From NCBI RefSeq assembly GCF_022133705.1, contig NZ_JAKNHJ010000014.1, positions 1 to 64,000 on the forward strand: DNA of 64,000 bases, read 5' to 3'. The DNA comes from Varibaculum cambriense (GTDB taxonomy: Bacteria > Actinomycetota > Actinomycetes > Actinomycetales > Actinomycetaceae). Positions 1-64,000 of the stretch are shown here, in pieces (positions within the stretch are counted from its first letter, which is position 1; each line of letters opens with the position of its first letter). Position numbers and translations under genes: made by a program. Under the pieces are notes generated by a model. That model was not told where the DNA came from and did not search any database. It saw nothing but the letters and a program-made list of their open reading frames with translations.

Positions 1-32
1 CCCCCCCACCCCCCCCCCCCCCCCCCCCCCCC
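1..32. repeat. Poly-C tract at the window edge
   Basis: The first 32 bases are all C except for one A at position 8, which leaves an uninterrupted run of 24 C at 9-32. The tract lies just beyond the 3' end of pckG. It could be a slippage-prone homopolymer or an assembly or sequencing artefact at a contig end; the sequence alone cannot separate these. Confidence 0.8.
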
Positions 33-58
33 TCTTATTTTTCTAAAAAGAAAAGAGG
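31..58 (-). terminator. Possible pckG terminator hairpin
   Basis: CCTCTT (31-36) and AAGAGG (53-58) can pair, with further A/T pairing inside, 19 bases downstream of the pckG stop codon. On the minus strand it runs into the poly-G side of the homopolymer rather than into a T run, so it is not a textbook intrinsic terminator. Confidence 0.35.
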
Positions 59-76
59 TAACTCTCCGTTAGGTGG

Positions 77-1906
77 TTACTTCAGTGCCTGCAGACGCTC
101 ACGCAGTTTAGCGAGCTCTTCGGAGATGGCCTTGGGCAGCTTGTCACCGAACTGCGAGAAGTACTTCTCGGTGTCCTCGGTCTCGGCTAGCCAGGCATCG
201 GGATCGATGGCGAACATCTTGTCCCAGTCTTCCTGACCCAATCCGGTGCCTTCCAGGTTGAAGTCCTCGAACTTGGGGTAGTAACCAGTCGGTCCCTCAA
301 TCGCGTCAACCTTGCCGGAGGCGCGGCGTACGATCCAGTCCAGAACGCGAGCGTTGTCGCCATAGCCCGGCCACAAGAAGCTGCCGTCCTCGTCCTTACG
401 GAACCAGTTAACCTGGTAAATCCGCGGGAACTTGTCGCCGACCTTTTCTTGCATTTCTAGCCAGTGACCCCAGTAGTCAGCCATGTTGTAGCCACAGAAG
501 GGCAGCATAGCGAAGGGATCGTGACGTAGGGATCCCACAGCACCTTCAGCAGCAGCGGTCTGCTCGGAGGCTACGGACGCACCAATGAATACGCCGTGTG
601 CCGGGGAGTACTGCTCGGCTACCAACGGTACGTTAGAAGCACGACGTCCACCGAAGAGGATAGCGGTGACCGGAACGCCTTCGGGAGCTTCCCAATCGGG
701 GCATACGATCGGGCACTGCGCAGCCGGAGTGGTAAAACGGGAGTTCGGATGAGCGGCCTTTTCGCCAGATTCCGGAGTCCAGTCATTACCATGCCAATCG
801 ATCAGGTGATCCGGGGTGTCTCCGTCAATGCCTTCCCACCAGACATCGCCATCGTCAGTCAAGGCTACGTTGGTGAAGATGGAGTTTTCTTTCATGGTCT
901 CCATAGCCATCGGGTTGGTCTTGTAAGAGGTTCCCGGAGCAACACCGAAGAAGCCAGCCTCGGGGTTGATCGCGCGCAGCGTACCGTCCTCACCAGGACG
1001 CATCCAGGCAATGTCGTCACCAACGGTTTCGACTTTGTAGCCGGGGATGGTCGGCTGCAGCATGGCCAGGTTGGTCTTGCCGCAGGCGGACGGGAAGGCA
1101 GCGGTCACGTGGTACTGTTCGCCACTCTTTTCGTCGGTCAGACGCAGAATCAGCATGTGCTCTGCCATCCAGCCGTCACGGCGAGCCATCGTGGAGGCGA
1201 TACGCAGAGCGTAGCACTTCTTGCCCAGCAGGGCGTTCCCGCCGTAACCGGAACCGAAGGACCAAATTTCATTGGTTTCGGGGAAGTGGGTGATGTACTT
1301 TTCGTCATTGCAAGGCCAGGCTTCGTCAGTCTCGTCCTCAGCCAGCGGCTTACCTACGGAGTGAACCGCCGGAACCCAGGGACGTCCCTCGTTGATGAGA
1401 TCCATCGCCTTAGCACCCATACGGGTCATAATCCGCATGTTGCAGACCACGTAGGGGGAGTCACTGAGTTCGATACCCAGCTGAGAAATCGGGCCACCCA
1501 GCGGTCCCATGGAGAAGGGAATCACGTACATGGTGCGGCCAGCCATCGCGCCGTCGAACTTTTCATTCAGGGTCTCGCGCATCTGCTTGGGATCTGCCCA
1601 GTTGTTAGTGGGGCCAGCATCCTCTTCCTTTTCACAGCAGATGAAAGTACGCGATTCTACGCGCGCCACATCGGAGGGTAGCGAGCGAGCCAGGAAGGAG
1701 TTAGGACGTTTCTCCGGATTCAAACGGGTGAACATCCCGGTTTCTACCATGAGATCGGTTAGGCGAGTCCATTCCTCTTCGGAACCATCGCAAAACTCAA
1801 TCGCTTTCGGTTTCGCCAGTTCTGCAACTTTAATTACCCAATCAACGACCTCTTTAGGCGCGTTCTTCGGGGCGGCAGCTAGCACATCTTTCTCAGTCAC
1901 TGTCAT
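77..1906 (-). CDS. pckG: Phosphoenolpyruvate carboxykinase (GTP)
   Basis: Cytosolic enzyme converting oxaloacetate and GTP to phosphoenolpyruvate, CO2 and GDP, the entry step of gluconeogenesis. The 609-residue length matches GTP-type PEPCK. The family P-loop with its reactive cysteine is present as FPSACGKTN near residue 275, and the family stretches [11 protein letters not shown] and [15 protein letters not shown] are visible. The start is the ATG at 1906 with a purine-rich GGAGG-like element upstream. It is monocistronic and divergent from the lipoprotein gene at 2199. The opposite strand carries a long open frame (596-1681) that I regard as a shadow. Identification is very secure. Confidence 0.97.
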
Positions 1907-2198
1907 TTATCTCTTGCCTCCTGCGGCACTCGACACGGCAACACACAGTTGCTATTGCTTTTCTATTCTCCGTCATCGCTGCCACTTTCTCTACCGAGAG
2001 CGTCTAAAAATTTCCATAAATTACTATGACCTGGCTCATATTAAGGGAAACTTTAGGCCATAGGACACCTTCCCGATTGGTTTTCAGCTAGGGAAGTGAA
2101 CCTTTTACCATCGGCATAAGTAATTCTTTACAGTATGATTAAAAATAACGGTAACGCGATAACCGGGTTTATAGCCGCCACTCAAGGAGGTAGCGAGG

Positions 2199-2963
2199 GT
2201 GAAGGGCAAACGACTTTTAGCTCTAATTCTACTTCCCTGTGCGATATTGCTGGCGGGTTGTGAAGCTAGCACCCAAATGCAGATTTACGGCAATGATACC
2301 TATTCGTTTAGTACTCATTTAACGCAGCCGCGAACTACTCAAGATATTAAATGTAAGGATCAGATTCCGGGAATCGAGGACTACCTCAAAACTTCACAAG
2401 TCGAGATTAAAGATAAATCCACTGATCAGGTTTCAGACTGTACGATCACGGTGAAGGCACAACATATTTCCCAGGCCAAGAAGCCGTTTGTGACCATTAA
2501 ACATATCGGTGACAGCTACGTGGCGAAACTTGCCCCGGTGCAAAGCTTAGATTTCTTAGATGCCCAAACCGACCAGTTCCGCCTGACAATTACCTTCCCC
2601 GGCCCAGTGTTAAAAACCGATACCTATTCCGGGGCGACAGCAGAAGGCAACACCGTCACTTGGACGACCCCGCAAGCTCTCGTCAAAGGTTTCGAGGTAC
2701 GAGGACAAGATCACCCGGGGATAACGATGAACCAAAAATGGGGAATCGGATTTTTGGTTATTCTGCTAGCACTAATAGTGGCGCTAGTGATTTTCCGCAA
2801 ACATCCACGCGTCGCCCCTATTTGGGGCAAGCTAGCGCAAGCGGGAAAGAGATTCGCTGGCGCCTGCCGCAAGTTACTCCTGCGCACTTTGAGCTATTTA
2901 GATCTGGGAGGATCCGCCTCTGGACATCGTTCCAAACATTCACGTAAACGCCGCGGTAAATAG
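2199..2963 (+). CDS. LppM-like lipoprotein with C-terminal membrane anchor
   Basis: 254-residue exported protein. The N-terminus is a lipoprotein signal peptide (KGKRLLALILLPCAILLAGC) with an LAGC lipobox, so Cys20 should be lipidated. The body is a β-rich extracytoplasmic domain resembling the LppM family of Actinobacteria. A transmembrane helix follows at about residues 180-200 (WGIGFLVILLALIVALVIF), then a strongly basic cytoplasmic tail rich in Arg, Lys, His and Ser. The start is a GTG preceded by AAGGAGG at 2184-2190. In mycobacteria LppM is a cell-envelope protein; the role here is not established. The family call is moderate, the topology is clear. Confidence 0.7.
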   Translation: MKGKRLLALILLPCAILLAGCEASTQMQIYGNDTYSFSTHLTQPRTTQDIKCKDQIPGIEDYLKTSQVEIKDKSTDQVSDCTITVKAQHISQAKKPFVTIKHIGDSYVAKLAPVQSLDFLDAQTDQFRLTITFPGPVLKTDTYSGATAEGNTVTWTTPQALVKGFEVRGQDHPGITMNQKWGIGFLVILLALIVALVIFRKHPRVAPIWGKLAQAGKRFAGACRKLLLRTLSYLDLGGSASGHRSKHSRKRRGK

Positions 2964-3221
2964 GCACTTATTTGACCCCCTTCAGCATCTCCCTTTATCC
3001 GCAACACCGATAAACCCGGTGATTCCTGCCTGATGCAGCCACCCGGACTCCAATTTTTTGAGAATCCGTTACTGTCCGCACCTTTGTCTTTACTTCGCGG
3101 TTTATCCCCAGGGATCGACAGGACTCTGGTTTCCTAGGAATGCCATTTCTTTTGTTGTCTCCCCTGCTCCCCATTCACTAAATCTAGGTGTACTTCGCAA
3201 ACAAACCCGCAGGAGCCAGTC

Positions 3222-4256
3222 GTGCAAACAGATCTACCAACACCAATGCCTGCCAGGCAAGTACCTGGTGATACCGACCCGACCTGCCTATTGTGGGGAT
3301 TTAACCTGGGACAGTTGCAATTCCTATCCCAGGTACTCGGAGTGTCTAATATCCATTTCACCACCCAACTGCCGCCTCCTGCTGCCAGCTTAAGTACAGT
3401 TATCAGTCCTGCTAGCGTCAATTTAAGTTGGCTTTCCTCCCCGCTTCCCATAGTTCGCGCAGATTTTTCAGCCAGCCCACCGCCCCTGCCCCAAAGAAGC
3501 TTCACCCCTCCTGGAAGCCCCTTGCAACGCCCCGGAGTTTTTCGCCTCCCATCCCAGGTAGAAGCTTTTCTCTCGCAGGTTGATCAATACTGCTATCCTT
3601 CCCGAGGACGCATCCTCAATATCTTCGGGTTACATCCAAAAAGTGGCACCTCCACCATTGCGTTCGGGTTAGCAAACAGCGTTAAGAACTCGATTTTTGT
3701 AGATGCCAGTTGTCCTTTCTCAGACTCGATTTCGCCCCAATATTCATCAGGGTTGCGCAAACTCGGTTTTCCCGCTATTAGCAACTTTTCCTCTCGTGAC
3801 CTGGAAGCAGACCTGTTAGTTTCCCGCTTACGTGAGGTTTTACCCAGGGTGCAAAATACCCGTTTTCTCCAGCTCCACCGCGGTGATCTCCGCCAGCTAT
3901 CACCTCTTTTTTCTTTGTTAGTTCGCGCATTTTCACTGGTAGTTATCGATTGGGGACAACTTGGTTCCGTGCAAGACCTAAACAATTTACCCGGGCAAAC
4001 CCTGCTAGTGAAAGATTACTGGCAATCGGCAATTAATCGACAGGTTCTGCAACAAATCCACCAGCGCAGAATCCCGCTAGTGACCAATCGCGTCCCTAAC
4101 AGAATTGTTCCCCCTAGCAGCGACAATCAAAGATATTTCGTGCCGCATTGCCGGGAACTAAAACCGCTGCAAGCGCAAGGACTGGGCAGTTTATGGCCAA
4201 AAAACTTGCAAGTAAGGTTGGCACAGCTACTGCGAAATCTGATGGCGGTAGCATGA
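3222..4256 (+). CDS. CpaE/Ssd-like ParA-type protein of the tad locus
   Basis: 344-residue protein at the head of a tad-like operon, in the place of the 'septum site-determining' (Ssd) or CpaE-like protein of actinobacterial tad loci. A MinD/ParA-like fold is suggested by NIFGLHPKSGTSTIAFGLA near residues 127-145, followed by IFVDAS and a later LVVIDWGQLG strand. The deviant Walker A motif (KGGxGKT) has decayed to PKSGTST and lacks the second lysine, so ATP hydrolysis is doubtful. The N-terminal ~120 residues are Pro/Ser-rich. The start is GTG with AGGAG at 3211-3215. Its stop overlaps the next start by 4 bp (ATGA). Confidence 0.7.
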   Translation: MQTDLPTPMPARQVPGDTDPTCLLWGFNLGQLQFLSQVLGVSNIHFTTQLPPPAASLSTVISPASVNLSWLSSPLPIVRADFSASPPPLPQRSFTPPGSPLQRPGVFRLPSQVEAFLSQVDQYCYPSRGRILNIFGLHPKSGTSTIAFGLANSVKNSIFVDASCPFSDSISPQYSSGLRKLGFPAISNFSSRDLEADLLVSRLREVLPRVQNTRFLQLHRGDLRQLSPLFSLLVRAFSLVVIDWGQLGSVQDLNNLPGQTLLVKDYWQSAINRQVLQQIHQRRIPLVTNRVPNRIVPPSSDNQRYFVPHCRELKPLQAQGLGSLWPKNLQVRLAQLLRNLMAVA

Positions 4257-5473
4257 AGGCTTTCAAAAAATGGCTACCGGTCTTAAAGCCGGCACCTCGG
4301 CATCCCGTAGCTTCCCAAACTGACCGGGACAACCGCCTGCTAGTAGCCTCGGGTGCAGCTCCGGCAGAAGTGATCCGCCAGGCAAGCGCGCCAGCAGCAG
4401 GAACCGCTCACCTGCTTGATAACTTGGCAACAATAAATGCAGAATTATCCGGGTTTGGCCCCCAGCTGGCATCCCTGCTGCAAGACCCGCAAGTAACCGA
4501 TGTTTTAATCAATGGACCTCAGCAAGTGTGGGTCGATAGTGGCGGCGGTCTTTGCAAAACCAGACTGGACTTTGGTTCCAACAGTAATCTCCGTTCCTTA
4601 GCAGTCCGGTTAGCAGGAGCTGCCGGAAAGCGTTTAGATGATGCCGCGCCGATCACCGACGGCACGCTACCAAATGGCATTAGGCTCCATGCGGTATTAC
4701 CTCCCCTAGCGGTACCCTCTCCGGTTATTTCTTTGCGCTGCCCGCGAGCCAAAGGCTTAAACTTTACCCAATTGGTGAAATCGGGAACCGTGTCTGCGCC
4801 CTTAGCGCCGGTGGTGACCGCCCTAGTTTCCCGGCGCGCTTCCTGTTTTATTTCCGGAGCCACCGGTTCGGGGAAAACCACGCTGCTGTCTGCCCTGTTA
4901 GAATTGGTGCCCCCCAACCAGCGGATTGTATGTATCGAGGAAGTCTCCGAGCTTTTTCCTTCCCATCCTCACTTAATTCACCTGCAAGAACGCACCGCCA
5001 ATGTGCAAGGGGTAGGCGCGGTTCCCATGTCAAAGCTGGTGCGTGCGGCTATGCGGATGCGTCCGGATCGGATTGTACTGGGGGAATGCCGCGGTCCGGA
5101 GGTACGGGAAGTACTGTCTGCGATGAACACCGGGCACGAAGGCACTTGGGCAACGGTACATGCCAATGCGGTAACTGAGGTTCCTGCCCGTCTGGTGGCA
5201 CTAGGAGCGTTGGCCTTAATGCCGGAATCTACCGTGGGAGCACAGGTGATAGCGGGGGTAGATGCCTTTTTACAGATTCGCCGCTTAACGGAGCGAGGAA
5301 GCACTCGGCGCTATGTATCCGAGGTCGGGGTTCCGGTTTGGGATCATTCCCACCTAGCGGCGCAACTGGCACTCAAAGTTACTCCTGCCGGACAGTTGCT
5401 TAGAGGGGCGGGGTATCAAAAACTATCACAGCTGGTAGATATGGATTTTGATTATCTTGCGGAGGCACCGTGA
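4253..5473 (+). CDS. tadA: TadA/CpaF-type secretion ATPase
   Basis: Hexameric ATPase of the type II/IV secretion superfamily that powers assembly of Flp/Tad pili at the inner face of the membrane. Visible motifs are Walker A SGATGSGKTTLLSALL, an Asp box around CIEEVSEL, Walker B region RPDRIVLGECRG and the His box GHEGTWATVHAN. I chose ATG 4253 because it makes an ATGA overlap with the previous stop. In-frame starts at 4193 (ATG) and 4148 (TTG) would add 20 or 35 residues inside the upstream gene. From 4253 the product has 406 residues. It overlaps tadB by 4 bp (GTGA), so the genes are probably translationally coupled. Confidence 0.9.
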   Translation: MKAFKKWLPVLKPAPRHPVASQTDRDNRLLVASGAAPAEVIRQASAPAAGTAHLLDNLATINAELSGFGPQLASLLQDPQVTDVLINGPQQVWVDSGGGLCKTRLDFGSNSNLRSLAVRLAGAAGKRLDDAAPITDGTLPNGIRLHAVLPPLAVPSPVISLRCPRAKGLNFTQLVKSGTVSAPLAPVVTALVSRRASCFISGATGSGKTTLLSALLELVPPNQRIVCIEEVSELFPSHPHLIHLQERTANVQGVGAVPMSKLVRAAMRMRPDRIVLGECRGPEVREVLSAMNTGHEGTWATVHANAVTEVPARLVALGALALMPESTVGAQVIAGVDAFLQIRRLTERGSTRRYVSEVGVPVWDHSHLAAQLALKVTPAGQLLRGAGYQKLSQLVDMDFDYLAEAP

Positions 5474-6144
5474 CCTGGAAAATCGCCACCTTAGTGGGAC
5501 TTTTTCTAACCCTTGCCGGCCTGCCTTGGCATTTACCGGATGCTCATCCGCCCAGAACCCGCCGCCTGCCTCGGCCTAAAATAGCTAGTTCCATTACCTA
5601 CTTTGTCGGGATTCTGCAGCGTCACTTCCAACCAAAACCCCAACTAGCAGCGGCAGTTATCGAGGTAGCGAGCCGCCTAAACGCCGGTGCCGATCCCGAT
5701 TCAGCCTGGGTAAAAAGTTTGCCACGCCACGGTTTCTCCCGTCCCAAAACTGCCAGCGCCACAGATATTCAAGCGGCAATAGAACCAAATCTAACTTCTT
5801 GGGAGCAGGCTTCTTTAACTGGCCTCCTGGCGGCAGTCCGTTTTTCCGAGGCAGTAGGCGCCCCCTTAGCTGAAGTGTTGGCTGGCTGCGCAGATTCGCT
5901 TACCGAAGCTGCCAATGCCGCTCGTGCCCGGAAACTAGCACTTACTGCCCCGAAGGCTTCCGCCACTATTTTGGGGCTTTTACCTTTAGGAGGAATCGCG
6001 TTGGGATCTCTGCTAGGAGCCAATCCGCTAAATGCAATATTCGCCGGAGGCTTGGGAACTATCAGTGCCTTGGTCGGGGTTATTGCCCTGTTAACCGGGA
6101 TGTTTTGGATGTTTCGCTTAGTGGCGCAAGCGGAAAAGGCATAA
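5470..6144 (+). CDS. tadB: TadB-like type II secretion F-domain membrane protein
   Basis: 224-residue integral membrane protein. One hydrophobic segment lies at the N-terminus (TLVGLFLTLAGLPWHL). Two lie near the C-terminus (ATILGLLPLGGIALGSLLGA and ISALVGVIALLTGMFWMF) after a cytoplasmic helical domain. This is the layout of TadB/GspF-like platform proteins that sit on the TadA ATPase. It is short compared with classical TadB proteins of about 300 residues, as is usual for actinobacterial versions. The GTG start overlaps the tadA stop by 4 bp. Position and topology support the call more than sequence motifs do. Confidence 0.75.
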   Translation: MTWKIATLVGLFLTLAGLPWHLPDAHPPRTRRLPRPKIASSITYFVGILQRHFQPKPQLAAAVIEVASRLNAGADPDSAWVKSLPRHGFSRPKTASATDIQAAIEPNLTSWEQASLTGLLAAVRFSEAVGAPLAEVLAGCADSLTEAANAARARKLALTAPKASATILGLLPLGGIALGSLLGANPLNAIFAGGLGTISALVGVIALLTGMFWMFRLVAQAEKA

Positions 6145-6146
6145 AA

Positions 6147-6674
6147 ATGTTTATCCTGGCAATCTGGGTTTTCTTGGGGACCTTGCCCTGGTTTTTACCT
6201 GCACTTCCTCCACACAAATCTAGCGATGAAGATACCAGGCGTGGCGCGATTGATCCGGCAGTGATGCTGGACTTGGCGAGCGCCGGACTGGCCGGCGGCG
6301 CCGCGATTCCGCGCGTCTTAACTGCCTTGGCGACTGCCAGTGGAGAGCCTCGCCTAGCCGCGGTTTCTCGCGCGCTGATTTTCGGAGTTGAATGGAACTT
6401 AGCTTGGTCTCTGTTGCAACGCGGGGATACCTGCCCCGAGTGGGCACCGTATCTATCTGCCGCCCTCGAACCTGCCTGGAAGGATGGGGTATCCCCCGAG
6501 GCGTTACTGAAAGGTGCCGGACTGCGGGTACGCGCCAGTAAAGACCAGCGTGCCCGCCAAGCCGCCCAAAAACTCTCGGTTCGGCTGGTTATTCCCCTAG
6601 GTATCTGCCAGTTACCGGCATTTATCCTCCTGGGGATAGTGCCGGTAATCTTGGCGGGAATAGAAAACCTCTAG
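6147..6674 (+). CDS. tadC: TadC-like type II secretion F-domain membrane protein
   Basis: Second platform-type membrane protein of the tad set, 175 residues from ATG 6147. An upstream in-frame TTG at 6105 would overlap tadB by 40 bp and is less likely. A purine-rich GGAAAAGG lies 7 bases upstream of the ATG. One hydrophobic segment is at the N-terminus (FILAIWVFLGTLPWFL) and one at the C-terminus (LVIPLGICQLPAFILLGIVP). TadB and TadC normally form a heteromeric platform. No Flp pilin, TadE, TadF or prepilin peptidase gene follows; brnQ lies immediately downstream, tail to tail, overlapping by 4 bp. Confidence 0.7.
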   Translation: MFILAIWVFLGTLPWFLPALPPHKSSDEDTRRGAIDPAVMLDLASAGLAGGAAIPRVLTALATASGEPRLAAVSRALIFGVEWNLAWSLLQRGDTCPEWAPYLSAALEPAWKDGVSPEALLKGAGLRVRASKDQRARQAAQKLSVRLVIPLGICQLPAFILLGIVPVILAGIENL

Positions 6675-8113
6675 CTGTCCGAATCAGATTTTTCGGTCGG
6701 GTTTTCCTGCGGTTTAGCGACTTCATCTAGCTCGTCCTCATTGAACGCCAAGCCGGCACTTACCAAGGATTGGTTCCGCTGCCTGGCCACCGCATCATAG
6801 TCGTATTGCTGTTTCATCCGGCCTTGCGCAAAATCGATAATCAGACCGACCAACAGCATCACCAGAGACGGAATCAACCACCCCAACCCTAGCGAAGCCA
6901 ACGGAATGGTGGTGTCGATCCACTCCTCCAATACCCCAGCAGCCTTCAGGCCATCGAAAAGACCAAAGAACGCGGCTACCCACACTGAAAGCCGGTAGGC
7001 CCAGAACATATGTCCGGGAATGAAAATATCCAGGATACAGGTTACTACCAGCATGATGGTGATGGGGTAGCAGAACATCATTACCGGGATAATCACGTTT
7101 ACCAGTGCCTCTAGCCCCAGGTTAGCGATTGCTAAAGAAATCACCACATGCAGAACCACCCACACCGGACGAGAAATCTGCGGGAACAATCCCCGGAAGA
7201 ACTGGGTGGAAGCCTCGACTAGACCAATGGCAGTAGTTAGGCAAGCCAAAATAGCAATTGCACCCAAGATTACCCTGCCGGTAGATCCAAATAAATGCTG
7301 CGCTGCGAACGCCAGGCCTTCCCCGCCGTCTTTAACGTTGGGGTTGAGTCGTCCCACGCGCGAGCCCACCATCGACAGTCCGAAATAGACCAGGCCGAGG
7401 AAGAAAGCGGCGATCACTCCCGAAAGGGCGGTAACCCCAAATAGCTGCCTGCCGGGTTGGAATCCTTTTTGCCGCAGCGCGCGAATAATCACTACCCCGA
7501 ATACGAAGGAAGCGATGGCATCCAAGGTGCCGTAACCGTCAAAAATACCCTTCAAAGTGGGGGTTGATGCATATTTTTCAATCGGAGCCGCCTCCGAAGG
7601 ATCCATAGTTGCTACCGCCGCAATAATCATTACCGCCAGCAGGATCAATAGTGCGGGGGTTAGCAGACCGCCAATCCGGTCAAGCACGTTACGCGGATTC
7701 AAACACAGGTAACCGGCGATGCCGAAGAATACCAATGTGTAAATAAATAGCGCCAGGTGCGAGTCCCCTGTAGTGGCTTGGAAGGACATCGAAAAGGAGG
7801 CGGCGGCAGTACGCGGAATCGCGTATAGCATTCCGGTCGACAAAAAGATCAGCCAGCAAAACACCAGACCTGGGTAGTGAGAGATGCGTTCAATAATCCC
7901 GAGCACTCCGGAAGAAGAGGTAGCGGCGGCAATCATTCCGGCCATGGGCAGTAGCACTCCGGTAATCATAAAGCCGATGGTGGCGGGAACCTGTTCAACT
8001 CCCGATTCCACCCCAATCATTACTGGAAAAATCAGGTTGCCAGCTCCGAAAAACATGGCGAAAAGTGCCAGTCCGGTAACTAGCACATTGAGAATACGTG
8101 TCTTGCTATTCAT
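6671..8113 (-). CDS. brnQ: Branched-chain amino acid carrier (LIVCS family)
   Basis: 480-residue polytopic membrane protein of the BrnQ/LIVCS family, which imports leucine, isoleucine and valine with a cation. The family N-terminus (ALFAMFFGAGNLIFP) is conserved, and about twelve hydrophobic segments alternate with short loops, including YGTLDAIASFVFGVVI. The last ~40 residues are a hydrophilic, acidic cytoplasmic tail. The ATG start is at 8113. It is divergent from the membrane protein gene near 8273 and convergent with tadC. No T-box or other attenuator is obvious in the short upstream region. Confidence 0.95.
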   Translation of the reverse strand: MNSKTRILNVLVTGLALFAMFFGAGNLIFPVMIGVESGVEQVPATIGFMITGVLLPMAGMIAAATSSSGVLGIIERISHYPGLVFCWLIFLSTGMLYAIPRTAAASFSMSFQATTGDSHLALFIYTLVFFGIAGYLCLNPRNVLDRIGGLLTPALLILLAVMIIAAVATMDPSEAAPIEKYASTPTLKGIFDGYGTLDAIASFVFGVVIIRALRQKGFQPGRQLFGVTALSGVIAAFFLGLVYFGLSMVGSRVGRLNPNVKDGGEGLAFAAQHLFGSTGRVILGAIAILACLTTAIGLVEASTQFFRGLFPQISRPVWVVLHVVISLAIANLGLEALVNVIIPVMMFCYPITIMLVVTCILDIFIPGHMFWAYRLSVWVAAFFGLFDGLKAAGVLEEWIDTTIPLASLGLGWLIPSLVMLLVGLIIDFAQGRMKQQYDYDAVARQRNQSLVSAGLAFNEDELDEVAKPQENPTEKSDSDS

Positions 8114-8272
8114 TGTGTGAAATCCCCACTCTTATTCTTTTTACCGGTTACAGTTTCGCAAAGACCAGCTGCTATTCAAAAAGAATCTTCCATTCTGGGA
8201 TACTGGGTTAACATATTTTCAACAACATGTTTACAATTGGCGTATTTTTCTGAAGCAGGTGAGGTGAGATGC

Positions 8273-8965
8273 TTGCAGACTGAGGCACAGCTTTCCCCGC
8301 TTGATCAGTATTTTCAAACTCTGGCTTCCCTGCTTTCATTGACCCCGGTTCTGCGTCGGAATCAAATTATTGGGGCGGTTCGGCTGGCGGTAACAGAGAT
8401 GGAGGAAAACGCTTCCCTACCCGCGCCCTATACCCTAGAGCAGCTTTATGCCTATCTCGGGGATCCACAACAGGTGGTAGCTATCGCTGATGCGGATATG
8501 ACGGTGATTAAAGCTGGTAATGGCGCGCAAGTGATTCAGGCGGCAGCGGCTGCGGAAAATTCCGAGGTTCCCTGGGGTAAGGCGGCCTCCCGCGTTCGTT
8601 TCGAGGATGCCCGCCTACTGCGCGAATACGGTCAGTTGGTCGGCTGGGGGGAAACTGTGTCCGCGGCACCCGTAAAGTCGGACTTTCTGGACAGTAAAAT
8701 TGAGTCACTAATTAGTTCGGAACGTATCCGTCATAACTTCTTTTCCTATTTCTTGCCGATTGCCTTTGGGATCGCCTGTACTTCCACTGCCCTGCTGGTT
8801 CCTCTCGGGTTCTTCCTGGGAATCTTCGCTTTGGTCTTGCTGTTTTATCTGTGGCGCAAGAAGGTTAGTCCCCTCTGGCCTCGGGTCTTTTGCGCTTTAG
8901 CGAGCCTATTTGCGATTGTCTGTACCGTGGTTGCTACCCTGCGTCTGCTGGGTTATAACTCTTGA
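8273..8965 (+). CDS. Unknown membrane protein with two C-terminal helices
   Basis: I do not recognise this family. The protein has a soluble N-terminal part of about 150 residues, rich in Ala, Glu and Leu. Two hydrophobic helices follow near the C-terminus (FFSYFLPIAFGIACTSTALL with GFFLGIFALVLLFYLW, then VFCALASLFAIVCTVVATL), separated by the basic loop RKKVSPLWPR. The start is uncertain. TTG 8273 follows GAGGTGAG at a good distance and gives 230 residues. GTG 8264 is close by, and an upstream ATG at 8117 would reach almost to the brnQ start. It ends tail to tail with rlmB, overlapping by 13 bp. Confidence 0.55.
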   Translation: MQTEAQLSPLDQYFQTLASLLSLTPVLRRNQIIGAVRLAVTEMEENASLPAPYTLEQLYAYLGDPQQVVAIADADMTVIKAGNGAQVIQAAAAAENSEVPWGKAASRVRFEDARLLREYGQLVGWGETVSAAPVKSDFLDSKIESLISSERIRHNFFSYFLPIAFGIACTSTALLVPLGFFLGIFALVLLFYLWRKKVSPLWPRVFCALASLFAIVCTVVATLRLLGYNS

Positions 8966-9954
8966 GGAAGCGCGTGCGTTTTTTCCCGCCGCACGGCAGC
9001 CACTTCGAATAGAGCAATCCCCGTAGCCACCGCGGCATTTAAGGATTCCACAGCAGAAGAGATCTCGATTCGGGTGAGCAGATCGCAGTTTTCCTTCACC
9101 AAGCGGGATATCCCGTCGCCCTCGGCTCCGGTAACTAATGCCAAAGGACCATCTGCCAGACCGGATTCGCTCACCGAGGAAGTACCGCCGCCATCTAATC
9201 CCAGCACGAAACAGCCTTGCTCTTTGCACTGCCGAATCGCATTTACCAGGTTAGACACCCGGGCAATCGGCAGACGTGCGGCGGCTCCGGCAGAGGCTTT
9301 CCAGGCAGTCACGTTCATTGAGGCGCTGCGCCTGCCGGGAATCACTACCCCGCTGGCTCCAAAGGCGGCAGCGCTGCGCACGATCGCTCCCAGGTTATGC
9401 GGGTCAGTAACCCCATCTAGCAGCACAATCAGTGGCTTAGCGTGATTTTTTTCAGCATTGTCAAAGAGCGCAGCTAAATCGGTGTATTCGAACTCGGGGA
9501 CTTCCAGAGCAACGCCCTGGTGAACTGCGCCCTCGGTAGCGAGGTCCAAGTCCGAGCGGGGGACTTCCACGATGGGTGCCCCCTGCGCGCTAGCTTTGGC
9601 GAGCAGCAAGGAAAGTTTCTTATTGGCCGCCAGGTTACCCGCCACGAACACTCTGGTCACGGGGATATCAGATTCCAAGGCTTCCAACACCGGGTTACGT
9701 CCGGCAATCAGTTGATGCCCACCTCGCACCTGGATTAGGGAACGTTTGGCACGTGCCTTACGTTGGGCTGCTTGCGTTTCTTCCCGCCGCTCTTTTTGGA
9801 TCCGAGCGCGATAAGCCGCGTGGTAAGGACGGTTCTCAGCTTTCGGCGTAGGGCCTTTCGCCCGCAAACCACGTTTATTGCCGCCGCTGCCTTTAGGAGC
9901 GCCTTTCTTATCACTGCGCTTCATTCTGCCGTGGTGATCTCCGCGAACTGCCAT
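8953..9954 (-). CDS. rlmB: 23S rRNA 2'-O-methyltransferase, RlmB/TrmH type
   Basis: SPOUT-class methyltransferase of the TrmH/RlmB group, which uses S-adenosylmethionine to 2'-O-methylate a guanosine of 23S rRNA. Domains: a basic, disordered Lys/Arg/Gly tail of about 70 residues; a substrate-binding domain starting near GRNPVLEALES; and the SPOUT domain with DGVTDPHNLGAIVRSAAAFG, LVTGAEGDGISRL and the knot sequence SSAVESLNAAVATGIALFE. I placed the start at ATG 9954 (333 residues), preceded by AGGGG; ATG 9924 is possible. It lies 8 bases after the cysS stop and is probably cotranscribed with it, a common pairing in Actinobacteria. Confidence 0.92.
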   Translation of the reverse strand: MAVRGDHHGRMKRSDKKGAPKGSGGNKRGLRAKGPTPKAENRPYHAAYRARIQKERREETQAAQRKARAKRSLIQVRGGHQLIAGRNPVLEALESDIPVTRVFVAGNLAANKKLSLLLAKASAQGAPIVEVPRSDLDLATEGAVHQGVALEVPEFEYTDLAALFDNAEKNHAKPLIVLLDGVTDPHNLGAIVRSAAAFGASGVVIPGRRSASMNVTAWKASAGAAARLPIARVSNLVNAIRQCKEQGCFVLGLDGGGTSSVSESGLADGPLALVTGAEGDGISRLVKENCDLLTRIEISSAVESLNAAVATGIALFEVAAVRREKTHALPQEL

Positions 9955-9962
9955 GCCAACCC

Positions 9963-11408
9963 CTAACCTAAATGCCAAGTGGAGCCGCCAGCTCCGTCCT
10001 CGATAATTATCCCCGCCGCGCCTAAGCGGTCACGAATCCCGTCCGCGCGCGCCCAATCCTTTTCTTTGCGCGCCTGAACTCGCTGTTCCAACTGGTCAGT
10101 GACGAGCTTTTCTAAAGCAACAGTAGCGGCAGAATCGCTACTACTGTCTGCTTCCCGCCATTGCTCCGAGAGCGGATCTAGCCCCAATATCTCTAGCATG
10201 GCGCGAATCTGGATGGCTATCTGCGCACCCTCAGCAGGTTTCCCGCCTTCAAACGCGGTATTAGCTTGCTTAATCTTTTCGTGTATCACCGCTTGAGCAG
10301 CCGCGATATTTAAATCATCGTCCATAGCTTCGCAAAAAGCCTCCGGGAGGGCGGCTGCAGCCAAATCTTCGGCACTGGCCTCCGCAACCTCGGGGGCGGC
10401 CTGAGCAAAACGCGCCAGGGAAGAAGTAAACTTATTCCAAGTTTCCCCCGCCTGTTCCAAGGTTTCCGGGGAGTATTCCACGGTGGAACGGTAGTGGGTA
10501 GTCCCTAAGGCGAGCCTCAGCACCGCCGCGGGCGTGGTTTTTAAGATTTCCGAAACCACCAGGGAGTTCCCCAGCGATTTCGACATTTTTTCACCTTTAA
10601 TGGTTACCCAGGCGTTATGCATCCAGTATTTGGCGAATGGCCAACCGGCACCATGGGATTGTGCCTGCTCATTTTCGTGATGGGGGAAGCGCAGGTCAAT
10701 CCCGCCCCCGTGAATATCGAAAGCTTCGCCCAGATAGCGCCGGGACATTGCCGAGCATTCTAAATGCCAGCCGGGACGGCCTTTACCCCAAGGGGAATCC
10801 CATTTCGCAGTTTCCGGCTCGGAGGATTTTGCTGCTTTCCAGAGGGCGAAGTCCCGCGGATCTCGTTTTCCCGCCTCGGTTTGGTTATCGATTTGGCTCT
10901 CGTCCTCGGTAGTTCGCATATCGGAGAGCTTTTGCCGGGTCAGCGAGCCGTAATCTTTGAGGGATTTAACATCAAAATAGACGTTCCCATTCCCATCACT
11001 ATAGGCGTGACCCGCATCGATGAGACGCTGAGTGAGGGCGATTTGTTCAGGGATCTGCCCGGTGGCGCGCGGTTCATAGGTCGGGGGCAGCACCCCCAGG
11101 GCGCGATAAGCAGCCGCGAATTCTTGCTCGAAGCGGTATGCCCATGCCCACCAGGGCCATCCGGCCTCCGCGGATTTATTCAAGATTTTGTCGTCAATAT
11201 CGGTCACGTTTCGCACATAGGTTACCTGGTAACCGCTGCGGCGCAGCCAACGAATCAGCACGTCAAAGGCGATTGCCGAACGCACGTGCCCTATATGGGG
11301 AGAACCCTGGACGGTGGCTCCACACAGGTAAATTCCTACGTGTCCGGCTTTGACCGGCTCAAAGTCCACGATCTGGTGACGGGCAGAATCATAAATGCGA
11401 AGGCTCAT
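9963..11408 (-). CDS. cysS: Cysteinyl-tRNA synthetase
   Basis: Class I aminoacyl-tRNA synthetase that charges tRNA-Cys. The HIGH motif appears as [10 protein letters not shown] near residue 37 and the KMSKS loop as EKMSKSLGN. Zinc ligands are suggested by Cys in [15 protein letters not shown] and the [15 protein letters not shown] stretch. The C-terminal DALR-like helical domain and the final [14 protein letters not shown] segment are typical. The 481 residues match the family length. The ATG start at 11408 lies 220 bases from purA on the other strand. It is followed at once by rlmB. Confidence 0.97.
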
Positions 11409-11628
11409 GTTCCCATGCTATCGGCAAGCACCCTCCTACCCGAACTTTGTCTGTGCAGTTTCCTTCGAATGCAGACTGGTCATTTCGTAACCGGACAGGT
11501 TTCACGTAATGCCCCATGGCTACCAACTTCAGGGCAAGACGGATAAACTCGGATAGTAAGTGTGCAAACGCTGCCGGGTAAATCTCGCCAGCAGCCTTGC
11601 AAAAATCCTTATTTGAGAGGAATAGTTC

Positions 11629-12915
11629 ATGCCCGCACTGATTGTTGTCGGAGCCCAATGGGGAGACGAAGGAAAGGGTAAAGTCACCGACCTAGTTGGC
11701 CAGAGCGTTGATTGGGTAGTTAAGTTCAATGGCGGCAATAATGCTGGTCACACCATTGTAGTGGGGGATCAAAAGTTTGGTTTACATTTGATCCCTGCGG
11801 GTATCCTCTCCCCCACGGTCACCCCGGTAATCGGTAACGGAGTAGTAGTTGACCTGGAAGTCATGTTCGCCGAAATCAAGATGCTTGAGGAGGCCGGGGT
11901 CGACTGTTCCCGACTAAAGGTTTCGCTTAACGCTCATATTATTCCGCCCTATAACAAGGTGATGGATGGACTGGCAGAGCGGTCTTTGGGCGAACGTAAA
12001 ATTGGTACTACTGGTCGTGGGATTGGACCTACCTACGCCGATAAAATGAACCGCATTGGCCTACGCATCCAGGATCTATTTGACGAATCAATCCTGCGGC
12101 AAAAAGTTCGCTCCGCTTTGTCGGGTAAGAACTTTGTGATCGAAAAACAGTTCTCCGAAGAGCCTATCGATCCAGAAACTATTTCTGAACAGCTACTTTC
12201 TTATGCGGACAAAGTACGGCCTATGGTTTTCGACTGCACCACCGAGCTTAACCTGGCCTTGGATCGCGGAGAAACCATCCTCTTAGAGGGCGGTCAAGCC
12301 ACCATGCTGGACATCGACCACGGCACCTACCCCTTCGTAACCTCCTCGTCCTGCACTGCCGGTGGAGCCTGCTCGGGATCAGGAATCGGACCGACCCGCA
12401 TTGACCGGGTAATCGGGATCGCCAAGGCTTATACCACTCGCGTTGGGGAAGGCCCTTTCCCCACCGAACTTTTTGGCAAAGAGGGCGAGGACTTGCGTCA
12501 GGCAGGCGGGGAGTTCGGGGTAACTACCGGGCGCCCGCGCCGTACCGGCTGGTTCGATTCGGTAGTTGCTCGCTATGCTGCTCGGGTCAACGGCCTCACC
12601 GACTTGGTGATTACCAAGCTGGATGTGCTTTCCAAATACGATGAGATTCCGGTCTGTGTAGCTTATGACGTTGATGGTCAGCGTTTCGAAGAGCTCCCCG
12701 CAGATCAGACTGCTTTCCACCATGCTCAGCCGATTTACGAAATGCTGCCTGGCTGGAAAGAAGATATCACCGGCTGCCAGACTTTTGCGGATTTGCCAAT
12801 CAAAGCACAAGAGTACATTGAGCATCTAGAGGAGCTTTCGGGCTGCCGCATTAGCGTAGTAGGGGTAGGAGCAGACCGCGCGGCCACGATTGTGCGCCAT
12901 CAGCTGCTGGACTAG
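11629..12915 (+). CDS. purA: Adenylosuccinate synthetase
   Basis: Catalyses GTP-dependent condensation of IMP and aspartate to adenylosuccinate, the first committed step to AMP. The N-terminus carries the catalytic P-loop [17 protein letters not shown]. Later family motifs include [36 protein letters not shown] and the GTP-binding end TKLDVLS. 428 residues is the normal bacterial length. The ATG is preceded by GAGAGG. It is transcribed divergently from cysS; a short hairpin follows the stop codon. Confidence 0.98.
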
Positions 12916-12947
12916 GGTTTGTCCCGCTAACTTAACTCCGTATCTGA

Positions 12948-12967
12948 CGCAAGTATTTTTACTTGCG
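12948..12967 (+). terminator. Short hairpin downstream of purA
   Basis: CGCAAGTA and TACTTGCG form a perfect 8-bp stem with a TTTT loop, 33 bases after the purA stop. There is no T run after the stem, so it may be a weak terminator or an mRNA 3'-end stabiliser. Confidence 0.4.
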
Positions 12968-13046
12968 CGGCGCGCTCTCCCGCAATATCTGCTCTCATAA
13001 TCTATGGTTGCTGTTGTATAGACAACGCGATTTCGTTGGAGGTCAG

Positions 13047-14201
13047 ATGAGCAAGAACGAGCCGGATAACGACTTCACTACCCGAACCTGGTTCGTGGGA
13101 GAAGAAGGCGAAGAAGAGCAGGCTCCCGAAGATACTTTGATCCCCGGCGAGCATCACGCTACTTCCCCCTCTGAAAATGATTCCCTGATAGCAGGGGAAG
13201 GTATCAGCTCAGAGGCAGATTCAGCAGAAAAAGAAAACCTACCGGCTGAGCAGCTAGAGCACACCGATAGCGCGATTGTGGGGACTGCGGACAACACGAA
13301 TGCGGACTCTACGGACGAGGATGAGTCAACGGAATGGAGCGCACCTGCCGTAAGTGAAGAGGACGCTACTGACGCCGCCTCCCCGGCTCTAGAGCGCAAG
13401 TCACTCATGGAGCGCAGCCGCGAGGTAGATGAAGATGACTCTGGGGTGGCACCCGCCCCCGCTAGCGAAGTAGAAAGCACCGCTGACCGGCGCTATTCTT
13501 TGCTAAACAACTCCGAGGAGGCGAAGCAGCCGGTCGAGGAAGAATCACCGCACTGGGATTCGGTAGAGGAAACCGAACCGGAGGAAGTGCTAACTACCGC
13601 GGAGCGGCAACAAAGCTTTGAAGATACTATTTTCGATGGAGCCACGGTCAAACCGACAGTGCCTTCGCGCGCAGCAGCGCATATCTGGTCGCTATTGCTG
13701 TTTTTAGTGATGGTTCCGATTACCTGGTACCTAATTTTGGATGTCGCCACCCGGTTGCGTACCCGGGGCGGCGATGTATTGCTGCCCGCCTCCAGTTTGA
13801 ACGCCGGTCAATGGGTTGAAATTGTGGTGGCGGTAATCATGGTCTTCCTGCTGGCTCTAGTAGCCCGCTTCTCTTCTCTAGGTGCTTTTATTACCGGATT
13901 GGCCTTGACAGTTGGGGGAGCGTTCTTCCTGGTAGTTCCGGAACAAACTGCCAACAGTTTGCAGCCGCTACTTACCGCCCTGGATAATGCCGGTCAACAA
14001 GACCACTTCTATCAGGCACTGCCTTCCAATATTGCCCATCACTTGGCTTGGTCAGGTGGGTCAGGAATGTTACTACTGGCTGGTTTGACCCTGCTAGCAA
14101 TGGCCTTCCTGGCGCATAGCGCGCGCCGCGCGGGACGTAAGGATTATCTGATCGAACGCAAGGTCAAGGCAGCGGAACAGAGCGAGCCGAAGGAAAGCTA
14201 G
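13047..14201 (+). CDS. Unknown membrane protein with long acidic N-terminal region
   Basis: 384 residues from ATG 13047, which has GGAGG 5 bases upstream; reading further upstream to 12963 would add an unlikely leader. The first ~205 residues are a hydrophilic, probably disordered region very rich in Glu, Asp, Ser and Ala. Four hydrophobic helices follow (AHIWSLLLFLVMVPITWYLI, IVVAVIMVFLLALVARF, AFITGLALTVGGAFFLVVP, MLLLAGLTLLAMAFLAHSA), and a basic tail. Proteins of this design are common in Actinobacteria with no assigned role. Nothing nearby suggests a function. Confidence 0.7.
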   Translation: MSKNEPDNDFTTRTWFVGEEGEEEQAPEDTLIPGEHHATSPSENDSLIAGEGISSEADSAEKENLPAEQLEHTDSAIVGTADNTNADSTDEDESTEWSAPAVSEEDATDAASPALERKSLMERSREVDEDDSGVAPAPASEVESTADRRYSLLNNSEEAKQPVEEESPHWDSVEETEPEEVLTTAERQQSFEDTIFDGATVKPTVPSRAAAHIWSLLLFLVMVPITWYLILDVATRLRTRGGDVLLPASSLNAGQWVEIVVAVIMVFLLALVARFSSLGAFITGLALTVGGAFFLVVPEQTANSLQPLLTALDNAGQQDHFYQALPSNIAHHLAWSGGSGMLLLAGLTLLAMAFLAHSARRAGRKDYLIERKVKAAEQSEPKES

Positions 14202-14374
14202 GTTCTTAACGGGCTACAACCAGAGCCAAAGCTAAACCGCGCTAGTTGGGTAATCCCATACCGCAAATAAGGTTAGTGCGTCTAAATCTGCTTTTTTAGG
14301 GTTAATACCAGTGGGTATAGGGACGCTATTATTAGCGCTTTGTCCAGGGGGGTTAGGGTTTTTACATAAGTATT

Positions 14375-14403
14375 GGGGCGGCAACCGCTATGGCTGCCGC
14401 CCC
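14375..14403. terminator. Hairpin between convergent genes
   Basis: GGGGCGGCA (14375-14383) and TGCCGCCCC (14395-14403) form a 9-bp G+C-rich stem between the 3' ends of the acidic membrane protein gene and the CRP regulator gene. A short AAAACTTT follows on the plus strand. It could terminate either transcript. Confidence 0.5.
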
Positions 14404-14426
14404 AAAACTTTGCTTAATGCCGAACT

Positions 14427-15113
14427 CTAGCGGGCACGCCGCGCCAAACGATCAATGTCGATCAAGGTGACTGCGCGTCCCTCCAGGCGAATCCAGTTGC
14501 GGTTCACGAACTCGGCCAAGGACTTGTTCACGGTCTCCCGCGAGGCTCCCACCAACTGAGCTAACTCTTCTTGAGTCAGATCATGCGGTACATGGATTCC
14601 GTCCTCGGTACGGATCCCGAAACGATCCGCCAAATCCAAGAGAGCCTTGGCTACCCGGCCGGGCACATCCGAGAACACCAGGTCAGCTAAAGCCTCGTTG
14701 GTGCGGCGCAGGCGCTTTGCCAGCGCTTTGAGCATATGTTTCGCCAAGGAGGGGTTATCCTCTAGGAAAACCATCAGGTCACTATGGTTTAAGAAAACCA
14801 AACGGGCGGGTGAAACCGCGGTAGCGGTAGTAGAACGCTGACCCGGATCAAATAGGGTGAGCTCCCCCAGGATTTCCCCGGGACCTAGTACCGCTAGCAG
14901 GTTCTCGCGACCATCTGAGGACTGATGTGATAGTTTTATTTTCCCCTCGGCCACGATATACAAGCGGTCGCCATCATCGCCCTCTTCAAATAGGTTTTCC
15001 CCGCGGCGCAAGGTGGTTTGTCCCATCATTGAGAACAGGCGCATCTGCGCTTCCTGATCAAGTCCCTCAAATAGGGGGACTCTAGCTAAAAAGGACGAAT
15101 CCAAGCTAATCAC
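14427..15113 (-). CDS. CRP/FNR-family transcription regulator (GlxR-like)
   Basis: 228-residue cAMP-receptor-type regulator. The N-terminal cyclic-nucleotide-binding β-barrel shows the phosphate-binding cassette as GELTLFDPGQRSTTATA, with the Glu and Arg-Ser that contact cAMP in CRP and GlxR. A long dimer helix follows, then a C-terminal winged helix with the recognition-helix region TQEELAQLVGASRETVNKSL. Length and motifs match the GlxR/Crp global regulators of Corynebacteriales and relatives. It is followed by a hairpin at 14375-14403. The cAMP response is inferred from motifs only. Confidence 0.85.
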   Translation of the reverse strand: MISLDSSFLARVPLFEGLDQEAQMRLFSMMGQTTLRRGENLFEEGDDGDRLYIVAEGKIKLSHQSSDGRENLLAVLGPGEILGELTLFDPGQRSTTATAVSPARLVFLNHSDLMVFLEDNPSLAKHMLKALAKRLRRTNEALADLVFSDVPGRVAKALLDLADRFGIRTEDGIHVPHDLTQEELAQLVGASRETVNKSLAEFVNRNWIRLEGRAVTLIDIDRLARRAR

Positions 15114-15294
15114 TCCTTACAAAAATCTAGACAGGTGGCGAACCATAGATACCGATTCCACATTACTCGTTTGTTGTGACTTATGCCACCGGAGAGTTTG
15201 GGTGTGGTCACTAATTTACCCCGCTAACTATAAGTTGGCGCGGAACTGGGACTTCTTTCCGGTAGCACTCAGCTTTTAAGCAACGCTATGCTGA

Positions 15295-16035
15295 CTATTT
15301 TTCAGTAGTTTGCCGCTGTATCCATTCGGCTAGTTCCATCCGCTTGCCGGTATAGAAGGGCGTATCCTGGCGGACATGGAGGCGAGCTTCACAGTCCCGT
15401 TGCTGACGCAGCACGCCCATAACCCGGTTAATATCATCGGATTCTAGGGTCACTGACCATTCATAATCATTAAGCGCAAAGGTCGCCAAAGTAGACACCG
15501 CTACATCCAGGTAACCAGCACCATTGCGGCCATGCTCGGCGAGCATGGCGCTACGCTTAGCCTTGGGCAGGTAATACCACTCGAGGGAACGCACGAAGGG
15601 GTATACCGCGGCATAGGCACGCGGCGCCCAACCGCCGAAGCAGGCCGGCAGGTGGGGCTTATTAAACTCGGCAGTCATATGAGCACTCATAATGGACCAC
15701 ACCGGCACCAGGTGGGCGCCTAGGCGGGAGTTCAATACCGCGTGGTAGGCATCTTGGAGCTTGTCATTGGATTCGTCCAAGAACCAGAACATCAGGTCAG
15801 CGTCTGCACGGTAACCGGCAACGTCATACCAGCCACGTACGGTTACTCCCAATTCGGCGATGGTTTCCTCGAGCTCTCGCGCCATAGCTGCTCGCTCTGC
15901 TTCCTGGGCAGGTAGCGGCAAGGCTAGCTCGAAAACCGCGTGCATAGAAAAGTTATTGCGCGCATTTACTTCCTCAGGATCCACTTTATGATCGCGAGGA
16001 TCGGGGGATACATCATTGGGCATCGGGTGAGCCAT
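15295..16035 (-). CDS. chdC: Coproheme decarboxylase (ChdC/HemQ)
   Basis: Last enzyme of the coproporphyrin-dependent heme pathway; it uses peroxide to decarboxylate two propionates of coproheme III to give heme b. The 246-residue protein belongs to the chlorite-dismutase fold. The conserved stretch AVYPFVRSLEWYYLPKAKR carries the catalytic Tyr, and MLAEHGRNG carries the likely proximal His. It is the third gene after hemA and cpfC on the minus strand, 27 bases behind cpfC. The ATG start at 16035 follows a purine-rich AAAAGGAGAAAA. Confidence 0.93.
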   Translation of the reverse strand: MAHPMPNDVSPDPRDHKVDPEEVNARNNFSMHAVFELALPLPAQEAERAAMARELEETIAELGVTVRGWYDVAGYRADADLMFWFLDESNDKLQDAYHAVLNSRLGAHLVPVWSIMSAHMTAEFNKPHLPACFGGWAPRAYAAVYPFVRSLEWYYLPKAKRSAMLAEHGRNGAGYLDVAVSTLATFALNDYEWSVTLESDDINRVMGVLRQQRDCEARLHVRQDTPFYTGKRMELAEWIQRQTTEK

Positions 16036-16062
16036 TATTTTCTCCTTTTAGCTTTTAACTGT

Positions 16063-17178
16063 TTATTCTTTTCTGGTTTCAAACTCGACAGGCAGGTCAA
16101 GAGCATTTTTGCTGCCTCTAGAATCTCCGAGGGGTGCCCAGGCTGGCCATCGGGGTTCTAAAGCGTCTTGGGCATAGAGAACCGCGCCCCCTGCTTTTTC
16201 CCCCGCGCGCTCGGTTACCAAATCCGCGAGTGCCTCAATAAAGCCGGGATCGGTACCTACCGTAGGCACCCGCAAATAGTTAAGTCCCAGCTGTTCTGCG
16301 GTTTCTTTTGCTTCGGTATCCAGGTCGTATACCACTTCCATATGGTCACAGATAAACCCGATAGGTACGCAGACTACATCAGTTATCCCTTCTGCTTTCA
16401 ACTGCGCTAAGCGGTCATTAATATCGGGCTCTAGCCAGGGCATTTGGGGCGGCCCAGAGCGGGAACAATATGACAAATCCCAGTTCAACTCGCGTCCTAG
16501 CTCTTTACTAACCCTGGCCGCGACCTCGGAACATACCTGTTGGTGTTGGCGCACGTAGTCGGGGCGGGAGTTATCGGCCGGGCCGGAGCATTCCTGCATG
16601 GCGGTAGGGATTGAGTGGGTCACGAAAGCTACGTAGGGTAGGTGTCCGCTATTTTGCTCCCGCTTTACTACTGCCTCCAATAGGAGTTTCGTATAGGCTC
16701 CTACGAAGCCTTCTGTGGTGTAGTAGGCGCGCACTTTATCCAGTTCCAGCGATAAATCTTGGGCTTGTAGCTGGGCTTTGGCGGCAGCTAAGTCTTCCCG
16801 GTATTGCCGGCACCCCGAATAACAAACATAGGCGGAGGTGAAAATACAAAGAACCCGGGTAAGTCCGCGCATTGCCAGGTCACAGAGGGTGTCGTGGATA
16901 AAGGGATGCCAGTTACGGTTCCCGATTACGACTTCAATCTCTTCCCCGCGCCGGCTCAGTTCCAGTTCAAGGGCGCGCCGGATTTCCAGGTTACGCGCAT
17001 TTATGGGGCTGATTCCGTGGAAACGTCCATAGTGGGTGGAAACCTGTTTTAACCTCTCGTCAGGAACTCCCCGCCCGGAGGTAGCGTTACGCATAAACGG
17101 CAACACGTCCTCCATTTGTCGCGGCCCTCCATAGCTGACCAGCATCACCGCATCGTATTGAGCAGAAATCTGACTCAC
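16063..17178 (-). CDS. cpfC: Coproporphyrin III ferrochelatase
   Basis: Inserts Fe(II) into coproporphyrin III. In an organism with chdC and an FAD-type oxidase the substrate is coproporphyrin, hence cpfC rather than protoporphyrin-specific hemH. Family marks are VSYGGPRQMEDVLPF at the N-terminus, the catalytic His in FVTHSIPTAMQ, the YCSRSGPPQMPWLEPDI stretch and the conserved Glu in PIGFICDHMEVVYDLD. 371 residues is a normal length for actinobacterial members. The start overlaps the hemA stop by 4 bp, so the pair is probably translationally coupled. Confidence 0.93.
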   Translation of the reverse strand: MSQISAQYDAVMLVSYGGPRQMEDVLPFMRNATSGRGVPDERLKQVSTHYGRFHGISPINARNLEIRRALELELSRRGEEIEVVIGNRNWHPFIHDTLCDLAMRGLTRVLCIFTSAYVCYSGCRQYREDLAAAKAQLQAQDLSLELDKVRAYYTTEGFVGAYTKLLLEAVVKREQNSGHLPYVAFVTHSIPTAMQECSGPADNSRPDYVRQHQQVCSEVAARVSKELGRELNWDLSYCSRSGPPQMPWLEPDINDRLAQLKAEGITDVVCVPIGFICDHMEVVYDLDTEAKETAEQLGLNYLRVPTVGTDPGFIEALADLVTERAGEKAGGAVLYAQDALEPRWPAWAPLGDSRGSKNALDLPVEFETRKE

Positions 17179-18491
17179 TGTCCCTCCTCGCTGGAGCTTT
17201 CCTGTTTCAAATCATCAACGCTCAAGCCGGTTACCGGGCAAACCTGCGCCTTATCTTGGGGAGCTGGCGGAACCTCCAGATCCAATCCCCACACCTGCTG
17301 GAGGGCGTTTACGTATTCCTGCCCCATCCCTTCGCGTCCGGCGCGATGAGCGTTAATAGTGGGAATATGGGCTAGCCGAGCCGCCAGGTGTCGCAGCGCG
17401 TATTCGACTTCTTCCCGGGCAATAGCATCCCCCTTGGGCAGGCGCGCCACTTCATCGGCCAGCACCTGGCGGAAGCTATCACGCAGCGCCACCACCACCG
17501 AATCCATTTGGCGATCCGCCAGCAACGCTTCGGCTTCCTCTACGCCCTCGGCCACAATCTCTTCTGCTCGCTTAACCTGGGCTTTCCCGGCTTCCGGTAC
17601 CTGGGCACTGATTTCTTTTAGGTTGATTACCCGTACCCGCTCTAAATCGGCAACCCCGTCCTCAATATCGGTTTGCAGCGCTAAATCGAGAATGGTTTTT
17701 TCACCGCTAGATAGCGCTAAAGCCCGCTGCACTTCCTCTTTGGTGAGCACCGGAGAACCCATGCCCCGGCAGGTAACAATCAATGTGGCTGCTTCTAGCG
17801 CCGCAACTAGCCGATCTTTGGCCACCGGTTGCAAGTCATGGCCGTAAGCAAAACGTTCGGCACGCCCAGAAGTGGAGTACACCGAGATGTCTTGCACCCC
17901 TTTGGCGCGCAGTGCTGCCACTGCTGCTCCCGCATAGGAGCCGGTTCCGATCAAAAGCGTGGGGGTACCTGCCAGCGGATCTATTCGTTCCGCCACTATT
18001 TCCAGGCCGCAGGCAACCACCGAACGACCCTGGGAAGCGATCCCGGTCAGCTGCGCGATTCGGCGGGAGGTAGTTAGCGCGCCTTGACAGGCGCGGGTAA
18101 TGGTGGCGGAGGATATCCGCTCCTGGGTGGCTACTCGCAGGGCGCGGCGCAGCTGTCCAGAGATTTCGCGCTCTCCTACCACCATGGAGTCCAGTCCGCA
18201 GGCGACGGTAAATAAATGTTCCAAAACCTGGCGGTTACGACGAATTTCGCAGATAGTTCCCAGGCGGGATTGGATATAGCGATCTACCGCTGCTAGTTGC
18301 TCGCTGGAGATTGCCGGCGCTGTTTCAATAACGATCTCTACCCGATTGCAAGTGGAAAGCGGTAACACTCCTATTACCTCAGGCAAGCGCTGTAAGAGAT
18401 CCTCAGGCAGGCCATCAGTGGTACTGGAAGCTGCCGCCACAGCGTTAAGGCCGTGGCGGAGATGATGTACCGAATAGGAAGAAAGACCCAC
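17175..18491 (-). CDS. hemA: Glutamyl-tRNA reductase
   Basis: First enzyme of the C5 tetrapyrrole pathway; it reduces Glu-tRNA to glutamate-1-semialdehyde with NADPH. The catalytic cysteine lies in LSTCNRVEIVIE near residue 48. The NADPH domain is visible as TLLIGTGSYAGAAVAAL, and a C-terminal helical dimerisation domain follows. The N-terminal SVHHLRHG replaces the usual SVSHHTAP stretch. The 438-residue ORF ends in a short acidic Glu/Ser tail. The ATG at 18491 sits 276 bases from hemE on the other strand, so a shared divergent control region is likely. The hemL gene is not in the window. Confidence 0.93.
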   Translation of the reverse strand: MGLSSYSVHHLRHGLNAVAAASSTTDGLPEDLLQRLPEVIGVLPLSTCNRVEIVIETAPAISSEQLAAVDRYIQSRLGTICEIRRNRQVLEHLFTVACGLDSMVVGEREISGQLRRALRVATQERISSATITRACQGALTTSRRIAQLTGIASQGRSVVACGLEIVAERIDPLAGTPTLLIGTGSYAGAAVAALRAKGVQDISVYSTSGRAERFAYGHDLQPVAKDRLVAALEAATLIVTCRGMGSPVLTKEEVQRALALSSGEKTILDLALQTDIEDGVADLERVRVINLKEISAQVPEAGKAQVKRAEEIVAEGVEEAEALLADRQMDSVVVALRDSFRQVLADEVARLPKGDAIAREEVEYALRHLAARLAHIPTINAHRAGREGMGQEYVNALQQVWGLDLEVPPAPQDKAQVCPVTGLSVDDLKQESSSEEGQ

Positions 18492-18767
18492 GGCCTCATT
18501 AGAACATTTTTTTATTTTTTGAAAAGTACCCGGCAGATCGCGCCTCCCCGCACCCTAATTATTTCTATTTTCCCAGTCCAGAACCTTACTAAAGAAAAAT
18601 AATCTGCCAGAGCGTCAGCAAGAATCACGGTTTTTTGCAACAGACAGATGCGGAAAATGTGTCAGAAAAATAGTTTTGCCGGTTTCTTAGCCGCGGGGAG
18701 CCAGTCTGCAGCCGGTTGGTTACTGCACTTGCTTGCGCCAGCCGAAAATGCCATAGATGATGGAAAT

Positions 18768-19802
18768 ATGTCTGAGCAAAACTCTTTCCTCCAAGCCGTG
18801 CGCGGCCTGCGTCCCGAGAAAACTCCAGTTTGGTTTATGCGCCAAGCCGGGCGTTCCCTGCCCGAGTATCGCCGCCTGCGCGCCGGTAACGATATGCTCA
18901 CTGCCTGCACTACCCCTGAACTGGCAGCAGAAATAACGCTGCAACCGGTGCGCCGCTACGGGGTAGATGCCGCGATTTTCTTCTCCGATATTGTCACCCC
19001 CCTATATCTGGCGGGTTTAAAGGTAGAGATTGTCCCCGGTAAGGGCCCGGTTTTCGCGGACCCGGTTTTATGTCCTGAGGACGTAGATCGCCTCACCAGC
19101 TTTAAAGGCTTTGATCCGGATTGTATTACCGAGGCCGCTGAAATGGTCTGCGCTGAGCTGGGCGATACTCCCCTAATTGCGTTTGCTGCTGCGCCTTTTA
19201 CTTTGGCCTCCTACCTAATTGGGGATACCCGCTCAAAGAATCACCTGGAGGCGCGGGCTTTTATGCATTCTTACCCGGATGCCTGGAACCGGCTCGCCAG
19301 CTGGTGTGCGGATATGTCGGCGGCGTTCCTGGCCGCACAGATTGCCGGCGGGGCGCGCACGGCGCAGGTTTTCGATTCGTGGGTGGGCGACCTTTCGCGC
19401 GCCGATTACCAAACCTATTGCCTTGAGCATTCTCGGGTAGTGATTGATTCTGCTCATGCTAAGGGAGTTCCGGTGATTCATTTCGGGGTGGGCGCGGCTT
19501 CCCTGCTGGATTTGATGCGCGATGCCGGTGCGGAATGTATTGGGGTGGATTGGCGGCTGCCTCTTGGCGAGGCCGTACAGTTAATCGAACATGGCCCTGG
19601 TGACCGCTTTGCGGTGCAAGGAAATATTGACCCTGCCATTTTGTTCGCCCCTGCTGAGGTACGCCGCCGCCACGTAGCTCAGGTGTTAGCGGAGGGCAAG
19701 CAAGCCGCCGCGCATATCGTCAATCTGGGACATGGGGTACCGCCGAATGCTGACCCCGCGGTTTTACAAGAAATCGTCGACCAGGTACATGAATCACGTT
19801 AA
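18768..19802 (+). CDS. hemE: Uroporphyrinogen decarboxylase
   Basis: Decarboxylates uroporphyrinogen III to coproporphyrinogen III. The family N-terminal signature PVWFMRQAGRSLPEYR and the later FAAAPFTLASYLI and NLGHGVPPNADP are present. I start it at ATG 18768, giving 344 residues, which aligns with the normal N-terminus; the open frame runs back to 18648 but that extension is not conserved. It is the first gene of a rightward heme operon with cgoX-hemC and hemD. Confidence 0.95.
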   Translation: MSEQNSFLQAVRGLRPEKTPVWFMRQAGRSLPEYRRLRAGNDMLTACTTPELAAEITLQPVRRYGVDAAIFFSDIVTPLYLAGLKVEIVPGKGPVFADPVLCPEDVDRLTSFKGFDPDCITEAAEMVCAELGDTPLIAFAAAPFTLASYLIGDTRSKNHLEARAFMHSYPDAWNRLASWCADMSAAFLAAQIAGGARTAQVFDSWVGDLSRADYQTYCLEHSRVVIDSAHAKGVPVIHFGVGAASLLDLMRDAGAECIGVDWRLPLGEAVQLIEHGPGDRFAVQGNIDPAILFAPAEVRRRHVAQVLAEGKQAAAHIVNLGHGVPPNADPAVLQEIVDQVHESR

Positions 19803-19873
19803 GCGCGAACGACTATGCTGAAGGATTATCCGGGGCACACCGCCTCAAAAACCGCTTGTGGCAAGGAGATGCA

Positions 19874-22429
19874 ATGCACGACCTAGCTGGATTAGCCGAT
19901 TACGATGTTTTGATTATCGGAGGAGGACTGGCCGGATTGACCAGCGCCTATACTCTGCAAAAACAGGGTGCGCGGGTGGCGGTGATTGAGGAAAGAGGAC
20001 GCCCTGGCGGCCTAATTTGTTCGGGACGTTTTGGGGACTTCACTTTCGATATTGGCGCTGAAGCTTTCGCGGCGGGAGCTAGCGAAGTTAAAGATTTATG
20101 CGACGAGCTAGGATTGCCGCTGGTTGCCCCGAGCGGCAAATCCTGGATTTTTCACCACGAACGCCCAGGTCACCGGGAGGGCGCGCTTCCGATTCCCCAC
20201 GGAATGTTAGGGATTCCTGCCAGCCTAGATGACCCAGGCATTGTGGGGGCGCTCAGCGAAGCAGAAATGCAGCGTGCCCGTGAGGACTTAACTATGGGGC
20301 CACAGGTAGGGGCGGATGAAACCACCGTCACCGGTCTGGTAACTGCCCGCCTAGGAAAAGCGGTTTTAGAAAAAGTAGTGGCGCCTGTTGCCGGCGGGAT
20401 TCACTCGGCAAGCACCGACCGCCTAAACGCCGATACCGTGTTGCGCGGACTGCGTCCCGCCCTAAAAGAACACGGCTCGCTGGTGAAAGCGGTTGCCGCT
20501 TTGCGCGGACTAAGACCCGGCAAACCCGCCGTACTCGCCCCGGAAGGGGGAATGTTCCGCCTGGTAGAAACCTTAGCGCAGCGCATCGAAGAGGGCGGGG
20601 GGCTGATTTTGTCTCATGTGCGCGGCCTCGAACTGGAACCGGCGGCAAATGACTCAAACGCTGACGCCGACGCCGTTGCCGGCTCGAATCAACCCGGCTC
20701 AGCAGGCTGGAAGGTCACCGTTTCTAACACCAAATCAGGGCCGACCCCAGGGGCGAGCCCGATTAACATTGGCGAAGCCGTAACGGTCACTGTCCCGCAG
20801 GTAGTAGTGGCTTTACCAGGATATTTAGCCGCGCCGCTGCTGCGTGAAGTACCAGGGATTCAAGTCGGTGAGCTCCCGCAGGGCGGCCCGATCGCACACG
20901 TGACTCTGTTTGTGGACTGCCCGGCGTTAGATGCTCATCCGCGCGGTTCCGGAATGTTGGTGCAACGCCCCAGCAATAAAGATATTGAAAATGGCTGCGT
21001 GGGAGCGAAAGCTATCACTCATTACACTTCCAAATGGCCGTGGGCACAGGAAGCTGCCGGTAAAGGTCGCCACCTGCTGAGAGTATCTTATGGTTGGGCA
21101 AATGGACCGGAGATTCCGGTATCGGTCGAGGGCGCGTTAAAGGATGCTTCCCGGCTGCTGGGGGTACAGATTTCCCCGGAACAACTGCTCGGTTCGATGA
21201 TTATTCACTGGGATGGCTCTTTGCCGCCTTTCACTCCTAAACATCGGGAAATGACCACCAAGCTGCTAGAAGACTTGCATGCCTATCCCGGTCTGGATTT
21301 GGCGGGGTCTTGGGTGGCCGGTTCGGGGATTGCGGCAGTTGTTCGTCAGGCGCAAACGATTAAATTGCGCGGTACCGGTTGGATTAGCGAAGCTAAGGCG
21401 GACGCTTTAGTTTTGGGTACTCGCGCTTCCCGCCTGGCGGTAACCCAATCGGAAACCGTAGCTAATGCTTTGCGCGAACGCGGACTAAATGTGCAGCTAC
21501 GACAGGTACGCACCGCCGGCGATATTTCCCGCGCCTCTTTACAAAAATTGGGAGGAGTGGGCGTGTTTGCCGCGCAACTACGCCTAGCCCTCTTGGAGGG
21601 AAACTGTCATTTAGCAGTGCATTCTTTCAAAGATTTACCTACCCAGGAGGCTCCGGGTCTAAAGGTTGCCGCGATTCCGAGCCGCGCGGATGCCCGGGAC
21701 GCCCTGTGTGCGGCTCCTGGTTTAACTTTGGAGACTCTACCGCCAGGCGCCGAAGTGGGAACCGGTTCTCCGCGTCGCGCCGCCCAAATTCTGGCTTTGC
21801 GTCCCGACCTCAAAATCGTAGATATTCGTGGCAATGTTCCTACCCGCCTGGGCAGGGTGAAAGGCATTGCCGCTCCGCAGGCCGATTTTACTGATGGCCG
21901 GGAGACCCGGGAAAAAATCGCGACAGGCGCGCACGACTTGGATGCAGTGATTTTGGCGGCGGCCGGTTTGGATCGGATTGGGCTGGGCGCTTACGCCAAT
22001 GAGCGGTTTGATCCTGAACAGGTGCTGCCAGCCCCAGCGCAAGGAGCACTCGCGGTAGAGGCTTCAGAGGCAACGCTTAAAGCCCACCCCGATTTAGCGG
22101 CCGCATTGGAAGAGCTTAACGACCTGGCAACTGCGCTTACCTCTACGGCGGAGCGGGCAGTATTAGCGGAACTAAACGCCGGGTGTGCTGCGCCGGTAGG
22201 GGCCTTTGCCCAGATGGAGCGGGGGATACTCACCCTTACTGCCGCGATTATTTCCCTCGATGGTACTCGCGAGGTACGCGTCAATGACTCCTTGCAGGCC
22301 GATCCGGAAAAAACCTTCGCCGAGATGCTTGACCAGGTGCGTCAGCTGGGTGAGAGCGTGGCGCGCGCCCTCCTAGAATCTGGGGGCGCCGAGCTTGCTG
22401 ACCTGGGCGCTGCTAAGGCGCGCGGCTAA
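19874..22429 (+). CDS. Fused coproporphyrinogen oxidase (CgoX/HemY) and hydroxymethylbilane synthase (HemC)
   Basis: A single 851-residue frame encodes two heme enzymes. Residues ~1-505 are an FAD-dependent oxidase with the N-terminal dinucleotide motif VLIIGGGLAGLTSAY and the C-terminal FAD-contact region SGIAAVVRQAQTIKL. Residues ~515-851 are hydroxymethylbilane synthase: LGTRASRLAVTQSE, HSFKDLPTQEAPG (catalytic Asp), VGTGSPRRAAQ, DIRGNVPTRLGRV, and Cys in LNAGCAAPVGAF for the dipyrromethane cofactor. The linker is only about 10 residues. ATG 19874 follows AAGGAG. All catalytic motifs are intact, so both activities are plausible. The two enzymes act at non-adjacent steps, so simple channelling does not explain the fusion. 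Confidence 0.93.
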   Translation: MHDLAGLADYDVLIIGGGLAGLTSAYTLQKQGARVAVIEERGRPGGLICSGRFGDFTFDIGAEAFAAGASEVKDLCDELGLPLVAPSGKSWIFHHERPGHREGALPIPHGMLGIPASLDDPGIVGALSEAEMQRAREDLTMGPQVGADETTVTGLVTARLGKAVLEKVVAPVAGGIHSASTDRLNADTVLRGLRPALKEHGSLVKAVAALRGLRPGKPAVLAPEGGMFRLVETLAQRIEEGGGLILSHVRGLELEPAANDSNADADAVAGSNQPGSAGWKVTVSNTKSGPTPGASPINIGEAVTVTVPQVVVALPGYLAAPLLREVPGIQVGELPQGGPIAHVTLFVDCPALDAHPRGSGMLVQRPSNKDIENGCVGAKAITHYTSKWPWAQEAAGKGRHLLRVSYGWANGPEIPVSVEGALKDASRLLGVQISPEQLLGSMIIHWDGSLPPFTPKHREMTTKLLEDLHAYPGLDLAGSWVAGSGIAAVVRQAQTIKLRGTGWISEAKADALVLGTRASRLAVTQSETVANALRERGLNVQLRQVRTAGDISRASLQKLGGVGVFAAQLRLALLEGNCHLAVHSFKDLPTQEAPGLKVAAIPSRADARDALCAAPGLTLETLPPGAEVGTGSPRRAAQILALRPDLKIVDIRGNVPTRLGRVKGIAAPQADFTDGRETREKIATGAHDLDAVILAAAGLDRIGLGAYANERFDPEQVLPAPAQGALAVEASEATLKAHPDLAAALEELNDLATALTSTAERAVLAELNAGCAAPVGAFAQMERGILTLTAAIISLDGTREVRVNDSLQADPEKTFAEMLDQVRQLGESVARALLESGGAELADLGAAKARG

Positions 22430-22464
22430 TATCCGCAACAGGAAACTATTTTCGGAGGGCGACG

Positions 22465-23217
22465 ATGGCATTTACGGTGGCACTTACGGCAGATCCAACG
22501 CGCCCGCTAGCAAAAAAACTACAGGCGGAATTGCCTGAGTGCCAGATAGTTGGCGCTCCGGTTACCCGTTCGCGCCCGGTTAGCGACCCGCAAGTCTCTA
22601 GCTACCTAAACAGTTTGCGGCGTGGGGAATATAGCTGGGTGGTGATTACTTCTGCCCGCACCGTGAAGTATTTACAAAAGCTATTAGCTGCCGAGCCGCC
22701 TCTTACTACCTTTCCCCAGGTAGCGGCGGTAGGCAAAGCCAGCGCACTGGCCGCAAGTAAAGCTGGCTGGAATGTTACTTTGCAGGCGGGCGGTAACGCC
22801 ACCGATTTGGCGCACTGTTTCGCGAACTTAACCCCCAGTCCCTCCCGCCCTTCCCGGGTGTTCTTACCGGGATCTGCACTCAGCAAACCAGATCTACCTG
22901 CAGCTTTAAGTGAGCTAGACTACCGGGTTGATAGCTGCGCCCTCTACACCATGACCCCGGTTGGCGAGTGTCCGGAAGTATATTTCCACGCCGATGCGGT
23001 TGCGGTTACCGCTGGTTCTAATCTGCGCGCCCTCGCTGACTTCGGGATATTTAGTTCCTGCCCCACGCCCTCAGCTCGCGCCCTCCCCCACCTAGTTTGT
23101 ATCGGGAAACCAAGCGCCCAGGTGGCAGCAGATTTAGGGCTGAAAGTATGCGCGGTGGCCAAGACTGCGGACGCGAGCGGACTGGCGCAGGCGCTACGTT
23201 CTTGCCTGGCACCCTAA
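22465..23217 (+). CDS. hemD: Uroporphyrinogen-III synthase
   Basis: Cyclises hydroxymethylbilane with inversion of ring D to uroporphyrinogen III. The family is poorly conserved; support comes from length (250 residues), a two-lobed pattern with WVVITSARTVKYL and AVAVTAGSNLRAL (the equivalents of the 'TSxNGV' and 'TSxSxV' segments), the VFLPGSALSKPDLPAAL stretch, and the position directly after hemC. The ATG follows a GGAGG at 22456-22460. It is probably the last gene of the hemE operon. Confidence 0.85.
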   Translation: MAFTVALTADPTRPLAKKLQAELPECQIVGAPVTRSRPVSDPQVSSYLNSLRRGEYSWVVITSARTVKYLQKLLAAEPPLTTFPQVAAVGKASALAASKAGWNVTLQAGGNATDLAHCFANLTPSPSRPSRVFLPGSALSKPDLPAALSELDYRVDSCALYTMTPVGECPEVYFHADAVAVTAGSNLRALADFGIFSSCPTPSARALPHLVCIGKPSAQVAADLGLKVCAVAKTADASGLAQALRSCLAP

Positions 23218-23326
23218 CCGCGGGTTGGCGCCGCAGATGGGAAAGTGAAAGTTAACGTTGAGTAACTTTTACTGAAAATCTTGCATTCCTCGCCGGCTAG
23301 CTGGAATGTAGCTGTTAACATGAAGC

Positions 23327-24190
23327 ATGACTTATACACCCCAACCTGATAATGCCAGTCCCGCCCCTCAAGGGTCCCCGATGCCAGAGAGCCCCCAGTT
23401 TTCACCGGTGAACCCGCAAATGTCGCCGGACGCAATGCCGCCGGCTACCCCCACCAAGAAGCCCAAGACCGGTTTGATCGTCACCATCGTGATTGTGGCG
23501 GTACTGGTTGTTGCCTTGATCGGGCTATTTATCGCCAACACTTTAGTGGCAAGTGCGCAAGAGAGATCCTTGAAAAACGAATTCGTCAAAGAAGGATTTT
23601 CCAATGTGCAGGCTGAAATTAACTCTAGCCCTATGCTCCTTAGTTACTTTAAAGACTATTATCGCGAAGCAAAAGTCACTGCCTCGGTGGGAAATTTTGC
23701 TACCGAGGGGTCAAAACAGAATTTAAAGATTAAGGATGTGCGAGCGGTTTTCCATGGGCTGAAAGGTGGAGATAATCCCATCATTGAAAAGGGCAATATG
23801 ACTTTCACCCTACCGGGTGAAGAATTTGATAAAGCCATAAAGGAAGATGCCACTGCCTCCAAAATGAATATGCGGCGCAACGGTAACAAAATTACTGCCG
23901 AGGCGGAAGAACAAGGTCTAAAGATTCAGGTTGAAATGGGTATGCATTTTGAACCTGGTAAAGACGGACAATCTGGAAAACTCTTCCTAGTCCCAGACAA
24001 GTTCATGATTAACGGTAGCGATGAGTTCATGGGGCAAAAGCTCAGCCCTGCTGATATGGGCATGAAAAAAGAAGAAATCCCGATGGATCTGAATAAAGCT
24101 TTCGTTCTCAAGAACGTGGATTTTTCAGGTGAAGATATCAAGTTTGATATTGATGTAAAGAACATCAAACTTAACGACATTGGCAACTAG
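23327..24190 (+). CDS. LmeA/DUF2993-like membrane-anchored protein
   Basis: 287-residue protein. A Pro/Ser/Met-rich cytoplasmic N-terminus of about 45 residues is followed by one transmembrane helix (TGLIVTIVIVAVLVVALIGL, residues ~47-66). The extracytoplasmic domain has the layout of DUF2993/LmeA: a short helix, 'SPMLLSYFKDYYREAKV', then repeated β-strands ending LKNVDFSGEDIKFDI. In mycobacteria LmeA is a periplasmic phospholipid-binding protein linked to lipomannan maturation. The domain match is by pattern only, so the functional link is an inference. Confidence 0.65.
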   Translation: MTYTPQPDNASPAPQGSPMPESPQFSPVNPQMSPDAMPPATPTKKPKTGLIVTIVIVAVLVVALIGLFIANTLVASAQERSLKNEFVKEGFSNVQAEINSSPMLLSYFKDYYREAKVTASVGNFATEGSKQNLKIKDVRAVFHGLKGGDNPIIEKGNMTFTLPGEEFDKAIKEDATASKMNMRRNGNKITAEAEEQGLKIQVEMGMHFEPGKDGQSGKLFLVPDKFMINGSDEFMGQKLSPADMGMKKEEIPMDLNKAFVLKNVDFSGEDIKFDIDVKNIKLNDIGN

Positions 24191-24362
24191 GAATAGCTGC
24201 TGACCCGGCTCGGCAGGTTCGAGTGCCCACGCCGCGCCCTCGGGAAATATTTGCGAAACTGCCCACGGTTTTGGGCGAGAATCTCACTGGGGTGCCCGGG
24301 CGCGGTATGCTTTTTTTAGTTTTCTTATCCGCAAGCCACATGGCTAAGCCTAGGAGGAACGA

Positions 24363-25784
24363 TTGTTTAACTCCCACGAAGAAGCCCTCAAATTTGTCGC
24401 CGACCAGGATATTGAGCTGATTGATATCCGTTTTTGCGACCTGATTGGCACCAGTCAGCATTTCACGATTCCTGCTGACCAGTTTGCGGATGCCCTGGAG
24501 AATGGGTTGATGTTCGATGGTTCTTCTATCCGTGGTTTCACTTCGATAGACAAATCAGATATGAAGCTCATTGCCGATGTGTCGGATGCCTATGTGGATC
24601 CCTTCCGCGCTTGCCCCACTTTGGTGGTGAACTGTTCCATCGTGGATCCTTTCACTGATGCGCCTTTCCCCCGCGATCCTCGCCAGGTTGCTTCGAAAGC
24701 GGAAGCCTACCTGCGTTCTACGGGAATCGCCGATACCTGCTTTATTGGTGCCGAAGCCGAGTTTTATCTATTCGATTCGGTGCGTTACCAAACCCAGCCT
24801 TACGACACTTTCGTAAAACTGGATTCTGTTGAAGGGTATTGGAATACCGGTCGGGAGGAAGAGGGCGGAAACCTCGCCTATAAGACCCCGCTCAAGGGCG
24901 GCTACTTCCCGGTGGCCCCCGCTGATAAGTTCTGTGACCTGCGTGATTACATGGTGAAGCTGCTCAGCGACTCCGGGCTCAAAATGGAGCGCGCTCACCA
25001 CGAGGTTGGCTCCGGGGGGCAACACGAGATCAATTATCGTTTTAACTCGCTGATGGCGGCGGGTGACGACATGATGAAGTTCAAGTACCTGATTAAGAAC
25101 GCTGCGCAAGAAGCGGGAGTTACCGCCACCTTTATGCCCAAACCGATGGCGGGCGATAACGGCTCGGGAATGCATACTCATTTTTCGCTGTGGAAAGAGG
25201 GCGAGCCCCTGTTCTATGACGAAACCGGTTATGGTTCCCTCTCTGACCTGGCTCGTTACTTTATTGGCGGCTTGTTGCAGCACGCGCCCGCGTTGCTAGC
25301 CTTCACTAACCCTTCGGTTAACTCTTACCGGCGTCTGGTTCCCGGTTTTGAGGCTCCGATTAACTTGGTGTATTCGGCGCGTAACCGTTCTGCCTGTATC
25401 CGGATTCCGGTGACCGGTACTTCCCCGAAAGCTAAACGGGTGGAATACCGGGTTCCTGACCCCAGCGCGAATCCCTATTTGTCTTTCGCGGCTTGCCTGA
25501 TGGCGGGGATCGACGGCATTCAAAACCGGCTAGAGCCGCCTGCTCCCATCGATAAAGATCTCTATGAGCTGCCGCCTGCCGAATATCATGACATTCCGAA
25601 ACTGCCTTGTTCCCTGGATGCTGCTTTAGAGGCACTGCGCGCTGACCAGGACTTCTTGACTGAAGGTGAAGTATTTACCCCGGATTTGATTAAGACTTGG
25701 ATTAACTACAAGGAACAAAATGAGGTCGCCCCGCTGCGGCAGGTAGTGCATCCTTATGAATTCCAGCTTTACTACGATATTTAG
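24363..25784 (+). CDS. glnA: Glutamine synthetase, type I
   Basis: Makes glutamine from glutamate, ammonia and ATP; forms dodecamers. 473 residues, with family motifs [10 protein letters not shown], the metal-binding [44 protein letters not shown] and [10 protein letters not shown]. The tyrosine expected for adenylylation is present in [11 protein letters not shown], so this is the GSI-β type subject to GlnE control. The start is a TTG at 24363 with AGGAGG at 24352-24357. A strong hairpin follows the gene. Confidence 0.97.
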
Positions 25785-25804
25785 GTCTGTTTGCTAAATA
25801 AATC

Positions 25805-25867
25805 CCGCCCCCGCGGCCTCGGAAAATAATGGCTTTATCTAAAGGATTTCCGAGGCCGCGGGGGCGG
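25805..25867. terminator. Strong terminator hairpin after glnA
   Basis: A perfect 21-bp inverted repeat (25805-25825 with 25847-25867), core CCGCGGCCTCGGAAA, with a 21-base loop, lies between the convergent glnA and small membrane protein genes. ATTATTA follows on the plus strand. It should stop transcripts from both sides. Confidence 0.8.
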
Positions 25868-25886
25868 ATTATTACTATCAGAACTA

Positions 25887-26090
25887 TTACTTTTGGTCGC
25901 GATTAGTTTTAGTGATTTCCACTGCCCACAATACAGCGGCGATCACCCCGAAAACCGGGGCGGCCAGCACCATGAATCCGGCACCAAAGGGAAAACTGCT
26001 GTCAGTATCGATCACATAAATAATCAGTGTCCCCACAGCCAGCAACACTGCACACAAAATGGTAAATATCCAGGCAAAAATTCTCAGCAT
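25887..26090 (-). CDS. Small membrane protein, two helices
   Basis: 67-residue protein with two predicted transmembrane helices (IFTILCAVLLAVGTLIIYVI and GFMVLAAPVFGVIAAVLWAV) joined by a short acidic loop with DTDSS, and a charged tail ending TNRDQK. I do not recognise the family. It is the last of three leftward genes (27796, 26924, 26090), but gaps of 40-95 bases and differences in composition leave it open whether they form one operon. The start is ATG 26090. Confidence 0.5.
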   Translation of the reverse strand: MLRIFAWIFTILCAVLLAVGTLIIYVIDTDSSFPFGAGFMVLAAPVFGVIAAVLWAVEITKTNRDQK

Positions 26091-26129
26091 CCCGTTTTTC
26101 CTTTCATGCTGACTGCAGCTTTATTTACT

Positions 26130-26924
26130 TTAACAAACGCCGTCGGCCATAAGCAGTTTTTCTAGAGATTTATTATCGTACTGCCGAGAAATTTCTGGCC
26201 GATAGCTTTCTCGGGCTCGTACTAATGCAGTACAAAGCTCACCTGCTTTTTCTTCGTATCTATTTCTTCTAATCATCTTGACCTCTCCATCTTCATCAGA
26301 TGCTTCTTCCTCCGCGATGGCAAGTCGATCAGGAGCGCCCTCTTTAAAAAATGAAGCCGCGAGTTTATCGAACTCGTTTAGACTTTTACGCATTTGCGCA
26401 TTGGTTTCCGCTGCCTGATAGCCCTCGAGGAATTCTCGAATAATGTTGAGTTCTTTTGAAAACCGCATCCCCGATAAGTCATCGAGCGAGTTCAGGTATC
26501 TTATTTCTTTATTGCCGGAATTCCTCCAGGCGGAGAAATTTTCCGGTTTGAAGGCAGGTAAACGTAGCTTTTTCTGGATGTTATCAATCCAGGGTTTATA
26601 CATGGTATTAAAAGCCTCGAAAGCCTTATCTTTGTTGAGATATTCCGGATACAGCAAGACTTTATAGTGTTTTTTTTGAAACTCCATGGTGCCAACTACT
26701 GGTTGATAACACTGGTTTTCGCTTCCCTCCACCCCGTAACCGGCATCGGTTGCATCTCGCAAGGTAGAAAGGGAACACCAGCTATACATGGGCAGATCTG
26801 CTACATCTTTGACGGCGGCATGTTCCTGGGCGTGGCTCCCCCACAGATACCCCACCCCAACTGAAGTTATGCACGTCAAAACGCAAGCTAAGACAACCGC
26901 CCCTATCTTCTTGGTGAATTTCAT
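26130..26924 (-). CDS. Secreted or membrane-anchored protein of unknown function
   Basis: 264 residues. An N-terminal signal or anchor (KKIGAVVLACVLTCITSVGVGYLWG) precedes a mostly helical, charged extracytoplasmic part with several Cys residues (WCSL, NQCY, ELCTAL and the penultimate VC) that could form disulphides. The central segment YKPWIDNIQKKLRLPAFKPE resembles YQPEITWLQKDAKLPPLSKS in the next upstream gene, which suggests a distant paralogous pair. The signal peptide lacks a lipobox. A GAAAGGATTG-like ribosome binding site precedes ATG 26924. Function unknown. Confidence 0.55.
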   Translation of the reverse strand: MKFTKKIGAVVLACVLTCITSVGVGYLWGSHAQEHAAVKDVADLPMYSWCSLSTLRDATDAGYGVEGSENQCYQPVVGTMEFQKKHYKVLLYPEYLNKDKAFEAFNTMYKPWIDNIQKKLRLPAFKPENFSAWRNSGNKEIRYLNSLDDLSGMRFSKELNIIREFLEGYQAAETNAQMRKSLNEFDKLAASFFKEGAPDRLAIAEEEASDEDGEVKMIRRNRYEEKAGELCTALVRARESYRPEISRQYDNKSLEKLLMADGVC

Positions 26925-27019
26925 TGTCCAATCCTTTCTTTCGCGATGCCTCCGCCTATCGCGCTAATTACTTGCGAGACAAATTCCGCGCAGTCGTATA
27001 GGCGTTCGTCGCCTTGATG

Positions 27020-27796
27020 TTAAAAGGAGCCCGTTTCAAGTTCTGGAGCGTGCATTCCGTATGCGGCATCAAAAAGATTATTATCGCCCTCCAAACTTAG
27101 CAAACCATTTGCCTCAGCAAGCGCCGAAATCTCCTCACGGGGGATGCCTTGATTTAATCCTGATACTGCCTTTTCTAGATTTGTAACAATTTCCTGGTTA
27201 CAGCTACGGGCTTTAAACCCAAAGAGATACCAATTTAGTTCACTCATCTTCAGACTGGGATCTGCACTTACTAACGATGCATTAGAAGCGTCAACCCATT
27301 CATTAACCGTAGATTTGGACAAAGGAGGCAGTTTCGCATCTTTTTGCAGCCAGGTAATCTCCGGCTGATAATCCCGCAGCATCAGATTCCACGCGGCTTC
27401 TTCATCTATAAACTCGTCATAAAGGGAAAGATTATAGATCTTTTCAGGCGCCCTAAACTTGACTGACACTTTATTAATTTCTGATTTTCCATGCACCCCT
27501 GGCTCTGTAGTGACAGGTTCCAGTACATAAGAGGAGACTGCCTTATTAACGTTTCCTTGCTTAGACTCTTCCGCATTAGTGCTCAAATCTTTATTTGCTG
27601 ACTTAGGCAAATCAGCTGAGGGATCGAACAATTGATCACTGGAACCATTAGGATCCGAGACCTCAACGCTGCTTCCAGTTTCACTTTCAGACCCCTCCGG
27701 GGAATTCGCCGGGGAGGCATACGATAAAGAACTCATCCCCAAAGGAAAAGCAATCCCTAGAAGCACTAAAACTGAACGTCGAAAAAACTTGTTCAT
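27020..27796 (-). CDS. Secreted protein of unknown function, paralogue of the 26130 gene
   Basis: 258 residues beginning with a Sec signal peptide (RRSVLVLLGIAFPLGMSSLSYA, cleavage likely after SYA). A Ser/Asn/Glu/Asp-rich low-complexity region of about 70 residues follows, then a helical C-terminal domain. The C-terminal domain shares the pattern Y-x-P-x-I-x-x-x-Q-K-x-x-x-L-P with the neighbouring 26130-26924 product. There is no sortase motif or terminal membrane segment, so the mature protein may be released. It lies divergent from the response regulator gene at 28030. I cannot assign a family. Confidence 0.55.
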   Translation of the reverse strand: MNKFFRRSVLVLLGIAFPLGMSSLSYASPANSPEGSESETGSSVEVSDPNGSSDQLFDPSADLPKSANKDLSTNAEESKQGNVNKAVSSYVLEPVTTEPGVHGKSEINKVSVKFRAPEKIYNLSLYDEFIDEEAAWNLMLRDYQPEITWLQKDAKLPPLSKSTVNEWVDASNASLVSADPSLKMSELNWYLFGFKARSCNQEIVTNLEKAVSGLNQGIPREEISALAEANGLLSLEGDNNLFDAAYGMHAPELETGSF

Positions 27797-27880
27797 TTCA
27801 GATTTCCTTTCTTGAATTCAGCCAATCTTTGATGTGACACTTTCATGTTTCCAAAGGTGATCGCGGTAATTCAATGGTCA

Positions 27881-27938
27881 AGTGGCTGGATATTAGTGCC
27901 AGGTGGCCAGGATTAATAGCCAGGTGGTTGCCCGGTGG
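27881..27938. promoter_or_regulatory. Phased GTGG repeats upstream of the response regulator gene
   Basis: (A/G)GTGG elements occur at 27881, 27902 and 27923, exactly 21 bp apart, with a fourth at 27934, 11 bp further on. Two copies extend to GCCAGGTGG. They lie in the 233-base divergent region between the secreted-protein gene and the response regulator. Spacing by whole helical turns suits an array of regulator sites; this is inference. Confidence 0.4.
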
Positions 27939-28029
27939 CCGCATTTTTGAGCTGAGTACCTGCTGCCGGCTGGTTTGCAGCCAAAACCTCGCCAAAACGT
28001 ATATTCTAAAAAACAACGAGGGGGTGACC

Positions 28030-28680
28030 ATGAGCGAACCAGAAATCACTATCGGGCTGGTTGATGACGATCCCTTTGCGCTGCAAGCATTGGCAGCGAT
28101 TTTGAATAATACCCCCAATTGTGCAGTCTCCTGGGCAACCTCTAATCCGGAACAAGCCCGCGAATCCTGTCACCGCGACCCCGTAGACCTGGTGTTATTG
28201 GATTACCTTTTAGGAGAGACCACCGGGGACATAATCTGCAGGCAGATCACCCAGCAAAACCCGCAGCAAAAAGTGGTAATTATTTCTAGCCTGGAAGTGG
28301 CAGATGTGGCCCACACCGCCCTGCTCGCCGGCGCGCGGGGATTCTTAAATAAAGCCGACGTTTTAAAAGACTTGCCCAGTTTCCTCGCGGTAATCATGCA
28401 AGACTCCGTGGTGGTCTCCCACGCCGTAGTCCAAGGATTGTTCCAAAGTATGCCTGCGCCCTCGCAAATTGCTCTTAGCCAGCGCGAACAAGCAGTTTCA
28501 GAGCTAATTTTGCAGGGAATGTCTAACCGGGAGATCGCAGAGAAAATGAGTTACTCCCTGTCCACGGTGAAAGAAACTGTAACCGCGCTGCTGGAAAAAA
28601 CCCACACTTCCTCGCGAACCGCGGCAGTGGCTGTCCTGGTGCAAGACGGAGCAGTCAGCTACCCAAATAACCTTCCCTAA
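28030..28680 (+). CDS. LuxR/NarL-family response regulator
   Basis: 216 residues. The receiver domain has the acidic pocket GLVDDDPFAL, the phospho-acceptor Asp in LVLLDYLLG and the conserved Lys in FLNKAD. The C-terminal LuxR-type helix-turn-helix is LSQREQAVSELILQGMSNREIA. I chose ATG 28030, preceded by GAGGGGGTG, because it places the receiver at the N-terminus; the frame is open back to 27874. The matching kinase gene lies immediately downstream but on the opposite strand, tail to tail, 39 bases away. Targets are unknown; the adjacent secreted-protein genes are candidates. Confidence 0.85.
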   Translation: MSEPEITIGLVDDDPFALQALAAILNNTPNCAVSWATSNPEQARESCHRDPVDLVLLDYLLGETTGDIICRQITQQNPQQKVVIISSLEVADVAHTALLAGARGFLNKADVLKDLPSFLAVIMQDSVVVSHAVVQGLFQSMPAPSQIALSQREQAVSELILQGMSNREIAEKMSYSLSTVKETVTALLEKTHTSSRTAAVAVLVQDGAVSYPNNLP

Positions 28681-28719
28681 GGTTGGGGTAACGAGGACGC
28701 GACAATAGCTGAAGTCTAC

Positions 28720-29859
28720 CTAGTCGCCACTCACCTCAAGCTGTAGTAGGTTCTGCCACTGGTCAGCGCGTTTACCATAGGTGAGCAGGCCGCCGATCTC
28801 TAGCATCCGTTTACTGGCCAGCCCTAACCCCATCTTCGAAGAATCCACTGTCCTGCCCCGGATCTGATTCTTAGTTTCCAGGCGGAAGCTATTTTCAGAA
28901 ATCCGCGCATCGACAGTTACTGGATGCTGGGGATCGCCGTAACGGAAAATATTTTCAAAAAGTTCCGCCACCACCTGCGCTACTGTGCTCTGCTGCTGTC
29001 GGGAACACTCAGTTTCTCCGGTTTTTTCACACTGATAAGCAACCTGGAATCCCTGCTCCTTCAGCCGCGTGACTGCGCTGGAAAGTACCTCCCCTAAACT
29101 TTGGGTCACCACCTCACTCTTTTCCGGCAAGTTTTTCTCCGAATTGATGAGGGCGCGGATAGCCTGCGATATTTCCGCGGCTTCATGCGCGGCAGTGTCC
29201 CTAAACTGCTCTAAAGGTAACAAGTCCCGCTGGCTTTGTTCCGCAGCCAGCGCAATATGAGTGCAGTGCCGCAAAACATTATCGTGGAGGCGAACATTAA
29301 GGTTCCGCCGCTCCGCCTCCCGGGCTGCCTGTTCGTCACGTCCTACCTGAAAAGAACGATCCATCCAGGTTTTTACTAAAATCCCGGCAACCGAAAAACA
29401 GGCCACATCCGAAAAAGCGCTTACCGCCTCGAAATCTACGGGGTATGCCCACACGAAAAAGAAAAACACATTGATTACGGTAGGAATCAATACTGCGGGG
29501 CCTAAGCGTTTGGGGGAGAAAGAAAAAGTATCTAAGAGGGCGATATTGGAGGCGGGAAAAATCGGCGCCCAGTAAATCTCATCTCCCCCAATCAATGCGA
29601 CCGAAGTGAGCGCGTAACCTATCCAGAAAACCGGGAAACGTATCGCTAACATGGCCATGACTAGAGCCTCGATAGCCAGCAGATAGCCGATATCAAATTC
29701 TTGGGTTAATATCCCGTCATACAATAAAAATAGGCAGTCAAAAACCGCGACCGAAATAATGATGGCTCGCAGTAACAAAACCTTACGGGCAAACTTCTTC
29801 CCTAAAGTTTGCCGATCAAAATATAAATACGAGCCCAGAACCTTAAATACCGCATCCAC
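28720..29859 (-). CDS. NarL-type sensor histidine kinase
   Basis: 379-residue membrane kinase. About six hydrophobic segments occupy residues ~25-165. A coiled linker leads to the HPK7-type phospho-acceptor helix NVRLHDNVLRHCTHIALA. The ATPase domain shows the N-box VVAELFENIFRYGD and the G-box MGLGLASKRMLEIGG. It should phosphorylate the response regulator encoded convergently at 28030-28680. There is no recognisable extracellular sensing domain, so the signal is probably sensed within the membrane. The start is ATG 29859. Confidence 0.85.
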   Translation of the reverse strand: MDAVFKVLGSYLYFDRQTLGKKFARKVLLLRAIIISVAVFDCLFLLYDGILTQEFDIGYLLAIEALVMAMLAIRFPVFWIGYALTSVALIGGDEIYWAPIFPASNIALLDTFSFSPKRLGPAVLIPTVINVFFFFVWAYPVDFEAVSAFSDVACFSVAGILVKTWMDRSFQVGRDEQAAREAERRNLNVRLHDNVLRHCTHIALAAEQSQRDLLPLEQFRDTAAHEAAEISQAIRALINSEKNLPEKSEVVTQSLGEVLSSAVTRLKEQGFQVAYQCEKTGETECSRQQQSTVAQVVAELFENIFRYGDPQHPVTVDARISENSFRLETKNQIRGRTVDSSKMGLGLASKRMLEIGGLLTYGKRADQWQNLLQLEVSGD

Positions 29860-30049
29860 AGGAAAATCATACTGAGAATCTCCAAACCGCTGTGGGCATT
29901 AGGGATTATTCCTGATGACGCCGCCACTTCGCCCCTAAATAACCGCATACCAAAGCGGTTTTCGTTAGGCACTATCTCCTGGCGCAAGCAGACTTTCTGA
30001 AAGCGCCATACGGGTGCGTTAGAATCGGGGCAGATATCTAGGAGAAAAA

Positions 30050-31045
30050 ATGACAGATGACTTTATGCTGAAACCGACTATTCGTCCTCGCCGCCTGCGG
30101 GCTTTCCCCGCGATGCGCAACCTAATCGCGGAAACCCGGGTCAGTCCCGCCCAACTGATGCTGCCCGCATTCGTGCGAGACGGAATTGAGGAAGCGGTCG
30201 AGATTCCCTCTCTACCAGGGGTTTTCCAGCATACAGTGGAGTCGATTCGCGAACTGGCCGCCGAATGCGTTAAAGCCGGAGTCGGCGGAATCATGCTGTT
30301 CGGGATTCCCAATATCGCTGATAAGGATGAACAAGGCAGTCCCGCCTGGGATCCGAACGGGATTTTGAATCGCGGTATCCGCGCCGTGCGTGAAGAAGTA
30401 GGAAATGACCTGGTAGTGGGGGCAGATACCTGCCTGGATGAGTTCACCAGCCACGGGCATTGCGGGGTTCTCACCGCAGATGGGCAGGTCGATAATGATG
30501 CCACCTTGCCGCTATATGCGAAAATGGCACTCAGCCAGGCGCGCGGCGGAGCCCATATGGTTGCTCCCTCCGGGATGATGGATGGGCAAATCGCGGTGAT
30601 TCGCCAGGCGCTAGACGAGGCCGGATTCACCGACACCACGATTTTGGCTTACTCGGCGAAATACGCCTCCGCTTTCTTTGGTCCTTTCCGAGATGCGGTT
30701 GCCTGCTCCTTAGAGGGCGATCGCCGCTCTTACCAACAAGATCCCCGTAACCGCCGGGAGGGCGTATTTGAAACCCAACTAGATTTAGCCGAGGGCGCCG
30801 ATATGGTGATGGTTAAACCGGCTGGCTACTATCTGGATGTGTTGGCTGATGTGGCGGAAATGTCACCGGTTCCAGTCGCGGCCTACCAGGTCAGCGGGGA
30901 ATACGCGATGTTAGAGGCAGCGGCCGCTAACGGGTGGATTGACCGCGAGCGTGCTATTGACGAGTCTTTGCACGCGATTGTGCGCGCCGGAGCCGATACG
31001 GTGCTCACCTATTGGGCGCTAGAGTACGCGCAGCGAGTAAAGTAA
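30050..31045 (+). CDS. hemB: δ-Aminolevulinic acid dehydratase (porphobilinogen synthase)
   Basis: Condenses two 5-aminolevulinate molecules to porphobilinogen. The two Schiff-base lysines are in [17 protein letters not shown] and [11 protein letters not shown]. The metal segment reads [15 protein letters not shown], with Asp in place of the middle Cys of the zinc type, so an Mg-type or mixed enzyme is more likely. 331 residues is the usual length. ATG 30050 follows AGGAG. It lies 7 kb away from the main heme cluster and 7 bases from the next gene. Confidence 0.95.
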
Positions 31046-31052
31046 CTGCTCA

Positions 31053-32699
31053 ATGCCTGATTCTTCCCGCCTACTAGCAGTTTCCGAAGTGGCTCATGCC
31101 GCTAACTGCCAGTGGCGGCTCTGGTGCTACCTGACCGGTAATACTGAGCTGAAATCTGCCGATGTTTTCCACCGTTATATCGGGGACTTGACTGGAGCCG
31201 AGGAAGAAAAACTGGCTGCCCGCTACCGAACCGCGGGTAAGATTTTTCAAACAAATCTTTTAGCTACCAGTGCAGACCTTACGGGAATGCTTCCTTTTCT
31301 CCTTTACGAGGACGAATCTTGGGTGTTGCAGTTGCCGCGTTTTTCTGCCCATGCCCGCCTAGATTCAGTACATCTCCTGGCGGGTTTCGCCCATTTAGCT
31401 GGCGCAAATCAGCAGTTGTTAAACGCTGCTTTCCCCAAGTTGGAGGCGGAGCTCGCGCCCTTCGCCCAAATCTTGCTGGCGGACGGTAAAACCGTAGATT
31501 TTCCGTTACTCGAACTAGAGGAACTGTGGGAACCTATTGCGGAGCAGGCGCACATTTTAGCGGGCGACCAGGATTTACTGTCTGCTACCCCCGAGGACGC
31601 TTGGTGCGCCCTCGACACCGTGTGCGGAAGTTGTTCGTACTGTGCGTGGGCGCTAGCGCGTTTCGATGACCCCCTGTTAATCAGCGGGATAGGCCCGGGA
31701 CTGCGCCGGGAGCTGCGATCCGAAAATATCTTTACTGCCAGCGAGTTTGCTAAAAACCCTCCAGATGGTTACAGCCCAGAACTAATCCGACAAGCCCGCT
31801 TACAGGTCAGTCAAAACCCCGCAGAGCTGCTGCTAGAAACTAATCCCCTGGCTCCGGCGCTTATGGATCTTTCCGCGCCCCAGGCGGGGGATGTGTATTT
31901 AGATTTCGAGAATGACTCCCTTTGGGGATGGACACTCAAAGACCATACCGGGCTGATTTACCTGGGTGGTTTGGTTTGTTTTGACGCAGACTATTGGGGG
32001 GAGCAAAAATCTTTAACCCCGGCGCTGCCGATTCGCGGCCAAGATGCACTACCGGCCGCAGGCAGCACAAACGTAGCGGAGGAAGTAGGGGAACTATCAA
32101 AGCGTATCGGCGGAAAATATCAGAGTTTTTGGGCGCATAACCGCGCCGAGGAACGCCAGCTGCTAATTGATTTACTGGATTTCTTGCAACAGCGTTTCCG
32201 GCGGTTTCCTGGGATGCGCATTTATCATTATTCCCCGCAAGAACGCCTCTACCTGCAACGTTTATCGTCTCGCCACGGCCTCTTAGCGGGGGAAGTGCGC
32301 GATTTACTGGCAGCTAACGGCCCGATGCGCGACCTGCAGCAAGTGGTGCAATCAGCTATTCGCACCGGTCAAGGCGGATATTCCCTGAAAGAAATGGAAC
32401 CGTTCTATATGGGGTCTTGGATGCGTTCAGAGGACTTGGACAATGGCGCGGATTCGGTGATTGTGTACGATACGCTGGCGCGAAAAGGCGTCCTCGAACC
32501 TGGAGCTAAGCTTGCGGCTGAGGACGCAGAGCAGTTACGTCTCCTCGCCCTCTATAACGAATATGACTGCTGTTCAACCGCCCTTTTACATCACTGGTTA
32601 ATCGCTCAACGCCAGCGCCCGCGCCATAGCGCCGTAACCGGTAGCGCCGACCCTGATAGCGCGCCAAAACCCGTCCCTAATCTACCTGCTGCACTGTAA
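31053..32699 (+). CDS. TM0106-like protein with RNase H-like (DEDD) domain
   Basis: 548 residues resembling the TM0106/'RecB-like putative nuclease' proteins. The N-terminal half contains Cys near residues 19 and 25 and a CGSCSYC cluster near 190-196, as in Cas4-like Fe-S nucleases, but I cannot see the RecB catalytic Asp-Glu-x-Lys set. The C-terminal half (from ~280) has DEDD-exonuclease marks: YLDFEND, FWAHNRAEERQLL and LYNEYDCCSTALL. Many actinobacterial relatives carry an additional C-terminal helicase, which is absent here. It starts 7 bases after hemB. The nuclease activity is inferred. Confidence 0.65.
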   Translation: MPDSSRLLAVSEVAHAANCQWRLWCYLTGNTELKSADVFHRYIGDLTGAEEEKLAARYRTAGKIFQTNLLATSADLTGMLPFLLYEDESWVLQLPRFSAHARLDSVHLLAGFAHLAGANQQLLNAAFPKLEAELAPFAQILLADGKTVDFPLLELEELWEPIAEQAHILAGDQDLLSATPEDAWCALDTVCGSCSYCAWALARFDDPLLISGIGPGLRRELRSENIFTASEFAKNPPDGYSPELIRQARLQVSQNPAELLLETNPLAPALMDLSAPQAGDVYLDFENDSLWGWTLKDHTGLIYLGGLVCFDADYWGEQKSLTPALPIRGQDALPAAGSTNVAEEVGELSKRIGGKYQSFWAHNRAEERQLLIDLLDFLQQRFRRFPGMRIYHYSPQERLYLQRLSSRHGLLAGEVRDLLAANGPMRDLQQVVQSAIRTGQGGYSLKEMEPFYMGSWMRSEDLDNGADSVIVYDTLARKGVLEPGAKLAAEDAEQLRLLALYNEYDCCSTALLHHWLIAQRQRPRHSAVTGSADPDSAPKPVPNLPAAL

Positions 32700-32774
32700 C
32701 CTGCACTTTTCGCTGAAGAAAAATTATTGCTAGCTCTACTTTCGCAGCCTCTATACCCATGGGAGAATGGGATT

Positions 32775-33296
32775 ATGAGTGATAACCAGCCCCAATCGAG
32801 CAATTTCGGCGACCAACAGTCTCCCAGGCAACCCGAATCTTCCAACCCCTCTTTCCCTCAATATGCTTCCGGGGACGAATACCAGCCTTATCCCCCCGCA
32901 ATGCCTACCGCTCCCGGTGTTAATTCTGATAGCGGTCAAGTTAGCTCCGATGAGCGCACTATGGCGATCCTGGCGCACTTAGCAGCCGTGATCGCCATGA
33001 TAGTTTCTGCTGGTTGGCTGACTTTTGTGGGGCCGCTCATTGTCTGGTTTATCTACAAAGACAAAAGTGCCTTCGTGCGTAACGCTGCCGCCGGTGCTTT
33101 TAACTTTAACTTGGCGATGACCATTACTTCTGTGGTGGCCTGGATACTTTGCTTCACCGTAATCTTGATACCTTTGTCCCTCATCGCATTTGCAGTGGTT
33201 TTCATAATGACCCTAGTGTGCTCGATTAAAGGCGCACTTAAAGCCGCCGATAAAAAGTTTTACCACTACCCGTTTGGGATTAATCTTCTCGAATAA
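32775..33296 (+). CDS. DUF4870-domain membrane protein
   Basis: 173 residues from ATG 32775; the frame is open further upstream but the ATG follows a GGGAGAATGGG element. A Gln/Ser/Pro-rich N-terminal tail of about 60 residues precedes the DUF4870 domain: SSDERTMAILAHLAAVIAMI, VGPLIVWFIYKDKSAFVRNA, a further helix pair and FNFNLAMTITSVVAWILCF. Members are small Tic20-like membrane proteins of unknown function. It ends with a short basic and aromatic segment. Confidence 0.8.
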   Translation: MSDNQPQSSNFGDQQSPRQPESSNPSFPQYASGDEYQPYPPAMPTAPGVNSDSGQVSSDERTMAILAHLAAVIAMIVSAGWLTFVGPLIVWFIYKDKSAFVRNAAAGAFNFNLAMTITSVVAWILCFTVILIPLSLIAFAVVFIMTLVCSIKGALKAADKKFYHYPFGINLLE

Positions 33297-33503
33297 CTGT
33301 CCGGGAAACCCTAATAATTGTTTGTGACCGAGGATACTTAAAGAACGATATTCCTGGTAAGCGGATTTTCCCTGCCCAATTATTCTCGTTTTCAGATTTT
33401 TCCTGTTCCTGATCCAGGTTTCTTCCAGCCCGGGTAGCAAAGCTAGCTGTTGTTTATTTGGGTTACCTAAGTTGGTCTTGGGTTGTTTTGAAAGGATCTG
33501 GAC

Positions 33504-34871
33504 TTGTCCTTCGCGGGAAGAGCCTGGCGCTACGTTGTCAGAAAACCAGTTAGAACTATTGTTATATTCGCGGTGCTCACTTTGGTGGCCACTGTTTTAA
33601 TGTCGGCAGATGCTATCGAGAGGGCGAGCGCGCGTGAGGGCGCGAAGGTAGAAGCCAAAGCGGGAGCCGGTTTCGTCCTCGAAAATAATCCCCAATTCAA
33701 TCAGGGAACCCCGCGGGGAGCCGGAACTGTTAAACCTGCCGATATTACCCAGATTGCGCGACTGCCTGAGGTTAAAAGCTATGTGGCTCGGCAAAACGTC
33801 ACTGCTGATTTAGTTGGGGCTCAGACCCAGAAACTGGGAACCAATGATTACGACGCCAAGAAGGAAGCCCAGTTCGGAAACGCAGTGAACGTGTGGGGAG
33901 TCAACCGCACCGATATCGACAACAACTTTCGTTCCGGGGCATTAACCTTGGTGAAAGGGCGGCATTTGCGGCCTGGTGATCACCATAAAGCAATTATCCA
34001 TGAAGATTTGGCGAAAGCTAACGGCCTGAAAATCGGGGGCAAGCTAAAACTAAAAGGCAACCCCTATGACGTGGACAATTTGCGGAAATCAACCACGCAA
34101 ACCGAAATGGAAATAGTGGGGCTGGTTCGCGGCTCCAATAATCGACAGGCAGCTCAGCGCAGTGAACTCTTTGCCAATACTGTTTACACGGATTTGGATA
34201 CCACCCGCGCGCTTTACCAGATGAGCAAAGATAATGAGATTTACCAGGACGCTAACTTTTTCGTTGCTTCCGATAGTGATTTAGAGGAGGCAGAAAAGAA
34301 GGCTGGCTCTCTGAAGATCGATTGGCGCAACTACCAACTATCGCCCGCCACCCAGTATTTAGCGGGAATTACCGGAGCGCTTAGCGGAATAAATTCCCTG
34401 ATGAGCACCACTAAAATGGTCGCTTTCGGGTTTGCGCTGTTGATTTTAACGCTGGTGCTTTTCCTGTGGATGAATGAACGTAAGAAAGAAACCGGGGTAC
34501 TACTGTCGGTAGGCACTTCAAAGGGAAGTATTTTTGCCCAATACCTGTGCGAACTGGTGATTACCGCCATCCCGGCTTTCGTATTGGCGTTCTTTATTTC
34601 TGGGTCAATCTCGCAATGGCTAGGCAATTCCGCATTGGCCTCGGTGAATGATTCGCTAATGCAAGAACTGGCACAGGCCGGGCAGGCGGGTGCCGATATG
34701 GAATCTTCGGCGGCAACTAAAACCCTGGATGCTCTAGCGGTATCCCTGTCCACCCCCTCGGTGATTACTGCCGTGTTGCTAACTTTGCTGGTAGGCGTGC
34801 TTTGTGTGCTGGTAGCATCGTTCCCGATGCTACGCCGCCCCCCGCGCGCCCTCTTGGTGGATATCAAATGA
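33504..34871 (+). CDS. ABC transporter permease, FtsX/MacB type (first)
   Basis: 455-residue permease. Transmembrane helix 1 (TIVIFAVLTLVATVLMSA) is followed by an extracytoplasmic MacB-like domain of about 270 residues. Three C-terminal helices follow (MVAFGFALLILTLVLFLWM, LCELVITAIPAFVLAFFI, VITAVLLTLLVGVLCVLVA) with the FtsX-type KKETGVLLSVGTSKGSIF loop. The start is a TTG with AAAGGAT upstream. It overlaps the next permease by 4 bp (ATGA) and forms a three-gene transporter with the ATPase at 36091. Such sets export peptides or lipids or give resistance to envelope-active compounds; the substrate is unknown. Confidence 0.85.
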   Translation: MSFAGRAWRYVVRKPVRTIVIFAVLTLVATVLMSADAIERASAREGAKVEAKAGAGFVLENNPQFNQGTPRGAGTVKPADITQIARLPEVKSYVARQNVTADLVGAQTQKLGTNDYDAKKEAQFGNAVNVWGVNRTDIDNNFRSGALTLVKGRHLRPGDHHKAIIHEDLAKANGLKIGGKLKLKGNPYDVDNLRKSTTQTEMEIVGLVRGSNNRQAAQRSELFANTVYTDLDTTRALYQMSKDNEIYQDANFFVASDSDLEEAEKKAGSLKIDWRNYQLSPATQYLAGITGALSGINSLMSTTKMVAFGFALLILTLVLFLWMNERKKETGVLLSVGTSKGSIFAQYLCELVITAIPAFVLAFFISGSISQWLGNSALASVNDSLMQELAQAGQAGADMESSAATKTLDALAVSLSTPSVITAVLLTLLVGVLCVLVASFPMLRRPPRALLVDIK

Positions 34872-36082
34872 GAGAGCTTAGTATTTGGCGTCGCGCCTGG
34901 TGTTCGCTTAGTCGCCGCCCCCGCCGCGCCCTGCTGCTCACGCTGATTATGGCGGTAGTCTTTACCGCCCTGATTTCTCAGTCAGGCGTGCGCGCGCAGG
35001 TGGCCGGGATTTCTGGGGCGATTAATTCCGGAGTAAACGCGGGATTCACTGCCCGCAGCGAAGACGGCACTATCTCTTTGACGCAGGCAGAAAAGTTAGG
35101 CCACTTGCCGCAGGTAAAGCGCTCGGCTTTCGAAAAAGAAACTTTGGCTAAACCCGAGGGCGCGAAGCTGGTCACTACCACTTCCGGGGTGCAACTTGAC
35201 GCTCAGTTTGCCGGGGATGCCGGGATTATCGGGACTACTAATAGCCAGTTGCATCCGTCTTTCATGGGTAGGTTGTATCGGTTAGAGGATGGCAAACACT
35301 TGGCGGCAAGTGGGAGCGGCGCGCTGATTCACCACGAGTTTGCCCAGCGCAATAACTTGCATATTGGCAGTCAGCTACGCCTTCGCGCCCATGGAACTAC
35401 CGTAAATATGCCGGTAGTGGGGATTTTCAGCGGAAAAACTGAGAATCCCGGGGGACTTCCTGCCGGGGCTTCCGAGAACCAGATTTTTATTGATCTGGCT
35501 AACAGTCAGCGCCTGGCCGGGAAAGAACTGACTTGCGCAAGGTACTTTACCGGGGAGGCAAGCGCACTCCCTGCCGCGTTACGTGCGGCAAAACAGATGG
35601 ATTCGCAGCTGAGTTACGAATCTAATGCCGCCCAGTTCGCGGGGGTGCTCGCTACCCTGTCTGGGGTAAATGAGCTCCTTACCGCACTGGCTGTAGGTGT
35701 GGGAGGCGCCGGTCTAGCCGCCCTCGCCCTGATTATGGTCTTTTGGATCCGAGGACGCACCCGCGAAATCGGGGTGCTCCTAGCAGTAGGTAAAACCAAA
35801 GCGAATATCTTGGGGCAACTTGCCTTGGAGAGCGCTTTCTTAGCGCTAGTGGGTAGCGCTATCGGGACCGCCTTGGGATTCCTGCTGTCGGATAAGGTGT
35901 CTTCCCTGGTATTTGCCAAATCTGCTAGTCCCTCCCTGTCCGCCCTATCTGCGAGCGGGAGCGCCGGGAGTATCCTGGCAGCCCTCGCCCTCGGATATGT
36001 GATTACTTTCGCGGCGCTACTATTAGCGACCGCTCCCCTGCTCCGTCAAACCCCGCGAGCTATTCTCGCAAAAACAAGTTAG
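34868..36082 (+). CDS. ABC transporter permease, FtsX/MacB type (second)
   Basis: 404 residues from ATG 34868, which overlaps the previous stop as ATGA. It has the same layout as its neighbour: a first helix (ALLLTLIMAVVFTALI), an extracytoplasmic domain, and three C-terminal helices with the cytoplasmic FtsX loop GRTREIGVLLAVGKTKANIL. The two permeases differ enough to form a heterodimer. The ATP-binding subunit begins 8 bases downstream. Confidence 0.85.
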   Translation: MRELSIWRRAWCSLSRRPRRALLLTLIMAVVFTALISQSGVRAQVAGISGAINSGVNAGFTARSEDGTISLTQAEKLGHLPQVKRSAFEKETLAKPEGAKLVTTTSGVQLDAQFAGDAGIIGTTNSQLHPSFMGRLYRLEDGKHLAASGSGALIHHEFAQRNNLHIGSQLRLRAHGTTVNMPVVGIFSGKTENPGGLPAGASENQIFIDLANSQRLAGKELTCARYFTGEASALPAALRAAKQMDSQLSYESNAAQFAGVLATLSGVNELLTALAVGVGGAGLAALALIMVFWIRGRTREIGVLLAVGKTKANILGQLALESAFLALVGSAIGTALGFLLSDKVSSLVFAKSASPSLSALSASGSAGSILAALALGYVITFAALLLATAPLLRQTPRAILAKTS

Positions 36083-36090
36083 GAAACATT

Positions 36091-36723
36091 ATGAGCATTT
36101 TGCAGTTAGATCATCTTGATTATGTTTATCCGGGAACTAGCACCCAGATCCTGTCGGACGTGTGCACCGAGTTCGAGATCGGAAAGTTTTATGCGATTGT
36201 AGGCGCCTCAGGTGCCGGAAAATCCACCCTGTTAAACCTGCTGGCAGGGTTAGATAAGCCTACCGACGGGGCGGTACGTTTCGATGGTACCGATATTGCG
36301 GAAACTGGCTATGCCCAGCACCGAAAGAAGCAGATTTCTCTGGTTTTTCAAAACTATAACCTGATTGACTATTTGACTCCGCTAGAGAATCTGCGATTGG
36401 TGAATGGGAAAGCCGGGATTGACACTTTGACCCAGCTGGGGCTGTCTGAAAAGGAGGCGCGGCGCAGCGTAATGGCGCTTTCGGGAGGTCAACAGCAGCG
36501 GGTAGCGATCGGGAGGGCGCTAGTGTCGGGGGCTCCGATTATTTTGGCGGATGAACCTACCGGGAATCTGGATGAGGATACCGCCCGCGAAGTAATCGAG
36601 ATTCTGCAGAGAGCCGCTCATGAACAGGATAAGTGCGTGATCGTGGTGACCCATTCGCGCCAACTCGCCCGCAGCGCCGACGTTACCTTGCGCCTAAATC
36701 GCCGCAAGCTAGTGGTGGCGTAA
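36091..36723 (+). CDS. ABC transporter ATP-binding subunit (MacB/LolD type)
   Basis: 210 residues. Walker A is GASGAGKSTLLNLLAGL, the Q-loop is SLVFQNYNLIDY, the signature is [16 protein letters not shown], Walker B is PIILADEPTGNLDE and the switch His is in VVTHSRQLA. The PTGNLDE sequence is typical of the MacB/LolD/FtsE subgroup that pairs with FtsX-like permeases. It energises the two permeases encoded just upstream. It is convergent with the leftward exporter gene at 36860. Confidence 0.92.
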   Translation: MSILQLDHLDYVYPGTSTQILSDVCTEFEIGKFYAIVGASGAGKSTLLNLLAGLDKPTDGAVRFDGTDIAETGYAQHRKKQISLVFQNYNLIDYLTPLENLRLVNGKAGIDTLTQLGLSEKEARRSVMALSGGQQQRVAIGRALVSGAPIILADEPTGNLDEDTAREVIEILQRAAHEQDKCVIVVTHSRQLARSADVTLRLNRRKLVVA

Positions 36724-36859
36724 CCTGTCCTCAGCCCTCAGCCGGGTATTTTCGTGCCGAGCGATACCAGGAGATGCTCACGTTAACCTTGCTGCGACTA
36801 TAGGCAGACCTTGATAAATGCGAACTACTAGCTCGCCTATTTACTGATTTATGCGGTAA

Positions 36860-38587
36860 CTAAGCTATCTGTTGCCCTAAAAGCGTTCTATAAATTGGCT
36901 GATCTTTAAGCTCCTGATGAGTCCCTTCCGCGACCACGCGCCCACCATCAAGAACTACGATATGGTCCGCGATACGAATAGAAGCCAACCGATGGGCAAT
37001 GACGATAGTAGTACGGTCAGCCCTCGCGTTACGAATATTTTTGGCAATGGAGGCTTCGAGGAACGGGTCAATATTAGCGAGCGGCTCATCGAGGATAAGC
37101 ATGTCGGGACGCCGAAGAAAAGCACGAGCAATCCCGATACGTTGACGTTCCCCACCCGAGAGCGTGGTTCCCCGATCCCCGACTTTCGCGTCTAATCCTC
37201 CTAAAGAAGTAATCAGCTCACTGATATCAGCTTCGGCAAGAGCTGCCCAAATATCATCATCACAGGCCTGCCGATTAGCTAAAACAAGATTGTCTCGCAC
37301 AGTTCCGGCAAAAATATGGCAGTCCTGGGGAACAAGAGCCAGTCTTTCGCGATATTGGTTTGGTTGATAGGAGCGAAGATTTCTCCCATCGAAACGCAGT
37401 TCGCCTTCCTGAGGATCAAGATAACGCATAGCCAGATTGGCTAGGGTAGTTTTCCCCGCCCCTGATTTTCCGACAATGGCGATTGAGCGTTTAGGAGTTG
37501 CGGTTAAGTTAACTTGGTTAATAACTGGCTTACCTGCCTGATAGGAAAAAACCGTATCATCACTAACTAAATGGTTTGTTTCTGCCTCGTATTCGGCATG
37601 ATTGGTTTCGGGGATGGAGGGGATGGGATCCTTAGCGTTAAGAATGGTATTAATCCGGTGTGCGCACGCCCCAATTTCTCCTACTCTCCCCAGCATGCCC
37701 ACTAACGTTGTCGCGGGGGTTGGCACTAGACCCGCTAGCACCACCGCAACTGGTAACAAAGCTGAATCTAAATGTCCGGTCAGCACCCACCCAGTTAGAA
37801 TGACTAGCAAAATCGTGGATCCGACTGTGGTTGCAATCGTAGAAAAAGCTGATTCCCAGGCTTTTCTTATCGTTTGCGAATTCTTAGTTACCTGCACTTT
37901 TCGTGTTAAATCCAAGATCTGCGCATTTTGTTTATCCACCATCCCCAATGACCGCAGTTCCCTTTGCCCTTGAATAGAATCCAGAACTGCAATACGCAAC
38001 TGGGCTAGTTGATAACGTAATTTTTTACCTTGCCGGCGTTGTATGGACATAAGGGCGAAAGGGAATGCAATCATAGCTGCAGTTGGTAGCAGCATTATCA
38101 GTCCAATCGGACCAATAAAACTCACCAGCACACCGGTGAATAAAGTTGGAGTGAGAATGGCACAGATGGCAGTAGAGGCCGTATGCGCATAAAACCATTC
38201 CAGCTGTTCCGCATCATTCATGGCAGCCGATGCCACATCACCGGTACGTTTCCCTTGCAACCCTAAGGGTGCGATTCGCTCGATAGCGTTATAAATGTGC
38301 ACCCGCAAGGTATGTAGAATCCGGTAAGCAACTTCATGTGACCACCAAACCTCAAAGAGGGTACTCACGGCATGCACGACCACCAGGGTAAACATCATAA
38401 CGAACAGCAGGTTCAGATTATTCGTACGGTTTAATATGAATTGCGTAGATATCCATACTGAACTGACCGCAACCCCAACAACACTAATTTGGGCAAGCGC
38501 AGTCACAATAGTGGCGGCTACGAAAAGGGGAACACATTCGCGTAGCCGCTTCATCAGTGCAAGGAAATTACTGAAAACTAAGGTCAT
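36860..38587 (-). CDS. ABC exporter half-transporter (CydC-like), RiPP/metallophore locus
   Basis: 575 residues: an exporter-type transmembrane domain with six helices (residues ~1-320) fused to an ATPase domain. Walker A is GKSGAGKTTLANLA, the signature is LSGGERQRIGIARAF, Walker B is DMLILDEPLA and the switch is IVIAHRLAS; all are intact. It is the last gene of the leftward operon that starts with the 34-codon peptide gene, 6 bases behind its partner at 38594. It resembles CydC and siderophore-type (IrtB-like) exporters. I infer it forms a heterodimer that exports the modified peptide; import by an IrtAB-like mechanism is the alternative. Confidence 0.85.
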   Translation of the reverse strand: MTLVFSNFLALMKRLRECVPLFVAATIVTALAQISVVGVAVSSVWISTQFILNRTNNLNLLFVMMFTLVVVHAVSTLFEVWWSHEVAYRILHTLRVHIYNAIERIAPLGLQGKRTGDVASAAMNDAEQLEWFYAHTASTAICAILTPTLFTGVLVSFIGPIGLIMLLPTAAMIAFPFALMSIQRRQGKKLRYQLAQLRIAVLDSIQGQRELRSLGMVDKQNAQILDLTRKVQVTKNSQTIRKAWESAFSTIATTVGSTILLVILTGWVLTGHLDSALLPVAVVLAGLVPTPATTLVGMLGRVGEIGACAHRINTILNAKDPIPSIPETNHAEYEAETNHLVSDDTVFSYQAGKPVINQVNLTATPKRSIAIVGKSGAGKTTLANLAMRYLDPQEGELRFDGRNLRSYQPNQYRERLALVPQDCHIFAGTVRDNLVLANRQACDDDIWAALAEADISELITSLGGLDAKVGDRGTTLSGGERQRIGIARAFLRRPDMLILDEPLANIDPFLEASIAKNIRNARADRTTIVIAHRLASIRIADHIVVLDGGRVVAEGTHQELKDQPIYRTLLGQQIA

Positions 38588-38593
38588 AGTCGA

Positions 38594-40327
38594 CTAGGCT
38601 CCCATCTGTGCACTAATCAATCTTGACCAGGCATTATCTTCCTGGCTTAACGTACAGGGATTCCCGCTACAAAGCACTTTCCCATGTCCCATTACCACTA
38701 CATGATCTGTTTGCTCAGCAGCGTCAATACGGTGAGTAACCAGCAATAAAGTGAGATTCGGGTACGTCTTGCGAATATTCGCCAGAACCGTTGTTTCTGT
38801 TTGGGTGTCCAGACCAGAAGTAGATTCATCGAGTACGAGGAGCGGGCATTTGCGAACCAGAGCCCGAGCGATTGCCAGTCGTTGTTTTTGTCCTCCCGAA
38901 AGATTCTGAGCATGTTCTTCAATTTCTAAATCAAGAATATTGTCACCAGAATCAGGATTGTTATCGGGATGCAGGTTTGTGGCACAGGCTAGCTTTAGAG
39001 CCGTCATCATCTCCACTTCATCCGCTTTGGGATTAGCTTCGGCCAAAATTGACCTTATAGTTCCCGGAAAAATAATCGGGTCTTGCGGAACCAGCGTGAC
39101 GGTACGGGCAATATCCAAACTGTCCGCTGAAACCCCTCCCACTGTGATACTTCCACTATCAGGGTGATCGAAACCCATTAATAACCCGAGCGCGGTGGAT
39201 TTCCCGGAACCTGACAGCCCCACCAGAGCGGTTGTTTTACCTGCAGGTGCTCCGAAAGTGACTTGCTCAAGAGCCTGCTCGGCAGCTCCCGGATAAGTGT
39301 AGGAGATATCCACGAAAGATACTTCGTTACTGTGAGGCATGTTTTGCGGAGATTTGCGGGTAGCGGCAGAAGTTTGCTCCTGTTCAAATAACTCGCTCAT
39401 AGCCGGCAGCGCGGAAATACCAAAGAATGCTTCATGCCAACATGCCGATAGGGCGGTAAATGGGCGGAAAAGTTCGATAGCTAGCAGCGTAACCACAAAT
39501 AGCGAGCTGATTGGCATCGCCTCGGAAGAAATCAAAGAAATTGCGATCACTAGCCCGAGGGCGGGACCGAGCACTTTCATCATTCCTGATAGGCCAGTTT
39601 CTCCCAATGAAAGCCGTAGCTGCCCCATAGTAGTTTTGAGCAGCTGGCTGGACTGTTTTTCTAATTGGGTGCCATGATCTTTAGCCGCCCCAAAAGATTT
39701 CAAAGTGGACATTCCCATCATAGAATCCACGAAATCGGCATTGAGATTTTCGTACGCTACCCAATGCGATTGTCCGCGATCAGCAAGAGCTCTATCCCAT
39801 AATCGGGGAATAGCAATAATCGCGACTCCACAGACTAAAAGAACTCCCGCAATCAGGGGAGAAATGCTGGCAATAGCAATTGTTAAACCAATCGCGGTTA
39901 GAGCAGTGACCGCCAGTTGGGTGAAATACTTGACGAAATAGGGTTCGATCGCCTCAACCCCATCAGTGAGAACCGACTGTATTTGTCCAGAACGCCCCAG
40001 TCCTCCCCGCATAGGTCCGCGCGCATCTAGTTGCTCTAGAAGCGCCTGCCGTAAGCGGCTTTTCACCACTAGTCCCGCTCGATTTTGTAGAAGCTGTCCA
40101 CTGACCTCAAGTAACGGACGGATTAAGAGCAAACCGGCAATAGCTATGATTAGTCCCACCACCGTGGAGACCCGGCGAGAGCTCAATAGCTCATTGAAAA
40201 GCATGGCGTTGCACACCGCGGTTGCAATATATAAGCAAGACACCAGGACACCCAACATCATGGCGGGGGCCAGCAGCCACACGGAGACTCCGGCGGCGCG
40301 CATAACTAAACGCTGCTTTGCGAACAC
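38594..40327 (-). CDS. ABC exporter half-transporter (CydD-like), RiPP/metallophore locus
   Basis: 577 residues with an N-terminal six-helix exporter domain and a C-terminal ATPase. A CydD-like sequence (DGVEAIEPYFVKYFTQL) occurs near residue 125. Walker A is GLSGSGKSTALGLLMG, the signature is NLSGGQKQRLAIARAL, Walker B is LLVLDESTSGLD, and the switch is LVTHRID. It follows the YcaO gene by 34 bases and precedes its likely heterodimer partner. No peptidase C39 domain is present, so leader removal during export is not expected from this protein. Confidence 0.85.
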   Translation of the reverse strand: MFAKQRLVMRAAGVSVWLLAPAMMLGVLVSCLYIATAVCNAMLFNELLSSRRVSTVVGLIIAIAGLLLIRPLLEVSGQLLQNRAGLVVKSRLRQALLEQLDARGPMRGGLGRSGQIQSVLTDGVEAIEPYFVKYFTQLAVTALTAIGLTIAIASISPLIAGVLLVCGVAIIAIPRLWDRALADRGQSHWVAYENLNADFVDSMMGMSTLKSFGAAKDHGTQLEKQSSQLLKTTMGQLRLSLGETGLSGMMKVLGPALGLVIAISLISSEAMPISSLFVVTLLAIELFRPFTALSACWHEAFFGISALPAMSELFEQEQTSAATRKSPQNMPHSNEVSFVDISYTYPGAAEQALEQVTFGAPAGKTTALVGLSGSGKSTALGLLMGFDHPDSGSITVGGVSADSLDIARTVTLVPQDPIIFPGTIRSILAEANPKADEVEMMTALKLACATNLHPDNNPDSGDNILDLEIEEHAQNLSGGQKQRLAIARALVRKCPLLVLDESTSGLDTQTETTVLANIRKTYPNLTLLLVTHRIDAAEQTDHVVVMGHGKVLCSGNPCTLSQEDNAWSRLISAQMGA

Positions 40328-40361
40328 AATCGCCTTTCCTTTCTCAACAACGGTATCGGTT

Positions 40362-42572
40362 CTACGCGTGCGGCATTGGGAAGGGGTTCATGCTACCTTC
40401 AGGTCTTGGCGAATCCACCCATCCTAACCGTACTGCTTCCTCTGCCACCATATTGCGCCCCAGGTAGGGAAATGCGGCAGGAGTATTGCCTATCGTGCCG
40501 GGAATTAATGTGCGGATCACATGCAGTCCGCAAGAAGCGACATCGCGAGAGGTGATATCAACGGTAATTACCCGCATACCCCGGGCGTGGATACGCTCTA
40601 TATAACTAGCTAGTTGGCTATCTTTCAGCTGTGACACAGATGAAATACTGCGGGTTGCTGGTATATCCAACAGTGGTTTCACTCTGTCTACCGCGCGAGG
40701 ATCTAGAAAGACCTCTTGCTGAATTAGTAGGTCATCTACATCTTTGAGATCCTCACGGAAGTCATCCAGATAGCGGCGGTCACGGCGCCATTTCTTATAT
40801 GAACGTCCAGGAAGTAGACCTTTACGGATTGCTGTCCAATGTGCCCCTTCGGGGTTTGCGAGGTCGTGAGCTCCCTCTTGTAAGGTGAGCGCTTCACTCC
40901 AAGCTTTTAAAGCGCCTTGTTCAACGCTCGAACGACAAGAAAAACCAACGTGTACCAGTTTAGAGACATCATTGTGAACTACCCCGGCTAGAACCGGAAT
41001 ATTGAAAGTGTTGTCTAGATTGATCAAAGCGGGGCGGAGTGGCTCTTTCGTCCCGCTAAAAAGATCTAAATATTTCTGCGGTAATTCCAGGTGCGGAAGC
41101 GGCTGGGCATTCAACCACCACACCATGGTGGCATGCCGCTCAATAATTTCACTGATACCCGACAATATCGCCTGGTCACTGCTGGTTCCTGCAGCTACTC
41201 CAGCAAACGCAGGAAAGTTAACTTTCGGTTCTTGCCGATACTGGTTGGTATACCAGTTGACATACACCAAGGAGGCAGGAACGAAAACTGGCTCTTCATC
41301 CTCATAATAGGTACCTTCCACCCACCCTACGGGCAGTTCAGGCGTCAAAGGTACAAAAGGAAATCCGGGGTGCTGGTATTGGTTTGCAGAGAATAGCACC
41401 AGTTCTTCCGGATGAAGAAGCGGGTATCCTTTTCTCGTTAATTCCCGATAAGAACCATGTAATACCGGTTTGAGATCGATTAGGTTAGAGCAATAACGCT
41501 CGACCGATTCACCAATAGCCGCTAGTTCAGTGTCGTGGATCTGCGCTTCTTTTTCTTCTTCTCCAACCTCATTGGAGATTAACGTTGACCCTTGGCAAAA
41601 TACAGTGTTGATATAAGTTGATGTTCTGCGTAAATCACACGTTCGCGCCTGGGTAGTATGCAACGTAGGCGGCATATAGGCACTGTGATGTACCCGAGTG
41701 AGCTCTTTTACGATTCCATAGCATTTATCAACCACAAAGGTGGGAGGGTGAATCGGGGATTTAGGCTGAGGGCCCATCATAAAATTCGTGGGAAGCACCG
41801 CGTGAACTTCGAGCTCCCCGTCCATGGAAATTGCCCAAATAGTGTCAAGGGGGGTTGATTTCTGGTTATCGATTTCATTGCGAGTAATAGCTTTAATTAA
41901 TTCCGCTGCTTTGTGCCCCATATTTGTGGCTGCACCTAAGCGCGGTAAGAAACTTCCCCATACGGGGCTACCCATTTTTGCTTGAAATACTTCACTATTG
42001 ACTGCATTTCCACCGAGACGAGCAAGACTGTCGCTATAAGTTGCACCTTGCCCTTTAAGTACTGCTGGGCCAACCAATAGTTGGTCGGGGGTGTGATCCA
42101 CCGTGATCACTGAAATATTTAGTCCGAGATTGTCTTCAATAGTTTCCGCAAATACGGGAGCAGGATCATCTCCGCGACACACCACCAGGGCGCCGCGATT
42201 GAAGACTTGGTATGCACATTCGCGAACTGACTGGGAAGACAAGCGCGCCGTGACATCAATCTTTTGGAGCTCTGAAGTTATTAAACGCGCAATTGTGGGA
42301 TCGCCGCAGACAATTACCTCTGCATCGGCCATAGATTGAGGATCAGGGGTCGGGGAGACTAGGTCCTGCGTGTTGATAAAACAGCTGTGTTTTTCTAATG
42401 CTTTTTTCAACGGAGTGCCCAAAGGGTGAGTGGACTGGACATCCTGCGCCGCATCTAAGACGCGCACGATACTATTGACATCCGTTGAGAGCACCAGATC
42501 ACGACCATCTGCACATGTAAGAACGCATCTATTCGTATCCAAAGGCCTTACTTGCGCACAAATCTTCCACAT
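40362..42572 (-). CDS. Fused E1-like/YcaO cyclodehydratase (TOMM synthetase)
   Basis: 736 residues with the architecture of fused cyclodehydratases (TruD/LynD type). The N-terminal ~270 residues look like the E1/ThiF-like partner: a Rossmann-like VIVCGDPTIARLITSEL and QLLVGPAVLKGQ, without the usual zinc cysteines. From ~300 comes the YcaO domain, with ATP-binding motifs AIGESVERYC, SGISEIIERHA and LKAWSEALTLQEG. The C-terminus ends NPFPMPHA, the PxPxP tail typical of azoline-forming YcaO enzymes. It should convert Cys, Ser or Thr of the peptide encoded at 42651-42755 to thiazoline or oxazoline. No FMN dehydrogenase gene is nearby. The ATG at 42572 is preceded by GAGGATCAGGGG. Confidence 0.9.
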   Translation of the reverse strand: MWKICAQVRPLDTNRCVLTCADGRDLVLSTDVNSIVRVLDAAQDVQSTHPLGTPLKKALEKHSCFINTQDLVSPTPDPQSMADAEVIVCGDPTIARLITSELQKIDVTARLSSQSVRECAYQVFNRGALVVCRGDDPAPVFAETIEDNLGLNISVITVDHTPDQLLVGPAVLKGQGATYSDSLARLGGNAVNSEVFQAKMGSPVWGSFLPRLGAATNMGHKAAELIKAITRNEIDNQKSTPLDTIWAISMDGELEVHAVLPTNFMMGPQPKSPIHPPTFVVDKCYGIVKELTRVHHSAYMPPTLHTTQARTCDLRRTSTYINTVFCQGSTLISNEVGEEEKEAQIHDTELAAIGESVERYCSNLIDLKPVLHGSYRELTRKGYPLLHPEELVLFSANQYQHPGFPFVPLTPELPVGWVEGTYYEDEEPVFVPASLVYVNWYTNQYRQEPKVNFPAFAGVAAGTSSDQAILSGISEIIERHATMVWWLNAQPLPHLELPQKYLDLFSGTKEPLRPALINLDNTFNIPVLAGVVHNDVSKLVHVGFSCRSSVEQGALKAWSEALTLQEGAHDLANPEGAHWTAIRKGLLPGRSYKKWRRDRRYLDDFREDLKDVDDLLIQQEVFLDPRAVDRVKPLLDIPATRSISSVSQLKDSQLASYIERIHARGMRVITVDITSRDVASCGLHVIRTLIPGTIGNTPAAFPYLGRNMVAEEAVRLGWVDSPRPEGSMNPFPMPHA

Positions 42573-42601
42573 AACCCCTGATCCTCTTACCTATATGAAA
42601 T

Positions 42602-42640
42602 ATTGGGTAAAGTGCGTCTTAGCACTATCTTTTACCCAAT
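42602..42640 (-). terminator. Hairpin between peptide and YcaO genes (attenuator or mRNA stabiliser)
   Basis: ATTGGGTAAA (42602-42611) pairs with TTTACCCAAT (42631-42640), and GTGC pairs with GCAC inside. The hairpin lies between the peptide stop codon and the YcaO ribosome binding site. There is no strong T run. The position suits partial termination or 3'-end protection, so that precursor transcript exceeds enzyme transcript, as is common in RiPP operons. Confidence 0.6.
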
Positions 42641-42650
42641 GCCTATCTAC

Positions 42651-42755
42651 TTACCTCCATGCAAAGCTCTGCTGCGTGGCACCGTGATGGCAGTGAGGAA
42701 CAGTGATTTTGTCGGTGTTCACTTCCTCAATCTCTACGATTTCGAGTGTGTTCAT
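42651..42755 (-). CDS. RiPP precursor peptide, 34 residues (putative metallophore precursor)
   Basis: A 35-codon frame directly upstream of the YcaO gene. The ribosome binding site is excellent: AAAGGAGGGGAA abuts ATG 42755. The leader is acidic (MNTLEIVEIEEVNTDKITVP) and the C-terminal part is HCHHGATQQSFAWR. The core holds one Cys, one Thr and one Ser that could be heterocyclised, three His, and Trp. An acidic leader and a heterocyclisable core are classic for TOMM precursors. A thiazoline from Cys22 flanked by imidazoles would make a good metal-binding site. Its position 54 bases from a DtxR-type box supports an iron role. The leader-core boundary is a guess. Confidence 0.85.
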   Translation of the reverse strand: MNTLEIVEIEEVNTDKITVPHCHHGATQQSFAWR

Positions 42756-42808
42756 TTCCCCTCCTTTCAAGCGATAGCAACTTCAGAGGCTAGTCTTTAA
42801 CTTGTTAC

Positions 42809-42827
42809 TTAGGTTATGCTAACCTAA
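42809..42827. promoter_or_regulatory. DtxR/IdeR-type iron box in the divergent promoter region
   Basis: TTAGGTTATGCTAACCTAA is a perfect 8-bp palindrome around a TGC centre. It differs at one of 19 positions from the consensus I know for the DtxR operator (TTAGGTTAGGCTAACCTAA). It sits between the peptide gene (54 bases to its ATG) and the hydrolase gene (71 bases to its GTG), so one iron-dependent repressor could silence both operons when iron is plentiful. Confidence 0.85.
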
Positions 42828-42897
42828 ACACAGTTTACATGGTTTCGTCTTTTACACAAGAGGGAAATAAAACTACGGAACAAATGAAGGAGGTTAG

Positions 42898-44079
42898 GTG
42901 AACCAGATATCGCAACTATCCCCGCCTAAGTGCGAAAACATTATCAAAGTGCGTGGTGAGATCCGGTTACCCGAAGGCAGTGTCTTCTATCCACAGTGGA
43001 AAACCTCTGGATCTAACCCGGTATATGGCGGTTACCAAGATGCTTGCGAAACTCTGGTTTATGACACCAAAACTTTTGATGTCATCACCCACAAATCTGG
43101 AAAATCATTCCCTCTAGGACAACACATTAAACCGATAAAAGTACTCGACCAGGAGCTCTATTTACAAGGCTCCTCCTTTATTAATGCTCCCCGCCTTTAC
43201 CGCCTTGATCGGAAAACTGGAGAACTAACTTTCGTCAAGAATGACACCTCCGAAAACGCCAACACATTTACCTGCAGACAAATTTGGGCTCATAGTGAGG
43301 ACGGAACCCGAATCCCTATAGACTGCTTCGGAACGTTAGCGGAAAAACAGCCGACAATCGTATTCATTTACGGGGGATTCGGGAGGAACAATCACAGTTT
43401 CTATAGTCCAGACATTTATTCAAAATGGTTAACCCTTGGTTACAGCGTTGCCGTTATTCACTCCCGAGGAGGCGCTGAATTCGGGAAAGCTTGGCATCAA
43501 GCCGGGGTTAAAGCAGGAAGACGCAAAGTCAGGGAGGATATAGCCTCCTCTATTCGTGAATTGCATCGTCAAGATATTTGTACCCCCGAGACTACATTTG
43601 TACACGGTATGTCTCATGGAGCATTGCTGGCAGCGATTACCACTATCTCCCACCCAGAACTCGTATCCCAAGTAATATGCCGCGTCCCGATCAGCAGCAC
43701 TAAAGGCCTGCCGGAAACAACCTTAGGTCGTCAATGGTTAGACGAGTACGGGGATCCTCAAACCTCTGATTGGGATAACTTTATGAAAGAAGAAGATCCC
43801 CTAGCCTGTGAAGCCACACCCCGAAGTTTATGCACCACATCTTGGCTCATTATTGGCTACTGTCACGATGCAGTCACCACTATTTCTCATGCAGATTCCC
43901 TAGTCGAACGGGTGAAAAATTTGGGAGGGGAAGTAACGTACTGGCGTTATTCCAGCAAAGGCGGACATGAAGGGGCATTTGATCCCAGCGAGAGGATAGC
44001 CCACGAACGCAGACTGTGGAGCTATCTCAGCCAAAAAGCATCTGAAACAAAACCGGAAGCAACAGGTTCACCATGTTAA
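42898..44079 (+). CDS. Short prolyl-oligopeptidase-like serine hydrolase (S9 family)
   Basis: 393 residues. The C-terminal α/β-hydrolase domain (from ~140) has the nucleophile elbow HGMSHGALLA, an upstream FIYGGFGRNN oxyanion segment typical of S9 peptidases, RGGAEFGKAWHQAG, and likely catalytic Asp and His in GYCHDAVT and SKGGHEGAF. The N-terminal β-propeller is only a remnant of about 130 residues, against ~400 in prolyl oligopeptidases. There is no signal peptide, so it acts in the cytoplasm. GTG 42898 follows GAAGGAGG. It may trim the RiPP leader or hydrolyse the imported metal complex to release iron. It overlaps the permease gene by 7 bp. Confidence 0.8.
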   Translation: MNQISQLSPPKCENIIKVRGEIRLPEGSVFYPQWKTSGSNPVYGGYQDACETLVYDTKTFDVITHKSGKSFPLGQHIKPIKVLDQELYLQGSSFINAPRLYRLDRKTGELTFVKNDTSENANTFTCRQIWAHSEDGTRIPIDCFGTLAEKQPTIVFIYGGFGRNNHSFYSPDIYSKWLTLGYSVAVIHSRGGAEFGKAWHQAGVKAGRRKVREDIASSIRELHRQDICTPETTFVHGMSHGALLAAITTISHPELVSQVICRVPISSTKGLPETTLGRQWLDEYGDPQTSDWDNFMKEEDPLACEATPRSLCTTSWLIIGYCHDAVTTISHADSLVERVKNLGGEVTYWRYSSKGGHEGAFDPSERIAHERRLWSYLSQKASETKPEATGSPC

Positions 44080-45095
44080 CGAATAGAAAGCAACGCCTAA
44101 TTCTGGCAATCGTTTTAGCGATAACGCTAGCTTGCTCGTTGATAGTGGCTGTCATTGTGGGAGCTACTGATATTTCACTATCGACCGCACTTGAGGGCAT
44201 CAATGCCACGCTGAGAAGAACTGCTGCACTTGATGTTGATACTCAGATTATTGGGGAGGTCAGATTCCCCCGCGCTGTTCTGGGAGCAATCGTAGGTGCC
44301 GGCTTGGGTATATGCGGCCTGATAACTCAGTCGTTACTGCGCAACCCGTTGGGCGATCCCTATATTCTAGGTATTTCCTCCGGGGCTTCCACCGGCGCAG
44401 CAGCAGTCATAGTTTTCGGAACAACCAGCAATATCTTATCTGCATTGGGAATCACTTTCGGTGCCTTCCTGGGAGCAATAACCTCCATCCTACTCGTTAC
44501 CCTGCTAGCTTCTGCCGGAGGAAAAATCACTCCGACACGCATCATTTTTGCAGGTATGGCGGTAACTTACTTTTTCTCGGCAGTAACCAGCTTGATAACT
44601 CTGATGGCTAAAAACGCGGCTGGAACCAAATCGGTAATGTTTTGGATGCTCGGATCAATATCTAACGCCACCTGGCATGACGTCATTATCGCAGGCAGCG
44701 TGGTAACTATTGCATTAATTTGCTTCACCATCTGGGGAAGACGGGTTGACATCCTTAACCTGGGAGACGATGCCGCAATCTCACTGGGTACTAGTCCCCG
44801 CCTCTATCGAAACCTCCTATTTCTCATAGTGGCGCTCACTATAGCGGTGCTTGTCTCCCTTACCGGTGCCATCGGATTCGTGGGCCTAGTCGTTCCTCAT
44901 GCTGCGAAACAACTGGTAGGTTCGACCACTCGAGCTGCGTTACCTATCTCTGCCCTGGGAGGCGGACTGCTTGTCGTCATTGCCGACACCTGTACCCGCG
45001 TGGCTATCAGACCAGCGGAACTACCTATCGGAATACTAACAGCCCTGGTAGGAGCCCCTATGCTAATGGCTCTCATCAAGAAATATTCCAAATAG
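44073..45095 (+). CDS. FecCD-type iron/siderophore ABC permease
   Basis: 340-residue polytopic permease of the BtuC/FecCD family with about ten hydrophobic segments. Family marks are RFPRAVLGAIVGAGLGICGLI near the N-terminus, RNPLGDPYILGISSGAS, the LNLGDDAAISLGTSP cytoplasmic loop, and GAIGFVGLVVPHAAK. Only one permease gene is present, implying a homodimer. The start overlaps the hydrolase stop by 7 bp; the binding-protein gene follows 14 bases downstream. It should import a ferric complex together with the products of 45110 and 46104. Confidence 0.92.
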   Translation: MLTNRKQRLILAIVLAITLACSLIVAVIVGATDISLSTALEGINATLRRTAALDVDTQIIGEVRFPRAVLGAIVGAGLGICGLITQSLLRNPLGDPYILGISSGASTGAAAVIVFGTTSNILSALGITFGAFLGAITSILLVTLLASAGGKITPTRIIFAGMAVTYFFSAVTSLITLMAKNAAGTKSVMFWMLGSISNATWHDVIIAGSVVTIALICFTIWGRRVDILNLGDDAAISLGTSPRLYRNLLFLIVALTIAVLVSLTGAIGFVGLVVPHAAKQLVGSTTRAALPISALGGGLLVVIADTCTRVAIRPAELPIGILTALVGAPMLMALIKKYSK

Positions 45096-45109
45096 AAAGG
45101 AAGAAAAGA

Positions 45110-46099
45110 ATGATCAAGAAACGAATTGTGGCTGGCGCGTTGGGCGCATGCCTTGCGGTCGCCGCCCTCACTGGCTGCTCCGGGACAAAGGATTCTTCTA
45201 ACGCTGCTGCTGACGAACCCCTTACCGTAAAGAACTGTGGGGTGGAAACGAAGTTTACTACCCATCCTAAGAAAGTTGTTTCGATGGGAGTTACCGGTTT
45301 GGCGTACCTATTTGCTGCCGGAGCAGAAAAATCCATTGTTGGTCGCGCCAATGAATGGGGTGAAGAACCGCCCTCCTGGATAGGTAAAAAAGCAGACGGA
45401 ATCAAAGTGCTGTCAACGGAATCCATTTCTATGGAAGCACTCATGAAGCTGAAACCTGATCTTGCTTATGGTGGCGGATTCAGTTCCGAAACTACCGCTC
45501 CGAAAGCTGTAGCAGAAAAGGGAATCCCTGCCGTTGTAGATGCTACCGAGTGCAACTACTTCTATCCGGATCAAAAATCCGATGAATCGTTCGATACTAC
45601 TTTGGCGGAGATTACTCAGCTAGGCAAGATCATGGGCACCTCCGAAAAAGCGGATGCCACCGTCAAGGAACTTAAAGAGAAGCTAGAGCAGATTAGTAAT
45701 GAGAAAATCGGTAAAGACCGCAAAGTTTCCTACGCCTACTACTACGGAGAAGATGCCGACCTATTTAGTTACGGAAACAAAGGGGTCATGGGGGAAATAA
45801 ATAAGACCCTCAACCTTGTTAGTGCTATCGACCCGAACTATCATCCGCACCAAGGTCCCATTGCGCCAGAAGCATTTGTTAAATCAGACCCCGATGTAAT
45901 CATCTTGCTCACCGGAATGGGGGGTGCCACCAAAGAAAGTTCAATGCAACGACTTGAAAAGATTCCTGGCTTCAAGGACATGAAAGCGGTTAAAAATGGC
46001 AACATTATCTACGCGGAATCCGCAGTAGCCTATGCTTCCCCCACCGCGATTTATGGAACATTTGAACTGGCTGATCAGCTCAAGAAACTAGGAAAGTAA
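45110..46099 (+). CDS. Iron-complex substrate-binding lipoprotein
   Basis: 329 residues with a lipoprotein signal ending LAVAALTGCSG, so the mature protein is anchored on the outer face of the membrane. The rest is a class III periplasmic-binding fold: VVSMGVTGLAYLFAAGAEKSIVGRANEW, a LMKLKPDLAYGGGF segment, a long connecting helix (LKEKLEQISNEK) and DPDVIILLTGMGG. It is the specificity component of the adjacent FecCD/FecE transporter. The presumed ligand is the metal complex of the locally encoded peptide; other xenosiderophores are possible. Confidence 0.9.
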   Translation: MIKKRIVAGALGACLAVAALTGCSGTKDSSNAAADEPLTVKNCGVETKFTTHPKKVVSMGVTGLAYLFAAGAEKSIVGRANEWGEEPPSWIGKKADGIKVLSTESISMEALMKLKPDLAYGGGFSSETTAPKAVAEKGIPAVVDATECNYFYPDQKSDESFDTTLAEITQLGKIMGTSEKADATVKELKEKLEQISNEKIGKDRKVSYAYYYGEDADLFSYGNKGVMGEINKTLNLVSAIDPNYHPHQGPIAPEAFVKSDPDVIILLTGMGGATKESSMQRLEKIPGFKDMKAVKNGNIIYAESAVAYASPTAIYGTFELADQLKKLGK

Positions 46100-46103
46100 A
46101 CGG

Positions 46104-46883
46104 ATGAATGATTCTCCCCTCACGATAGACAAAGCTAGCGTCCATTTCGGTGACACCAAAGTTCTTGACAGGGTCTCCTTCGAGGTACCTCAAGGTAAAA
46201 TTTTAGGTATCGCCGGCCCTAATGGTTCCGGGAAAACTACCCTCATGAGGGCTATGTTCGCTGCACAAAAACTATCGGAGGGGAGAATCCTCCTCAGTGG
46301 GCAGCCTTTAGACCAAATGCGCCCCGGTCAAGTTGCCCGACGTATCGCAGTGGTTTCCCAATTCGAGCACGACATGGAAAGAACCCGCGTACTCGATATT
46401 GTTCTTCTGGGACGATCCCCACATCGTAAGGATATTCAAGGATATAGCGCAGCTGATCGTAAAATCTGTCAAGAGGCTCTTGCCGCTGTTGGTATGAGCT
46501 ATGCGCAAGAGCGCTATGTGGATACGCTTTCCGGTGGGGAGCGTCAACGGGTTCTTATTGCCCGCGCCCTCGCCCAACAATGTAAATGTATCCTGCTAGA
46601 TGAACCCACAAATCATCTAGATATCAAATACCAACATCAAATTCTTAGTATCATCAAGAATGTTAGCGACACCGCTGTCATAATCTTGCATGATCTTAAC
46701 CTGGTAACCCGCTACTGCGACCAGGCAATTATTCTTAAAAATGGTCGGGTACACACTCAAGGTGTCCCGGACGATATTCTCACTCCTGAACTCATCCACG
46801 ATGTTTATGGCGTAAGCGCCAAAGAAGTCCAAGACGGAAACGTCAAACAATTTATTTTCAAACCATTGCCATCCACTACCTGA
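46104..46883 (+). CDS. Iron-complex ABC transporter ATPase (FecE type)
   Basis: 259 residues. Walker A is GPNGSGKTTLMRAMFA, the Q-loop is VVSQFEH, the signature is TLSGGERQRVLIARAL, Walker B is CILLDEPTNHLD and the switch is IILHDLNLV. The LDEPTNHLDI sequence is typical of the siderophore/cobalamin importer group. It starts 4 bases after the lipoprotein stop and closes the rightward iron operon. Confidence 0.93.
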   Translation: MNDSPLTIDKASVHFGDTKVLDRVSFEVPQGKILGIAGPNGSGKTTLMRAMFAAQKLSEGRILLSGQPLDQMRPGQVARRIAVVSQFEHDMERTRVLDIVLLGRSPHRKDIQGYSAADRKICQEALAAVGMSYAQERYVDTLSGGERQRVLIARALAQQCKCILLDEPTNHLDIKYQHQILSIIKNVSDTAVIILHDLNLVTRYCDQAIILKNGRVHTQGVPDDILTPELIHDVYGVSAKEVQDGNVKQFIFKPLPSTT

Positions 46884-46905
46884 CAGGTGAGCTAATATCG
46901 CAGGC

Positions 46906-46945
46906 TCTAACGGTGTACTGTAACCAGGAAAACACGCCTGTTAGA
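46906..46945 (+). terminator. Hairpin after the iron-uptake operon
   Basis: TCTAAC (46906-46911) pairs with GTTAGA (46940-46945). After a one-base bulge the stem continues with GGTGT against ACACGCC. It begins 22 bases after the ATPase stop codon. There is no T run, so termination is possible but unproven. Confidence 0.4.
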
Positions 46946-47033
46946 GTTACAAAGGGCAAGACTTCATTGTTGGTTTAAGGGCGATAGGCTGGGATTAAAA
47001 CGCGCTGCCCGCGAGGAAGCGGCTGGAAGTAAA

Positions 47034-47699
47034 CTAGCTGTTTTCTACCGAAATATCGAAAAGTATTCTGATGAGGGCATCGGACTCGGGCTTGGTTGTT
47101 TCAACGATATCGATATTGGGTGAATCAACTTCGTTGAACCATTTGACCGCGCGCTTTCGGGAGTATCCTGCAGCCATTTGCCTTTCAATGAGCCTATCTT
47201 TAAGTAATGAAACATCAGTATCCAAATACCATAGGATATCTAGCATTTTCTTAACATTTGCCCAATCGCCATTTTGGAAGGCCAAATAGTTCCCTTCAGT
47301 AACAATAACCTGAGTGTCTGGTTTTATTTCGATAGCAGCAGCAATCGGCTCGTGTAGCCTGCGGGAATAGGTAGGGACGAAAAGAGGGTAGTCTACTATT
47401 TCCCGTAACCGTTGCAATACATTAAGGTATCCATTTACATCAAAGGTTTCCGGAGCGCCTTTACGATCTAGTAGCTGCTTTTGCCGCAATACCTCATTTG
47501 AAAAATGAAAACCATCCATAGGCAGATATGCACTATGAATGTTTAGAACATCCGTCAAATAATCAGCAAGTTTCTGCGCTAACGTGGATTTTCCAGCACC
47601 AGGAGCGCCAGCGATACCGACAATACTGCGACCGGGACGCAACTGGTGGCATAGATCTCGCGCAAGATATTCCAGGCATCCAAATTCATAAAACTTCAC
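47034..47699 (-). CDS. P-loop nucleoside/nucleotide kinase family protein (uridine kinase-like)
   Basis: 221 residues. Walker A is GIAGAPGAGKSTLAQKL near residue 30, followed by LPMDGFHFSNEVLRQ (substrate-binding Asp region), KGAPETFDVNGYL, VPTYSRRLHEPI, and VTEGNYLAF as Walker B. These match the phosphoribulokinase/uridine kinase superfamily, including the sugar-kinase-like YggC/FrcK group. The exact substrate cannot be told. The gene is AT-rich: the 60 bases at 47221-47280 contain 22 G+C. It is a single leftward gene between the iron operon and the AlbA-domain gene. Confidence 0.75.
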   Translation of the reverse strand: MKFYEFGCLEYLARDLCHQLRPGRSIVGIAGAPGAGKSTLAQKLADYLTDVLNIHSAYLPMDGFHFSNEVLRQKQLLDRKGAPETFDVNGYLNVLQRLREIVDYPLFVPTYSRRLHEPIAAAIEIKPDTQVIVTEGNYLAFQNGDWANVKKMLDILWYLDTDVSLLKDRLIERQMAAGYSRKRAVKWFNEVDSPNIDIVETTKPESDALIRILFDISVENS

Positions 47700-47778
47700 T
47701 CAAAACCCTCCTAAAAGGAATTTTACTCCATTGATTTTACTGACATAGAAAAAGTTATGAGCCATTCGTTGCAAACGG

Positions 47779-49080
47779 TTAACCTTTTCTGTACTTTGTT
47801 TTTCTGCCTCTTCCGTCCTGATAGATCAAGCCGTCTGTAATCATGCGTTTTAGAATACGGCTGGCCGTTGTTTGGCTGACATCCAACAGTTGATCCACAT
47901 CGCTACGTACTACATAGCCGTTTTTGTCAATCAGATCCAGAATTTTTTCTTCATTGGATTTGCGTTCGTTAGACATGGTAGCCATTGTCTTAACGGCATT
48001 TCTATTGGGAAGTGTAATTTTGAAAGCATTGTTTGTTACTTCAATTTTAGGCTCTAACCCCGTGCCTGCGTATGCTTTCATGATTTTGGGCATACCGGTT
48101 CCGTAAGCTTCAATCAGCTTTAAGCGATAGAAGATAGCTGCTAATTTCGGATTTCTGCAAACGGAAAGTCCGAGCATAATGTCATCCAAAGTGATTCCGG
48201 CAGGCAAACCGCCCACGGATACAAATTCGATTCGATCATCATAGATACTGACAAGGGTGCTGGCACTAAAAGAGTAATCTCTATGCACCAGAGAATTCAT
48301 CAATGTTTCTCTCAGAGCGTCCTCTGGATAATCTCTGGTATCAGTTCGGTATAGTCCCTCAAATGTGGCCTTGGTTTGATTGTGCAGATCGAGATAGGCA
48401 TACAAATCCTCCATCTGCTGAAACAGCGAACCAGTAAACTCACGTCTATCTTGGAATGTGCTCTGATCAACACCGGCAAAGGTTGCAGCCTTGATGGTAT
48501 TCGGACATTGTTCGGACAGAAGCAACGCTACATTGGAGTAAACGCCGTCCGAGGAAACCATTCCCAAAGTCTGCATCTTAGCAGCATCATAGGGAACCTT
48601 CCTCTTGGCAAACTGTGCTTCAGCTGCCTGGAATGACAAATTCTGTTCCAAAGAGCGCATGGTTTCAAAACTGTCACCATCGGTTTCTTTAATCATTTTT
48701 CGGATGGCGGTATCAGAGGCAGGATCTGTAGATGTACCATTGCGGACATACACGCCACTGGGCTTTAATCCCTTGCTGCCCAGATAATAAGGACGGTCTG
48801 TACCCTCCTGAACGGTCACGGCAATAATTCGTTTATCATCTATCACCTGTGTCTCATAGTGGACAAACATCGTAATATCAGGTTTGATGGAATCCCGAAC
48901 CATGTTATTAATTTGCAAGGCAACACGGTCGGTACTATCTACACCAATCACCGTACCATTGTCCTCAACACCAATGTAAAGAGTGCCGCCTTTGGTGTTA
49001 GCAAAGGCAACCACCTCTTTACAAAGGTCCGCAACAACCGAAGACTTGAGTTCGATAGTTTCGCTCTCACTAAATGCCAT
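47779..49080 (-). CDS. AlbA_2 (Schlafen-type) ATP-binding regulator-like protein
   Basis: 433 residues. The N-terminal AlbA_2 domain is seen in ETIELKSSVVADLCKEVVAF, GGTLYIGVEDNGTVIGV and the VQEGTDRPYYL segment. A RecG-C/HATPase-c_4-like region follows with LRETLMNSLVHRDYS and KLIEAYGTGMPKIMKAY. A C-terminal winged helix is visible as LDVSQTTASRILKRMITDGL. Such proteins are common in mobile and defence-related regions and are usually called putative transcriptional regulators. The gene is AT-richer than the core genes and resembles Firmicutes versions in style. GGAGG precedes ATG 49080. Function unknown. Confidence 0.8.
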   Translation of the reverse strand: MAFSESETIELKSSVVADLCKEVVAFANTKGGTLYIGVEDNGTVIGVDSTDRVALQINNMVRDSIKPDITMFVHYETQVIDDKRIIAVTVQEGTDRPYYLGSKGLKPSGVYVRNGTSTDPASDTAIRKMIKETDGDSFETMRSLEQNLSFQAAEAQFAKRKVPYDAAKMQTLGMVSSDGVYSNVALLLSEQCPNTIKAATFAGVDQSTFQDRREFTGSLFQQMEDLYAYLDLHNQTKATFEGLYRTDTRDYPEDALRETLMNSLVHRDYSFSASTLVSIYDDRIEFVSVGGLPAGITLDDIMLGLSVCRNPKLAAIFYRLKLIEAYGTGMPKIMKAYAGTGLEPKIEVTNNAFKITLPNRNAVKTMATMSNERKSNEEKILDLIDKNGYVVRSDVDQLLDVSQTTASRILKRMITDGLIYQDGRGRKTKYRKG

Positions 49081-49213
49081 AAGGCACCTCCTGTAGTTTT
49101 CTTAATCACCATTATAGTTATACTAGTCATTCTTGTTGATTTGTATTCGTGTAGTGATTAGAAAAACAAGAAGAGGGTACGAATCCATATTTTGGGTATT
49201 AACCCGAAAACCA

Positions 49214-49261
49214 CTGGCGCGGGCGAACGCTCAACCCGCGTTCGCTACCTCCCCGCGCCAG
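49214..49261. repeat. Nested palindrome (REP-like or structured RNA)
   Basis: CTGGCGCGGG (49214-49223) pairs with CCCGCGCCAG (49252-49261), enclosing GCGAACGC (49223-49230) and GCGTTCGC (49238-49245). This G+C-rich double hairpin lies in the 255-base gap between the AlbA-domain gene and the tRNA genes. No other gene is visible in the gap apart from the tRNA terminator. Confidence 0.55.
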
Positions 49262-49290
49262 CCCTCGCGGGTTCTCGTCCCTAAGCTCAT

Positions 49291-49333
49291 AAAATGTTGA
49301 AGCCCCAGGATAAACCTGGGGCTTCAACATTTT
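49291..49333 (-). terminator. Terminator of the tRNA-Ala transcript
   Basis: A perfect 19-bp inverted repeat, AAAATGTTGAAGCCCCAGG with its complement, and a 5-base ATAAA loop lies 3 bases beyond the tRNA-Ala 3' end. On the minus strand the stem ends in TTTTAT. It is a strong intrinsic terminator for the gyrA-tRNA side. Confidence 0.85.
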
Positions 49334-49335
49334 AG

Positions 49336-49408
49336 TGGAGCTAGCGGGACTCGAACCCGCGACCCTCTGCTTGCAAAGCAGATGCGCTACCAGCTGCGCT
49401 ATAGCCCC
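49336..49408 (-). tRNA. tRNA-Ala (anticodon TGC)
   Basis: 73-nt cloverleaf on the minus strand, starting GGGGCTATAGC and ending TAGCTCCA. The acceptor stem GGGGCTA/TAGCTCC (one G-T pair), D-arm GCGCAGCTGGTAGCGC, anticodon loop TTTGCAA in the CTGCT/AGCAG stem, and T-loop GGGTTCGAGTCCC are all clear. CCA is not encoded. It follows tRNA-Ile, the usual actinobacterial order after gyrA. Confidence 0.95.
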
Positions 49409-49574
49409 TTTAGAGCAGGAAACCCCCTACAGGTACTTCCATACTCCCGGATCATTGCGAAGGTCATTTGCCGCATTCGCCAGCCAGGCGAAAAACACCC
49501 CGATAAACAACAGTTTGAAAGTCTTTTTCAAATCTACCTACCTGGCCGATTGCTGGAACAAACTTCCCTTGCAG

Positions 49575-49648
49575 TGGGCCTAGCTGGGCTCGAACCAGCG
49601 ACCTCAGTCTTATCAGGACTGCGCTCTAACCAACTGAGCTATAGGCCC
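49575..49648 (-). tRNA. tRNA-Ile (anticodon GAT)
   Basis: 74-nt cloverleaf on the minus strand, starting GGGCCTATAGCTC and ending TAGGCCCA. The acceptor stem GGGCCTA/TAGGCCC is perfect. The anticodon loop CTGATAA sits in a CAGTC/GACTG stem, and the T-arm is CTGGTTCGAGCCCAG. It lies 123 bases from the end of the DUF3566 gene and upstream of tRNA-Ala in transcription order. Confidence 0.95.
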
Positions 49649-49771
49649 ATCGTGTCCATCGCGAACACCATTGCAGATTACAACATTCCTAACCCGGCTT
49701 TCAAACCCGTCCTAGGTGCGTTCCGTCACGCCACCCTCGAGATCCCACAGCCAGCGAAGAATACGGTGCTG

Positions 49772-50482
49772 CTACTCGTCGGTCAGCGCCAGCCTGATCC
49801 CACCAACCAATGATGTCACCAAGTTATAGATAAGCGCCCCCACCGTTGAAAACGCGGTCATTAAGATCACGTTCGAGACTGCGATAATAGTGCTCATCGC
49901 CATTACCCGCGGCAAGCGCAAATAATCAATAATCGACGCAATCGAACCAGTGGGATCAATATCGTTAATAAAGTTTTCCACCGAACTAAACACGCTCATC
50001 GAATTTAGCAGCAGCCAGACCAACAATCCTGCCAGCACCATGGCGATCCCGAGCGCCACCGATAACAGGAAGGACACCTTCATCACCGACCAGGGATCAA
50101 TCCGGGATACCACCAACGAGATTTGACGCGGCTGATATTCGCCAATCTTCTTTGCCGAGGACGCAGCCGCGGCCTCGGTCTGTCCCGCCTTGTCTGCAGA
50201 AGAAGACACTTCCGGAACCTGTGGAATCGCAGAGCTGCTACCTCCCTTAGAAGCAGACTTACCAGCGGTCTTTTTGCCCGCTGCCTGAGGCGATTTTCCG
50301 GCCTTTTTCACCTGGCTGTCCCCACTATTAGTTTGCGGGTCAGCAGCTTGCGGTATTTCATTCTGCGAAGACTGGTCGGCGCTATTATCTTCGCTAATAG
50401 TAGAGGCTTCGCTCTCCCGCGAAACATCATCAACGCTTTGCTCTGAGCGAGCCTTATCTTGATCTTTGCCATCAGTTGTCAT
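49772..50482 (-). CDS. DUF3566 membrane protein downstream of gyrA
   Basis: 236 residues. The first ~115 are a low-complexity cytoplasmic region rich in Ser, Ala, Lys, Gln and Asp. The DUF3566 domain follows: RQISLVVSRIDPWSVMKVSF, a helix (LSVALGIAMVLAGLLVWLLL), an amphipathic NDIDPTGSIASIIDYLR segment and a second helix (TIIAVSNVILMTAFSTVGAL). This family is found immediately after gyrA in most Actinobacteria and is linked by position only to the topoisomerase operon. It starts 14 bases after the gyrA stop. Confidence 0.9.
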   Translation of the reverse strand: MTTDGKDQDKARSEQSVDDVSRESEASTISEDNSADQSSQNEIPQAADPQTNSGDSQVKKAGKSPQAAGKKTAGKSASKGGSSSAIPQVPEVSSSADKAGQTEAAAASSAKKIGEYQPRQISLVVSRIDPWSVMKVSFLLSVALGIAMVLAGLLVWLLLNSMSVFSSVENFINDIDPTGSIASIIDYLRLPRVMAMSTIIAVSNVILMTAFSTVGALIYNLVTSLVGGIRLALTDE

Positions 50483-50496
50483 TGGTCAGCCTCTCA

Positions 50497-53166
50497 CTAA
50501 AGCTCAGTTGTTTCGGTTTCTAACGCGGCCACTTCTTGATCGAGATCCTCATCCGTAGCCTCTGACGATTCATCATCTTCTGATTTCTCATTATTTAACG
50601 CCACAGCCAAAACCGCATCCCCCGGGGCCGGACGAGTGAAAATTACTCCCTGGGTGTTACGTCCCGTGCGAGGAACCTCATCCACGCGAGAGCGCTGCAC
50701 CTTACCAGAATGCATAATCACCATGACTTCATCATCGTCATTAACAATCAAGGCGCCCACTAGGCCGCCCCGCTCAGCCACCAGGTTCGCTACCTTGATC
50801 CCGAGGCCGCCGCGACCTTGTACCCGGTATTCCTCTACCGAAGTGCGTTTCGCGTATCCACCCTCGGTCACCACCAAAAGGTCACTATCGGGGCGAATAA
50901 CTGTCATCGCCAACAGGTGATCCCCTTCGCGGAACTTCATTCCCCGCACCCCGGAGGTGGCGCGCCCAGTAGGACGCAAAGCTTCATCACTAGCTAGGAA
51001 CCGCAGGGATTGTCCGCGGTGCGAAACCAGCAATAGCTCATCGTCACCGTTAACCAGTTCGGCAGAAACCACCTCGTCAGGGGCACCATCTTCCATTTCC
51101 CGCAGGTTAATCGCAATCAAACCCCCGGTACGATTGGAATCATATTCGGTAAACCGGGTCTTTTTCACTAGCCCTGAACGGGTAGCCAGCGCCAAATACT
51201 CGGCCTCGTCATAGGAGCTGAACGTCAGAACCTGGGCGATTTTTTCTTCCGGCTGGAACGCTAAAAGGTTAGCTACGTGCTGCCCCTTGGAGTCGCGTCC
51301 TCCCTCGGGAAGTTCGTAAGCTTTCGCCCGATAAACCCGGCCCTTATTAGTAAAGAACGCCAACCAGTGATGAGTAGTGGTGGTAAAGAAGTGATCCACC
51401 ACGTCATCTTCACGCAGCTGCGCTCCCTTAATGCCCTTGCCGCCACGTTTTTGGCTGCGGTATTGATCCAGACGGGTGCGTTTGACATACCCCGAACGGG
51501 TAATAGTGACCACCACGTCTTGTTCTTCAATCAGGTCTTCCATCGACATTTCCCCGGCGAACGGCATTATCTTGGTGCGCCGCTCATCGCCGTATTTATC
51601 GACAATCTCGCCCAGCTCGGTGGAAATAATGCCCCGCTGCCGTTCCGGACGAGCCAAAATATCTTGTAGATCCTTTACCCGTGCCTCCAACTCGGTATGT
51701 TCATCCAGAATCTTTTGCCGTTCGAGGGCGGCCAGGCGGCGCAGCTGCAAAGCCAAGATGGCATCCGCTTGGACTTCGTCCACCCCCAATAGTTCCATAA
51801 GGGCGGTGCGTGCCTCATCAACTGTTGGTGATTGGCGAATAGTAGCAATCACCGCATCCAGCGCGTCCAGCGCCATCAGGTAGCCTTGCAAAATATGGAG
51901 GCGATCCTGCGCGCGCTTGAGGCGGAAATTGGTGCGACGCACGATTACTTCTAGCTGGTGATTAATCCAGTTAGAGATAAACCCATCGATAGAAAGCGTC
52001 CGCGGAACCCCATCTACCAGCGCCAACATATTGGCGGGGAAGGAATCCTGCAACTGGGTACGCTTATAGAGGTTGTTCAAAACCACCTTGGGAACCGCGT
52101 CCCGCTTGAGCACAATCACCAGGCGCTGTCCGGAACGATCCGAGGATTCATCGCGAATATCTGCGATGCCCTCGATCTGCCCATCTTTCACCAGTCCGGC
52201 GATTTTTGCAGCCAGATTGTCCGGATTGACCTGGTAGGGAAGTTCGGTAACTACCAGGCAAACCCGAGAATTGATTTCCTCTACGTTTACGATTGCTCGC
52301 TGTACGATAGAGCCGCGACCGGTACGGTATGCCTGTTCAATCCCTTTCCGTCCCAAAATAGTGGCGCCCGTGGGGAAATCTGGCCCCTTAATCCGTTCGA
52401 TCAGGGCTTCCATTAGTTCTTCACGCGAAGCCTCCGGGTGCGCTAAGGCCCATTGCACCCCGTCAGCGACTTCCCGCATATTGTGGGGCGGAATCCGGGT
52501 AGCCATCCCCACTGCGATTCCCTCTGACCCGTTAAGCAGCAGGTAGGGCAGGCGGGAAGGCAAAACCGTGGGTTCTTGGGTGCGTCCGTCATAGTTGTCC
52601 ATGAAATCGACAGTGTCTTCATCGATGTCGCGCACCATTTCCATCGACAAAGGCGCCATTTTACATTCCGTATAACGCGGAGCTGCCGGCCCTAGGTTCC
52701 CTGGGGAACCAAAGTTACCTTGACCAGCCACCATCGGGTAACGCATTGACCAGGGCTGCACCAGGCGTGCCAAGGCGTCGTAAACCGCGGCGTCACCGTG
52801 GGGGTGGAAGTGCCCCATCACGTCGCCGACTACGCGCATACATTTGGAGAACCCGGCGTTGGGGCGGTAGCCACCGTCATACATGGCATACAGAATCCGC
52901 CGGTGTACCGGCTTGAGACCGTCCCGCACCTCGGGCAGGGCGCGCCCTACGATCACGCTCATTGCATAATCCAGGTAGGAGCGCTGCATCTCGGTTTCTA
53001 GGTCAACCTGGTTAATATGACCTTTAGCCTGGAAAAGACCGGAATTATTATTTTCGAGGGCGTCTGAGGAAATGCTGTCCCCGCCTCCGAAAGCTGCGCC
53101 GGTATGCTGATTCTTTTCCGGGGAGTCTGCTTGCTGGTTTTGATCCTGGTTGTCTATATCGCTCAT
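50497..53166 (-). CDS. gyrA: DNA gyrase subunit A
   Basis: 889-residue subunit that breaks and rejoins DNA during negative supercoiling. The catalytic Tyr is in [12 protein letters not shown] and the GyrA box equivalent is [13 protein letters not shown]. The C-terminal β-pinwheel blades are followed by an acidic tail ([18 protein letters not shown]). In the quinolone-determining region the sequence is [13 protein letters not shown], so Ala stands where E. coli has Ser83 (codon at 52789-52791). The start is ATG 53166, 14 bases after gyrB. Confidence 0.98.
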
Positions 53167-53180
53167 GTTTTGCCTGTCCC

Positions 53181-55205
53181 TTAAATATCCAAGAATCGTA
53201 CGTCAGTGGCATTGCGTTGAATGAAAGCTCGCCGCGACTCGACGTCCTCACCCATTAGCATCGAAAAAACTTCATCTGCGCTGGCAGCCTCGGATAAGGT
53301 CACCTGTTTAAGCATCCGGTCTTCGGGGTTCATAGTGGTTTCCCACAGTTCCTGGGGATTCATTTCTCCGAGCCCCTTATAACGCTGCACCCCGCCCTCT
53401 TTCGGAAGGCGTTTACCATCAGCTTTGCCGTCCTCTAAATATTCGTCGCGTTGGCGATCGGAGAACACAAACTGGTGGGGAGCATTTGACCATTTCAAGC
53501 GGTAAAGCGGAGGGCAAGCGATAAACACGTGCCCTTTTTCAATCAGGGGACGCATATAGCGGAACAGCAAAGTCAGCAGCAAAGTAGCGATATGCTGACC
53601 GTCCACGTCCGCGTCTGCCATAATCACGATGGCGTTATAGCGCAGCTTGGAGATATCGAAGTCTTCCCCAATGCCGGTACCGAAAGCAGTAATCAAAGAC
53701 TGAATTTCTTGACTGGAGAGGGCGCGATCTAGCCGCGCTTTTTCTACGTTGAGGATTTTGCCGCGGATCGGCAAAATGGCCTGGTGAGCCGGGTCGCGCC
53801 CCTGCACGGCCGAACCACCTGCCGAGTCGCCCTCTACAATGTAGATTTCGCATTGGGAGGCATCGCGGGAAGAACAATCCCGCAGCTTACCGGGCATTGA
53901 GACGGATTCGAGGGCGGATTTGCGCCGGGTTGCTTCCCGGGCTTTACGCGCTGCTACCCGCGCGGTGGCCGCCTGCTGTGCTTTAACCAGAATCGCTTTC
54001 GCGTCCATGGGATGGGCGTCTAACCAGTCACCCAGTTTGGAATAAACCTGCTGCTGGACGAAAGTACGTGCCTCGGTGTTTCCCAGTTTGGTTTTCGTCT
54101 GCCCCTCGAACTGGGGCTCGGTTAGTTTCACCGAGATTACAGCGGTTAAACCTTCGCGAATATCATCACCGGTTAGGTTTTGATCTTTGTCTTTGAGGAT
54201 GCCTTTATCGCGGGCATATTTATTCATCAAGCTGGTGAGGGCGGAGCGGAAACCTTCCTCGTGGGTGCCGCCCTCGGTGGTGTTAATAGTGTTCGCGTAA
54301 GTATGCACGGACTCGGAATAAGCGGTGGTCCATTGCAAGGCGATTTCTAGACTGATCGAGGCGTCTTCATTAACCGACTCAAAATCAATGATGTCAGGGT
54401 TGATAACCTCAGATTTCTTGGAGTGGTTGATGAACTCTACATAGTCGCGCAGACCATTCTCGTACATAAACGAAACTTGGCGGAAACCGGGAACCGGATC
54501 ATCCGCGGTGCCTTGCACATCGCCAGTAACCAGATCGCCAGCATCGGTAGCCTCGGGGCGTTCATCGGTTAGGGTGATGCGTAGCCCCTTGTTCAGGAAG
54601 GCCATCTGCTGGAAGCGTTGCCGCAAAATCTCGAAACTAAAAGTAGTGGTCTCAAAGATTTCCGGGTCTGGGTAGAAAGTTTGTTGCGTGCCGGTTTCTT
54701 CGGTTTCTTCGCCGCGTTGTAATTCGGTGAGGGGATGCCCCCCGTTACCGAAAGACTGCCGCCAGGCGTAGCCTTGCCGTTTCACCACGGTATCCATCCG
54801 GGTTGAAAGCGCGTTTACTACTGATACGCCAACCCCGTGCAGACCGCCGGAGACTGCGTAACCGCCCGAACCGAACTTGCCGCCCGCATGCAGAATAGTC
54901 ATTACCACTTCGACCGTGGGGCGTTTTTCGGTGGGATGCATATCTACCGGGATTCCGCGGCCGTTATCACTAACCCGCACCCCGCCATCGGCCTGAAGGG
55001 CGACCTCAATATGGTCACAATAGCCGGCCAAGGCTTCATCAACCGAGTTATCGACTACCTCGTACACCAAGTGGTGCAGACCGCGCTCCCCGGTTGAACC
55101 GATATACATGCCGGGACGCTTACGTACTGCCTCTAGCCCCTCTAAAACTGTGATGTCGTCCGCGCCGTATTCGTGCTGGACTTGTTGGTCACCCAGATCA
55201 GCCAC
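53181..55205 (-). CDS. gyrB: DNA gyrase subunit B
   Basis: 674-residue ATPase subunit. GHKL motifs [23 protein letters not shown] and [14 protein letters not shown] are present, as are the TOPRIM segment [13 protein letters not shown] and the metal-binding DADVDGQH. The C-terminus [11 protein letters not shown] is standard. The start is a GTG at 55205 with AAGGAG 8 bases upstream. A 366-base gap separates it from regX3; normally recF or dciA would be next to gyrB. Confidence 0.98.
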
Positions 55206-55571
55206 CTGCTGGATCTCCTTGATCTAGTTCGCTGGCCCCGAGCCGGATATTTCCAGCCGTTGGGCACCGTCTGCCCCAGGGCATTCACGCCGAAAATCCG
55301 GCGCTCACTAGCTCTATTGTACCGTGAAAGCCTCAAGAACCCACATTTTACGGCCTCACCCCACTTTTCGGGGGAAAGTCACTTTTTTGCTTTCGGTGCG
55401 TCAGGCGCAAATTTTTTCCGAGGGCGGGCAAGGGAGACGGACAGGGATGGGCATTAGCCCGGCATTGTAGAAAAATACCGGGGTACCGCTTGGGAAAAAC
55501 GCGGATAACGATTGGAAAAAGCGGGTGAAACTCGCAGAACAAATCCGCAAAGTTCCAAAACTAAATAGGTA
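55206..55571. other. 366-base non-coding stretch upstream of gyrB
   Basis: Between gyrB and regX3 I see no convincing gene; short open frames on both strands lack ribosome binding sites and look like shadows. The stretch should contain the gyrB-gyrA promoter and the 3' end of the regX3 transcript. Its left half is G+C-rich, and the part nearer regX3 has several A-rich runs. No strong palindrome stands out. Confidence 0.5.
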
Positions 55572-56255
55572 CTATTTCGGATCCATGATCCGGTAGCCGA
55601 GCCCGCGCACCGTCACGATAATCTTCGGTGAGTGCGGGTCGTCCTCAATCTTAGAACGCAGTCGTTTAACATGTACGTCTAGAGTCTTGGGGTCACCGAA
55701 CCAGTTTTCGCCCCACACCCGATCCATAACCTGTCCGCGAGTAAGTACCCGTTCGGGGTTGCGTAAGAAATATTCCAGCAGTTCAAACTCGCGTAGCGGT
55801 AGCTCTTTAAGTTCGCCATGTACCCGCACTTCGTGGCGGTCAACATCCATGGTTACCGGGCCGACCTCTAAAACGTTGCCTAGTTCCGGTAGCTCTTGGG
55901 TACGGCGCAGTACCGCAGTAATTCGAGCCAAAAGTTCGCGGAATCGATAGGGCTTAGTTACATAGTCGTCCGCGCCCAGCTCCAAACCGATAACCACATC
56001 GACCACATCATCTTTCGCGGTAACCATAATGATGGGGGTGTCGTAGTTCTCGCGTACCTGGCGGCAAACTTCCGTACCGGGGATTCCCGGGAGCATCAAA
56101 TCTAGCAAAATTAGATCTATACTGTTGCCTTTCACCGCTGAAAGCGCCTGATCACCGTCTTCTACCCCAATAACTTCATAACCTTCCCGTTTGAGGGAAT
56201 ACTCTAGAGGTTTGCGGTAGGCTTCCTCGTCCTCCACTACTAATATGGTGGTCAT
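55572..56255 (-). CDS. regX3: Phosphate response regulator RegX3 (OmpR/PhoB family)
   Basis: 227 residues. The receiver has VVEDEEAYRKPL and the phospho-acceptor Asp in LILLDLMLPGIPG, with Lys in YVTKPYRFRELL. The winged-helix DNA-binding domain has LPLREFELLEYFLRNPERVL and the wing TVRGLGYRI. Neighbouring senX3 and pst genes fix the phosphate role: it should activate pstSCAB when phosphate is scarce. It starts 2 bases after the senX3 stop. Confidence 0.93.
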   Translation of the reverse strand: MTTILVVEDEEAYRKPLEYSLKREGYEVIGVEDGDQALSAVKGNSIDLILLDLMLPGIPGTEVCRQVRENYDTPIIMVTAKDDVVDVVIGLELGADDYVTKPYRFRELLARITAVLRRTQELPELGNVLEVGPVTMDVDRHEVRVHGELKELPLREFELLEYFLRNPERVLTRGQVMDRVWGENWFGDPKTLDVHVKRLRSKIEDDPHSPKIIVTVRGLGYRIMDPK

Positions 56256-56257
56256 TT

Positions 56258-57340
56258 CTATTCCTTTGTCAGAGCTATTTGATCAGTTTGCGTAGTCTGT
56301 GGGAAGTGGCGTGGCAAAGTGATGGTGAAAGTAGCGCCCTCGCCTGGTTTAGAGTTCACGTGGATGGAGCCATTAAGATCCGAAACCACATGTTTTACGA
56401 TTGACAGCCCCAGCCCAGTTCCGCCAGTAGAACGAGAACGAGCGGGATCTACCCGGTAAAAGCGTTCAAAAATTCGTTTTTGGTCTTCCTCAGAAATCCC
56501 GATCCCATTATCAGCAACTTCGATAACCACATTGTCGTTTTCTCGTAAGGTGATATCTACCTGACCTCCGGAATCGGAATATCGAATCGCGTTTTCCAAC
56601 AGGTTTTGCAGGGCGGAAGTCAGCAGTTCCAAATCGGCATAGACCAAAATATCTTCACCCTGCGGGAAATGGGTATTCACTGTAATATTTGCGTCTTCCG
56701 CGGCGGTAGTCACCTGGTCGAGAGCATCGTTAATAGCTTCGATTGCCAACATGGAACGCGGTTTAGAGGGCAAACGCCCATCTTGCAAGCGCGCTAAGGA
56801 AATAATTTCGTACACCAGTTTGGTGAGTCGACGCGATTCTTTAACTAGCTGAGTTGAAAAAGTTTCCACTGCCTGCACATCATCGGCATTGTCGTGGATC
56901 GTTTCCGCCAGCAAGGAAATCGCTCCCACCGGGGTTTTTAGTTCATGGGAAGCGTTAACTACGAATTCGCGCCGGGTAGCATCAGCTTGGAGGACGCGGG
57001 TGCGATCCTCTAGTAACACCAGGGTGTGCCGCAAAGATATGGGAGCCACCCGCACTCTAACTGACCAGGGAACGGCGGCATCTGGATGCACCAGATCGTA
57101 TTCTTTTTCTACGATTCGTCCTGTAGCACGAGCCTTATCAATCTGCTCTAGCAGCTGCTCATATTCGATTTTCCCATTGTGGAAAAGAGGAATTAGACGC
57201 GCCAATTGTGAGCTATAGGCAAACGAATTATCGGGATTAAGTACCACCGAGGCTTCCGGGAGGGCGTCAAGGATTGTAGAGAGATCTTCAACTCTCCAGC
57301 CAGAGCCATCCCAATGCTGCTGCTCACTTTGGCTTTCCAT
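56258..57340 (-). CDS. senX3: SenX3-like sensor histidine kinase lacking membrane segments
   Basis: 360 residues. A PAS-like domain (ILDALPEASVVLNPDNSFAY) is at the N-terminus, the HisKA motif is VVNASHELKTPVGAISLLAE, the N-box is LQNLLENAIRYSDSG, and the G boxes are VADNGIGIS and GTGLGLSIVKHV. SenX3/PhoR proteins normally begin with two transmembrane helices; none is present, and an in-frame TGA lies two codons before ATG 57340. It would therefore be cytoplasmic unless recruited by the Pst/PhoU machinery. It pairs with regX3 immediately downstream. Confidence 0.9.
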   Translation of the reverse strand: MESQSEQQHWDGSGWRVEDLSTILDALPEASVVLNPDNSFAYSSQLARLIPLFHNGKIEYEQLLEQIDKARATGRIVEKEYDLVHPDAAVPWSVRVRVAPISLRHTLVLLEDRTRVLQADATRREFVVNASHELKTPVGAISLLAETIHDNADDVQAVETFSTQLVKESRRLTKLVYEIISLARLQDGRLPSKPRSMLAIEAINDALDQVTTAAEDANITVNTHFPQGEDILVYADLELLTSALQNLLENAIRYSDSGGQVDITLRENDNVVIEVADNGIGISEEDQKRIFERFYRVDPARSRSTGGTGLGLSIVKHVVSDLNGSIHVNSKPGEGATFTITLPRHFPQTTQTDQIALTKE

Positions 57341-57524
57341 AATTCATATATTAAGGGGGCAATATCTGAGAGACTAATTGTGCAGACTGCGTTAACCAAA
57401 CGTTTACCGTGGGTAACAAGTATTCTACCTCCAGCAGGTAAAAGACATCTTCCTGTTCTATGCCGTTACCCGCGCCCTTGTTTGCAGCCGTCTGCTGGCG
57501 CCCGCTAAAACCCACTACTATTCC

Positions 57525-58304
57525 CTAACCAAAACGCCCCGCAATATAGTTTTCGGTCACCTTTTCATGGGGGGTGAGGAAAACGGATTCGGTCGGTCCG
57601 ATTTCGACCAGTTTTCCAGGTTTGCGCGGCCCGGCGATATTAAAGAACGCGGTCTGATCCGAGATCCGGGCTGCCTGCTGCATATTGTGAGTAACAATCA
57701 CAATCGTGTAGGTCTCTTTCAACTGGGCAATCAAATCCTCAATCGCCAAGGTGGAGATGGGATCCAGCGCCGAGCAAGGCTCATCCATCAAGAGTACCTC
57801 TGGTTTAACCGCAATCGCCCGCGCGATACACAGCCGTTGCTGCTGGCCACCTGAGAGGGAAGCGCCCGGTTTATCTAGGCGATCCTTGACTTCTTCCCAC
57901 AGGTTTGCGCCCTTGAGGGATTCTTCTACGATCGCCTCGCCCTCGGATTTGCTGATTTTCACCCGATTTAGGTGCAAGCCGGCGAGCACATTGTTCTTAA
58001 TCGACATAGTGGGGAAGGGGTTTGGGCGCTGGAACACCATCCCGATCATCCGCCGTACCTCCACCGGGTCGACATCTTTGCCGTAAAGGTTGTCCCCGTT
58101 CAGCAGCACTTCCCCTTCGATGCGTCCTCCGGGAGTGACTTCATGCATCCGGTTTAAAGTGCGCAGCACCGTGGATTTACCACACCCAGACGGCCCAATC
58201 AGCGAAGTTACCGTTTGGGTTTCAATCGTCATATTTACGTCCTCTACGGCTTTGAAATCTCCGTAGTAAACGTCTAAATGTTTAGTCTCTAAACAGATTG
58301 CCAT
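57525..58304 (-). CDS. pstB: Phosphate ABC transporter ATPase
   Basis: 259 residues. Walker A is [19 protein letters not shown], the Q-loop is [13 protein letters not shown], the signature is [16 protein letters not shown], Walker B is [13 protein letters not shown] and the switch is [13 protein letters not shown]; the NPFPMS-like and PCSALDP sequences are specific to PstB. It energises PstC-PstA. The gene is the last of the pstSCAB operon and lies upstream of senX3; no phoU gene is seen here. Confidence 0.97.
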
Positions 58305-58362
58305 TTTCTTTTCCTATCTGCTTTTGCTTCTTGCAGCCCTGCCCCAGGCGAGGGCGAGTTAA

Positions 58363-59502
58363 CTATTTACCGATCGAGAGTTTTTTGGCTACGAACCTGG
58401 CTCCCAGATTCAAAACCAATACCGCGAATACCAGCACCAAGGCCGCACCCCAGGCGCGATCCACATTGATAGTGGGGTTACAGTTCACCGCGTGGGCAGC
58501 ACACGAAACCGTGGAGGTGTACTGCTGATAGATATAGACCGGCAGAGTTTCCATGCGACCGGAAAACACATTGCTATTGATGGCGTCAAACATGCCCGCA
58601 GTAATCAGCAAAGGAGCCGTCTCCCCCACAATACGGGCGATCGCTACCACCACTGAGGTCACCAAACCTGCCGCCGAGGTACGTAGCACAATCGAGACTA
58701 CGGTGCGCCATTTAGGAACCCCCAAGGCGTAGGATGCTTCCCGCAAATCATTAGGTACCAGTCGTAACATTTCGGCAGATGAGCGCACTACCAGGGGAAT
58801 CATTAACACCGAGAGGGCAACTGCCCCCATGAGACCGGAGCGGTAGGCTGGGCCAATCACTATGGTGAATAGCGCCGCCGCGAACAGGCCGGCAACAATC
58901 GACGGAATACCGGTCATCACATCTACCAGGGTGGTAGTGAGCTTGGCGAACTTGGTGTTACCCGCATATTCGGTCAGGTAGATGGCTACCAGCAACCCCA
59001 GGGGAACAGAAATAACCGCTGCTACCAGGGTGATCAGTAAGGTGCCGACCATCGCGTGATAAATCCCGCCAGCCTGCATCCCCCCGTACACGCCTTTCAT
59101 CGACACGCTCAGGAAGTAGGGGGAAATAATCCCAATGCCCCGGCTGATCAGTTCATATCCGATCGAAACCAAAATCGCGAGCACTAGCAGGCCGCACAGC
59201 CACATAGAAGCCCCGATCGCGGTATTGGTGAACCGGCGGCGAAAACTTAGCGCTTTATCACCGCCCATCCGGGCAGGCTGTACCTTCGTTTTTGACTCTG
59301 GGTTTTCTGGTTTTTCCTGATACTTCAGCTTTCGCTCTAGGATTACTGCCTGCAGGGCAGAGGTATTATCCGAGGAAGATAAAGCCGCAAGCTTTTCGTT
59401 TTTACCTCGGCTAACTGCTCCGGTGCTGGCGGCATCTTTGCCGATGCCTATAGATTCTTGCTTTAGCTTCAGGTCGCCCTGATTCTGATTTTCTTCCCTC
59501 AT
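58363..59502 (-). CDS. pstA: Phosphate ABC transporter permease PstA
   Basis: 379 residues. A charged cytoplasmic extension of about 90 residues precedes six transmembrane helices. The permease EAA-like loop is LRLVPNDLREASYALGVPKWRTV. PstA family marks include IYLTEYAGNT, GIPSIVAGLFAAALFTI and ARIVGETAPLLITAG. Its start follows the pstC stop directly with no gap. The N-terminal extension is longer than in E. coli PstA, as seen in several Actinobacteria. Confidence 0.95.
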   Translation of the reverse strand: MREENQNQGDLKLKQESIGIGKDAASTGAVSRGKNEKLAALSSSDNTSALQAVILERKLKYQEKPENPESKTKVQPARMGGDKALSFRRRFTNTAIGASMWLCGLLVLAILVSIGYELISRGIGIISPYFLSVSMKGVYGGMQAGGIYHAMVGTLLITLVAAVISVPLGLLVAIYLTEYAGNTKFAKLTTTLVDVMTGIPSIVAGLFAAALFTIVIGPAYRSGLMGAVALSVLMIPLVVRSSAEMLRLVPNDLREASYALGVPKWRTVVSIVLRTSAAGLVTSVVVAIARIVGETAPLLITAGMFDAINSNVFSGRMETLPVYIYQQYTSTVSCAAHAVNCNPTINVDRAWGAALVLVFAVLVLNLGARFVAKKLSIGK

Positions 59503-60474
59503 TTATTTCCCCGCACTTTCTTTACGGGCCACCAACCAACGTGCACCCGAATTGACCAGTAATGTCAGTACGAACAGCACTAGACCGGTGAAGATTAGCG
59601 CTGCCGCCATATTGGAATCGGCCTCCGGGAACTGCAGGGCGATATTGGAGGCAATCGTAGAGTGCGCTCCCGCCCGAAACAGCGACCATACGTAGGAGGC
59701 ACCGGGAGAAAGTACCATCGCCACTGCCATAGTTTCTCCTAGAGCCCGGCCGAGTCCGATCATCGCCGCTGAGACTGTACCGGAACGTCCGAACGGTAAG
59801 ACCACGGTTTTTATCATTTCCCACTTGGTAGCTCCCAGCGCTAAAGCTGCCTCCATCTCTAGGGCGGGGGCGCGCGCATATACTTCTCGGCACAGCGCGG
59901 TGATAATCGGAATCACCATAATCGCCAACACTACTGAGGCGGAAAAAATTACTCGTCCAATCGGAGAAACCGGTCCAGAAAACAACGGGAACCAGCCGAA
60001 ATAGGTGGCGAGAAACTCCATAATCGGCTGCAAGATTGGTAGTAACACCAGTCCGCCCCACAGGCCGTAAACGACTGAAGGGATCGCTACCATTACGTCA
60101 ACCAATCCGGCGATTATTGCCGAGATTTTCTTAGGAGCATAGAAGTTAATAAATACTGCCAGTGCCATAGAAAGCGGCATCGCAATCGCTAGGGCAACTG
60201 CCGCTGCCAGCACGGTTCCAAATAGCTGAGGCGCTACGTACTCCCAGATGCTAACCATTTCGGTACGTCCGCGCATCCGCAGACGCAGATCCGGATTAGA
60301 GATTGCTGGCCAGGCTTGCAGCGTTAGGAACATCGCTACCAGGGCTAGGACGGCGGCAATGACTACCGCTGAACCTTTAGTAGCTAGATAAAACAGTCCA
60401 TCCCAGTTGAAAATTCCCTTTCGGGAGGGAGCTTGTTTCGATTCTTGTGTTTCGGGGAGGGTTTTTGTACTCAC
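59503..60474 (-). CDS. pstC: Phosphate ABC transporter permease PstC
   Basis: 323 residues with six hydrophobic segments. Family marks are FINFYAPKKISAIIAGLVDVM, IPSVVYGLWGGLVL, the cytoplasmic loop EMEAALALGATKWEMIKTVV and GLGRALGETMAVAMV. It lies between pstS and pstA; a strong hairpin sits in the 78-base gap after pstS. Confidence 0.96.
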   Translation of the reverse strand: MSTKTLPETQESKQAPSRKGIFNWDGLFYLATKGSAVVIAAVLALVAMFLTLQAWPAISNPDLRLRMRGRTEMVSIWEYVAPQLFGTVLAAAVALAIAMPLSMALAVFINFYAPKKISAIIAGLVDVMVAIPSVVYGLWGGLVLLPILQPIMEFLATYFGWFPLFSGPVSPIGRVIFSASVVLAIMVIPIITALCREVYARAPALEMEAALALGATKWEMIKTVVLPFGRSGTVSAAMIGLGRALGETMAVAMVLSPGASYVWSLFRAGAHSTIASNIALQFPEADSNMAAALIFTGLVLFVLTLLVNSGARWLVARKESAGK

Positions 60475-60493
60475 GTTTCCTCCAGGTGGTTAA

Positions 60494-60530
60494 GGCCAGG
60501 GGTACCGATATTTCTCCGGTACCCCTGGCC
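60494..60530 (-). terminator. Hairpin between pstS and pstC (partial terminator or stabiliser)
   Basis: A perfect 14-bp stem (60494-60507 with 60517-60530; GGCCAGGGGTACCG and its complement) and a 9-base loop follows the pstS stop codon. The T run is weak, which fits partial read-through and a higher level of pstS message than of pstCAB message. Confidence 0.65.
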
Positions 60531-60552
60531 ACCATTGCCCAGACTTGGGGGT

Positions 60553-61653
60553 TTACTTGATTGCGTCGAGAGCGGTAGTGATCTTCTTGGTGATTTCTTC
60601 GCCTAGCGGAGCAGACCCAGCTGCCTCGGCAGCTTTTTGCTGTCCCTCAGCGGATACCACATAGTTAACCCAGGCTTTCACCATTTTGGCGGTGTTGGCA
60701 TCCTTGTACTGCGGGCAAACCGCGTAGTAGGAAACCAGTACCAGCGGGTAGGCTTCGGGATCATCTGGGGTCCGGTTGAGGTTCAAAGCCAGGTCGTTCT
60801 TTTCCCGCCCTTCCTCAACTTCGGCACTTTCAACGATCTTGGCAGCTGCTTCGGCAGAGTATTCCACGAAACCGTCTCCGGCCTGGAGCGCCGCAGTTCC
60901 AAAGTCACCGGCTTGCGAGGCATCGATATAACCGATCGCACCTTCAGTTTTCTTCAGGTTATCTACTACTCCAGCAGTTTTATCTCCAGATTCGCCCCCT
61001 GCTACCGGCCAATCCTTGGAAGGATCATCCGGCCAAGCGCTAGGAGCTGCCGCGTGCAGGTAATCGGTAAAGTTCTCGGTGGTACCTGACTGGTCAGCGC
61101 GGTGAATCGCCACGATCTTGGAGTCAGGAAGTTTCGCATCCGCATTATCTGCGGCGATGGCCGGATCATTCCACTTGGTGATTTCTCCCCGGAAAATCTT
61201 GGCGATAGTTTCCGGTTTCATGTTCAGCGTCTTGATTCCCTCCAGGTTGAAAGCAACAACCACTGGAGATACATAAACCGGCAGGTTAATCGCCTTGGAG
61301 TCTTTACAAACCGCAGCGGATTTATCGACCTCTTCGCTGGAAAGCGCCTCGTCAGTGCCCGCGAAGGCTACGCCTCCCTGTAGGAAGGTAGTAACCCCCG
61401 CTCCGGAACCAGTCGGGTCATAGGTCACTTCCACATTTTTAGCTACATCCGCAAACCCGGCTTTCCAGGCTTCAACTGCACTTTTTTGGGAGGACGCGCC
61501 CGCACCTGCCAGCTTGCCAGAAATATCGGTGCTCTCTACTTTCTGGGTATTTTCAGCTGTCCCCGTGGCGTTATCAGAGCCACAGGCGGCCAAGCTAGTT
61601 GCTGAAAGGGCTAAACCAGCTATTACAGCTAAAGATTTAATGCTCTTACGCAT
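60553..61653 (-). CDS. pstS: Phosphate-binding lipoprotein PstS
   Basis: 366 residues. The lipoprotein signal ends LSATSLAACGSD, giving a lipidated Cys. The type II binding-protein fold has phosphate-contact segments GAGASSQKSAVEAW, DPTGSGAGVTTF, FAGTDEALSSEEV and HRADQSGTTENFTDYL, and a C-terminal LVLVSYYAVCPQ. It captures phosphate for PstCAB. It is the first gene of the leftward pst operon; a possible PHO box lies about 80 bases upstream. Confidence 0.96.
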   Translation of the reverse strand: MRKSIKSLAVIAGLALSATSLAACGSDNATGTAENTQKVESTDISGKLAGAGASSQKSAVEAWKAGFADVAKNVEVTYDPTGSGAGVTTFLQGGVAFAGTDEALSSEEVDKSAAVCKDSKAINLPVYVSPVVVAFNLEGIKTLNMKPETIAKIFRGEITKWNDPAIAADNADAKLPDSKIVAIHRADQSGTTENFTDYLHAAAPSAWPDDPSKDWPVAGGESGDKTAGVVDNLKKTEGAIGYIDASQAGDFGTAALQAGDGFVEYSAEAAAKIVESAEVEEGREKNDLALNLNRTPDDPEAYPLVLVSYYAVCPQYKDANTAKMVKAWVNYVVSAEGQQKAAEAAGSAPLGEEITKKITTALDAIK

Positions 61654-61731
61654 ATCTTTCCTTCAATTCTTCTTGATCTTTCATTGACACTTGCAACGTA
61701 AAGCAAGAAGTTAACGCCTCTCTGAAGCCAG

Positions 61732-61749
61732 CGTTAATTTTTGGTGAAC
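61732..61749 (-). promoter_or_regulatory. Possible PHO box upstream of pstS
   Basis: On the minus strand GTTCACC (61743-61749), four A, then ATTAACG (61732-61738) resembles the direct repeat of 7-bp GTTCACC units spaced by 4 bp that RegX3/PhoP-type regulators bind in Actinobacteria. The first unit matches fully and the second at about 4 of 7 positions. Confidence 0.4.
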
Positions 61750-61810
61750 ATTGTTTCAGGTCCTCGAAACTAAGCAGCTGAACCGCCTCTACCTGCAATA
61801 AGGCAGATAT

Positions 61811-62602
61811 CTAATTAGCCACCGGGGCAACCCACACCAGGGTGTAATAAGGCAAAGTTACGGTTTGCGAAGGGGTTAATGCCAAGTCATCAAATAAATA
61901 AGAACGCAGATTAGCCTGCAGATGCCGCTTTCCGTTTACGCTGGCTCGCAGATAGGATGACCGGGTTTTCGCCAAGGTGAACAGGGCAGCTACCGGCAGC
62001 GACATCCCCCATTGGAACAGCTGTAACTGCGGTTTTTCGAACCACTTCCCCAATGGAGGTATCCGGTCAGGATGATGCACATCCCCCGAACGCATCACCC
62101 TAGAAAGCCGCTTTACCCAGGGAAAAGACACATTCATTTGGTTATAGATAATAACTAGCCGCCCGCCGGGTTTAAGTACTTTAGCTGCGGCCGTGCAGGC
62201 TGCCTCCTTCTCGACCCAGTGCCAACATTGTGCAAAGCACAACGCATCGAAGGTTCCGGGCGCAAATAATTCGGCCACGTCCTCGGCTTTGCCCGCATAT
62301 AGCGGGATTTGGGGGAGGGATTCGCGGAACATTTCCCGCATAGCTGCCGCGGGCTCTAGAGCGCTAACCGTTACTCCCCGCGCAGCTAACGCCCGCGTAA
62401 ATTTGCCGCTACCAGCCCCAACGTCAAGTATTGTCGGGTTTTTTAACCCAGAAAGCACCGTGTCTACCGCGAGCGGCGGATAGGTGGGACGGTAGCGTTC
62501 GTAATCAGTTCCGGCCAAGGTGTAGGGGTTTCCCCCGCTCGCTGCGGATCCTACCTGCCACCTGTCGGTAACACTTCCGGGAGGCGGACCTAAATCAACC
62601 AT
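61811..62602 (-). CDS. Class I SAM-dependent methyltransferase
   Basis: 263 residues. The Rossmann methyltransferase motif I is ILDVGAGSGKFTRALAARG near residue 55, followed by VSALEPAAAM (motif II acidic residue), DALCFAQCWHWVE and LKPGGRLVIIYN. The pattern fits the methyltransf_11/UbiE-like small-molecule group; the substrate cannot be told. The start overlaps the dciA stop by 8 bp, so it is probably cotranscribed with recF-dciA. Confidence 0.85.
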   Translation of the reverse strand: MVDLGPPPGSVTDRWQVGSAASGGNPYTLAGTDYERYRPTYPPLAVDTVLSGLKNPTILDVGAGSGKFTRALAARGVTVSALEPAAAMREMFRESLPQIPLYAGKAEDVAELFAPGTFDALCFAQCWHWVEKEAACTAAAKVLKPGGRLVIIYNQMNVSFPWVKRLSRVMRSGDVHHPDRIPPLGKWFEKPQLQLFQWGMSLPVAALFTLAKTRSSYLRASVNGKRHLQANLRSYLFDDLALTPSQTVTLPYYTLVWVAPVAN

Positions 62603-63263
62603 AGGTATCGCGCGGACCGCGCCCTTTTACCGAACGCGGCCCATATTTCCACGAGGGCGCCTTCGGACCTAGCACAATCAACCGTTTGATCACTACTGCC
62701 CCCGCATGATCTTCGATCAGCCCCATTAATTGGGGAGTCAGATTGCGTAGCTCGCTGGCCCAACGGGTAGAGTCGCAACGCAAAATCACGTCTCCATCTT
62801 TAATAGATTCAATTTGGGCGTGTTGGGCTACCTGAGGGCCAACTATTTGTTCCCAATCGGCTTTTAGTTTGCCTTCATCAAGTAGCTTCCCGAGCCCAAA
62901 ATTTCGCACATAAGTTTTCCAAACCGTACCTAAGCTGCGTGGTTCTCGGCGTGACCATCTGCCACCATTTCCTGCTCCCGCAAGTCCGGGAGAGGGCTGC
63001 AATTGCGCTAATCCCGGAACCTGCTGGCGGGCGTAGCTGTCATTGATAGCTTTAACTCTTCCTAAAGAAATCTCCCCAAACTCGGTGGCGGATGCGTCCT
63101 CGGCCATAGGGGAGGTAGCGAGCCCATCCCAGTTTCGTCTTCCCCGAAAGCGCCGCAGCTCGCTGGCAGACATGCGGATCAAACCCTGCGAAAAAGCATG
63201 CTCTTGAGCCGCCCGCAGCATGCGTTGGGTGTAGGTGGGGTTTTCCTGAGGCTGCTCACTCAC
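62595..63263 (-). CDS. dciA: DciA/DUF721 family protein (helicase-loading factor)
   Basis: 222 residues. The C-terminal DUF721/DciA domain shows GKLKADWEQIVGPQVAQHA, DVILRCDSTRWASELRNL and IKRLIVLGP. DciA assists loading of the replicative helicase DnaB in bacteria without DnaC. The N-terminal half has an Arg/Gly-rich low-complexity region typical of actinobacterial members. It overlaps recF by 4 bp, the standard order dnaA-dnaN-recF-dciA. Confidence 0.88.
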   Translation of the reverse strand: MSEQPQENPTYTQRMLRAAQEHAFSQGLIRMSASELRRFRGRRNWDGLATSPMAEDASATEFGEISLGRVKAINDSYARQQVPGLAQLQPSPGLAGAGNGGRWSRREPRSLGTVWKTYVRNFGLGKLLDEGKLKADWEQIVGPQVAQHAQIESIKDGDVILRCDSTRWASELRNLTPQLMGLIEDHAGAVVIKRLIVLGPKAPSWKYGPRSVKGRGPRDTYG

Positions 63264-64000
63264 GAAGCATCCCCCCAGTCATTTTCCGAGTCCGCATTAC
63301 CATTCTCCTGCTCGGGCAGGGGTGCGGCTTGAATCCGGGTTCCTTGGCCTCCGCGTAAAACTTCAAAGAATTGTCCTTTGATTTCGGCAGGCAAGTCCTT
63401 GCGGTTGGTAGCGGTAATTAGTACCTGATCAGCGCGATCCATAAAATCCAGGAGAGCGGCTCGTCGGGAAGGGTCTAGCTCCGCGAATACGTCATCCAGA
63501 ATCAAAATCGGAGTTTCCCCCACCTGCCGTAACAGCTCGAACTGTCCCAGACGTAAAGCCAGGGCAGCGCTCCAAGTTTCCCCGTGAGAAGCAAAGCCTT
63601 TCACTGGCAAAGCATCCAGCATCAACGCCATATCGTCACGGTGCGCACCTGCCAAATTTACTCCGCGAGTAAGTTCTTCTTGGCGGCGAGCCGCGAAAGT
63701 CTCCTGTAAGGCACTGGCTACCGCCTGAGGATCTGCCAGATCAGCGGGCGGATTAAAAGACGGCAGGTAAGACAGTCCCAAAGTTTGCGAGGAGTTCGCC
63801 AAGTGTTCTTCCCCGAGCACCAGCAAATAGGCCTGCGCCGCATAGGGGGCAAGCGCCTGCAAAGCCCGAACTCTGCCTGCGATAAGACGCGCTCCCACCT
63901 GGGATAATTGGTTATTCCAAACATCAAGCGTGGACAGTTCTAACGAAAGGTCTGCCCCGCGACGCTTCTTTTTCGCCGCTTGTTTTAACAAGGCTCCGCG
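63260..64000 (-). CDS. recF: RecF, C-terminal part (gene runs off the window)
   Basis: Partial reading frame that stays open to the window edge; the N-terminus with the Walker A motif is beyond position 64000. The visible part covers the SMC-like helical region, VNLAGAHRDDMAL, the signature-like GETWSAALALRLGQFELL and Walker B PILILDDVFAELDPSRRAAL. These are typical of RecF, which loads RecA at single-stranded gaps. The acidic C-terminal tail overlaps dciA by 4 bp. The gene places the right edge of the window close to oriC. Confidence 0.93.
   Translation of the reverse strand, partial: RGALLKQAAKKKRRGADLSLELSTLDVWNNQLSQVGARLIAGRVRALQALAPYAAQAYLLVLGEEHLANSSQTLGLSYLPSFNPPADLADPQAVASALQETFAARRQEELTRGVNLAGAHRDDMALMLDALPVKGFASHGETWSAALALRLGQFELLRQVGETPILILDDVFAELDPSRRAALLDFMDRADQVLITATNRKDLPAEIKGQFFEVLRGGQGTRIQAAPLPEQENGNADSENDWGDAS

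Follow-up and report, generated by a model that had tools for sequence, protein, structure and literature searches.

The window, that is, the whole stretch of 64,000 nucleotides from Varibaculum cambriense analysed here, holds two divergent operons with a DtxR-type palindrome between them. The preliminary description of this DNA had placed a precursor, a YcaO and two ABC genes, in this order, on the leftward side, and a hydrolase, FecCD, binding protein and FecE gene on the rightward side. All these elements, the order of both operons and their coordinates were recovered when gene families were assigned with Pfam and NCBIfam:

36860..38587, minus strand: ABC half-transporter 2, CydC-like, with an exporter fold
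38594..40327, minus strand: ABC half-transporter 1, CydD-like, with an exporter fold
40362..42572, minus strand: fused peptide-modifying enzyme of 736 residues, AmiB-like over residues ~1-270 and with a YcaO domain over residues ~275-736
42651..42755, minus strand: precursor peptide gene (34 aa), heading the YcaO operon
42809..42827, no strand: DtxR-type operator TTAGGTTATGCTAACCTAA, between both divergent operons
42898..44079, plus strand: S9 (prolyl-oligopeptidase-like) hydrolase (Pfam S9, E=5.6e-20)
44073..45095, plus strand: FecCD-type permease (Pfam FecCD, E=5e-84)
45110..46099, plus strand: metallophore-type binding lipoprotein (Pfam Peripla_BP_2, E=2.5e-26)
46104..46883, plus strand: FecE-type ATPase (Pfam ABC_tran, E=3.4e-33)

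The 34-residue precursor, MNTLEIVEIEEVNTDKITVPHCHHGATQQSFAWR, is preceded by a GGAGG ribosome site, holds the leader MNTLEIVEIEEVNTDKITV and matches no NCBIfam model. Pro20 and His23-His24 are invariant, and Cys22 is proposed as the candidate cyclised residue.

The fused enzyme carries a clear YcaO domain (Pfam YcaO, E=3.3e-51; TIGR03604 (SagD), 241.5 bits, above the cut-off of 219.25), ends in FPMPHA and is 98% identical to the YcaO protein of V. cambriense DSM 15806. Solved relatives of the YcaO part include LynD, TruD and MusD. Its N-terminal 270 residues match no Pfam or NCBIfam model, and the N-terminal part alone gave one meaningless match (E=0.91) against the PDB. The N-terminal part of the fused proteins is nevertheless profile-similar to the proteins in the position of AmiB, from the streptamidine pathway (hhalign probability 93.7, E=1.8e-7, 242 columns), while the YcaO part aligns with AmiD at E=3.4e-71, a match that says little by itself, since two YcaO domains are expected to match. 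Hence, in the earlier label of a fused cyclodehydratase-YcaO protein, the YcaO half stands on both domain models, and the cyclodehydratase half has the AmiB profile similarity as its one source.

The nearest NCBIfam models of the ABC half-transporters are CydD and CydC, both under their cut-offs. YbtPQ and IrtAB are exporter-fold ABC pairs that act on the uptake side of siderophore systems, and the pair of the window resembles them in its fold, although similarity scores do not single them out: ABC protein 2 has YbtQ among its solved relatives (E=1.2e-55), as it has CydC (E=9.5e-56), and for the pair CydC and ABCB1-like exporters score equal to or above the siderophore importers. The S9 protein holds a putative catalytic triad, by alignment, of Ser239/Asp324/His357. 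Among solved structures it comes closest to prolyl endopeptidases (2bkl, E=8e-35), and in NCBIfam the nearest model is that of oligopeptidase B, with a score far under cut-off; it is proposed as a candidate leader protease. As regards the usual siderophore routes, neither an NRPS condensation domain nor an IucA/IucC synthetase, the marks of NRPS and NIS siderophores, has a match in the window's genome (0 matches each at E<=0.001, with controls detected).

Conservation of the gene set and its two modules

The locus was compared with one genome per species in sets of 213 family, 396 order-level and 396 phylum-level genomes. Relatives of the YcaO protein at E<=1e-20 occur in 24 of the 213 family genomes, and 15 of these hold full-length relatives (at least 53% identity), referred to here as the window branch. 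In all 15, the ABC pair, FecCD, the binding protein and FecE lie beside the YcaO gene, and a precursor with an invariant PHCHH core, approximating M..L.IVE...TDQITVPHCHHxxTxxxFAWx, heads the YcaO operon. The neighbourhood search suggested in the preliminary description, for YcaO, FecCD, S9 and a short His/Cys peptide, thus returned the full set in 14 of 15 relatives, the S9 gene not being found in the L037 stretch. In L033, the gene set is rearranged and ABC2 is cut by the end of the stretch. Apart from these two exceptions, the conservation around YcaO in 15 relatives argues that the set is more than a chance assembly.

The remaining nine family genomes contribute ten weaker YcaO loci (L040-L049). 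Five of them (L040, L041, L043, L044, and L045) also have FecCD, the binding protein, FecE and the ABC pair, and in their precursors LAPNSNHH or LAPNSHHH replaces TVPHCHH. These precursors were found by direct reading of intergenic stretches, a small-ORF homology screen of the distant loci having found none. Of the other five loci, L042 gave only a weak FecE match, and no Fec gene was found near YcaO in L046-L049. An alignment search at E<=1e-60 retrieved YcaO proteins in 13 of the 396 order-level and 5 of the 396 phylum-level genomes. Among 13 new stretches, seven (L068-L071, L074, L075, and L079) combine YcaO with the ABC pair, FecCD, FecE and the binding protein; four (L076, L077, L078, and L080) hold the ABC pair and a partial Fec set, some being cut by a stretch or contig end; L072 has the ABC pair only, and L073 neither the pair nor Fec genes. 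The linkage of YcaO to uptake genes therefore persists across genera, with related clusters that have no Fec genes nearby (L042, L046, L072, L073, L081, and L082).

The binding protein has a wider distribution, at E<=1e-60 being present in 20 of the 213 family genomes: the 15 producers and five others, which gave no YcaO match in the 213-genome search (E<=1e-20). In four of these (L152, L153, L155, and L156), FecCD-BP-FecE and ABC1-ABC2 lie on either side of a DtxR-type box (1, 1, 3, and 3 mismatches, respectively), and the precursor, YcaO and S9 genes were not found within the 20-kb stretch. In the fifth, L154, the contig end is reached, with FecE and the binding protein alone in view. When a tree was built from the transport proteins joined together, the four uptake-only loci fell among the producers; three state changes are needed, and well-supported branches force two of these. 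The pattern agrees with the production genes having been lost repeatedly, with the direction of change unproven, and the uptake-only loci resemble the receptor-only users of a shared siderophore.

The occurrence of Fec genes, ABC pair and box without production genes places S9 on the production side, and the ABC pair would then serve uptake or recycling. At the level of sequence, therefore, the precursor, YcaO and hydrolase genes separate as a production module from an uptake module of Fec genes and ABC pair, which also occurs alone. Of the earlier wording, 'two ABC half-exporters', the half-transporters and the exporter fold stand, whereas the export role becomes doubtful, because the pair is kept beside Fec genes without YcaO. 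A role in uptake or recycling seems at least as likely as solely dedicated export, a function weakened by the four uptake-only relatives that keep the pair. A place for S9 as an uptake-side hydrolase is similarly weakened, since it was not found in the same four stretches. In streptamidine-type clusters, though, an S9 gene adjoins the Fec genes and AmiC is a separate gene close by.

Operators and predicted regulation

The palindrome at 42809-42827 differs from TTAGGTTAGCCTAACCTAA by two mismatches on the plus and one on the minus strand, with a chance expectation of 0.01 in the window for a match at three or fewer mismatches. It has 0 mismatches to TTAGGTTANNCTAACCTAA, as the sole perfect match in its own genome, and fits the consensus of the classical iron DtxR/IdeR box. 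In each of 48 loci, the 250 bp preceding the precursor were compared with 200 resamples, using a DtxR-type pattern of 17 fixed bases and a Zur-type 7-1-7 pattern of 12 fixed bases. All 15 window-branch loci carry a DtxR-type box with 0-3 mismatches, located 62-78 bp before the precursor start codon, and in each of them 0/200 resamples were as good. The iron-type (DtxR) operator proposed earlier is thus borne out as a sequence match conserved in 15/15 relatives, and an operator of this predicted type lies, as expected for a siderophore, on production and uptake genes alike. Of three LAPNSNHH loci from the same family, two have a DtxR-type box (3 and 4 mismatches) and the third has a best match with 6 mismatches (p=0.05). 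Zur control of the window cluster was rejected, its best Zur-type match having 4 mismatches (p=0.6).

The picture differs in the NALVENPF-type loci (L074-L080, L083, and L112-L125), where no DtxR-type box was found in the 250 bp upstream of the precursor, and a Zur-type box with 0-3 mismatches lies 75-103 bp from the start codon in 22/22 loci, a count that includes two nearly identical loci of a single genome, L077 and L078. None of 200 resamples was as good in 16 of the 22, and the single-test p ranges from 0.005 to 0.025 in L074, L077, L115, L120, L121, and L122. The pattern can be compared with the motif published for Zur of S. coelicolor, tGaNNatSatNNtCa (available part of PMC5472717). In four genomes, the exact Zur-type pattern occurs at eight places in three and at none in the fourth, and two of these places are amiA promoters. 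Of the five other stretches with the pattern, L158 has an ABC ATPase and an ABC-3 permease of the zinc-importer type, another has MFS and 'heavy-metal chelation' DUF364 proteins, and no metal gene was found in the remaining three. The boxes of the streptamidine-type clusters are likely to belong to Zur.

No convincing box was found within 250 bp in L040, L041, and L068-L073 (the best being a Zur-type match in L069, with 4 mismatches and a single-test p=0.02), although L040, L041, and L068 hold a Zur-type box at one mismatch or fewer farther away, beside transporter operons. Six of 20 fetched loci (L126-L131), excluded from the promoter test as no precursor was recognised, each have at least one Zur-type site at two mismatches or fewer. 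A single Zur-type site without a defined position means little, however, since such sites occur at one mismatch inside the YcaO gene of L030, L038, and L039, all of the window branch.

Elsewhere in the window's genome, which encodes two DtxR-family proteins, the DtxR-type pattern is found at three further places with 2-3 mismatches, against 2 forward and 1 reverse control matches. The second-best site (2 mismatches) precedes a ZnuA/ABC-3 importer operon, where it could concern manganese or zinc as much as iron. Because DtxR-type boxes are found in 15/15 and Zur-type boxes in 22/22 loci of the respective branches, both the window branch and the streptamidine-type clusters are predicted to answer metal starvation, of iron or zinc.

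Relation to streptamidine and other ribosomal peptides

The layout had been taken as undescribed, which is wrong: FecBCDE, YcaO, a hydrolase and two ABC genes are found together in the streptamidine-family clusters, of which more than 230 were described in 2021 (excerpts of PMC8442711). According to these excerpts, the RiPP family is very widespread and its function was not found by its authors. Streptamidine itself is HLSATH with a six-membered N-terminal amidine. Metal import was proposed for it, but tests gave no metal binding and no metal-starvation phenotype, and it exhibits neither antibacterial nor antifungal activity. Deletion of the Fec genes amiF1-F4 abolished its production, which was merely lowered by deletion of the ABC pair. 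Because the survey was confined to standalone YcaO proteins, it did not reach the fused branch, and neither 'Zur' nor 'DtxR' appears in the available text of that paper.

The window branch shares with this family a precursor, a YcaO protein, an E1/RRE-like partner, a hydrolase, two ABC transporters and FecBCDE-like genes, as well as Ser or Cys where cyclisation is proposed and, in many loci, an S9 gene adjoining the Fec genes. Its YcaO with an AmiB-like partner, its two ABC genes and its FecBCDE-like genes would place it in the family in a wider sense. However, its AmiB- and AmiD-like parts are fused, its operator is DtxR-type rather than Zur-type, and its precursor has no ALV motif and holds the core PHCHH, with three His and one Cys, instead of HLSATH. 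The AmiC hydrolase and AmiE dehydrogenase of the wider family gave no match in 20 window-branch loci (tblastn E<=1e-4, with Rhodococcus proteins taken as AmiC and AmiE), S9 being a different hydrolase. Nor does the window precursor match the strict definition of the family (NF040714, or motif A with a NALVENPF precursor), whose NF040714 cut-off is passed by the precursors of L083 and L080; in a related cluster, on a plasmid of Rhodococcus rhodochrous, the precursor bears the annotation 'streptamidine family RiPP'. The strict definition also implies a standalone YcaO in the streptamidine clade, and that of the window is fused. A tree built from 44 YcaO domains groups the 9 rows of the window branch in one clade and the 12 streptamidine rows in another (100/100 and 100/99), and further YcaO proteins, some of them without Fec genes, fall in between. 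As to STREPTAMIDINE, the sequences thus make the window branch a relative that stands outside the streptamidine clade.

Other comparisons are more distant. Bufferins and methanobactins, likewise ribosomal peptides handling metal, are MNIO-made and copper-linked, and we know of no YcaO-Fec cluster for them. The same holds for captophorins, described as MNIO-made and copper-linked (PMC13097082). Mobilisin, a predicted TOMM group of 52 proteins, resembles the window branch in having an actinobacterial fused cyclodehydratase beside a short peptide poor in Cys, Ser and Thr, and differs in that B, C and D proteins are described and the precursor family is undefined; the words 'iron' and 'metal' are absent from the accessible text (PMC4603692). 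By its description, mobilisin may overlap the window branch. Literature searches with the precursor motifs and YcaO+FecCD gave no match, which is weak evidence because the existing streptamidine paper, which writes 'FecBCDE', was missed too. What appears to be new, therefore, is the fused-YcaO branch and its predicted regulation, and not the layout.

Proposed mechanism and alternative readings

YcaO proteins carry out the ATP-driven cyclisation of backbone amides, DtxR represses with Fe(II), and FecBCD systems import chelates. With confidence evenly balanced, the locus is best explained as a RiPP metallophore system that iron starvation induces and that represents, with its fused YcaO, a branch akin to the streptamidine family. 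At low iron, DtxR would release the operator common to both operons. The AmiB-like part would then bind the leader, and the YcaO part would use ATP to cyclise the backbone at Cys22 of P-H-C-H-H, with a thiazoline as the outcome or, as for streptamidine, an amidine. The S9 enzyme would remove the leader beside the invariant Pro20: a cut after Pro would yield a product that begins HCHH, and a cut before it would leave Cys third, like Ser in streptamidine. The released His/azoline (or amidine) peptide would bind extracellular metal, most likely iron, held at a guess by the imidazoles and the ring nitrogen. The lipoprotein and FecCD/FecE would import the metal-peptide complex, and the ABC pair may assist import or recycle the apo-peptide.

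This metallophore reading is suggested by the presence of the DtxR-type box, the PHCHH precursor and the ABC pair with Fec genes each in 15/15 loci, by the existence of receptor-only relatives, as expected for a metallophore, and by the lack of condensation domain and IucA/IucC matches in a genome with two DtxR-family proteins. The Zur-type boxes in 22/22 streptamidine clusters, in addition, make the wider YcaO-Fec family look linked to metal starvation. Several points count against it: L034 and L035 have Pro at the position of the S9 active-site Ser, no S9 gene was found in the L037 stretch, some YcaO clusters have no Fec genes nearby, and in some bacteria boxes of the DtxR type act in manganese uptake, the second-best box of this genome lying ahead of a ZnuA-type importer. 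Streptamidine, in addition, gave negative metal assays and needed its Fec genes for production, which uptake alone does not explain (excerpts of PMC8442711).

These last results favour a peptide like streptamidine with no role in carrying metal, for instance a signal whose Fec-type uptake is needed for production, as the abolished production in the amiF1-F4 deletion and the lack of both metal binding and metal phenotype would have it (PMC8442711, in part). Such a peptide is rather improbable here, given the DtxR- and Zur-type boxes of the two branches, the DtxR-type boxes carried by uptake-only genomes and a core with three His and one Cys where streptamidine has HLSATH. We also consider it unlikely that a metallophore of the same design serves manganese, zinc, copper, nickel or cobalt, its operator answering an MntR-like member or general metal stress. 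Zn, Cu, Ni and Fe(II) are suitable partners for imidazole and azoline nitrogens, relatives hold Zur-type boxes, and the genome has two DtxR-family proteins and a second DtxR-type site, before the ZnuA/ABC-3 operon; however, the window operator fits the classical iron box and its promoter lacks a Zur-type one. A linear azole bacteriocin, with uptake genes serving an unrelated siderophore, is highly improbable and was set aside as a main reading in view of the Fec linkage and the metal-type operators. Many azole peptides are toxins, the YcaO score exceeds the SagD-family cut-off and the uptake genes also occur without YcaO, but the linkage is kept across genera, the binding protein is present in 15/15 YcaO genomes of the window branch, and streptamidine has no antibacterial or antifungal activity (PMC8442711, in part).

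More tentatively, and somewhat short of an even chance, the YcaO-Fec family may comprise widespread ribosomal metallophores whose metal follows the regulator, with DtxR and HCHH for iron in Actinomycetaceae, Zur and streptamidine for zinc in other Actinobacteria, and receptor-only relatives that pirate the peptide. As a candidate chelator, the HCHH core is preferable to HLSATH. If this wider reading is true, it would bring the first ribosomal siderophore for iron to our knowledge, streptamidine would gain a function, iron carriers could be made from ribosomal peptides besides the NRPS and NIS routes, and the receptor-only genomes would add peptide piracy. The ABC pair kept in those genomes puts the usual 'exporter' label in question, and the operators point to conditions for re-testing: zinc starvation for the streptamidine branch and iron starvation for the window branch.

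Predicted metal-responsive sites in related loci and in the same genome

Four loci from other genomes (L152, L153, L155 and L156) hold a DtxR-type box flanked by facing Fec genes (FecCD permease, binding protein and FecE ATPase) and the pair of ABC half-transporters. The central production genes (precursor, YcaO and S9 hydrolase) are absent at the locus within the stretches of 20 kb, and these loci represent uptake-only relatives.

A second DtxR-type site, with 2 mismatches, is found in the genome of V. cambriense itself (L162, contig C43, near 82640), directly upstream of a metal importer operon (ZnuA-family/ABC/ABC-3).

The streptamidine-type clusters hold a Zur-type box 75–103 bp upstream of the precursor gene (promoters of L075–L080, L083 and L112–L125), from which zinc control is predicted for this RiPP family.

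Precursor and enzyme variants

Some streptamidine-type precursors (L112, L113, L114 and L119) bear two copies each, in tandem, of the core HLSA[ST]HSNALV[EA]NPF. The related clusters L068, L069 and L070 encode precursors with Ala at the position of the expected Ser or Cys (LAPNANNHGHVSTAFAWS), as well as a second YcaO gene (24–26% identity). In the window-branch relatives L034 and L035, the active-site Ser of the S9 hydrolase is replaced by Pro, the cluster being otherwise intact.

Gene adjoining the window cluster

One further gene, apparently without relation to the cluster, adjoins it:

47779–49080, minus strand, protein with Schlafen/AlbA_2 and RecG C-terminal-like ATPase domains
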